From Nitrosopumilaceae archaeon (GTDB taxonomy: Archaea > Thermoproteota > Nitrososphaeria > Nitrososphaerales > Nitrosopumilaceae): 34,690 nucleotides of DNA. The notes beneath the pieces are model-generated. The model was not told the origin of the DNA and ran no database searches. It was given only the letters and a program-made list of their open reading frames with translations. Within the stretch, counting starts at the first letter, position 1, and each line of letters begins with the position of its first letter. The translations under genes were made by a program, and so were the position numbers. Shown one piece after another: positions 1 through 34,690 of the stretch. Where the stretch lies: positions 1-34,690 of the forward strand of contig DASQHX010000009.1 of the NCBI GenBank assembly GCA_035631875.1, read 5' to 3'.

Positions 1-2496
1 TAGTGATACGGTATTATCAGTAAGGGAAGTTGCCTCTACCTTGATGTCCTTTGGTGGAATGATCTTTGGTGCAGTGGTGTCAACTACATCAACTGTCTGA
101 GTTGCGTTAGAGATGTTGCCAGCTGCATCCTTTGCAGTCCATGTAATTGCAGTTTTGCCTATTGGGAATACTGATGGAGCGTTATCAGTTACAGACTCTA
201 CACCTACAGCGTCTGTCGCATTTGCCTTTCCAACAGATACTACATTATCATTTACACTGGTAGCCTCAACCGTAATGTCATTTGGTATGATCAATTTTGG
301 GGGAGTTGTATCTCTAACATCTACTGTTTGAGTGGCATTAGCAGAATTACCTGCTGCGTCCACTGCAGTCCATGTAACTGTAGTCAAACCAATACCAAAA
401 ACTTTTGGTGCATTGTTTGTTGTAGTAATTTGTTCTAGATCAGTTACTGTTGGTGTACCTAATGGAATGGTGTTATTGTTAAGTGATGTAGCTTCAAATG
501 TAATGTCCTTTGGTGGAGTGATCTTTGGTGCAGTGGTGTCAACTACATCAACTGTCTGAGTTGCGTTAGAGATGTTGCCAGCTGCATCCTTTGCAGTCCA
601 CAATACCAAAGTCTTGCCAAGTGGGAAAGATTTTGGGGCGTTGTTAGTGATAGATTGTATTATGCCATTATCTGTTACAGTAGCATTGCCCAAGGGTGCT
701 TGATTATCTGTTATCGATGTAGCTTCAAATACAACATTTGATGGAGGTGTTAATTTTGGAGGAGTGGTATCAACTATTTTTACTGTCTGAGTAGCAGTAG
801 CACCATTACCTGCAGCATCCTGTGCAGTCCACGTAACTGTAGTTGTACCTAACGGAAATGTCTTTGGTGCATTATTGGTTAAAGATTGTATTATGCCATT
901 ATCTGTTACAGTAGCATTGCCTAAATCGACCACATTGTTTGTAGCACTAGTTGCTTCCATTGTAATGTCAGATGGGGCATGAATTGTTGGCGGAGTAGTA
1001 TCCTGAACTATAACAATTTGTTTTGCTGTGGCAGCATTTCCTGAAGCATCTTTGGCAGTCCAGGTTACAATTGTCTGTCCTAGTGGAAAGTATGTAGGCG
1101 CATCATTTCCAACTGACATGACCCCAACTGCATCATATGCTGATGGCAATCCAAGATCAATGGAATTATGATCTGGACTTTTTGCTTCTACAGTCACATT
1201 TGGAGGTGCTGTTAATGTAGGTGCAGTTGTATCAATTACTGTAATTTTTTGTACTGCCTTTGAGATATTTCCTCCCGAATCAGTTGCAGTCCAAGTTACC
1301 ATGGTTGTGCCGAGCGGAAACTTTGCTGGCGCATCATTTGTAATTGTGACTGAGGTATCATCTGTCGCCGTTGCCTGACCAATTGAAACAGGAGTCAACA
1401 TGCCAGATGCCTGAACTACCATGTCTGACGGTGCAGTGATTGTTGGAGGAGTCTTATCATTAGAATTAAGTATTTTTGGAATGTTTTGCTGTGTTTGGTT
1501 AACAGAATTTTGTGATTGTTGATTTTGATTAACAGTTGGAGTCTCGTTTTGTGTCATTGGAGAAGATAAAGAACCAAACTTTTGGATTCTGTTGTTGCTA
1601 CTGTCTACCACATAGACATTTCCATTAGAATCAACTGTTACATCTCGTGGATTGTCAAAAAAGTCAGGTCCAGTTCCCTGACTTCCCCATGATGTGAGCA
1701 GATTTCCATCCTTATTAATTTCAACGATTTGATTATCGCCAGTATCTGTGACATAAATATTTCCAGATGAATCAACACTTAATCCAAGTGGTGTTTTAAA
1801 GTTTGAACCAGATGATGCAGCAAAAGTTTTCAAGAAAACACCATCTTGTGTGAATTTTTCAATTCTATTATTTCCAGAATCAGCCACATAGATACTACCC
1901 TGTGAATCCGCAGTTATTCCACGTGGAGAAAGAAATTGACCATCGCTAAGACCACTTTGTCCAATAGAGGTTATGAATTTACCATCAGATGAAAATTTAT
2001 CTATTCTGCTATTTCCAGTATCAGCAACATAAACATCACCACTTGGGTCTGTTGTAATTCCTTGTGGCAATAAAAATTGTCCATTGTCACTGCCTTTGCT
2101 TCCCCATTGTGTTATGAATTTACCTGACGTATCAAATTTCTGAATTGTATTTAGTTCATTATCAACAACATAAACAAAAGTTCCATGGACTGCAATTCCA
2201 GTTGGAGCTTGAAACTGTCCATTTCCATTTCCTTTAGTTCCCCATGTATCTAAATAATTTCCATTAAAATCAAACTTTTCAACTCGTCTGTTACCCAAGT
2301 CTGTAACATAGACATTACCAGCCGAATCCATGGATATTCCCTGTGGAAAAGCAAACTGTCCTAGCTTTCCAAGTCCATATGAACCCCATTGGGTTGCATA
2401 TTGAGGTGCAGTACTTGCACTAGAAGACGGAATAAAGAATGTACTAGCAAGCACTATAGCTATAATCCCTATTAGTAAGAAGGGGAATGTTTTCAA
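1..2496 (-). CDS. Secreted NHL-repeat / HYR-repeat surface protein (C-terminus beyond window)
   Basis: Translation from a TTG at 2496 gives 832 codons with no stop, running off the left edge. Residues 1-27 form a signal peptide or anchor (MKTFPFLL, a hydrophobic run, then SSSAS). Residues about 28-312 are six NHL repeats with recurring GNVYVTD and NRIEKF signatures, a beta-propeller typical of extracellular proteins. A Gln/Asn-rich linker (about 313-347) leads to at least six HYR-like immunoglobulin-fold repeats of about 77 residues, each with DTTPP, VTWTA and DAAGN signatures. The TTG is chosen because a signal peptide follows directly, a TATA-like stretch (2508-2521) lies upstream, and the nearby ATG at 2503 is out of frame. 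It probably acts as an adhesive or surface-layer-associated protein; ligand and exact role are unknown. Confidence 0.9.
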   Translation of the reverse strand, partial: MKTFPFLLIGIIAIVLASTFFIPSSSASTAPQYATQWGSYGLGKLGQFAFPQGISMDSAGNVYVTDLGNRRVEKFDFNGNYLDTWGTKGNGNGQFQAPTGIAVHGTFVYVVDNELNTIQKFDTSGKFITQWGSKGSDNGQFLLPQGITTDPSGDVYVADTGNSRIDKFSSDGKFITSIGQSGLSDGQFLSPRGITADSQGSIYVADSGNNRIEKFTQDGVFLKTFAASSGSNFKTPLGLSVDSSGNIYVTDTGDNQIVEINKDGNLLTSWGSQGTGPDFFDNPRDVTVDSNGNVYVVDSSNNRIQKFGSLSSPMTQNETPTVNQNQQSQNSVNQTQQNIPKILNSNDKTPPTITAPSDMVVQASGMLTPVSIGQATATDDTSVTITNDAPAKFPLGTTMVTWTATDSGGNISKAVQKITVIDTTAPTLTAPPNVTVEAKSPDHNSIDLGLPSAYDAVGVMSVGNDAPTYFPLGQTIVTWTAKDASGNAATAKQIVIVQDTTPPTIHAPSDITMEATSATNNVVDLGNATVTDNGIIQSLTNNAPKTFPLGTTTVTWTAQDAAGNGATATQTVKIVDTTPPKLTPPSNVVFEATSITDNQAPLGNATVTDNGIIQSITNNAPKSFPLGKTLVLWTAKDAAGNISNATQTVDVVDTTAPKITPPKDITFEATSLNNNTIPLGTPTVTDLEQITTTNNAPKVFGIGLTTVTWTAVDAAGNSANATQTVDVRDTTPPKLIIPNDITVEATSVNDNVVSVGKANATDAVGVESVTDNAPSVFPIGKTAITWTAKDAAGNISNATQTVDVVDTTAPKIIPPKDIKVEATSLTDNTVSL
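44..141. repeat. 98-bp near-identical direct repeat, copy A
   Basis: This 98-base segment matches 503-600 with a single mismatch (near position 59) at an offset of 459 bases, which is two HYR units. Unit-to-unit similarity outside the segment is far lower, so this looks like recent duplication or gene conversion within the gene. Confidence 0.9.
503..600. repeat. 98-bp near-identical direct repeat, copy B
   Basis: Partner of 44-141, with one mismatch over 98 bases. Both copies encode the junction between two HYR units (end of one unit, the D-T-T-A-P-K linker, start of the next). Confidence 0.9.
652..690. repeat. 39-bp exact direct repeat, copy A (copy B at 883-921)
   Basis: 39 bases identical to 883-921 at an offset of 231 bases, one HYR unit. 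It encodes the ATVTDNGIIQS segment in two adjacent units. Confidence 0.88.
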
Positions 2497-2634
2497 CTGG
2501 CATAAATTGTAAAATACCAAAAAGATCTCCAAAGTTAGGAATTATTGCAGTTTTTGTCAATTAAGGTCAATTAGAAGTGCTTGTAGACTCTCTCGTGAAG
2601 CATATCTTGATCTGTCTTACAAAGTGAATGTCTT

Positions 2635-3405
2635 CTAATCAACTAGGCGCTTTAATCCAAGTGATGCAAGTACAATCATCACAGCAGTAGAAATTACTAG
2701 CGCAAATAAATCAACTGCCAAATTAGAGTAGTTGCCTGTCAGAAGCATTGCTCGCAGAGCATCAACTACATAGGTTAGAGGGTTTCCCAAGGAAATGACT
2801 TGCAACCACTTTGGCATCAGAGCTATTGGATAGATGGCACTACTTGCAAAGAACAATGGCATTGTAATGGCTTGACCTATACCCATCATTCTTTCACGTG
2901 TTTTCAAGAATGATGCTAGTGCCATGGAGAGGCTTGTAAAGCACATAGCAAATAATACAATGACAAAGAACGTACCTGCAATGTCCAAAGGATCAAATCT
3001 CAGATTTACACCAAGTAAGAGTGCAAGTCCAAATATCATTATGGCCTGAAAGATTCCACGAAATCCTGCGGCAAGTGCTTTACCAATTATGATAGACGAT
3101 CTTGGAGATGGGGTTGAAAGCAACTTGGTCAAGAGCCCGACATCTTTTTCCCAAACTATTGTGATGCCATAAAATATTGCAATAAATTGAACAGATTGGG
3201 CAAGTATTCCAGGTGTTATGAATTCAAGATACGGTATTCCAGTTGGTGCAAATCCCCTTATCCCATTGAAGACTTCACCAAATACTAATAACCACAATGC
3301 TGGTTGGATAATTCTTGTCCATAATTCAGATGAATCGTGACGTATCTTACGTACCTCTATCTCAGCAACAGTAAGAATACTGCTTGCAAACTTTTTTGGA
3401 GTCAT
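2635..3405 (-). CDS. ABC-2 type transporter permease
   Basis: This 256-aa integral membrane protein has about six hydrophobic segments and the layout of ABC-2 (DrrB-like) export permeases. The N-terminus (to about 30) is cytoplasmic, the conserved loop around WEKDVGLLTKLLSTP precedes a helix, and FLKTRERMMGIGQ is the family's mid-protein loop. The length is normal for a half-transporter that dimerises with two ATPase subunits. Its start overlaps the stop of the ATPase gene by 4 bases, so the two are translationally coupled. It is inferred to export a lipid, glycan or toxic compound; the substrate cannot be read from the sequence. Confidence 0.9.
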   Translation of the reverse strand: MTPKKFASSILTVAEIEVRKIRHDSSELWTRIIQPALWLLVFGEVFNGIRGFAPTGIPYLEFITPGILAQSVQFIAIFYGITIVWEKDVGLLTKLLSTPSPRSSIIIGKALAAGFRGIFQAIMIFGLALLLGVNLRFDPLDIAGTFFVIVLFAMCFTSLSMALASFLKTRERMMGIGQAITMPLFFASSAIYPIALMPKWLQVISLGNPLTYVVDALRAMLLTGNYSNLAVDLFALVISTAVMIVLASLGLKRLVD

Positions 3406-4448
3406 CCTGCACGTCTCCTATAGGTCCGCCGTACCAAGCGAGCATCCCTGTTTGATTCAGTATTTTCTGCTTCGAATTTTGTCTTTGCATATTTTATAAA
3501 AACATCATCTAGAGTTATTTTATTGAGGGAAACTGAATCAACGTGTAATCCTGCATTTCTAAAAGACTCTAGAATCCTTGGAATTGCATGTTCCCCGTTT
3601 CTTGTCAAAATTTTTACTATCTTGCTATCATTGCTAGCTATCATACCAAGTTCAGGTGGTAATGGAGGTAAGATTTGTTCAGATGAAGGCATTGATTGTA
3701 GAGTTATAGTGAGTGTTTCTTTTCCAACAGATTCCTTTAGCTCCATAGGTGATCCTATGACTGCAATTTTTCCAGAACTCATTACAGCAATTCTATCACA
3801 TAGTTCGTCAGCCTCTGACATGTCATGTGTCGTGATAAGAATAGTAGTACCAAAGTCTTCATTTAATTGCCTTAGATATTTCCACATCTGCATCTTTGAA
3901 GATGGATCAAGTCCAATACTTGGTTCGTCTAATATGAGCATCTTTGGTTGATTTACAAGTGCTTGTGCAACCTCTAATCTTCTCATCATACCTCCAGAAA
4001 ATCTCTTTACTAGATCATCTGTTCTATCTTCTAGTCCCATGTATTTTAGTGCAAATCTTATCCTCTTGTCCCTCTCGTTTTTTGGAACATAGAAAAGTTT
4101 GGCAAAGATGAGCAAATTCTCATAAGCTGTCAGGTCTGCATCAACTGAGATTGATTGTGGAATGTAACCTATCATCTGCCTAACTTTTTCTGATGAGTTT
4201 GAGGCATTTGATCCAAATACCATAATGGATCCAGAAGTTGGCGTAGTGAGATTGGTAACCATTCTAATCGTGGTTGTCTTACCAGCTCCGTTAGGTCCAA
4301 GCAAACCAAAGATTTCTCCTTCTTGTACCACAAAGCTAATGCCGTTTACGGCTTTAGTGCGTTTGTTAAAGACCTTAGTTAGATCACCTATCTCTATTGC
4401 ATACAATCTAATTCTATGGTTGGAATTGATAAAATAATGGTATCGCAT
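3402..4448 (-). CDS. ABC transporter ATP-binding protein (DrrA-like)
   Basis: The 348-aa ATPase subunit of an ABC-2 exporter shows Walker A GPNGAGKT at residues 51-58, the Q-loop Gln in GYIPQS at about 98, signature FSGGMMRR at about 150-157, Walker B LILDEP at 171-176 and the switch His in TTHDMSEADE. About 100 residues beyond the nucleotide-binding domain match the C-terminal extension of the drug-exporter (DrrA/CcmA) subfamily. It is the first gene of a two-gene operon with the permease. The ATG at 4448 has a TTAATAAA box about 38 bases upstream. A TTG at 4406, just before YAIEIGDL, is an alternative start that better matches family N-termini. Confidence 0.92.
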   Translation of the reverse strand: MRYHYFINSNHRIRLYAIEIGDLTKVFNKRTKAVNGISFVVQEGEIFGLLGPNGAGKTTTIRMVTNLTTPTSGSIMVFGSNASNSSEKVRQMIGYIPQSISVDADLTAYENLLIFAKLFYVPKNERDKRIRFALKYMGLEDRTDDLVKRFSGGMMRRLEVAQALVNQPKMLILDEPSIGLDPSSKMQMWKYLRQLNEDFGTTILITTHDMSEADELCDRIAVMSSGKIAVIGSPMELKESVGKETLTITLQSMPSSEQILPPLPPELGMIASNDSKIVKILTRNGEHAIPRILESFRNAGLHVDSVSLNKITLDDVFIKYAKTKFEAENTESNRDARLVRRTYRRRAG

Positions 4449-4558
4449 GTTTCCAAATTTTTATTTTGAACCTGCAAAAGGGTTTATTAACAATTAGTAA
4501 AAATGGTTATCCCTTTACGCTTGAAAACACGCTGTTGTGGTAAAACTTTAAGATCTTA

Positions 4559-4600
4559 GAATTATGTATTCGCATAATAATTATATCTTGAATTATGTAT
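4559..4600. repeat. Pair of 11-bp direct repeats in a gene-free stretch
   Basis: GAATTATGTAT occurs at 4559-4569 and again at 4590-4600 in the 185-base gap between the ABC ATPase promoter and the 3' end of the PRC-barrel gene. The gap is otherwise AT-rich without coding signal. A regulator site or chance repetition are both possible. Confidence 0.4.
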
Positions 4601-4633
4601 CACACTATTTGCAAATGCTAAACAAGATGATAA

Positions 4634-5083
4634 TTAATGAGATTTCTTGTATTCGTCTTTTGCTAGTTTAAGAATGACTTTTTCTCCGATTCCCCATATT
4701 TCAGATTTTGAAAAAACTCTTGTTCTTGTCAATCCTTCAGAGACCTCGATTGATTCAATTTCTTTGGTATCTTGGTTTTTATTTATTTTTTTTATTTTAC
4801 CTATTTTGTGACCGTCAATATCAACTACAGATGTATCCTTCCTTAACGGTGCTGTTCCAAGTAAAACTGACTCGTTTGTAAATCTGTCAATATGACCACG
4901 TGGTAAAAAATAATCCTTGTGGAATCCCTCATGGACTGTAATTCCAGTTACCTGTAATGTATCGCAGTCAATTTGTACGTGCTTTACCTTTCCATATCCA
5001 ATTCCTTCTCTATCAATTACTTTTCTTCCTCTAAATTCATCTGCGTTTAGCTTGTTTTCACTATTTTGTAATTCGGTGGTCAT
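4634..5083 (-). CDS. Tandem PRC-barrel domain protein
   Basis: The 149-aa protein starts at the ATG MTTELQNS. An in-frame TTG four codons upstream is possible, but the AT-rich box at about 5101-5114 sits the right distance from 5083 for a leaderless mRNA. Two PRC-barrel-like units are visible, one from LNADEFRGRKVID to about residue 75 and one from VVDIDGHKIGKI to ILKLAKDE. PRC-barrels are small beta-barrels found in photosynthetic reaction-centre H subunits, RimM and the archaeal division protein CdvA. This protein has no CdvA coiled coil, so it is better called a general PRC-barrel protein of unknown partner. It stands alone, divergent from the gene at 5171. Confidence 0.8.
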   Translation of the reverse strand: MTTELQNSENKLNADEFRGRKVIDREGIGYGKVKHVQIDCDTLQVTGITVHEGFHKDYFLPRGHIDRFTNESVLLGTAPLRKDTSVVDIDGHKIGKIKKINKNQDTKEIESIEVSEGLTRTRVFSKSEIWGIGEKVILKLAKDEYKKSH

Positions 5084-5170
5084 GCCTAAGATCAATTATT
5101 TTTATTTATTGAATCAAGTATCAGAGTTTTCAATCCAAGTGGTTAAATTCTTTAGAACAAAACAAATCCC

Positions 5171-5494
5171 ATGAAGCCGCGAGAAGTAACATTCAAGGCA
5201 ATATTAGTCACAACAGGAAGAAAGACAGGTAAGGAACACGCTGTGGAACTAAAAACTGTCTTTTATGATAACAAATTCTATTTTTCAAGGAGAAATTCTC
5301 AAAGTGATTGGTTAAAAAACTCACTTGCCAATCCTCAAGTAAAAATACAATATAATGGTGTCATATTTTCTGGAATTGCATCATTAATAACTGATGAAAA
5401 CTTGGCAAAAAAAATCTCACAATTAAAATATTCAGATAAAAAAGCAGAGGAATCAAGAGTTGTTTTAGAGGTTACGTTACATGAACAATTGTAG
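5171..5494 (+). CDS. Deazaflavin (F420)-dependent nitroreductase-family protein
   Basis: The 107-aa split-barrel protein has the N-terminal signature ILVTTGRKTGKEHAVEL, typical of the DDN / nitroreductase-family deazaflavin-dependent proteins, where T-x-G-R-K-S/T-G-K lies near the F420 phosphate. Thaumarchaeota make F420, so F420 is the likely cofactor; the physiological substrate is unknown. It is slightly shorter than typical family members. A TTAAATTCTTTA box at about 5142-5153 supports leaderless initiation at the ATG at 5171. The 3' end overlaps the convergent gene 5472-6116 by 23 bases. Confidence 0.75.
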   Translation: MKPREVTFKAILVTTGRKTGKEHAVELKTVFYDNKFYFSRRNSQSDWLKNSLANPQVKIQYNGVIFSGIASLITDENLAKKISQLKYSDKKAEESRVVLEVTLHEQL

Positions 5495-6116
5495 TTACAC
5501 CACGTCGTTCATGCTCTTGACCTTCACTCATTTCAGATATAATGACTGTAAATGAGATTATGTCACGTGGTTTGCATTCTTGAGCGTTTATCTTCAGATG
5601 CAGATCAAGTAAATCAAATTCTTGTCCTTCTGTAATAGCGGATTCATCTACTGAAACATTAGCGGTCGAGTTAATCAAGAAGCGCCTGTCCTTTTGGTGC
5701 CAACCAAGTTTAACTTTGTACCCTTCTCGACCTACTGCTTTAACATTAATGTTTATCATTCCCGATTTTGCTAACGTATAACCAGACGAATTATTTACAA
5801 AGACGCCAATTTGAAAAGGATTACCTGCCGTGCTTTCTGCCATTTTTTGTATTCCATCATTCATCACTACATCTACTCCTTTGATTGTGGTAGCTACTTT
5901 AGCAATCCATTCGTTTGTCCGTTCTACAGTAGCAAATATTCTATCACGTCTTTTTTTATCCTCTTCAGGTGGAAGTTTATAGTAATCCACCCAGGCAAGG
6001 TAATCATTACTGATATCTTTGATAAATTGAATGCATGTTACTTTGTAGTCTTCTACACTAGATGCTCTTTCTGAACCTTCATCATAAGGAAAACCTTCTT
6101 TATCTAATGGAAGCAT
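5472..6116 (-). CDS. Conserved-looking hypothetical protein, soluble
   Basis: A 214-aa product is read from the ATG at 6116 (MLPLDKEG). The frame stays open to 6164, but a TTTATTTA box about 30 bases upstream of 6116 favours the shorter, leaderless form. The N-terminal half is helical and charged (YKLPPEEDKKRRDRIF) and the C-terminal half is beta-rich (FQIGVFVNNSSGYTLAKSG), ending REGYKVKLGWHQKDRRF and a Thr/Val-rich tail. No signal peptide, membrane segment or catalytic motif is visible. I do not recognise the family. It is divergent from 6182-6688, sharing a 65-base promoter region. Confidence 0.6.
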   Translation of the reverse strand: MLPLDKEGFPYDEGSERASSVEDYKVTCIQFIKDISNDYLAWVDYYKLPPEEDKKRRDRIFATVERTNEWIAKVATTIKGVDVVMNDGIQKMAESTAGNPFQIGVFVNNSSGYTLAKSGMININVKAVGREGYKVKLGWHQKDRRFLINSTANVSVDESAITEGQEFDLLDLHLKINAQECKPRDIISFTVIISEMSEGQEHERRGVTTIVHVT

Positions 6117-6181
6117 ATTTTTTATTAAAATGCCTTGTAAATAAACCCAATAAATATATGGCAAAAATTAAATTTTAAATC
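6117..6181. promoter_or_regulatory. Divergent promoter region for two unknown genes
   Basis: In 65 bases there is a TATA-like element on each strand: TTTATTTA on the minus strand about 30 bases before the ATG at 6116, and AAATATAT on the plus strand at about 6150-6158 before the GTG at 6182. Both spacings fit leaderless transcripts, and the proximity suggests shared control. Confidence 0.5.
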
Positions 6182-6688
6182 GTGAGTTTTTCAGATATTA
6201 CGCAAGATCTTCAAAATGAATTGCGCTCAAATATGCCGCAAATAAGATTACTTTTAAAAAAATCCCCAGCACTTGCTTTTACCACAATAAATGAAATCTC
6301 AACAAAAGTGGGAAAAAAATACAATCTATTACTTTCTATAAATTTCCCAGAGCGTGGAAAGATAGAAGATTTTGAATCATATGGAACAGAGAACATAGGC
6401 ATGATAATTGATAGATTTAGAAAGACATTTCCGATTCAAAGGGAATTAATAAAATCAAAAGCATCAGAAATTTTCGGTAATGTACAAATTCAAGATGCAT
6501 ATATGTATGAAGGAAAAGAAGGTGTGAGAGTTGTTTTAGATTCTGTAAGATTAGATGTATTACCAGCATCGCTACATGTATGGGGCAAGTTTGATAGAAA
6601 GGTCATAGAATTTTGTGATTGGCTTTTGGTAAACTGTTATCAATTTAGACCAGGTGTCAGAGGCGCAGAAAGCGAAGTAAGTTCATAA
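6182..6688 (+). CDS. Hypothetical protein, 168 aa
   Basis: Begins with GTG (MSFSDITQDLQNEL), placed 24-30 bases after an AAATATAT box. The product is soluble and mixed alpha/beta: an N-terminal helical part up to about residue 45, IIDRFRKTFPIQREL in the middle, then strands around GVRVVLDSVRLDVLPASLHVWGK. The C-terminus runs past the convergent neighbour's stop, giving a 49-base antisense overlap with 6640-7314. I see no catalytic motif and do not recognise the family. An unbroken frame, good start context and coding-like composition support a real gene. Confidence 0.6.
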   Translation: MSFSDITQDLQNELRSNMPQIRLLLKKSPALAFTTINEISTKVGKKYNLLLSINFPERGKIEDFESYGTENIGMIIDRFRKTFPIQRELIKSKASEIFGNVQIQDAYMYEGKEGVRVVLDSVRLDVLPASLHVWGKFDRKVIEFCDWLLVNCYQFRPGVRGAESEVSS

Positions 6689-7314
6689 GAATATTGAAGA
6701 TTTCCAGAAAGATCATATATTTCGGCTTTTACTGGAAGAGGCAAATTGTCTACTATCCAGAGTTTGTTTTCCTTTTCACCTTCTTGATATGAAATAATGT
6801 AGGAGTCTAAAGAGCCAAACTTGAGTGAGACTTTGCTATGATCTGTCACCTTGATTTCTTCTTGCACATCATGGATGTACATATCGCCCCATACTGCATC
6901 TTTTACTAGGTACTTGTTTTCAATAGCAAGATCTCTTACTGAAAAAACTGTTGAATCCAAGATGGTAAAAAATGGTTTTGCATTATCTGGTACATCATTA
7001 AAATCATAAACTATGTTTACTGGAACTGTTTGGTTTATCTCTTCGTTTGTGTTTGGATTTATCTCAAAGAGAATCTTTTGATTTTCAGAATTTATGGAAG
7101 GTAAAAATGTTATCTTTGCAGAAAACTTTGTTGCATTTGTTGAAATATCATATTGCATTATAGGATTGTATTGAGCTCCTTTTCCTATATGCCACTGACT
7201 AGCTTCACGTGGAACAACCTCTCCATTTTGCGGTCCTGCAAAGTATGTAAACCAGAGTATTCCTATCACACTTGCAACTATAACACATATCCCAAGCAGT
7301 AGCTTGATTACCAT
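6640..7314 (-). CDS. Membrane-anchored extracellular protein with WxxGxG / NKLW-PVKA motifs
   Basis: 224 aa. Residues 3-27 are a single hydrophobic segment (signal anchor), and the rest is predicted outside the cell, rich in Asn/Thr and beta structure. Two motifs recur in the next gene upstream in its operon (7340-8575): WHIGKGAQYNPIMQY at residues 41-55 and NKLWIVDNLPLPVKAEIY at 183-200. The two proteins therefore share a domain and are probably paralogous or functional partners at the cell surface. The gene lies 25 bases downstream of its partner on the same strand. The function is unknown. The 3' end overlaps the convergent gene 6182-6688 by 49 bases. Confidence 0.68.
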   Translation of the reverse strand: MVIKLLLGICVIVASVIGILWFTYFAGPQNGEVVPREASQWHIGKGAQYNPIMQYDISTNATKFSAKITFLPSINSENQKILFEINPNTNEEINQTVPVNIVYDFNDVPDNAKPFFTILDSTVFSVRDLAIENKYLVKDAVWGDMYIHDVQEEIKVTDHSKVSLKFGSLDSYIISYQEGEKENKLWIVDNLPLPVKAEIYDLSGNLQYSYELTSLSAPLTPGLN

Positions 7315-7339
7315 TTATTATCAGCCAGTATAACGCATT

Positions 7340-8575
7340 TTAGAATTTAAGATCAGAAAAGTTAGTCTTAAATCTTGTAAACAGGATAACCATAGATACA
7401 ACTATAGCCATAACCATTACAGCGCTGACTGGAAATTCTGGAACTGCTGAATTGTTAATTGGTAATGGTCCAAGTGGTGCCGCTGTTGTAACATCAACCT
7501 TGATTAATCCAGATAATGTATTATCAGGAACTGTGTTTTCCTGTCCAGTACCAGCAACATTTATGATATAATGTGTAGTCGGAGGAGGCTGATTGATTAC
7601 AATCGTTCTAAAATCAGTTCCTACTGGTGCAAACAAAGAACTCTTACCAAGGTCTTCTGCAACAGAACCAATTTTTTTTCCTTGATCATCTACGGTATAG
7701 ATATCATATTGAATATTTTGAATTTTCTGGTTTGGATCATAGTTTTGTTCAAAGTACAATGACCACTGAACTGGACATCCTTGATGAGGAACTGCTGGAG
7801 TATACCTATATTCAATAATCATAGAACTGGTATCAGTGTTTATGGATTGGTGAACTGCTGAGGTATCATCCGTTGGACAAATTCCCTCTCCAGGTTTGGC
7901 AGTAGAAACATTATTTAGAAATGAGGGCGGGGTTTGACTGTTTCCAGTTTCCAATATTTCAAAATTAAATTGTGGTGGAGGCGATCCTTGTGTAACATCT
8001 GTATAGACTATAGCTTTTACCGGAAATGGCATACCTGGTACTACCCACAGTTTGTTATCTACACCTTTGTGCCAACCAATAACCCATGCTTTGTATGTAC
8101 CTCCCTGAACAGTTACTTGTTCTTGATCAATTGGTCCCACTGATTGACCTCCAACTGATCCTGTTCTACCCCATGCCGGATAACTAAAGTCCTTTGGAGA
8201 ATCAGATGTTGCAAATGCATCTAACCAGATGATTGTATTTCTGTAAACATTGGTATAATCAGCTATATTTGGATCAGAGTATGTAGGATCTGGTGTTACC
8301 ATTCCAAATACAGTATGACCTTTTTGTATATTGCTTCCATCAATAGCAAGAAACTGCACATTATAACCACTGCCATCGCTAGTTTTATTCTGAATCCAAA
8401 AGTCAATCTCTATTGGAGTGCAGTTATGCCAGTCAGTAAAGCATGTACTATATCTGTAATAATCGCCTACTTTGAGTCCCTCACCTGGATACCAAGTCTC
8501 AGCAAATGCAGAATGTAGTCCAATGGGGATTAAAAATAAACCGGCAGAAAATGCTAAAAGAAAATACTTTTGCAT
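7340..8575 (-). CDS. Secreted surface protein with C-terminal PEF(P)-type sorting/anchor tail
   Basis: 411 aa from the ATG at 8575 (MQKYFLLAFSAG). An in-frame TTG at 8614 exists, but TTTAACTATA near 8602 is at the right distance for a leaderless mRNA from 8575 and the signal peptide begins there, with cleavage after SAFA. Mature residues begin WYPGEGLKVGDYYRY, and NKLWVVPGMPFPVKA follows at about 174-188; both motifs recur in the downstream neighbour. The extracellular Pro/Asn/Thr-rich part ends VPEFPVSAVM, a hydrophobic helix and a basic tail, resembling the PEFG-CTERM archaeosortase signals of Thaumarchaeota. It is probably a processed surface protein of unknown function. Confidence 0.75.
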   Translation of the reverse strand: MQKYFLLAFSAGLFLIPIGLHSAFAETWYPGEGLKVGDYYRYSTCFTDWHNCTPIEIDFWIQNKTSDGSGYNVQFLAIDGSNIQKGHTVFGMVTPDPTYSDPNIADYTNVYRNTIIWLDAFATSDSPKDFSYPAWGRTGSVGGQSVGPIDQEQVTVQGGTYKAWVIGWHKGVDNKLWVVPGMPFPVKAIVYTDVTQGSPPPQFNFEILETGNSQTPPSFLNNVSTAKPGEGICPTDDTSAVHQSINTDTSSMIIEYRYTPAVPHQGCPVQWSLYFEQNYDPNQKIQNIQYDIYTVDDQGKKIGSVAEDLGKSSLFAPVGTDFRTIVINQPPPTTHYIINVAGTGQENTVPDNTLSGLIKVDVTTAAPLGPLPINNSAVPEFPVSAVMVMAIVVSMVILFTRFKTNFSDLKF

Positions 8576-8649
8576 TGGCTGTATAAGAAAAAATCCTATA
8601 GTTAAATCTTTCAAATAGGCAAATATAATGGCACAATATTATTTTGTCT

Positions 8650-8820
8650 ATGTGCGAATGTGAGAAGGTACACATGTATGAAGTTGAGTTCAAGTTAGAT
8701 GGAATGGTTGTTGTACCAACACACAAAAATTGTGGAATTGCCCTAAATGAAAAACAGGTAGACAAATTCCAAAAAGAATTGGTAAAAACATGGGGCATTC
8801 AGGGTGAAGAAGAAAAATAA
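8650..8820 (+). CDS. Small CxC protein, 56 aa
   Basis: ATG at 8650, stop at 8820. The product starts MCECEKVHMYEVEFK, carries a third Cys in HKNCGIALNEKQ and ends with a Glu/Lys-rich tail. The CxC pair plus His and the distal Cys could bind one metal. An AAATATAAT box at about 8621-8629 stands about 25 bases before the ATG, so a leaderless mRNA is likely. It is divergent from the secreted protein at 7340-8575 and convergent with the metallothionein-like gene 8863-9006. No family is recognised; composition and promoter support a real gene. Confidence 0.6.
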   Translation: MCECEKVHMYEVEFKLDGMVVVPTHKNCGIALNEKQVDKFQKELVKTWGIQGEEEK

Positions 8821-8862
8821 TACAATTATCTTAAAAATAAAAGAAAAAGGAGTTTCCTAAAT

Positions 8863-9006
8863 CTATTTGAATGTGGCTACCTGAGTCTTACAGGTTGATT
8901 GTTTGCAAGTACAATTAGCATCACAGTAGCATTCTCCTTGCATTTGGCAATCGCATTCTACTTTATTATCTGCGGAAGATTCGCATCCGCATGCTGCATC
9001 TGTCAT
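8863..9006 (-). CDS. Metallothionein-like Cys-rich miniprotein, 47 aa
   Basis: ATG at 9006, stop TAG at 8863. Nine of 47 residues are Cys, mostly in CxC pairs: C6/C8 (ACGCES), C18/C20 (ECDCQ), C26/C28 (ECYCD), C32/C34 (NCTCK) and C39. There is no hydrophobic core or signal peptide. This is the composition of metallothioneins, which hold Cu, Zn or Cd in thiolate clusters in the cytoplasm. A TTTAAAA box at about 9030-9037 lies near 27 bases before the ATG, and an AGGAG stretch follows it. In a copper-dependent ammonia oxidiser a metal store or buffer is plausible, but that role is inferred from composition alone. Confidence 0.72.
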   Translation of the reverse strand: MTDAACGCESSADNKVECDCQMQGECYCDANCTCKQSTCKTQVATFK

Positions 9007-9078
9007 AACTGGGATTTCTCCTACAGGGTTTTAAAGGTTGTCAAAAAATCAACGAATTAAAAAACGGTGTTATGGACT

Positions 9079-9960
9079 TCAATTTTTTATTATAGTTAGA
9101 AGATCGTTTGTTGTTTTTAAGAGAATTGTCGCTTGGCGCTCAACTACCAATGGATCACTTTCTGTATCAAGAGCAACTTTGAGCAAATGTGCATATTCTA
9201 AGTTATGGTGCAATGTATTCTTTATTTTGATCACATTATTTCGATTTATGTAACCAAGGTAAAAGTAACAATCTGAAAGAAGTGAGTTTTGCACTAGATA
9301 GTCATATTTCTGTTGAATTATTTTTGAATGATTATTTTTCTCTACCATATCAGAAAAACCAATGGTAGATTTTACCATCCTTGAAAGAAGTGATGTTGAT
9401 GCTCTTTCAATTCCAAGACATTGATGAACAACTAGAAAATTCTGGTTAATCTTATTTTTATCAAATCCACGAATTATTTCCAACATGTGGGTTGGACTAG
9501 GTCGCTTTGAATTTATCAAGAATATAGCATCTGCAAGAAAATAAGATGCGCATTTTATCCAAACATCTGCCAAAGCATCTGATGATTTAACAAGTTCTTT
9601 TGCTTTTGCTGCATAGACACCTGCATCTACAAGACAGTTTTGTATATATGAATTTGAAATTTGTTTACTCTTTGTTTTTATCTTTGTTAGGAACATTCGA
9701 AGATTCCATTGTTCATCTATCAAAACCTTCATGTCTTCTAGCTGTTTCAAAACACCAACATTATTTTCAGAGAGTGATCCGTGATGTAATTTTATCATAT
9801 TTCCATCTATTTCATGTATAGACGATTCTTCTTGTTTGTCATCAAACACCGTGATATTATACTCACAACACTGAAAATTATTACCATTATTTCTACATCC
9901 ACCCAATCCTACTGGAAGATTGGAAAGTGAAAGTTTTTCTGGCAGAGTTTTCAAATCCAT
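9079..9960 (-). CDS. Hypothetical helical protein, 293 aa
   Basis: Start ATG MDLKTLPEKLS. The first 35 residues contain GLGGCRNNGNNFQCCEY, three Cys that may bind metal or form disulfides. The remainder is predicted nearly all helical (YIQNCLVDAGVYAAKAKEL, DALADVWIKCASYFLADA, SDPLVVERQATILLKT) and resembles helical bundle folds, without membrane segments. No catalytic motif is recognisable. It stands as a single transcription unit between the metallothionein-like gene and tRNA-Glu, the latter divergently oriented. Function unknown. Confidence 0.65.
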   Translation of the reverse strand: MDLKTLPEKLSLSNLPVGLGGCRNNGNNFQCCEYNITVFDDKQEESSIHEIDGNMIKLHHGSLSENNVGVLKQLEDMKVLIDEQWNLRMFLTKIKTKSKQISNSYIQNCLVDAGVYAAKAKELVKSSDALADVWIKCASYFLADAIFLINSKRPSPTHMLEIIRGFDKNKINQNFLVVHQCLGIERASTSLLSRMVKSTIGFSDMVEKNNHSKIIQQKYDYLVQNSLLSDCYFYLGYINRNNVIKIKNTLHHNLEYAHLLKVALDTESDPLVVERQATILLKTTNDLLTIIKN

Positions 9961-10071
9961 GTAAATTTCATTTTAATTTTTTGCTATAAAGGATCTAAGC
10001 TGTTAAAGTTTACAAATTTATTCAATGACAAAACATTCCTTTAAATTGCTATTCTTTATGGTTTTTAGCAA

Positions 10072-10147
10072 GCTCCTGTGGTGTAGTCCGGCTAAGCATA
10101 CCGCCCTCTCAAGGCGGTGATCCCGGGTTCAAATCCCGGCGGGAGCA
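10072..10147 (+). tRNA. tRNA-Glu (CTC anticodon)
   Basis: The cloverleaf is read directly. Acceptor GCTCCTG (10072-10078) pairs with CGGGAGC (10140-10146), with discriminator A at 10147 and no encoded CCA. The anticodon stem CCGCC/GGCGG encloses the loop CTCTCAA, giving anticodon CTC for GAG codons. The T arm is CCGGG TTCAAAT CCCGG. There is no intron. A TTTAAATTG box near 10041 is the likely promoter element, and a T-rich run follows the gene. Confidence 0.96.
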
Positions 10148-10185
10148 TTTCGTTATTTTAAAACAGTTTAAAATTTTTTATTTGA
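10148..10185 (+). terminator. T-rich termination region after tRNA-Glu
   Basis: Two T runs, including TTTTTTATTT at about 10175, follow within 40 bases of the tRNA 3' end. Archaeal RNA polymerase terminates at oligo-T without need of a hairpin. Confidence 0.5.
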
Positions 10186-10228
10186 AAATAATTCTAAGTT
10201 AAAAAAAGTAAAATAAGCATATTTCAGC

Positions 10229-10393
10229 TTAAAATCTACGTTCGCCACGGTGTTTTGGTAAACATTCGCGACAATATACCGGTCTTCCTTCTTTTGGTTG
10301 GAATGGGACTTGGGTTTCTTTTTTGCAATCCGCACAAGTGGCAGGATACATTTTTCTGTCTGCGTCCATGACTTTTGGGATTTTTATCCACAT
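10229..10393 (-). CDS. CxxC-x17-CxxC zinc-binding miniprotein, 54 aa
   Basis: ATG at 10393 to TAA at 10229. The protein MWIKIPKVMDADRKM then shows CADC at residues 20-23 and CREC at 41-44, exactly 17 residues apart, followed by LPKHRGERRF. This is the CxxC-x17-CxxC zinc-ribbon-like domain known from small archaeal and bacterial proteins and often linked to nucleic-acid binding. A longer open frame (10236-10424) on the same strand, in another frame, lacks this pattern and is a shadow. ATAAAATG upstream and an AGGTGAT stretch before the ATG support the start; Met9 at 10369 is an alternative. Confidence 0.78.
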   Translation of the reverse strand: MWIKIPKVMDADRKMYPATCADCKKETQVPFQPKEGRPVYCRECLPKHRGERRF

Positions 10394-10480
10394 AATAACT
10401 AATAGTTATCACCTGAAAGGCCAAATGACATTTTATGTAGCAAATACAGTCTAAAATACTGGCAAATTCATCTTATTTCG

Positions 10481-10651
10481 ATGGTTGGCCCCCAAGATGG
10501 TGGTTTTGGTTTTGATGGTGCGAAAAAATATTCTACCTTAGAAAATTCCAATGCTATATGCGTTCAGTGCCAAGCAGGTCAACATGTTAAATGTATTGCT
10601 AAGAGTGATTCTAGCACAACATGTGATTGCGAATTATGTCTGCTTGATTAA
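10481..10651 (+). CDS. Cys-rich miniprotein, 56 aa
   Basis: ATG at 10481, TAA at 10651. A Gly-rich N-terminus (MVGPQDGGFGFDG) leads to six Cys: CVQC at residues 27-30, C38, and CDCELC at 48-53. The C-xx-C / CxCxxC arrangement suggests binding of one or two zinc ions or a small Fe-S/copper site. It lies divergent from the CxxC-x17-CxxC gene, and its stop overlaps the 3' end of 10648-11286 by 4 bases. No family is recognised. Coding is supported by the clustered Cys and clean frame, not by length. Confidence 0.6.
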   Translation: MVGPQDGGFGFDGAKKYSTLENSNAICVQCQAGQHVKCIAKSDSSTTCDCELCLLD

Positions 10652-11286
10652 TTTGCAAAGAAATTTGTAGCATACAAATTTTTATGATATTGTAAAACAA
10701 CCGAACCATCAGAATATTCCACAACTGAGAGCCCCCTTATGGAGAAAACTGCACCTGAAAATTCAGATGCAAGTTTTTGTGGTATATTTAGTATGGCATT
10801 GTATACATACCCATACTCGGTTGGGCATGTAACTGTCATGGATTGACCACTTCCATATGCAAGACAATTGTCAAAAGAACTACGCAGTAAATTATCATGA
10901 TTTTGCGGCAATGGTTGTGGGATAATAGTTTTAATTGTTTGAGCTTCACTTGTCTGACTTTGAAACAAATCAAAATAATTAGCTGTTACAAACCCTAAGA
11001 CAAAAAAGCCAATAATTCCAAATACTAAAAGTACATTTCGCAAAGAATGTACTTTTTCTGATTTTCGATTAATTTCTTTTTTCTTACCATATATAGGAGT
11101 AATAACATTAATCTTCATTCCATTTTTTGTCTGCAATGATTCTACATATAGGCAGTTAGAATGAGTTTGCTCCTCTGTTTTAAAACCACAAATATTACAA
11201 ATTCGTTGAGTCATCTTTCTACAACTTGGACATAATGAACAATTTACAAGTGTTCCACCACAGGTTCTACATGATTCATCTGGCAT
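10648..11286 (-). CDS. Zinc-ribbon, single-pass membrane protein with extracytoplasmic domain
   Basis: 212 aa from ATG MPDESCRTCGG at 11286. The frame is open to 11319, but a TTATAATG box about 25 bases upstream of 11286 favours this leaderless start. Residues 6-33 hold a double zinc ribbon (C6/C9, C16/C19/C22, C30/C33). A charged stretch precedes one transmembrane helix (VLLVFGIIGFFVLGFV, about residues 84-105). The rest is predicted outside, with two Cys in NCLAYGSG and VTCPTEYG that could form a disulfide. This zinc ribbon plus TM plus outer domain suggests a sensor or assembly factor; the function is unknown. Confidence 0.68.
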   Translation of the reverse strand: MPDESCRTCGGTLVNCSLCPSCRKMTQRICNICGFKTEEQTHSNCLYVESLQTKNGMKINVITPIYGKKKEINRKSEKVHSLRNVLLVFGIIGFFVLGFVTANYFDLFQSQTSEAQTIKTIIPQPLPQNHDNLLRSSFDNCLAYGSGQSMTVTCPTEYGYVYNAILNIPQKLASEFSGAVFSIRGLSVVEYSDGSVVLQYHKNLYATNFFAN

Positions 11287-11411
11287 TAGCAACCAAAATT
11301 TGTCATTATAATTAAGCAATGCTGAGAATTGATACTAGTAAATCATACTAAAAATTTAAATTCAATAATTGTAAAGCAAAATGAATTTTTTGTCTATTAA
11401 TTCCAGAAGAA

Positions 11412-11831
11412 CTACGGATTTACAGTAATTTGGGTTTGCAGTATATTTGTGAGGGGAATGCCGGATTTCAAACTATCCCATACAAACACTTGTATAGTAT
11501 ATTGTCCCGGTTCTTTTGGAATCCATGTCTGTGATGTAGTAAATGATTGATTAGACATCATGGATGCAGAAAATCCTTCTAGATATTCGGCCGCACCATA
11601 TTTGTCGATTACTTGTACGAGATATGTGAATTTTTGTTCGGAGGAGGCATGATTCGTGAGTGTAGATTCTACTCCAATTTGTTGGCCAACTTGAAAGCTA
11701 GTCAATTCATGTCCAGTAGTATTAACCATTTTAGGAGTTGTTAATGTAATGTCACCAAATGCGCCAAGAGCATTTGGTGTAATATATATTATTAATGGAA
11801 ATAACACTATGGCCAGATAAATCGGCTTCAT
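11412..11831 (-). CDS. Small secreted beta-rich protein, 139 aa
   Basis: A signal peptide occupies residues 1-23 (MKPIYLAIVLFPLIIY, cleavage near LGA). The mature part is a single predicted immunoglobulin-like beta domain (GQQIGVESTLTNHASSEQ, YLVQVIDKYG, WIPKEPGQYTIQVFVWD), the type found in many thaumarchaeal secreted proteins. It is 139 aa in all, with no anchor. A TATTTTATAG box stands about 30 bases before the ATG. Ligand and partners are unknown. Confidence 0.68.
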   Translation of the reverse strand: MKPIYLAIVLFPLIIYITPNALGAFGDITLTTPKMVNTTGHELTSFQVGQQIGVESTLTNHASSEQKFTYLVQVIDKYGAAEYLEGFSASMMSNQSFTTSQTWIPKEPGQYTIQVFVWDSLKSGIPLTNILQTQITVNP

Positions 11832-11900
11832 TAACGCTACCGTATTACGTTTACTATAAAATATTTACTATACATTCATTCGTGTGGATAAAAAATCAAT

Positions 11901-12062
11901 TCAGACAGTTATTTTTCTTATGACAATCTCATGTCCTTCATGTACATGAGAAGAATGATTTACTTTTATCATTTCACCCATCTTCACGTCTGAGAAATAT
12001 TTTTCATTATATCTTCCCAAAGTTTTCTTGCAATTAAAACAGTATATTTCCTTAAACTCCAT
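11901..12062 (-). CDS. CxxC / His-rich miniprotein, 53 aa
   Basis: ATG at 12062 (MEFKEIYCFNCKKTLG), stop at 11901. The frame is open to 12083, but the promoter-like CTTAAAATATT about 30 bases upstream suits 12062. A CxxC (C8/C11) is followed by a His cluster NHSSHVHEGHE (H36, H39, H41, H44). Two Cys plus four His could make a zinc or copper site. It lies 35 bases downstream of the tRNA endonuclease-like gene on the same strand and may be cotranscribed. Family not recognised. Confidence 0.62.
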   Translation of the reverse strand: MEFKEIYCFNCKKTLGRYNEKYFSDVKMGEMIKVNHSSHVHEGHEIVIRKITV

Positions 12063-12097
12063 TAGGACACTAAGATTCCACAATATTTTAAGATAAG

Positions 12098-12667
12098 TTA
12101 AAATTCTATGGGTGAAATGCCTGGCTGATCTTTATTTTCATGAAATTGTATTTTTGAGATCTTGTAGTAAATTACTTCTCCCCGCCTCTCAATCACAGCA
12201 AGGACTGGCTCTTTACCCATTGTAGTTATTTGCTCTATTTGTTTTTGTAACAAACCCATTTTTTGTCGTCTTCCTTCGTTTAGTCCAAATACCACATATT
12301 TTGCTGCCTTTTCACCAAATTGACCTCTCTCATATACCCTAAAATCAGAACCAAACCCAAACCCATCTTTTGCTATATAACCTTTAGATCTCAAATCACG
12401 ATAGATCAGAAATTTTGTAAGTGCGTCAACATCATATTTTACACATTCTTGCATCATAGAGTCAAAGTTAACTTGGAGTTTTCCTTTTAGTAGTTTGAGA
12501 TTACCAGTATACAAGAGATAAAGAGATTCAAACGGTTTGAGAAAAAACTTTTTTTTTATTATTTCTCCAAAGCCTTTCTGTTCTAAACTGTGTTGCATGT
12601 TTTTATCAATAACCATAGTATGATCCTTGATCAATATTCCTGCAACTTTGGACTCGATATCAGACAT
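12098..12667 (-). CDS. endA: tRNA-splicing endonuclease subunit (possibly the non-catalytic, structural type)
   Basis: The 189-aa length and layout match the archaeal tRNA-intron endonuclease family: an N-terminal domain, then YRDLRSKGYIAKDGFGFGSD and the FRVYERG motif with catalytic-type Tyr112, ending VLAVIERRGEVIYYKIS. Family enzymes carry His about ten residues after the Tyr (G-E-H-S-K-Y). Here the equivalent stretch is GEKAAKYVV with no His, while a Lys is present at 152 near the third catalytic position. This fits a structural subunit of an (alpha-beta)2 heterotetramer as known from Crenarchaeota, or a degenerate enzyme. The catalytic partner is not in this window. Start ATG MSDIESKV. 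Confidence 0.78.
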   Translation of the reverse strand: MSDIESKVAGILIKDHTMVIDKNMQHSLEQKGFGEIIKKKFFLKPFESLYLLYTGNLKLLKGKLQVNFDSMMQECVKYDVDALTKFLIYRDLRSKGYIAKDGFGFGSDFRVYERGQFGEKAAKYVVFGLNEGRRQKMGLLQKQIEQITTMGKEPVLAVIERRGEVIYYKISKIQFHENKDQPGISPIEF

Positions 12668-12811
12668 CTATTTTATGATAGAAAACATTGGCAATATAAC
12701 ATTACGTACATTAGTTTTTTAAAATAAGTACAAATCAAAACAATCTAGAAAATTAAATAATTATCAGATTACGAAAAACTATTAACTACTTTTGATTTAA
12801 TTGATAATATC
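12668..12811. promoter_or_regulatory. Divergent promoter region (endA-like / Lon-domain gene)
   Basis: 144 very AT-rich bases between divergent starts, with several TATA-like stretches (for example TTTTTTAAAATAAG near 12715-12728 and TTTGATTTAATTG near 12789). No repeat or operator stands out. Confidence 0.4.
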
Positions 12812-13705
12812 ATGTCAAACCATAAAATAATTTATGCGTTAATAGGAATAATCTCAATTTCAATTTTTAGTAATTATCTTCTATATCAAAAGACACAACT
12901 ATTAGAACATACGGTAGATTATTACAAAAATCAAAATAATGAAAATTTGGAAAAACTTTCAAACATTACTCTTACTCCAAAACAAACATCAATAGCTCCT
13001 TTACTTAATAACCAAACCATAACTGAAACAGTATCACATGTCAGTAATTACACTTCTAGTGAATCCATAGAAGCTGTTGCAGTAAGACCAGTGTTAGAAA
13101 ACAACGGTGTTTTTGAAACTACTACCTATCAGGGTACTGTAATGAAAATCACTGTAGATATTCGTGATGGTTCTGGTTTGGTATTGGTTAACACAGCCAT
13201 TCCCACAGGAGTAGATTTTCAAACATCGGCTAAAACATCAGTTATGGTAGCCCAAAAAATCACCAATGTAGATCTGTCAAAGAAAGATGTGATTTTTTCC
13301 ATATCTTCTGAAAACAATCAAGAATTACAAGCAGTTGATGGAGGAAGTGCAGGTGGTGCAATGACTGTACTACTTTCATCGGAGATATTAGGAAAGGCGC
13401 TAAATGATAAAGTGTTAATGACTGGAACAATACAGGAGGACGGTACAATTGGAGAAATCGGTGGAGTCACAGAAAAGGCTGATGCAGCAGGCAAATACGG
13501 AGCTAAAATATTTCTTGTTCCACAGGGGCAGGCAACAGTAGAGATTCAATCATGTGATGAAAAAACAGAAGGATTATTCACTTATAGATCATGTACTGCA
13601 CAAGAAAAACCACTTTCCCCAATAACTGAAAAGCAATACGGAATGAAAGTTATTGAGGTCAATAACATAGGACAGGCACTTTCATATTTCAATTCTAGAA
13701 CCTAA
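12812..13705 (+). CDS. Membrane-anchored Lon-type (S16) protease domain without ATPase
   Basis: 297 aa. A signal anchor at residues 6-24 (IIYALIGIISISIFS) is followed by a polar linker to about 85 and a peptidase S16 domain. The Ser-Lys dyad is intact: Ser179 in DGGSAGGAM and Lys222 in GGVTEKADAA, a spacing of 43 residues identical to that in E. coli Lon (679/722). There is no AAA+ domain, so it is not LonB. The catalytic part is predicted on the outer side of the membrane, where ATP is absent. Other residues (SCDEKTEG, YRSCTAQ) offer a disulfide. It probably processes unfolded or small surface polypeptides; the substrate is unknown. Monocistronic with a T-rich downstream region. Confidence 0.85.
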   Translation: MSNHKIIYALIGIISISIFSNYLLYQKTQLLEHTVDYYKNQNNENLEKLSNITLTPKQTSIAPLLNNQTITETVSHVSNYTSSESIEAVAVRPVLENNGVFETTTYQGTVMKITVDIRDGSGLVLVNTAIPTGVDFQTSAKTSVMVAQKITNVDLSKKDVIFSISSENNQELQAVDGGSAGGAMTVLLSSEILGKALNDKVLMTGTIQEDGTIGEIGGVTEKADAAGKYGAKIFLVPQGQATVEIQSCDEKTEGLFTYRSCTAQEKPLSPITEKQYGMKVIEVNNIGQALSYFNSRT

Positions 13706-13740
13706 TCTTAGATTTTGTTGTTTTGTAATTTTTGACTCAA
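13706..13740 (+). terminator. T-rich termination region after the Lon-domain gene
   Basis: TTTTGTTGTTTTG followed by TTTTTGA within 35 bases of the stop. Oligo-T is the archaeal termination signal. Confidence 0.45.
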
Positions 13741-13794
13741 ATGCAATCTCACGGTTAAAATATGGGCTTCCAATAATCAATCAAAAGTGTAGTT

Positions 13795-14310
13795 ATGCAC
13801 GGCGCAAATTATAGAACCGGTAACGGTCAACCATATACAAGAAAAGAGTACATCAAGGGTAAACCTCAGATAAAAATAGCAAAATTCTCTGGCGGAAAAA
13901 GAGACGATTATGATTATTGCGTACAACTTTGTTCAAATGAGAAAATGCAAATAAGACATATGGCAATAGAATCTGCAAGATTATCAGCAAACAAAAAAAT
14001 CGAACAGGTAGCAGGTGAAACTGGTTATTTCTCACAATTACGGGTTTACCCACATATATTGTTAAGAGAAAATAAGATGATTGCAACAGCAGGCGCAGAT
14101 AGATTGCAGGAAGGTATGAGAGGTGCCTTCGGTAAAGCAGTTAGTTTAGCTGCACGAGTTGATAAAGGTCAAGTCATCATGGAAGCATTTGTGAAAAAAG
14201 AACATCTAGAATTTGCAAAAAAAGCACTGCATGGAGCATGTGTAAAATTACCTATAACACCAACAATAAAGGTAATAAAGATAATACCAATCAAACCTGC
14301 ATCAGCTTAG
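13795..14310 (+). CDS. rpl10e: 50S ribosomal protein L10e (L16 family)
   Basis: 171 aa, the normal length. It carries family hallmarks NYRTGNGQPYTRKEYIKGKP at the N-terminus, LRVYPHILLRENKM, and the GADRLQEGMRGAFGK loop that reaches the peptidyl-transferase/tRNA region of the large subunit. It is the archaeal/eukaryal counterpart of bacterial L16. A TTAAAATATGG box at about 13755-13766 lies about 33 bases before the ATG. It is transcribed alone and overlaps the convergent 91-aa gene by 9 bases. Confidence 0.95.
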   Translation: MHGANYRTGNGQPYTRKEYIKGKPQIKIAKFSGGKRDDYDYCVQLCSNEKMQIRHMAIESARLSANKKIEQVAGETGYFSQLRVYPHILLRENKMIATAGADRLQEGMRGAFGKAVSLAARVDKGQVIMEAFVKKEHLEFAKKALHGACVKLPITPTIKVIKIIPIKPASA

Positions 14311-14577
14311 TTTTAGTGCGTTAAGAATATCTTTTTGTCTTTTATCAAGAATATCTACGAATTCAGAAAATTCTTCATGGGTAGGATTTCTTTTCAGAAT
14401 TCTTCTACATTGATAATAAAACGAATTGTATAATCGTCCTATTGCAATTCCGTAACCAAAGGAATCAGAGTGTGTTTCTAATTCTTTTAATGAATTAATT
14501 ATTTGTGAAATTTCGTCAGATTTTTCTGCAACCTCTTTGATCTTTTGATTTATTTTTTCTTCTACCTTATGATCCAC
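14302..14577 (-). CDS. Hypothetical helical protein, 91 aa
   Basis: Starts with GTG (MDHKVEEKINQKIKEV). The first 35 residues form a charged amphipathic coiled-coil-like helix, and the rest is helical (YGIAIGRLYNSFYYQCRRIL, EEFSEFVDILDKRQKD). No motif is recognised. Its 3' end overlaps L10e by 9 bases on the opposite strand. The frame is clean and composition coding-like, so it is probably real; function unknown. Confidence 0.58.
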   Translation of the reverse strand: MDHKVEEKINQKIKEVAEKSDEISQIINSLKELETHSDSFGYGIAIGRLYNSFYYQCRRILKRNPTHEEFSEFVDILDKRQKDILNALKLS

Positions 14578-14659
14578 ATTTTATCTAGAAATATGAAGTT
14601 AAAAAATAGTGTTACCAAACAGTACGCTTTAATAGACTAGAATTTTCTAAATCGATTGA

Positions 14660-14733
14660 GCGGTTGTAGTACAGCTTGGTTAATATGCGGGATTGCCAAT
14701 TCCGCGACCCGGGTTCAAATCCCGGCAACCGCA
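14660..14733 (+). tRNA. tRNA-Gly (GCC anticodon)
   Basis: Acceptor GCGGTTG (14660-14666) pairs with CAACCGC (14726-14732), with discriminator A at 14733 and no CCA encoded. The anticodon stem CGGGA/TTCCG encloses loop TTGCCAA, giving anticodon GCC for GGC/GGU. The T arm is CCGGG TTCAAAT CCCGG. There is no intron. CTTTAATAG near 14628-14636 is a fitting TATA element. The convergent 140-aa gene ends only 5 bases beyond. Confidence 0.96.
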
Positions 14734-14738
14734 TTCAA

Positions 14739-15161
14739 TTATTTCTTTAAACCTTTTTTGATAATTTCTAGCGCGTTTATTGCTCTATCTGGATTTGGAA
14801 GTTGGATCATAAAGACATTTGATTTTCCATATTCAGAACGTGGTGAAGAGAGAGCAAGTAGAGATGATTCTGCGAGCGATTCAAAGAATTCAAAGCAATC
14901 GTTAGCATATAACAATAGTTTTTCAACTATATCTCCTTGTGAAAAATTCAAAGACACATCTACAAATACATGACCCAAGTCATCTTGAAGTATATTCAAA
15001 TTTGTTTCCACAGAAACTGGTTTGCCAGCAATTATTTTCATGATATTATCAAATCTTTTTTCTTCAAGAATAATACATGGTACCTTGATTTCATTGTAAT
15101 CAAACAGGGTTATGTCCCTGTGCGTTTTTGCTAATAGGCGTTCAAATTCATCATTTGACAT
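14739..15161 (-). CDS. Hypothetical 140-aa protein downstream of AAA+ ATPase
   Basis: Soluble, mixed alpha/beta: MSNDEFERLLAKTHRDI, IKVPCIILEEKRFDNIM, ILQDDLGHVFVDVSLNF, then EKLLLYANDCFEFFESLAE and IQLPNPDRAINALEIIKKGL. It has no Cys cluster, catalytic motif or membrane segment. It lies 42 bases after the AAA+ ATPase stop on the same strand, so it is probably the third gene of the winged-helix/AAA+ unit. It could be an adaptor or effector of the ATPase, but no family is recognised. Confidence 0.62.
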   Translation of the reverse strand: MSNDEFERLLAKTHRDITLFDYNEIKVPCIILEEKRFDNIMKIIAGKPVSVETNLNILQDDLGHVFVDVSLNFSQGDIVEKLLLYANDCFEFFESLAESSLLALSSPRSEYGKSNVFMIQLPNPDRAINALEIIKKGLKK

Positions 15162-15203
15162 TATTTTCGTTGCATCTTCCTATAAAAAAAAGATTACATT
15201 GGA

Positions 15204-16811
15204 TTAAATGATATTTACTGTTCTTGCAAGCATTCGTATTTTTTCATTGTCAGAGGAACCAATCTTATGATCGGCATATCTATTGTTAAAATAAAGAAGG
15301 TCTACCATCTTAGATTTGTCAACATTAACTATAATTGTAGATTCTGAGCTTGGGAGATTAGAGTTTGTAAGTATTACAAGCTTATCCACAAGTGCTGAAG
15401 ATTTTGAAATGTTTGAGATCTCTTCAAAGTTTTTGGCATGATTTTCATTTATCACAACGGCTATTCCAATTTTTGAGCCATATGGATCTTGATAAACTAC
15501 GTCAAGCGGCTGGTTTTGCTTTTCCAATTTCCCTATATTTCCCATTTCGTGTGCAAAATTAACAAGATTTGCGACTGCCTTTTTTAACTGGGTTCCAGTT
15601 GATTCACCCTCACATGTTTTTCTTATAGATATAAAATCAGATATTGGTACTGCCATTATACTTCCACGAACTTTTAGGCCGGGATATGTATGCTTGATTG
15701 TTTCATCTATAGCAGTTTCATCTATTTTTTCTAAATCAAGTTCTGATGATTTTTCCATGGCATGGTACAATATGTTTATGATTGAGCGCACACTACGAAA
15801 CTCTGGGAATTCATCATATAGTACTCTAATTTTCTCATCTAATTCATCTTGTGTCTTTTGTGTGAATTTACCCTTTTTGTCATTGTGTTTAATGTATTCT
15901 AAGACAATTTCCAAAAGTTCTTCTTGAGAATTTGATCCTACAAGGTCTATCTTGTAGTTTGCCTTTTCTAATCTGTCAAAAACAGAAGGGCTTTTGCCTT
16001 GAATCTCAGCATAACCCGAAGGTGTTGAGATAAGCAATACAACAGATGCTGGAAGATGCGCATTTATTATTCCCTTAATAAATTCTATAGAATCTTGATT
16101 TCCATCAAACTCATCAATTTCATAAAGAACAATTTTACTCAAGAATCTATGAGTTAGTTTTGAAATAGCTGCCATCATACCAAGTAGTTCTTCAAGATTT
16201 GTAACAGTATCAAACGAATTTGTGATTATATTTCGTATTAAATTTGATTCATAATAATTAAACCATTGTACAAGAAACTTTTTTATATTTTCTACAGAAA
16301 CAGATGACTTACCTGAAATTATCTCTTCTGCTTTTTGTTTTATTGTCAATCCAGAAAGTTTATTCATAAAAGAATAATCAAGTGCTTTTTTAGCAGAGTT
16401 ATCTCCTTGCTCTGCTCTATCCTGTATATACTCTACAAGTTTTGTTCTAAGATGTATAAAAAATTCATTTTCAAATCCTTTGATAATTGCATTGTAAAGA
16501 CTTGATATGGTCTTTGGAGATATTGTGGATAGATCAAGAAACGTGCAGATTGTATTATGTCTGCTTTGAAAGTTTTTTATATGTAAAGCCAAATGTGTCT
16601 TGCCAGATCCAACATCTTGGATCAATGTAATTACTCTAAAGTCACCATCGTTTGAATCTCGTCCCTCAACTTTGTTGTATAATTCTTTTATACATTCTAA
16701 AATAGCTGACTTGGCTTCTTTGTGTCTTTTTCCTCCTAGTATTCTTGCATCCTTTTCTGTTGGAGTTGGACTACTAGGATATGGATTATTTTCTAATTGA
16801 TATGCATACAT
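15204..16811 (-). CDS. AAA+ ATPase, ORC/Cdc6-like core, unknown function
   Basis: 535 aa. A P-loop lies at residues 65-72 (QDVGSGKT), with the usual first Gly replaced by Gln. Walker B is IVLYEIDE at 227-234, a sensor-1-like LLISTPSG follows at 260-266, and VFDRLEKANY near 278-287 could supply an arginine finger. The order and the N-terminal NPYP / lid layout resemble ORC/Cdc6 and STAND-like AAA+ ATPases. The last 150 residues (GIAVVINENHAKNFEEIS, LVILTNSNLPSSEST) look like a Rossmann/nuclease-like alpha-beta domain of unknown type. Its ATG overlaps the stop of the winged-helix gene by one base (TGATG), so the two are coupled. It probably uses ATP to load or remodel a DNA-bound complex; that is inference. 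Confidence 0.78.
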   Translation of the reverse strand: MYAYQLENNPYPSSPTPTEKDARILGGKRHKEAKSAILECIKELYNKVEGRDSNDGDFRVITLIQDVGSGKTHLALHIKNFQSRHNTICTFLDLSTISPKTISSLYNAIIKGFENEFFIHLRTKLVEYIQDRAEQGDNSAKKALDYSFMNKLSGLTIKQKAEEIISGKSSVSVENIKKFLVQWFNYYESNLIRNIITNSFDTVTNLEELLGMMAAISKLTHRFLSKIVLYEIDEFDGNQDSIEFIKGIINAHLPASVVLLISTPSGYAEIQGKSPSVFDRLEKANYKIDLVGSNSQEELLEIVLEYIKHNDKKGKFTQKTQDELDEKIRVLYDEFPEFRSVRSIINILYHAMEKSSELDLEKIDETAIDETIKHTYPGLKVRGSIMAVPISDFISIRKTCEGESTGTQLKKAVANLVNFAHEMGNIGKLEKQNQPLDVVYQDPYGSKIGIAVVINENHAKNFEEISNISKSSALVDKLVILTNSNLPSSESTIIVNVDKSKMVDLLYFNNRYADHKIGSSDNEKIRMLARTVNII

Positions 16812-17380
16812 CAGACATTCCTCACATAACCATGAACTAATCCTCGCATAATGATTCCTTCCTGACCGCCTGATGATACTTCATATTTTTCTCTATACTT
16901 TTCCACAAGTTCAGTTGCCATAGAGTAGAAGTTTTCTGATGAGATTTTTTTAGATTCACATATCTTTTTCCTTATATCTGAAAAAGGTGCCCATCCTATA
17001 GAAGTAGAAGACTCTGTTAAACGTTTATCAAATTCAACCTTAAAGTCACCTACTTGATTTGCCACATTTTGTTGTGAAGTTTTATTTACTGTATCTCCTA
17101 TGTTATTATATTCTTTAACTTTAGCGTCAAAGTGACTTTTTCCCATATCCATACTTAGAACAATTTTGCATTTGGGATCATTTTGAGATAAATATGAGAC
17201 ATAGTTATCTCGCGTCCATACAAAATATGCTACGCCTTTTTTCTCAATAAAAATTTGTTCTGTATCTATTAATTTTTGTAAAATATTATCACAGTTCTTT
17301 CCAAAAGTTTTTTTCAATTCTGCCTTTTTTATTCCATTTAAACCTGCAGAGGCTATACTCTCAAAAATGTTCTCACTCAT
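16811..17380 (-). CDS. Winged-helix-like protein partnered with AAA+ ATPase
   Basis: 189 aa. Residues 5-55 read as a winged helix-turn-helix (FESIASAGLNGIKKAELKK, ILQKLIDTEQIFIEKKGV, YFVWT). A charged, Asn/Gln-rich linker follows (about 80-115), then a C-terminal helical part (FSDIRKKICESKKISSENFY, MATELVEKYREKYEVSSGG) that may be a second winged helix. It is the first gene of the unit, with a TTAAATAAAATT box about 25 bases before the ATG (leaderless). It likely binds DNA and recruits or regulates the ATPase; the target is unknown. Confidence 0.66.
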   Translation of the reverse strand: MSENIFESIASAGLNGIKKAELKKTFGKNCDNILQKLIDTEQIFIEKKGVAYFVWTRDNYVSYLSQNDPKCKIVLSMDMGKSHFDAKVKEYNNIGDTVNKTSQQNVANQVGDFKVEFDKRLTESSTSIGWAPFSDIRKKICESKKISSENFYSMATELVEKYREKYEVSSGGQEGIIMRGLVHGYVRNV

Positions 17381-17531
17381 GCCATTAATTTCTTGAAATT
17401 TTATTTAATACCCAACGTAGTCTCGCCCAACAATTTAGTGAAAAATTCTTACCTATTGACACATAGCATAAATGAACAGCGGATAGTTTCTAAACAATGA
17501 TGAATGTGAAAGTGACAATATTTGGCATCAT

Positions 17532-17542
17532 GTATATTATAA
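17532..17542 (+). promoter_or_regulatory. TATA box of the C/D sRNA
   Basis: GTATATTATAAAGG: the TATATTATAAA core is centred near 17538. Transcription would begin about 27 bases on, at about 17565, exactly where the sRNA terminal stem begins. Confidence 0.6.
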
Positions 17543-17564
17543 AGGAATTTTGATAATTAAACAA

Positions 17565-17627
17565 AGCAGAATGATGATTGGGTAGTCTGAGACACATGAA
17601 GAATTATACCTGGGGTATCTGACTGCT
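17565..17627 (+). ncRNA. C/D box sRNA (2'-O-methylation guide)
   Basis: All four boxes are in order: C ATGATGA (17571-17577), D' CTGA (17587-17590), C' TGAAGA (17597-17602), D CTGA (17619-17622). A 5-bp terminal stem, AGCAG (17565-17569) with CTGCT (17623-17627), closes the kink-turn. D'-C' spacing is 6 bases. Guides are TTGGGTAGT before D' (9 bases) and ATTATACCTGGGGTAT before D (16 bases). By the N+5 rule both would direct methylation of a C, in target sequences ACTACCCAA and ATACCCCAGG. The RNA would act with L7Ae, Nop5 and fibrillarin. The targets were not identified here. Confidence 0.78.
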
Positions 17628-17734
17628 GTAAATAACAAAGATCACTTATTTTATCTAAAAATTATAACTAGGGCCAATATTTCGAATATAGTTTAGCCTA
17701 ATTTTGAATCCGAAGTTTAATGATGGTTTTGTGT

Positions 17735-17887
17735 TTACTCTTTTTCGAAATTGAATCCATAGGTACCAACATGTTTGTTCTCTTTCATTCGTTTGTACCT
17801 ATAGGCACGTTCTGCAAAGTAGATTGCAATAGTGATTGCAAGTGCGCCTGCTGCTGCGGCATATGTCTGCCAACCAGCTTCTGACAT
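17735..17887 (-). CDS. Small single-pass membrane protein, 50 aa
   Basis: ATG at 17887, TAA at 17735. The sequence begins MSEAGWQTYAAAAG and continues with one Ala/Ile-rich transmembrane helix (about residues 8-24). A basic stretch ERAYRYKRMKENKH (26-39) and a tail GTYGFNFEKE follow, consistent with the C-terminus facing the cytoplasm. A TTATTATATG box about 28 bases before the ATG supports expression. The size and topology resemble small accessory subunits of membrane complexes, but no family is recognised. Confidence 0.68.
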   Translation of the reverse strand: MSEAGWQTYAAAAGALAITIAIYFAERAYRYKRMKENKHVGTYGFNFEKE

Positions 17888-18020
17888 ACTCCATATACGG
17901 TAAAGTCATATAATAATTAGCTGTTTTATATTAATTTTATAAAAAAATTAGCTTATTATACACTTTGTTAAATATTTCATATTTAAAAAAACTCTTTTTG
18001 ATGAAATTCTTATGCACGAA

Positions 18021-18938
18021 TCATGAGTCAACCTTGTCAGAATTACGAAGTTCAGCCTCAATTTCCATTAAACGCTTTACTCTTTCTTCAACTGGAGGAT
18101 GTGTTGCAAAAAATCTCGCTATAGTCTGACCTGACATGGCTGGAATTATGAAAAATGCATTCATTCCCTCAATTCGTTTTAATTCTGGTTTTGGAGCTAC
18201 TTTTACCTCACCGCTTATTTTCATTAGTGCTCTTGAGAGAAACAGAGGTTGGCCTGTCATATATGCACCGCCACTATCTGCGGCAAATTCTCGGTATCTG
18301 GATATGGCACGTATTATTATAAAACTTAGAAACCATACAACTGCTGCTACAATCAAAACCAAGAATACTCCTCCCCCTTGTTGTTGTCTTCCTCCAGAAC
18401 CATATCCATATCCACCCCACATTGCACCAAACATAGAAGATTGCATGACAAACCATGCAATAGTAGAAAATAAACTTGCCAGAGTGATAACCGTAACATC
18501 TCTATGTTTGATATGAGTAAGCTCATGTGATAGTACTCCCTCTAGTTCATCTTTTTCTAAAATTCTCATGAGACCGGTAGTTACCACAACTACTGAACTT
18601 TTTGGGCCTTTTCCTGTGGCAAATGAATTTGCCACTTCCATATTTACTACGCCTATTCGTGGTTTTGGAATATTTGCTTTTACAACAAGTCTTTCAACAA
18701 TTTCATGTAAAATAGGATATTCATCTTTTGTTACTAGTTTAGTGCCAGTACTCCAAAGAACTATCCTATCTGAAAAATACCATTGAGCTCCGATCATCAG
18801 ACCAGCAATAACTGCCATCGGCAATATTCCTAATCCAAAATATAGCGATATGAAGCTAAGAAACGCAAGATAAATTATTGCCAGAACTAGAAAACTAAAT
18901 GTCATACGTAACGTTAATTGAATGTCAGTTTTGTGCAC
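18021..18938 (-). CDS. htpX: Protease HtpX homolog (M48 zinc metalloprotease)
   Basis: 305 aa. Two N-terminal TM segments (about 12-50) are followed by the M48 domain with zinc ligands H138 and H142 in SHELTHIKH, the catalytic E139, and the third ligand E217 in YREFAAD. Two further hydrophobic stretches flank a Gly/Gln-rich loop (YGYGSGGRQQQGGG, about 177-190). HtpX degrades misfolded membrane proteins on the cytoplasmic side. The start is GTG at 18938, with a GAATTATAAATC box about 26 bases upstream (leaderless); an ATG at 18905 is the alternative. It is divergent from msrB, an oxidative-damage repair gene, which fits a stress-related neighbourhood. Confidence 0.94.
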   Translation of the reverse strand: MHKTDIQLTLRMTFSFLVLAIIYLAFLSFISLYFGLGILPMAVIAGLMIGAQWYFSDRIVLWSTGTKLVTKDEYPILHEIVERLVVKANIPKPRIGVVNMEVANSFATGKGPKSSVVVVTTGLMRILEKDELEGVLSHELTHIKHRDVTVITLASLFSTIAWFVMQSSMFGAMWGGYGYGSGGRQQQGGGVFLVLIVAAVVWFLSFIIIRAISRYREFAADSGGAYMTGQPLFLSRALMKISGEVKVAPKPELKRIEGMNAFFIIPAMSGQTIARFFATHPPVEERVKRLMEIEAELRNSDKVDS

Positions 18939-19044
18939 GATGAAAAGGAGATTTCATCGATTTATAATTCGTCCGATTCAATTTTCAGCAAGCAAATTCT
19001 CTGAAATCAAAGATTAATATCTAAATTTATATTCTTAATATATA

Positions 19045-19425
19045 ATGGAAAAACTAGGCAGTGATTGGAAAAAGACACTTACGCCAGAACAATTCGAAAT
19101 CTGTAGAAATAAAGGCACAGAACCTCCATTTTCTGGAGAATACAATAATTGTAAGGAAAGAGGAATTTACAAATGTGTTTGTTGTGGAATAGATCTGTTT
19201 AGTTCTGATACAAAGTTTGATTCAGGTACAGGATGGCCTAGCTTTTGGGAACCCATCAAAAACAACGTGAAAAATGAGACAGACATTAGCTATGGTATGT
19301 TAAGAACAGAGGTAATGTGCAAAAATTGTGATGCTCATCTAGGTCATGTTTTTGACGATGGACCATTACCTACAAATCAAAGGTATTGTATCAATTCAGC
19401 TTCACTCAAACTTGAGAAGCGTTAA
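19045..19425 (+). CDS. msrB: Peptide methionine-R-sulfoxide reductase MsrB
   Basis: 126 aa, the usual length of a single-domain MsrB, which reduces the R-epimer of methionine sulfoxide in proteins. The structural zinc site is C44/C47 and C92/C95, and the catalytic Cys115 lies in RYCINSASL. Family motifs GTGWPSF (61-67) and GHVFDDGP (100-107) are intact. C46 and C20 are extra Cys and could act in resolving the sulfenic acid. A TATATT-like stretch precedes the ATG by about 20-25 bases. Confidence 0.96.
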
Positions 19426-19469
19426 GCAATTTTCTGAAGGTCATTTCAAAATTACCCTAGTATTAATAG

Positions 19470-19486
19470 TACCGTACAGTACGGTA
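19470..19486. promoter_or_regulatory. Perfect 17-bp palindrome in core promoter (probable operator)
   Basis: TACCGTAC-A-GTACGGTA is an exact inverted repeat with a one-base centre. It sits between a TATTAATA box (19461-19468) and the ATG at 19491, so a dimeric regulator bound here would block transcription start. The regulator is unidentified; autoregulation by the miniprotein is possible but not shown. Confidence 0.65.
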
Positions 19487-19490
19487 TATC

Positions 19491-19598
19491 ATGTTAACCT
19501 GCGAATACTGTCCCAAACAGTTTATCGAAACAGCTACTGGTTTAGTTCAAAAAACATTCCATGAAGTACTTCATGATCCAGAATTAGTAAACAACTAA
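19491..19598 (+). CDS. C2H2 zinc-finger-like miniprotein, 35 aa
   Basis: ATG at 19491, TAA at 19598. It starts MLTCEYCPKQF and ends HDPELVNN. The ligands are C4 and C7 (CEYC), F11, L18, and H24 and H28 (HEVLH), i.e. C-x2-C-x16-H-x3-H, a classical C2H2 pattern with a loop about four residues longer than usual. TATTAATA lies about 26 bases upstream, giving a leaderless mRNA. A single finger this short probably binds nucleic acid or a protein partner. It lies 65 bases after msrB on the same strand but has its own promoter. Confidence 0.68.
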   Translation: MLTCEYCPKQFIETATGLVQKTFHEVLHDPELVNN

Positions 19599-19672
19599 TT
19601 CTAGTTCTTTTTTCTTCAAAAGTCATCATTAAAAACGAACTTTTTTATCGGCTGGTCTTGTTCTATTGTAAA

Positions 19673-20938
19673 GTGACAAAACATTCTAGCCGCAAAGGAT
19701 CATCGAATGTTGAAAAAAAAGATTCAAGTTCAGATGTTTTAAAAAAAATGAGTTCCATTTCTGATGCTACAAAGACTTTGGCTACAGAAGTAAAATCAAT
19801 GTCAAAAATTTTTGCGGAGAATCAAAAGATACTCATTTCGTTAAAAACCATGATAGATGCGGTTGGCTCATCGTTAGAACAAATTCAACGATATTCAAGG
19901 CAAGTAAATATTTTAGAAGAAGATACACAAAAATTGTTCACCGGATTAAGTCAAGTAAAAGCTCATTCCAATTTAATATCCAAAGTAAATGAACAGACAA
20001 ACAAACTTCAAGATCAAGTCAACAAGATACGTGAAAAACAAGAATCAATACCTGACGTTAATAAATTAATGCAAAATGTTGCTGACAGCCTTGATTCAAT
20101 TCGTAACAATACAAAAATGATAATGAATGTAGCTGAAAAAACAGAAAAAATAAGAGATGAAATTAAACAGGTAGCAATAAAAACAGAAAACGTGTCACGT
20201 CTAGAAGAAAACATTGTAAACTTGAAAGTAAACATAGATTCAGTAGTCTCAAAAACAGAACCTCTTCTCAATTTGAATTCTGATATAAGAGATGTGGGAA
20301 TAGAGCTTGGTTCATTAGTTAGAAAGACAGATTCTCTTGCTGCTTTGGGAGGAGACATTAGAAATGTAGGAATAGAATTTGTTAATTTTAGAGAAAACAT
20401 ACTTGGAAAGACAAGGCAAATAGATGAAAAAATGGCTGACTTGACAGAAATGTTAAACAGTAATGTAGCCTCAACATCAGAATTTCATAAAAAAACGAAT
20501 GAAATCTATAATGAACTACAAGATATTCGTAACATTACCCACAAGACATCCCAGAATACATCACGTGAAGTAATAGGGTTATTGCGTCTATCAGAGTTCC
20601 AGTCAAATGTACGTATGCACTCAGAATCAAAATATGGAACTCTGGATGATCTTGAAAAAATGATTAATCAAACAGTAGATATGGTAAATTTATTTGATAG
20701 ACTTTCTATTGAATCTGAAAAGAAAATGCCACTCCCACAAGAAGTAAAACAGTGGTCTGTGGCAAAAATACTGGATTGTGCAGATAGGTGGGAAATTAGA
20801 TTTACTGATGTGTTTAGACTTTTGATTTCTCAGTTAGGATCTGATCTTGTAAAAGAATCTTTGAAATTAGAACAGATCAGGGATTTATTTGGAATTCGTG
20901 CAGTTGATGAAGTAAGACACGAGTTTAATATCCAATAA
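19673..20938 (+). CDS. Long coiled-coil protein with C-terminal globular domain
   Basis: 421 aa from GTG at 19673 (MTKHSSRKGSSN). A TTG at 19658 is also in frame, but TTTTTTATCG at 19641-19650 places the transcript start at 19673. Residues about 25-300 are an almost continuous coiled coil with heptad-like spacing and many Asn/Lys/Glu, lacking Pro. Two copies of a motif (SDIRDVGIEL and GDIRNVGIEF, 24 residues apart) lie near 203-236. The last 90 residues (EVKQWSVAKILDCADRWEI, TDVFRLLISQLGSDLV) form a compact helical domain. No signal peptide or TM is seen. A structural or chromosome/cytoskeleton-associated role is possible but unproven. Confidence 0.7.
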   Translation: MTKHSSRKGSSNVEKKDSSSDVLKKMSSISDATKTLATEVKSMSKIFAENQKILISLKTMIDAVGSSLEQIQRYSRQVNILEEDTQKLFTGLSQVKAHSNLISKVNEQTNKLQDQVNKIREKQESIPDVNKLMQNVADSLDSIRNNTKMIMNVAEKTEKIRDEIKQVAIKTENVSRLEENIVNLKVNIDSVVSKTEPLLNLNSDIRDVGIELGSLVRKTDSLAALGGDIRNVGIEFVNFRENILGKTRQIDEKMADLTEMLNSNVASTSEFHKKTNEIYNELQDIRNITHKTSQNTSREVIGLLRLSEFQSNVRMHSESKYGTLDDLEKMINQTVDMVNLFDRLSIESEKKMPLPQEVKQWSVAKILDCADRWEIRFTDVFRLLISQLGSDLVKESLKLEQIRDLFGIRAVDEVRHEFNIQ

Positions 20939-20940
20939 TT

Positions 20941-22971
20941 CTAAATGTCATCAGCCATTTCGTAGCCTTTTAGACGCTCTTTCTTTCGTTTCATTAAAGC
21001 AAAAATTCCTATGATTGCAGCAATCCATACAGAGCTAAATACAACGTTTGAGAAGCTTACATACATGTATGGAATAGCGTCAAGCAAACTAGCATCAACT
21101 GCCTGAGCTTGAAAATGTATGTTAACCATTCCAGTACTATAATCAGAGATGTTTTGTGACGAAGTAGATATCTTATCTACTGTAGAGATCATATTATCAA
21201 GGTCTTTTTGAATTAAACCAAAGTCAGTTTCGTCTGTTGGAAATATCCAAACTGGGTTACCATCTTTTGGTAAGAGCACTTTAAGAGTTCTAATTTCTGT
21301 CAATAACAGTTGCGGATCGGATGTTGCTTGAATTCTGTACAAAATTCCTCTTGATTCCTCAAGAGGATAAACGGCATTCTTGTATCCCTCAAATGCAACC
21401 ACTACGCCAAATATGATAAATCCCATAATCCCAATCATTGCAAGTTTATAGTATCCATTTGCCATTTTCTCTGCCTTTGTTACCTTGTGTAGTTTTTGCG
21501 ATTTACTCTTTTTAAATGTTGAATGTGATATGCTAAGATAGGATATGTAGAAGAATCCTAATGCTTGAATGCCAAGTATTGGTACGAATACAGGATTGTT
21601 TGAATAAATTGCTACAAAGATTGCAATGATTCCATAAATGCCAAAAAATATCTCAAGCAAGGTAGTTTTTGTAAAAGGCAAGTTGTAGGCCTTGTCTCTC
21701 CAGTCATCTGTCTTGTTTATAATACCATATTTTGGAGTTCGTAAAAATTCATTTTTCTTTCCAAATAAGGCATCAAAAACAGCTACAGTGTTGTTTACTG
21801 ACATGCCAGCAGAATAAATTATGAGATAAAGATATGCTAGTGCTTTTGATTTCCAGCTACTCCCCCACAAGTCACGTATTATCATGAGATATCCTAGAGG
21901 TCCTATGGCAAAATATGCAGCAATTGTAAGCAATGGAAGTGTACTGACAATGTAGATGTTAATTTTTGCTGCCAAAAGTATAGGCATTATAAGAAATTGT
22001 ACGAGCATTAGAGGATGAACGATGTGTCTGGTTAATTGAACAAATGCTTGAATTTTTGTATCAATTGGAATTTTTTTAATTACAATATCTCCAAGTAATT
22101 TAATTGCACATTGCATAGAGCCTTTTGCCCATCTAAACTGCTGTCTTTTTGCTGCATTCATCTGCACTGGAAGCTCGGCATCTACAACAATTTCAGGCAA
22201 AAAGACACACTTCCATCCCTTCATTTGAGCACGATAGCTTAGATCTAAATCTTCAACAAGTGTTGCAGTGTGCCACCCACCAGAATCATCAATACATTCT
22301 TTTCTCCAAATTCCTGCAGTACCATTGAAATTCATGAAAAGATGTGAGTTACTCTTTGCTCTTTGTTCTATAAGAAAATGAAAATCTAAGCTTAGGGCCT
22401 GTGCTTTTGTAAGTGCAGAGTAGGCCTCGTTTACATGACCCCATCTACATTGAACAAAGCCTATTTCGGGCTCACAAAAATAAGGTATTGCTTTTTTCAA
22501 AAACCAAGAAGGTGGAATAAAATCAGCATCAAATATTGCTACAAGACTTCCTTTGACATACTTCATTGCGTTTCGAAGTGCACCAGCTTTGTAACCATTT
22601 CTTTTTTCTCTTCGTATATGTGAAATATCGAATCCTTTTTTTTGATAATCCACAACAAGATCTTCTAAAATATCATAAGTATCATCATCTGAATCATCCA
22701 GTACTTGGATATTCATTTTTTCTTTTGGATAATCCATAGCACATACTGCATTAACAAGTCTTGCTGCAACATATCTTTCATTGTAAATAGGTAGTTGGAT
22801 TGTAACTGTGGGTGTATCAGTTAGATCAGTTTTTTGTGATTTGGGTTTTTGTTTTGAAAGAAAAACAAGATAATAGAAATTACATGTGTAGAACGTAATC
22901 AAAATGGCAATCCCTATGAACACACTGAACAGAAATTCTGTTAATGGGTTTGGGAAGGTATGCATTAACAT
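20941..22971 (-). CDS. Processive family 2 glycosyltransferase (cellulose-synthase-like)
   Basis: 676 aa with several TM helices, an N-terminal one at about 13-38 and a C-terminal group from about 305. The GT2 core has D92/D93 in LDDSDDD, the DAD metal site at 148-150, the catalytic-base region VEDLDLSYRAQ with E240-D241, and the Q-x-x-R-W motif at 277-281 (QQFRWAKG). These are the D, D, D, QxxRW hallmarks of processive synthases such as BcsA, which polymerise and export a beta-linked polysaccharide. A large loop after about 525 (IQATSDPQLLLTEIRTL) is predicted outside. The product sugar is unknown; no BcsB or PilZ partner is nearby. Convergent with the coiled-coil gene, 2 bases apart. Confidence 0.87.
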   Translation of the reverse strand: MLMHTFPNPLTEFLFSVFIGIAILITFYTCNFYYLVFLSKQKPKSQKTDLTDTPTVTIQLPIYNERYVAARLVNAVCAMDYPKEKMNIQVLDDSDDDTYDILEDLVVDYQKKGFDISHIRREKRNGYKAGALRNAMKYVKGSLVAIFDADFIPPSWFLKKAIPYFCEPEIGFVQCRWGHVNEAYSALTKAQALSLDFHFLIEQRAKSNSHLFMNFNGTAGIWRKECIDDSGGWHTATLVEDLDLSYRAQMKGWKCVFLPEIVVDAELPVQMNAAKRQQFRWAKGSMQCAIKLLGDIVIKKIPIDTKIQAFVQLTRHIVHPLMLVQFLIMPILLAAKINIYIVSTLPLLTIAAYFAIGPLGYLMIIRDLWGSSWKSKALAYLYLIIYSAGMSVNNTVAVFDALFGKKNEFLRTPKYGIINKTDDWRDKAYNLPFTKTTLLEIFFGIYGIIAIFVAIYSNNPVFVPILGIQALGFFYISYLSISHSTFKKSKSQKLHKVTKAEKMANGYYKLAMIGIMGFIIFGVVVAFEGYKNAVYPLEESRGILYRIQATSDPQLLLTEIRTLKVLLPKDGNPVWIFPTDETDFGLIQKDLDNMISTVDKISTSSQNISDYSTGMVNIHFQAQAVDASLLDAIPYMYVSFSNVVFSSVWIAAIIGIFALMKRKKERLKGYEMADDI

Positions 22972-23029
22972 AGACCCTCTACTCTAAGAAACTAAAAATT
23001 GTATTTATAGTTGTATGGATAGGAAGGCA

Positions 23030-23986
23030 CTATCCTTTCTTTGATATTTTTATAGCTTGTACAGGACATACGTTTTCACAAGCAAGACAAAATATACAAT
23101 CTGGTTCTCTTGACATCAGGGGTTTTTTCTCTGAAGATTGATTTCCAGGAAATTCAGCCCATTCGTACACCTTTACTGGACATGCATCAATGCAAGCTCC
23201 GTCGCCAATACAAATATCAAAATCAACAGAAACATACTCACCCCAGATGCCTAACACCTCATTGCCCTTCCTTGTACCAAAGATCTTAATTTTATTTCCA
23301 CTAGAAGTTGCAGTAAATATCTCACTTACCTTTAGCTTTGTCTTAAATCCAACATCAATTGGACCAGGCTTTGCTCCACTACTAACCTCTGGCTCTGCTT
23401 CTGTTTGTACAGCTTGTCCTGGAGGTGGTGAAGCTGGTTTTGGTTTTGGTTTTGCGTTTGGTACAATTTGTGCAAGAGGGGTCATCTCGTCCAATTCTTT
23501 CAAGGCCTCTTCTTGAGAAAGTTTCTTTGTCTGAACCAAATGTTCTATCATTTTATCTGCGAGAATTGTATTACGCAATATAGTATCGATAATCATTTTT
23601 GCATTGGTGTCTGCCTTTTTTCTATAATCTTTTACCCAAAGAGCATCACCATATTTTTCAACTGGATAAATTTGATAGATCATATCTACAACTTCTCCTG
23701 TAACAACTTCTACTTGGATTTGAAGTTCTATCTGTTTGTAACCTGATGCGTCTGGATCTGGCATGTTCTCTTCCTTCCAATAATATGTTGCATACACCCT
23801 ATCAGCAAATGCATCCATCACAAATGTTTTCTTCAAGCCAATAACAATAGAATCAATTTCATATTGATCTTCTAGTTTTATTGGTAATCTGTAAAGACCT
23901 AGTTTGTAGCTGTGTAATGGATAGATACCTCGTTTAGCAATAGTAGATTGTATAGTGTAGACTTTGTCTTTTAACAGAAGAGACAT
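23030..23986 (-). CDS. 7Fe (3Fe-4S + 4Fe-4S) ferredoxin fused to a 210-residue N-terminal domain
   Basis: 318 aa. The C-terminal ~100 residues resemble the zinc-containing 7Fe ferredoxins of Sulfolobus. The first motif is C259-x2-D262-x2-C265-x3-C269 (Asp in place of the second Cys, so a [3Fe-4S] cluster). The second motif is C297-x2-C300-x2-C303-x3-C307-P (a [4Fe-4S] cluster). The N-terminal ~180 residues (MSLLLKDKVYTIQSTIAKRG, then alpha/beta with a YYWKEENMPDPDASGYKQI stretch) are joined by a Pro/Ala/Lys linker at about 178-210. This domain is not recognised. The protein probably carries electrons in the cytoplasm, with the N-terminal domain docking it to a specific partner. It is separated by 38 bases from the downstream end of the 101-aa gene in the same direction. 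Confidence 0.82.
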   Translation of the reverse strand: MSLLLKDKVYTIQSTIAKRGIYPLHSYKLGLYRLPIKLEDQYEIDSIVIGLKKTFVMDAFADRVYATYYWKEENMPDPDASGYKQIELQIQVEVVTGEVVDMIYQIYPVEKYGDALWVKDYRKKADTNAKMIIDTILRNTILADKMIEHLVQTKKLSQEEALKELDEMTPLAQIVPNAKPKPKPASPPPGQAVQTEAEPEVSSGAKPGPIDVGFKTKLKVSEIFTATSSGNKIKIFGTRKGNEVLGIWGEYVSVDFDICIGDGACIDACPVKVYEWAEFPGNQSSEKKPLMSREPDCIFCLACENVCPVQAIKISKKG

Positions 23987-24024
23987 CTATTGGTATTATT
24001 TTCAAAAGTCTTTAAAAATGCTTC

Positions 24025-24330
24025 TTAATAGTCAGGACAGGTTTCTTCCCTTATCTTCCTGTATCTCTGTTCCATTTCTTGTGCAAATGAAAGTACCTTG
24101 TCAAAAGCATAATATTTCTTTGGAAAGAACCAACGAATTCCTACTTTGTGACCGATTCCATCCATATCATAGATCATACCTTTTTCTGCCTCTACATTAT
24201 ATTTTTCATCAATTGATCGTTCCTGCACTGTAAGACCACCTTTTGTTTTATCCTCCATAATAATAGAATCATCACCGTCTCGTATGAAATAGAAAATCCC
24301 CTTCTTTAGTAATGGAAGTTCTTTGCTCAA
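24025..24330 (-). CDS. Hypothetical protein downstream of rhodanese, 101 aa
   Basis: Soluble: MSKELPLLKKGIFYFI, DGDDSIIMEDKTKGGLTVQ, then a helix FDKVLSFAQEMEQRYRKIRE and a final CPDY Cys. It lies 3 bases after the sulfurtransferase stop on the same strand, so the two are cotranscribed and probably cooperate. No family is recognised. Confidence 0.68.
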   Translation of the reverse strand: MSKELPLLKKGIFYFIRDGDDSIIMEDKTKGGLTVQERSIDEKYNVEAEKGMIYDMDGIGHKVGIRWFFPKKYYAFDKVLSFAQEMEQRYRKIREETCPDY

Positions 24331-24333
24331 TTC

Positions 24334-25179
24334 TTACTTTTCAACTGGATTTCCGATCATGTTACCCCATTCAGTCCATGAACCATCATAGTTTCTCACT
24401 TGGGGGTATCCTAGCAGATATTTGAGAACAAACCAGGAGTGAGAAGATCTTTCTCCAATTCTACAATAGCATATCACATCCTTGTCTGGCGTTACACCTT
24501 TTGATTCGTAGATCTGTTTTAGATCGTTTACAGATTTAAAAGTACCATCTGCATCGTTGACTGCAGTAGCCCAAGGAATATTATTTGCTTTAGGAATGTG
24601 ACCGCCTCTTTGTGCATGTTCCATTGGATATTCTGGTGGGGCAGTTATCTCTCCAGTAAACTCTTTTGGAGATCGTACGTCAACCAATACATTATCCTGT
24701 CTATCAATTGCTCGTCTAACATCAAACAGATATGCTCGCAATCCTTCATCAGGTGGAAGCGACACATATTTTGTTTTTTGAATGTGTGGTTCATCTTTTG
24801 TATATGGTTTCTTTTCTAATTCCCATTTTTTTCGACCACCATTCATTAGTTTAACATTTTTGTGTCCATAATACTTGAAAATCCAAAATACAAAGGCTGC
24901 AAACCAATTATTAAAATCACCATATAAGATAACTTCTGATTCTGGAGTAATACCATTTTTTGCCATAAGGTCTTCAAATTGGGTTTTATTTATGATGTCT
25001 CTTCTTATTGGATCATTAATGTCACGTTTCCACCATATCAGACTGGCACCTTGAATATGGCCTTGTCTGTATCCATTTTCTGGATCATAGTCCACTTCTA
25101 CAATGTTAATCGTTTTATTTGAGATATTTTTTGTGACCCATTCAGTATCTGTTAAAACATTTGGATTTGCATAACTCAT
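24334..25179 (-). CDS. Thiosulfate/3-mercaptopyruvate sulfurtransferase (two-domain rhodanese)
   Basis: 281 aa with tandem rhodanese domains, as in SseA/TST enzymes. The C-terminal domain has the active-site loop C239-R-I-G-E-R244 within VICYCRIGERSS, the Cys taking the persulfide sulfur. The N-terminal domain has D88 where a Cys would be (LYGDFNNW), as expected for the non-catalytic half. Family signatures GHIQGASLIWW, VLVDVRSPKEFTGE and RGGHIPKANNIPW are present. It transfers sulfane sulfur from thiosulfate or mercaptopyruvate to an acceptor. It heads a two-gene operon with the 101-aa gene. GATATAAAATATAAGG about 40 bases upstream is the probable promoter. Confidence 0.93.
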   Translation of the reverse strand: MSYANPNVLTDTEWVTKNISNKTINIVEVDYDPENGYRQGHIQGASLIWWKRDINDPIRRDIINKTQFEDLMAKNGITPESEVILYGDFNNWFAAFVFWIFKYYGHKNVKLMNGGRKKWELEKKPYTKDEPHIQKTKYVSLPPDEGLRAYLFDVRRAIDRQDNVLVDVRSPKEFTGEITAPPEYPMEHAQRGGHIPKANNIPWATAVNDADGTFKSVNDLKQIYESKGVTPDKDVICYCRIGERSSHSWFVLKYLLGYPQVRNYDGSWTEWGNMIGNPVEK

Positions 25180-25269
25180 TTTCTTCTCAAATGAATTACC
25201 ATTAGCGGTCCTTATATTTTATATCCTCATCAGATGCTTTTTATGTGAAATTAGAATACCACTTTCCGC

Positions 25270-26085
25270 TTGAATATCAACAGAGTAGCTGTAGTAAGCA
25301 AGGTCGGTTCAAAAGAATCAGAAGATGCTGCCAAAAAAGTAGCAAAGAAGCTGCTTGCAAAAAAATCTCAAGTTTTTACTATTTCTCCAGTAGAAGTAGA
25401 AGGTGCAAAAAAAGTAGCTGATTTAGAAGAACTAAAGGATGCGAAGCTTGACTTGACCATAACTCTTGGTGGCGATGGTACAACTTTACGTACTTTTAGA
25501 TATTTAGAAAATGAAGTTCCAAATTTGGCTATAAACGTAGGAGGAAACCGAGGTATATTATCTGAAATTACATTACATGAGATCGATACTGCCATAAACC
25601 AAATACTTTCAGATAATATTTTTCTTGATAAACGAATTAGAGTTGTTGCATCATGTAATGGCCAAGACTTTCCACCTGCCCTAAATGAGATCTTCATAAA
25701 CAGGCAGAATCTTACAAAGACCTCACTTTTTGAAATTAGATTTCAAAATGATACCGTTACACAAAAAATGGATGGCGTCATAATTGCAACACCTAGTGGG
25801 TCTACAGGACATTCCTATTCTCTTGGTGGTCCAATATTGCATGAAAGTTTGGATGTATTGATAATTACGCCAGTTGCACCAGTGAACAAATTACCATCAC
25901 TAGTTGTTCCAGATGAAAAAATAGAGATACTTAGTTCTCATGATTCTAACATTATCATGGATGCTCAAGTGATAAAACCTGCAAGATATGATGATGTCAT
26001 AACAATAAAAAAATACAAAAAACAAGCAGTATTTGTAAGAATCAAAAAGCGTGGTCTAAGACAGATGAGCAAGCTTGGTTTCTAG
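25270..26085 (+). CDS. nadK: NAD kinase
   Basis: 271 aa. It phosphorylates NAD to NADP using ATP or polyphosphate. The GGDGT motif is at residues 67-71 (LGGDGTTLRTF), the NVGGNRGILSE loop is present, and the ATPSGSTGHSYSLGGP motif binds the substrate. The start codon is TTG at 25270 (MNINRVAVVSK), placed for a leaderless transcript from a TTTTTATG box near 25238-25245. The 3' end overlaps nob1 by 11 bases, so the two are probably cotranscribed. Confidence 0.95.
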   Translation: MNINRVAVVSKVGSKESEDAAKKVAKKLLAKKSQVFTISPVEVEGAKKVADLEELKDAKLDLTITLGGDGTTLRTFRYLENEVPNLAINVGGNRGILSEITLHEIDTAINQILSDNIFLDKRIRVVASCNGQDFPPALNEIFINRQNLTKTSLFEIRFQNDTVTQKMDGVIIATPSGSTGHSYSLGGPILHESLDVLIITPVAPVNKLPSLVVPDEKIEILSSHDSNIIMDAQVIKPARYDDVITIKKYKKQAVFVRIKKRGLRQMSKLGF

Positions 26086-26542
26086 AATTTTAGATGCCAG
26101 TGCTTTTTATGCAGGTATTCCTTTTGCTTCACAAGAGAAAAGCTATACAACACAAATTGTTTTTGATGAGATAAAACACATCAAGAAAAATCATGATGCA
26201 TTAAATGTACTGGTTGAAACAAAAAGATTAGAGATTATCAATCCTGAAAAGGAACACATTACAAAAGTGTTGATAAAAGCAAGAGAAGTAGGAGATTTTC
26301 AAAATCTTTCCAAAGGAGACATCTCTGTGATTGCATTGTGTTTGCAGATAGAAGGAGAGCTAATTACTGATGATTATGCAATATCAAATACTGCCAAACA
26401 GCTCAACCTTAAAGTCATTCCCGTCATGACCAAAGGCATTACAGAGGTAAAGGATTGGGTTTATTTTTGTCCCGGATGTGAAAAAATCTTTTCAAAGATA
26501 TCACGGTGTCCTATTTGTGGAAATAATCTTAGTCGTAGATAA
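26075..26542 (+). CDS. nob1: Ribosome maturation endonuclease Nob1 (PIN domain + zinc ribbon)
   Basis: 155 aa. The PIN nuclease domain has acidic residues D7 (RILDASAF), E32, D82 (KGDISVIAL) and D99/D100 (ELITDDYA). It is followed by a C-terminal zinc ribbon C132-x2-C135 and C145-x2-C148 (FCPGCE, RCPICG). This PIN-plus-ribbon order is that of Nob1, which cleaves the 3' end of pre-16S/18S rRNA. The start is a TTG at 26075 inside the end of nadK; no ATG lies near the N-terminus. Confidence 0.92.
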   Translation: MVSRILDASAFYAGIPFASQEKSYTTQIVFDEIKHIKKNHDALNVLVETKRLEIINPEKEHITKVLIKAREVGDFQNLSKGDISVIALCLQIEGELITDDYAISNTAKQLNLKVIPVMTKGITEVKDWVYFCPGCEKIFSKISRCPICGNNLSRR

Positions 26543-26625
26543 GCCAAGAGTAAGTCTCTAGCCCAACAGTAAAGATTAGAGTGAAACAATAATTTCATTC
26601 GTTTACAAAAATATTGGAATATGTA

Positions 26626-27312
26626 TTAGACATCATGTAATGTTTTTTGGTCTACTTTTTTCTTTGATTTGTTTTCTGCATCAAGCATTTTTCTTATTTT
26701 TTGAGCTCTTGATTCCCCCACACCTTTGATTTTTGAGAGCTCGGTATAAGATGCATTTAGTGTATTAGTTGGCGAACCAAATCTTTCCAGCATTCGAGTT
26801 GCTAATTTTTCTCCTACTCCTGGCAGACTACAAAGAACAGATAGTTGCTGTTTTTGTAAATCATCTGATTTTTTTATTTTTTTTAAAAATGGGCCCTTTT
26901 TATTTTCCTGTCTTGTACACATAGCTATCAAAAGTTTTGCTGTATGTGACGCACTTGGTGTGGGAATAATTGGAATCTTAAAATCTAAGACAACTGACGA
27001 GATTGCACCATAGAAAACAAGAGGGTTTTCAGTGAGATCGTCAATTTGATCCACGTTACCTTCCATCAAAATAACTGGATACTCAAAGTGTTCTTTTAGT
27101 CTGTTACATTGATCAAATAGTCTTCCATCAAAAACAGATGAGATAAAATCCTGGATACTTTTTCTTTCCACTATGGTTTCTGGGGCTACAATATAATCAC
27201 CCACTGGTAGATTTTTGAGTTCAATGTTTACTCCAACTGCTCTGAGAAGATCAGGGATTCCGCTTTTCTTTTCCCTTTCATCAATTATCATTCGCAGGTC
27301 ATTTATCTTCAT
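26626..27312 (-). CDS. xpf: XPF/Mus81-family structure-specific endonuclease (short archaeal type)
   Basis: 228 aa. The ERCC4 nuclease domain has DERE at 11-14, GDY at 38-40 and the catalytic V-E-R-K-S-I-Q-D motif at 48-55. It is followed by a tandem helix-hairpin-helix region (VLCSLPGVGEKLATRMLERF, LSKIKGVGESRAQKI). There is no helicase domain, so it is the crenarchaeal/thaumarchaeal type that depends on PCNA rather than the euryarchaeal Hef type. It cuts 3'-flap, fork and splayed DNA in repair. The C-terminus KVDQKTLHDV may be a weak PCNA-interaction peptide. It is the last gene of the exosome superoperon, 30 bases after prefoldin beta. Confidence 0.92.
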   Translation of the reverse strand: MKINDLRMIIDEREKKSGIPDLLRAVGVNIELKNLPVGDYIVAPETIVERKSIQDFISSVFDGRLFDQCNRLKEHFEYPVILMEGNVDQIDDLTENPLVFYGAISSVVLDFKIPIIPTPSASHTAKLLIAMCTRQENKKGPFLKKIKKSDDLQKQQLSVLCSLPGVGEKLATRMLERFGSPTNTLNASYTELSKIKGVGESRAQKIRKMLDAENKSKKKVDQKTLHDV

Positions 27313-27342
27313 TATATAACATTTACAGAGTTTGTTAATATT

Positions 27343-27732
27343 TTATTTGGGAGTGTCAGTTTTTGGTTGACCTTCAGATGGTCCACGAAGCATTTCTTTT
27401 ATCTTAATCTCTGCTTCCTTGAGATTTTCTTTAACACGTGTTTCTTGTTTTGATAATACCGTGATACGAGTGTTAGCAAGTTCCTTTTTTTCCTCTAATT
27501 CTGCAATAAGACTTGCTTTTGTTGATTTTATTAGTATGGAACCTGCGTTTTTGAAAACAGCATCATTATCACCTGCTTTTTTGAGAATTTCAAGTGCTCT
27601 TTCTGTCTCAAGTTGCTCCATCTCCAAGTGTTGTTTTTGTCCCATTATGGATTGGAGGTTTTGTTGTAGTTGTTGTAATCTTCCAACTTGTTCTTGTAAC
27701 CATGGTGGAATTTGTTGCTCGCCAGAAGACAT
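27343..27732 (-). CDS. pfdB: Prefoldin beta subunit
   Basis: 129 aa, one coiled-coil hairpin typical of the beta subunit. Helix one runs PPWLQEQVGRLQQLQQNLQS, the connecting beta-strands include AVFKNAGSILIKSTK, and helix two is LEEKKELANTRITVLSKQE. The tail is Pro/Lys-rich. Four beta and two alpha subunits form a jellyfish-shaped chaperone that delivers unfolded proteins to the thermosome. It lies in the expected superoperon slot. Confidence 0.94.
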   Translation of the reverse strand: MSSGEQQIPPWLQEQVGRLQQLQQNLQSIMGQKQHLEMEQLETERALEILKKAGDNDAVFKNAGSILIKSTKASLIAELEEKKELANTRITVLSKQETRVKENLKEAEIKIKEMLRGPSEGQPKTDTPK

Positions 27733-27755
27733 ATTAGATTCACGAATTGATTTGT

Positions 27756-28001
27756 TTATATTTTTACCGATTCGATAGAATCGTTGCTTGCTTGTACAAG
27801 ACGTAACGTTGAATTCAAATTTGCACGCAAATGTGAAAGTTCTTGTGCGTCAATTAAGATTGTGATTTTTTTATCAAAAGATGTTGTTGTTTTTGTGGGA
27901 GTTTCAGCGGAAAATTTATTGTCTATTTGAATCGAGTCAAAAATGGATTTTGTTTTTTCTTTAGCAAAAATTTCTATTTTGGCATTATACCTCAACATCA
28001 T
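27756..28001 (-). CDS. KEOPS complex subunit Pcc1-like
   Basis: 81 aa with a Pcc1-like alpha/beta fold: MMLRYNAKIEIFAKEK, SIFDSIQIDN, then ITILIDAQELSHLRANLNST followed by a helix ending LRLVQASNDS, the Pcc1/CTAG signature region. Pcc1 dimerises the KEOPS complex, which makes t6A in tRNA. The position between L37Ae and prefoldin beta is the classical archaeal location. The start overlaps L37Ae by 17 bases; Met2 is an equally good start. Confidence 0.8.
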   Translation of the reverse strand: MMLRYNAKIEIFAKEKTKSIFDSIQIDNKFSAETPTKTTTSFDKKITILIDAQELSHLRANLNSTLRLVQASNDSIESVKI

Positions 28002-28200
28002 ATGCCATTCCTGCTATTTTAAATCCGCATTTTTTGCAGGCCCATATCCCTACTGCAACTCTTCCAAATTTGGTAGAACCGCATTCAACACATCTTCGTT
28101 TTGCTTTCAAAAGCCTGTGTACTGCAGTAAATTTTTTGCGTGGTTTTAAACCATACTTTGCACCAAGTCCCTTTAATGAAGAGCTTTTACTTTTAACCAT
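27985..28200 (-). CDS. rpl37ae: 50S ribosomal protein L37Ae
   Basis: 71 aa. It begins MVKSKSSSLKGLGAKYGLK, with the zinc finger CVECGS and CKKCGF. The length is typical for Thaumarchaeota. It begins one base after the Rrp42 stop, in the exosome superoperon. Confidence 0.94.
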   Translation of the reverse strand: MVKSKSSSLKGLGAKYGLKPRKKFTAVHRLLKAKRRCVECGSTKFGRVAVGIWACKKCGFKIAGMAYDVEV

Positions 28201-28201
28201 T

Positions 28202-29008
28202 TTACATCAGTTTCTCAAGTTGCTTCCTTACTTTTGTTCCCACAGAAAGAGCAATTTCTGAGCATCTTATAACTTGTTCCAAGGTAAAGCCATCAATTCC
28301 TCCTTTTTGGATTGCGCAAATGTTTCCCTCGGTATTTGTTGTAATTGTCAATCTTGCATCCATACAAGCTTCTTCATCTGATGACGGGTCTACTATAATA
28401 TGATCCCCAATTCTTGCCATTGTAACAGATACTGGAATTGTTTTTACAGGCGGTTTTGAAGTTATGCTTTCTACTAGAACTGGAACATCATTTTGGATTT
28501 CATATTTTGGAACAGTGCATGATAAAAGAGCTGCAACGGAAGCATATGAACATGCATCAAAGAGATTTCCGTCTGCGTCTGTTACACTACTGTCGATAAA
28601 AATTCCAATTACTGATTTGTTCTCGATAAGAACCAATTGGTGTAAATCAAGCATTTCAGTTTCCCTGATTCCTCGATCAACAACTCTTGCCAGTTCTATT
28701 ACTTCTTCAGAGGGTGGGCCTGGTTCTGCATTGGGATCTGCAAGTGGAAGAATTTCTGCAGTGCATATCAGTATTCCTTTATCACCAAGATCTGGAAACG
28801 GTTTATCTGGTTGAATCTTTACTCCTGTGACAATCTCGGTATCTCCAAGCCTTACTCTTGCAGAACCGTTTGCCTTTGGAATTACTCCAACATCAATTGA
28901 GAGAGGTCGTTGATCTTCAAGACTTCTACCATCAAGTCTTTTTCCTTCTTTTAGGAGTTCTAAGATTTGTTCACGTTTTAATTGTGCAAGTATAACTGAA
29001 TTAGCCAT
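28202..29008 (-). CDS. rrp42: Exosome subunit Rrp42
   Basis: 268 aa, RNase PH fold but non-catalytic. It carries KEGKRLDGRSLEDQRPLSID, the RLGDTEIVTGVKIQP strand, and DACSYASVAALLSCTVP. Three Rrp41-Rrp42 dimers form the hexameric exosome ring; Rrp42 contributes RNA-binding residues. It starts 5 bases after the Rrp41 stop. Confidence 0.95.
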   Translation of the reverse strand: MANSVILAQLKREQILELLKEGKRLDGRSLEDQRPLSIDVGVIPKANGSARVRLGDTEIVTGVKIQPDKPFPDLGDKGILICTAEILPLADPNAEPGPPSEEVIELARVVDRGIRETEMLDLHQLVLIENKSVIGIFIDSSVTDADGNLFDACSYASVAALLSCTVPKYEIQNDVPVLVESITSKPPVKTIPVSVTMARIGDHIIVDPSSDEEACMDARLTITTNTEGNICAIQKGGIDGFTLEQVIRCSEIALSVGTKVRKQLEKLM

Positions 29009-29013
29009 GTCTA

Positions 29014-29739
29014 TTATGTCTCGTTTGTAAAGTATTTGTCCATTAATGCTTTTCTTTGCATTTCATAAACTAGTTTACAACCATTTATTCCAGTTTGAAC
29101 ACATTTTTGATACTCAGATGGAGATAAGATTCCATCAAGTTGCATTAGAGTGATTTTTTCAAGATTTGGCATATACGCAATTGGCATATCAGCTTGCCCT
29201 TCTTGATCTTCTTCATTGTTAATATCCAAAACTATTTGATCAGCTACTTTTCCTGCCGCACACGCAGAAACCAGATCACGCATAGGTATTCCTGCATCTG
29301 CTAAAGCAATAGACGCTGCATCCAATGCAGCGCATCTGGTACCTCCATCAGCCTGAAGCACTTCAATGAAAACATCTACTACGGTTCTAGGAAAGTCCTT
29401 TAGTATTACGGCAGGCAATAATGCCTCTTTGATTACTTTGGAGATCTCTATTTCTCTTCTTGAAGGAGCTGGATTCTTTCTTTCTGTGACAGAGAAAGGA
29501 GACATGTGATATCGACAACGCAGAATTCCAGAGTCTTGATTTGCCATGTGTTTTGGATGAACATCACGAGGTCCAAAAACACCAGCAAGAATTTTGTTTT
29601 TACCAAACTCTATATATGCAGAGCCATCTGCATTTTTTAAAACTCCCACTTTGATAGATATATTTCTTAATTGATCTACTCTTCTTCCGTCACATCTAAT
29701 TCCATTTTCATTCATTAATTGTGTCATTATTATCACCAA
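29014..29739 (-). CDS. rrp41: Exosome catalytic subunit Rrp41
   Basis: 241 aa, RNase PH family. Signatures are NGIRCDGRRVDQLR, GPRDVHPKH, the phosphate-binding Arg pair region (APSRREIE) and ADGGTRCAALDAASIALADA. The acidic catalytic region is NNEEDQEGQADMP (about 174-185). It is the active phosphorolytic 3'-5' exoribonuclease, and also tails RNA. The start is ambiguous: Met1 at 29739, Met5 at 29727 or Met9 at 29715. All overlap the rrp4 3' end (29708). Confidence 0.95.
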   Translation of the reverse strand: MVIIMTQLMNENGIRCDGRRVDQLRNISIKVGVLKNADGSAYIEFGKNKILAGVFGPRDVHPKHMANQDSGILRCRYHMSPFSVTERKNPAPSRREIEISKVIKEALLPAVILKDFPRTVVDVFIEVLQADGGTRCAALDAASIALADAGIPMRDLVSACAAGKVADQIVLDINNEEDQEGQADMPIAYMPNLEKITLMQLDGILSPSEYQKCVQTGINGCKLVYEMQRKALMDKYFTNET

Positions 29740-30412
29740 GTTCTACCCCAAGCATGGATTTGACTCTTTCAGTCAAGTTCGGCATATGTGCCTGGGCATC
29801 AACCATTCTGATTGCTTCTATTGCCTTTAATAATCCATCTGGATCTTCAGATGAAACTACTATCCATCCATTTTGTCCAATTGTAATCATTGCTTTTGTG
29901 GCCATCTCAATTGTTTGGATCATAGAGCCTCGTTTTCCAATAAGTCTTGGAACCTTGCTTGGAGAAATCTCGATTAGCTCTCCTGATTCAATTTTTCCAA
30001 GATCCCTATCCTGTACAGTAAGCAAAGGATCACGCGATCTATCAAAATTAGCAATTCGTGCTGCAACCAAGTCCCCTTTGTCAAGTCTTTCTTTAAGTTC
30101 ATCTTTGGTTGGAGAATAGTCTCTACCAAAAACATCTTGGGCTGGTAAAAATCCTACAAAACATGAGTTAATATCAAACTCCCATGATAATGATGAATGT
30201 CCTACTACTTTGCCTATAATCAAGTCATTTGTTTTTGGCATGTATATTCCTGTAAGTGGAATGACGCGTACCGCATTATCAAAAATTTCAGAAATACCCA
30301 CACTTGTAGAAATAATTCGATCTCCTTCTTGGTAGACATTTTGTTCCGGTCTAAAGGGTCCAGTTGTTATAACGTCGCCAGGAATTACGTATCTTCTTTT
30401 TGTTTCCATCAT
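29708..30412 (-). CDS. rrp4: Exosome RNA-binding cap subunit Rrp4
   Basis: 234 aa: an N-terminal domain (RRYVIPGDVIT), an S1 domain (about 65-140, DLVAARIANFDRSRDP), and a KH domain with the G-x-x-G loop LIGKRGSM. Rrp4 caps the Rrp41-Rrp42 ring and gives specificity for A-rich RNA. It overlaps rrp41 and overlaps the SBDS gene stop by 4 bases. Confidence 0.95.
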   Translation of the reverse strand: MMETKRRYVIPGDVITTGPFRPEQNVYQEGDRIISTSVGISEIFDNAVRVIPLTGIYMPKTNDLIIGKVVGHSSLSWEFDINSCFVGFLPAQDVFGRDYSPTKDELKERLDKGDLVAARIANFDRSRDPLLTVQDRDLGKIESGELIEISPSKVPRLIGKRGSMIQTIEMATKAMITIGQNGWIVVSSEDPDGLLKAIEAIRMVDAQAHMPNLTERVKSMLGVELGDNNDTINE

Positions 30413-31095
30413 TTCGCGACCTCAACAGAAGCAGAACCTTTTGTTATTGATCCCAATCTATCTATCACATTTGCCCTTGCTGCAGCCGGTATATCTAGTA
30501 TTACTTTAAGAGAGCCATTAGCTTGCCATTCTTCTTTTTTTAAAGACCCTACAGATTTTAAAACGGAATAAGATTGTGCAGCAAACTGTGCGGGTACAAG
30601 AATTTCAAGAAGCATGTTTTCTGATTTTAATGGTATTATGGAACGCAGTTGTTCAACAATATCTTTTGTTTGTTCGTCTACATTTTTAAATGGATCAACT
30701 GAGACTCGTGCATCATCCATAGCTTGCTCTATCCGAAGCGGCGGATGGGGGAGATGGGATCTAGGATCGACAAAGTTTTTGGCAATAAACTCTACAATTT
30801 GTTTACGTTTTTCTGAAACCATCTTTCTTCTTTGATCTGTTGTTAGGTTAAGATCACCTTTTTGAAGAATTATAGTTGCAATTGTAGCTTGATCTATTGT
30901 CTTAAATGCTTTCATCAATTTTTCAGTAGATGCTCGTGTGCCCTTATTAGAATCTGAATAAATCTCCTCAGAGATCATTATAGATGAAATATCTTTCTTT
31001 TTTCCTAACTTGAAATCGAGTGCTGGATCTGGCTTTACAAGAATCTCGAATTTTTCTCCTTCAACTGCAAATCTGACTACGGATGGCTTGTCCAT
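30409..31095 (-). CDS. sbds: SBDS/Sdo1 ribosome assembly factor
   Basis: 228 aa, three domains: N-terminal FYSH (VVRFAVEGEKFEILV, to about 90), a central helical domain (TTDQRRKMVSEKRKQIVEFI), and a C-terminal ferredoxin-like domain (MLLEILVPAQFAAQSYSVL). It helps release anti-association factor from the large subunit. It is the first gene of the superoperon, with its start 85 bases from rpo3 on the other strand. Confidence 0.95.
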   Translation of the reverse strand: MDKPSVVRFAVEGEKFEILVKPDPALDFKLGKKKDISSIMISEEIYSDSNKGTRASTEKLMKAFKTIDQATIATIILQKGDLNLTTDQRRKMVSEKRKQIVEFIAKNFVDPRSHLPHPPLRIEQAMDDARVSVDPFKNVDEQTKDIVEQLRSIIPLKSENMLLEILVPAQFAAQSYSVLKSVGSLKKEEWQANGSLKVILDIPAAARANVIDRLGSITKGSASVEVAK

Positions 31096-31180
31096 AATTG
31101 TGATATTTAACTTTGGTATTTATCTATACGGAAAAACTCGCTAGATTTTTATTTGGACTAACGATTGTTTTCTCTAAGGT
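31096..31180. promoter_or_regulatory. Divergent promoter: exosome superoperon / rpo3 ribosomal operon
   Basis: 85 bases between two major housekeeping units. On the plus strand TTTTTATTT (31146-31154) stands about 30 bases before the TTG start of rpo3. On the minus strand TAGATAAATACC lies about 30 bases before the SBDS ATG. Both imply leaderless mRNAs. Confidence 0.6.
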
Positions 31181-31816
31181 TTGACTTCTTTAGAGATTAT
31201 TGAGCAAAATGAACGAAAGATTGTTGTTAAATTAAAGAATGTCCCATTACAATACGCCAACGCATTAAGAAGAATTTGCCTAACTGGAGTGCCTGTTTTT
31301 GCTATCGACGATGTAGTGATAATTGAAAATTCTTCTGTCCTTGCAGATGAGGGTGTAGCCCATAGACTTGCAATGACTCCAATAAGGACAGACCTAACAA
31401 GGTTTGTTGAAGCATCAAATTGTGACTGTCATAGTGAAGTTGGTTGTTCTCGTTGTAGAGTGATGTTAATGATCGATGCAGGTTCTGCAGATACTACAAG
31501 AACTGTTACATCAGCTGAGCTTACCTCGGAAGATGAAGTTGTAAAACCAGTTAGTGATAAAATTCCAATTATTGAACTTGCACCAAATCAAAAATTAAAA
31601 CTTGAAGCATATGCAAGATTAGGAAGAGGTACGGAACATGCAAAATGGAATTCTGCTACAGTTTCAGTATTAACAGAAACTGGGAATCCTGAGGATCACA
31701 TCTTAACTATAGAAACAACAGGCGCACTAACGCCAGCTCAAATAGTTTCAGCTGGAATAGAGGAGCTTGCAAAAAGACTAGATAGCTTCAAACAAGTAAT
31801 TTCTACCCTTGGCTGA
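31181..31816 (+). CDS. rpo3: DNA-directed RNA polymerase subunit D (Rpo3)
   Basis: 211 aa, starting at TTG (MTSLEIIEQNERK). The alpha-type dimerisation domain contains NVPLQYANALRRICLTGVP and AHRLAMTPIRTDL. An inserted Cys cluster C81, C83, C89 and C92 (CDCHSEVGCSRC) corresponds to the Fe-S-binding insertion known in Sulfolobus subunit D. The C-terminal dimer interface is PAQIVSAGIEELAKRL. It nucleates RNA polymerase assembly with Rpo11, Rpo10 and Rpo12. It heads the operon with L18e, L13 and S9. Confidence 0.95.
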   Translation: MTSLEIIEQNERKIVVKLKNVPLQYANALRRICLTGVPVFAIDDVVIIENSSVLADEGVAHRLAMTPIRTDLTRFVEASNCDCHSEVGCSRCRVMLMIDAGSADTTRTVTSAELTSEDEVVKPVSDKIPIIELAPNQKLKLEAYARLGRGTEHAKWNSATVSVLTETGNPEDHILTIETTGALTPAQIVSAGIEELAKRLDSFKQVISTLG

Positions 31817-31855
31817 GCATGCATTATATTTGGGTTAAAAAAGGCAATATTACAA

Positions 31856-32203
31856 ATGACCAATCAAGTTGTAATGCAAATGGCAAAGGAACTCAAAGGG
31901 GCATCAAAGAAAAACAATGCGCCAATATGGTCAAGATTAGCAGAACTTGCACTCAAACCATCTAGCGCTAGAAGAACAATCAATATTGGTCAAATAGATA
32001 AATTTGTAAAAGACAATGACATAATTGTTGTTCCAGGAAAAGTACTTGGAACGGGTTACCTTTCACATAAAATAACACTTTGTTCATTTTCAATTTCTAC
32101 ATCTGGCGCCAAAAAGATTCTAGACTCTGGTGGAAAGATTCTCAACTTTACTGATCTAATAAAAATCTATCCAACAGGAAAAGGAGTGATAATAATTGGC
32201 TAA
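31856..32203 (+). CDS. rpl18e: 50S ribosomal protein L18e
   Basis: 115 aa. Starts MTNQVVMQMAKELKGASKK. Family features include NIGQIDKFVKDNDIIVVPGK, ILNFTDLI and a C-terminus GVIIIG. The length is normal. The stop overlaps the start of L13 by 8 bases, so it is coupled to L13. Confidence 0.95.
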   Translation: MTNQVVMQMAKELKGASKKNNAPIWSRLAELALKPSSARRTINIGQIDKFVKDNDIIVVPGKVLGTGYLSHKITLCSFSISTSGAKKILDSGGKILNFTDLIKIYPTGKGVIIIG

Positions 32204-32666
32204 ACAACAAACCCATACAAAGACTGAAGTCAAACAAATTCAGAACATCATAGTGGATGGAACAAACATGATTGCAGGAAGACTGTGTTCACATGTAGCA
32301 AAACTATTGATTGATGGAAATCGAGTATCAATTGTAAACACTGAGAATGTCATGTTAAGCGGTGACAGAGATGCTATCATAAAATCATACAGGAAATTTT
32401 TAGAGATTGCAAGTATTAATAATCCAAAGTTTGGACCATTTCATCCAAGAAGACCAGATACCATGATAACCAAGATGGTAAGGGGTATGTTACCAAAAAA
32501 ACCATCAGGAAAAACTGCATTCAAAAGACTAAGAGCATACTTGGGAGTACCAAATGAGCTTAAATCAATGACAACTACACAATTTGAAGATTCAAAGATT
32601 AGAAAAGCTTCTCCATACTATACCAGCATGGGAGATCTTGGAAAATTAGTGGGATGGCATGAATAA
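32196..32666 (+). CDS. rpl13: 50S ribosomal protein L13
   Basis: 156 aa from TTG ([14 protein letters not shown]). Signature [18 protein letters not shown], then [19 protein letters not shown] and [18 protein letters not shown]. The N-terminus is about 14 residues longer than many archaeal L13; an internal ATG after IIVDGTN is an alternative start but would truncate the fold. The stop overlaps the S9 start (TAATG). Confidence 0.93.
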
Positions 32667-33112
32667 TGGTTACTAGAATAGAAAGTTATTTTGCATCAAG
32701 AAAATCTGCAAGAGCACATGTTCACATTGCAAAAGGAGCAGGCATGGTTAGAGTAAACAATATTCCAGTAGAAATAGTTCAACAAGAAACTGCAAGAGAA
32801 ATAATGCTTGCACCATTAGAGGTTGCTGGAGATTTGAGAGATAAAATTGATCTTTTCGTGCGAGTAAGCGGTGGCGGTTTTATGGGACAAGCCTATGCAT
32901 CTTCTGTAGCCATATCAAGAGCAATGACAGGTTGGACAAAATCAAAGAAAGAACCAAAGGATCATCCATTTACAAAAACAATTCGCGAGGATCTTAAAAA
33001 ACGCCTTACTGATTTTGATAAACATCTTCTAAGCGGTGACGATAGGAGAAAAGAACCCAAGAAGTTTGGTGGGCCTAGTGCTAGAAGAAGAAAACAGAAA
33101 TCATACAGGTAA
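32666..33112 (+). CDS. rps9: 30S ribosomal protein S9
   Basis: 148 aa. Signature [33 protein letters not shown] (the G-G-G-x-x-G-Q loop) and a basic C-terminal tail [16 protein letters not shown] that reaches the decoding P-site tRNA. Its ATG overlaps the L13 stop by one base. In many Archaea rpo10 (rpoN) follows immediately; here no rpo10 frame is seen before leuD. Confidence 0.96.
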
Positions 33113-33204
33113 GATTTGAAAGCTGTAATTTTGACCTATATACATGGTAGAAGTGGTAAGTTGTTTACTGATTATTTCCCAAAGGCAATCAATAAAATGA
33201 AGAC

Positions 33205-33777
33205 CTAAAGTTTGGGTTTAGATTTTTCATACATAGTTATTTTATCTTCGTATTGTAAAGTGACAGCAATATCATCTAGTCCGTCAAGCAGAGTCTTTTT
33301 TCTGTGACTTTCTATTTCAAAAGGAATAACAATATCATTAGTTATGGTTTGGTTTAGTAAATCAACTTCAATCTCAGATGAATTATTGAATAATTTCTCT
33401 ACATTTTGAGAGTCAAGCCTTATTGGTAAAATTCCATTTTTAAAACAATTATTATAAAATATATCTGCAAAAGACGGAGCTATAATTACCCTAAATCCAT
33501 AATCAAGCAAAGCCCATGCAGCGTGTTCTCTACTAGAACCGCAACCAAAGTTGTCTCTTGTAAGCAATATCTTTGAATCACAATATTTTGAATTATTTAA
33601 GACAAAATCTTCTCTTGGTTTATCTCCGTTTTCAAACCTCCAATCATAAAATAAATACTGACCAAACCCAGTTTTTTGCACTAGTTTTAAAAATTGTTTT
33701 GGAATTATCTGATCAGTATCTACATTTACCTTATCAAGAGGTGTAACAATGCTTTTTATTTTTTTAAATCGTTCCAT
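33205..33777 (-). CDS. leuD: 3-isopropylmalate dehydratase small subunit
   Basis: 190 aa. It carries KVNVDTDQIIPKQFLK near the N-terminus and the FGCGSSREHAAWALLDYGF motif, the swivel-domain substrate loop of aconitase-family small subunits. With LeuC it isomerises 2-isopropylmalate to 3-isopropylmalate in leucine synthesis. It follows leuC with a one-base gap. The bacterial-type length (190 aa) distinguishes it from short archaeal homoaconitase subunits of about 165 aa. Confidence 0.92.
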   Translation of the reverse strand: MERFKKIKSIVTPLDKVNVDTDQIIPKQFLKLVQKTGFGQYLFYDWRFENGDKPREDFVLNNSKYCDSKILLTRDNFGCGSSREHAAWALLDYGFRVIIAPSFADIFYNNCFKNGILPIRLDSQNVEKLFNNSSEIEVDLLNQTITNDIVIPFEIESHRKKTLLDGLDDIAVTLQYEDKITMYEKSKPKL

Positions 33778-33778
33778 G

Positions 33779-34690
33779 TTAATTCAAATTCAATTCTCTT
33801 ACATCAATAAAATGTCCTGCTAGTGCAGCAGCTGCTGCCATAATAGGACTGACTAGATGAGTTCTTCCACCTGCACCTTGTCTTCCCTCAAAATTTCTAT
33901 TTGATGTGCTAGCACATCTCTCTCCAGATGTCAAGATGTCAGGATTCATTCCCAGACACATACTACAACCTGATTCTCTCCATTCAAATCCTGCATCCTT
34001 GAAAATTTTGTCTAGTCCTAATTGTTCTGCCTGTTTTTTAACAAGTTGTGAACCTGGTACAACCATTGCACGTACCTTTGATGAGATCTTCTTATCCTTG
34101 ATTATTTTTGATGCTTCAATCAAATCTTCTAATCTTGAATTCGTACAAGAACCTATGAAGATTCGATCAAGTGAAATGTCTGTGATTTGCATTCCTGGCT
34201 TGAGACCCATGTATTGTAATGCTTTATGTGCTGCCTTTTCTTCATCAGGATTTCCTTTAGAATACTCTTCTGGAAACGGCACAGTTCCTGTTACATCAGT
34301 AGTCATTGCAGGATTTGTTCCCCATGATACTTGTGGCGATATCTTGTCAGCGTGTAATGTAAAGCTTTTATCAAAATGTGCTCCTGCATCACTTTTTAGA
34401 TTTTCATGCCAATAATCTACAAGTTCATCGTAATTTTTTGGAACATATTTCTTTCCTCGTAAGAACTCGAATGTTTTTTCGTCAGGAGCAATAAGACCAG
34501 CTCTTGCACCTGCTTCAATAGACATGTTACAAATTGTCATTCTTTGTTCCATCGTAAGATCTGATATTGTTTCTCCTCTATACTCTATTATTGTGCCAGT
34601 TCCGCCAGCTGTTCCTATCTGTCGTATAATAGAAAGTATGATATCTTTTGCAGTAACAGCATGTGGGTTTTTTCTCTTGCCTTCTATTTT
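33779..34690 (-). CDS. leuC: 3-isopropylmalate dehydratase large subunit (N-terminus beyond window)
   Basis: The last 303 codons are present, and the frame runs off the right edge with no start. An ATG at 34552 is internal: upstream residues [16 protein letters not shown] and [18 protein letters not shown] match the family. Cys ligands of the [4Fe-4S] cluster are visible in [13 protein letters not shown] and [13 protein letters not shown]. The complete protein would be about 470 aa. It is operonic with leuD. Confidence 0.93.

Follow-up and report, generated by a model that had tools for sequence, protein, structure and literature searches.

The window analyzed here, the whole 34,690-nt stretch of a Nitrosopumilaceae contig, encodes on its minus strand a 47-aa protein with nine Cys residues (8863..9006). 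The ORF is a real gene under selection and, within a sample of the class, the protein is restricted to one family of ammonia-oxidizing archaea (AOA). Its most probable role, to which we give a probability of roughly 0.6, is to buffer metal in the cytosol through its thiolates, copper being the likeliest cargo; we infer all four of its location, metal binding, cargo and buffering function. In many relatives a second copy of the domain forms the tail of a membrane protein.

Identity of the nine-Cys gene

The protein MTDAACGCESSADNKVECDCQMQGECYCDANCTCKQSTCKTQVATFK is the translation of the minus-strand ORF 9006..8863, whose ATG is the first start codon past the in-frame upstream stop. A first, sequence-only reading of this DNA had described a metallothionein-like protein with nine Cys in 47 residues, mostly as CxC, and the translation bears out that count: Cys makes up 19% of the residues, and eight of the nine form four CxC pairs. 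First-order random DNA was simulated with the dinucleotide composition of the window, and 20 Mb of it contained no run of three consecutive CxC units of this kind and four open frames with 9 Cys in 36 aa. The median dN/dS of the gene is ~0.2 (464 pairs), and TGT/TGC swaps are seen at 9/9 Cys codons. The low ratio and this synonymous switching together indicate purifying selection on the protein. Moreover, the protein was found in 228 of the 250 genomes of the family and in 22/22 genera, and since the frame is conserved to this extent the ORF must be real. A chance ORF is ruled out by the conservation, the dN/dS value and the random-DNA simulation.

Distribution and Cys spacing

All five genomes of the window's own genus (5/5) encode the protein, as do 127 of the 131 good genomes of the family, defined by a completeness of at least 90% and a contamination of at most 5%. 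A profile built from 25 relatives (A1) was searched against a 400-genome sample of the class, in which the window's family accounts for 221 genomes and the rest of the class for 179. It matched 203 of the 221 family genomes and none of the 179 others, the matches listed all lying in the family; the 22 genera matched, out of 82, are the family's 22. A wider spread in the class was rejected, as within this sample the profile found no relative beyond the family.

In addition, 84,980 species were scanned for a DNA motif, and the matches listed include Nitrosopumilus, Nitrosotalea, Nitrosotenuis, Nitrosarchaeum and Nitrosopelagicus, which identifies the family as the Nitrosopumilaceae taken broadly; six of the motif-scan loci examined lacked the domain and were chance matches. 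The bare CxC-x5-CxC-x3-CxC pattern also occurs in DNA outside the family, where those of the listed matches that were read are mostly low-complexity TGN repeats. A virus-borne gene was rejected as well, no relative of the protein having been found in IMG/VR.

The invariant columns of the A1 alignment are the nine Cys, G7 and D19. Family-wide, the spacing is CxC-x9/10-CxC-x5-CxC-x3-CxC-x4-C, the sole changes being x9 versus x10 between the first two CxC pairs and a rare extra Cys. The sequence-only reading had named in advance what would speak against it, namely a frame or Cys spacing not conserved in related genomes; checked across the family, the gene passed decisively.

Promoter, terminator and neighbors

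A TATA box (TTTAAAA, 9029..9035, minus strand) lies 29-23 nt upstream of the ATG and is recognized by its spacing and its conservation. Of 108 distinct upstream regions, 99 have the motif TTTTAAA or TTTAAAA with its start 28-30 nt ahead of the ATG, compared with 9 of 652 control ATGs, so that the TATA box first noted as plausible is real by conservation. Across the same 108 regions the T/A positions -28 to -24 are near-invariant, and a pyrimidine directly precedes the ATG in 107. Just upstream of the TATA box is an AACC (9036..9039, minus strand), which may act as a BRE-like element; with 1.79 bits, the A at -33 hardly varies. Judged by archaeal promoter anatomy, the distance from TATA box to ATG means that transcription should begin on the ATG or right beside it, so that the nine-Cys gene probably has a leaderless transcript. 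On the other side, a T-rich tract just past the stop (8833..8849, minus strand), between the gene and a convergent small ORF, is the likely terminator, and 109 of the 112 downstream regions contain a T-run of at least 5 no more than 60 nt past the stop. With its own TATA box at a fixed spacing and its own T-rich terminator, the nine-Cys gene would be carried on its own transcript.

The standalone gene keeps the same upstream, convergent and downstream neighbors across genera. The upstream neighbor (9079..9960, minus strand; 154 loci) is a 293-aa protein of no known family that serves as a synteny marker of the standalone locus. The convergent ORF (8650..8820, plus strand; 150 loci) encodes a ~56-aa protein, MCECEKVHMYEVEFKLDGMVVVPTHKNCG..., mostly >80% identical among the matches listed and without a Pfam or NCBIfam match. 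The downstream synteny marker is a 424-aa exported protein with a weak PEFG-CTERM match (7340..8614, minus strand). None of these conserved neighbors is a copper gene, which counts against a copper role. The CEC and HxxC residues of the convergent protein could bind metal. Two further small ORFs were seen in the window: one at 10481..10651 (plus strand) that encodes 56 aa, five of them Cys (ICVQCQAGQHVKCIAKSDSSTTCDCELC and its flanks), and has no family match, and a 54-aa treble-clef zinc finger protein with CxxC-x17-CxxC (PF23477 / TIGR04272) at 10229..10393 (minus strand).

Relation to known metallothioneins and copper stores

No Pfam family, including PF00131 and the prokaryotic metallothionein models, matched the window protein, and no NCBIfam family scored above its cut-off for the window protein or for any of the 25 members of A1. 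A PDB search with the nine-Cys domain likewise gave nothing above threshold. Two relatives reach PF00131 below threshold, the best at 15.0 bits (E 0.027) against a gathering cut-off of 23 bits, and in one relative positions 5-29 of that profile align, sub-threshold, to residues 18-42.

In size and composition the protein is what the broad definition of a metallothionein describes: low mass, high Cys content and CxC clusters, the latter invariant in A1. Metallothionein beta domains and the short fungal Cu-thioneins share the core spacing CxC-x5-CxC-x3-CxC, and the standalone proteins inventoried have it exactly. The likeness to these eukaryotic proteins thus extends to small size, Cys-richness, absence of Trp and core spacing. 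The nine-Cys protein differs from them in an extra N-terminal CxC placed 9-10 residues before the core and in a single C-terminal Cys; it is also archaeal, scores below the PF00131 cut-off and has a membrane-fused form. The bacterial metallothioneins SmtA and BmtA are likewise small, Cys-rich, metal-buffering proteins of prokaryotes, a binding role that for the nine-Cys protein is predicted. SmtA and BmtA have a zinc-finger-like fold, His ligands and CxxC motifs, whereas the nine-Cys protein has no conserved His. The protein would seem to work like a metallothionein yet lies outside PF00131: the first description as metallothionein-like holds for the likely mode of action, judged from the spacing and conservation of the Cys, but not for membership of the curated family. 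In a literature search covering papers available without subscription, none was found that ties a metallothionein to AOA.

The other likeness is to the copper storage protein Csp (PF03860, DUF326 Cys repeats), also a Cys-rich copper store proposed for AOA. Csp is, however, a four-helix bundle with ~18 Cys, unrelated in sequence and found mainly in a different family, and PF03860 matched neither the window protein nor anything else in the window genome.

A different Cys-rich protein, with tandem CNCSADGVCTCGEGCTCGEGCTCG repeats and a further domain, was seen in a relative (L236; G019:C4:13500-18180), where it sits at a contig end adjoining small membrane proteins.

Copper context and the probable cargo

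The window genome encodes AmoA. Csp was found in 19 of the 62 genomes of family f3 (probably Nitrososphaeraceae), in one genome of another family and in 1 of the 221 genomes of the window's family, counts obtained with an insensitive 21-residue model. The distribution of the nine-Cys protein is the opposite, a contrast in which lineage and function are confounded because it lies between few clades. Csp has been proposed as a copper-storage protein in Nitrososphaera viennensis (PMC7785015), and a reconstruction placed its acquisition in the ancestor of the Nitrososphaerales (PMC7554672), in agreement with our counts. Marine AOA are reported to lack the known genes for copper detoxification but to withstand more copper than ammonia-oxidizing bacteria do; Shafiee et al. 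stated that no copper efflux proteins are encoded by AOA genomes and questioned the mechanism of tolerance (PMC9723733). Our analysis qualifies that statement, as some members of the family do have CopA-like ATPases: 35 of 121 family genomes carry a CopA-type ATPase whose score exceeds the curated cut-off. The best CopA candidate of the window genome falls below it (372 bits versus 397 bits).

In the relative JOPF002 (G217:C12; L058/L259), two extra, near-identical and inverted nine-Cys copies flank a 4.4-kb stretch, and one of them lies 0.4 kb downstream of amoA. Adjacency to amoA as a general rule was rejected: it was seen in JOPF002 alone, and the amo cluster of the window genome has no adjoining copy.

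The Csp contrast, the CopA-type ATPases missing from most of the family and the one copy beside amoA are circumstantial evidence that fits the copper role put forward in the sequence-only reading. The main rival has the same thiolate buffer serving zinc, or a general Zn/Cd detoxification. Nine Cys spaced much as in a beta domain could also accommodate three Zn(II), and the P1B-like ATPase candidates of the window genome, all of them below the copper cut-off, may be Zn/Cd exporters, so that a zinc/cadmium economy may also exist in this organism. A CxC-rich spacing with no conserved His is, however, common in Cu-thioneins too, the opposite distribution to Csp is a comparison that covers the copper store only but points to copper, and the copy beside amoA does so as well. 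We therefore regard zinc as a much less probable cargo than copper, although a better-placed alternative than either of the roles discussed below.

As a copper buffer, the protein would use its nine invariant Cys to enclose several d10 metal ions in a cluster, in all likelihood Cu(I). It would thereby keep in buffered supply a metal that ammonia oxidation cannot do without but that is toxic in its free form. The standalone form has no signal peptide, which suggests that it is cytosolic.

The membrane-fused form

The membrane-fused paralogs, missed in the first reading, are the most unusual part of the finding. In many relatives the domain recurs as the C-terminal end of a protein of ~460 aa, which consists, in order, of a signal peptide, a beta-rich ectodomain, one TM helix ending in Lys/Arg and the nine-Cys tail. 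By the positive-inside rule this tail is predicted to be cytoplasmic. The fused form is present in at least nine genera (g3, g5, g8, g9, g11, g13, g15, g18 and g21), and we know of no counterpart to it among known metallothioneins.

The window genome has an ortholog of the fusion partner (C1:20980-21990, 35% identical) without the nine-Cys tail. The fusion-partner membrane protein of JOPF002, which lies in the amoA region described above (L058/L259), has had its tail exchanged for a zinc-ribbon-like C-terminus whose Pfam score is below the cut-off. Some Nitrosopumilus fusions carry a domain of the "DQACGC" subtype and others one of the "AACGC" subtype. As the tail may be absent, zinc-ribbon-like or of either nine-Cys subtype, the domain appears to be a module that has been shuffled.

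The one representative of the fusion partner that was scanned matched no Pfam family, and against NCBIfam only weak rows were obtained, for one member each. The AlphaFold model of the ectodomain and TM helix (pLDDT 75, pTM 0.75) gave no Foldseek match at E<0.001 (the best was 0.023) and VIA-align Z scores below 5.

In terms of the copper buffer, the fused tail would be a membrane-tethered copy present in part of the family and could catch metal, or hand it over, at the membrane. The same architecture could be read as a metallochaperone or sensor module, in which the domain, standalone or fused, would pass metal to a partner or take it from one, as for insertion into ammonia monooxygenase or in signaling through the membrane protein, instead of storing it. 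The tether itself, in at least nine genera, and the exchangeable tail would suit such a role. Known copper chaperones, however, use one MxCxxC site and not nine Cys, and the ectodomain has no fold or function that the Pfam, NCBIfam, Foldseek and VIA-align comparisons recognize; we consider this reading improbable. A thiol redox buffer or antioxidant, whose Cys pairs would cycle between dithiol and disulfide in place of a low-molecular-weight thiol that the lineage lacks, is equally hard to favor: thiols held in a protein would be of use, given that the gamma-glutamylcysteine route is reported for the Nitrososphaerales and catalase is missing from the Nitrosopumilales (PMC7554672), but a spacing of all nine Cys that is fixed family-wide exceeds the needs of a bulk thiol pool, and the protein has no CxxC redox motif.

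Taking the copper buffer further, the soluble and the membrane-anchored domains might together form an unrecognized copper system that defines the Nitrosopumilaceae, buffering Cu(I), delivering it at the membrane to the ammonia-oxidation machinery and replacing the copper store and the efflux pumps that most members lack. We put this forward only tentatively, as a proposal that may well prove too broad.

Significance for the Nitrosopumilaceae

The marine and acid-soil AOA depend on copper enzymes. A genome survey left the copper tolerance of marine AOA unexplained (PMC9723733), and the nine-Cys protein occurs in exactly the family of these archaea, which includes some of the ocean's most abundant microbes. 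What we describe looks like an internal copper (or zinc) sponge not previously known in these copper-dependent archaea, and the near-universal nine-Cys protein is a concrete candidate where an internal copper buffer of the Nitrosopumilaceae had been missing.
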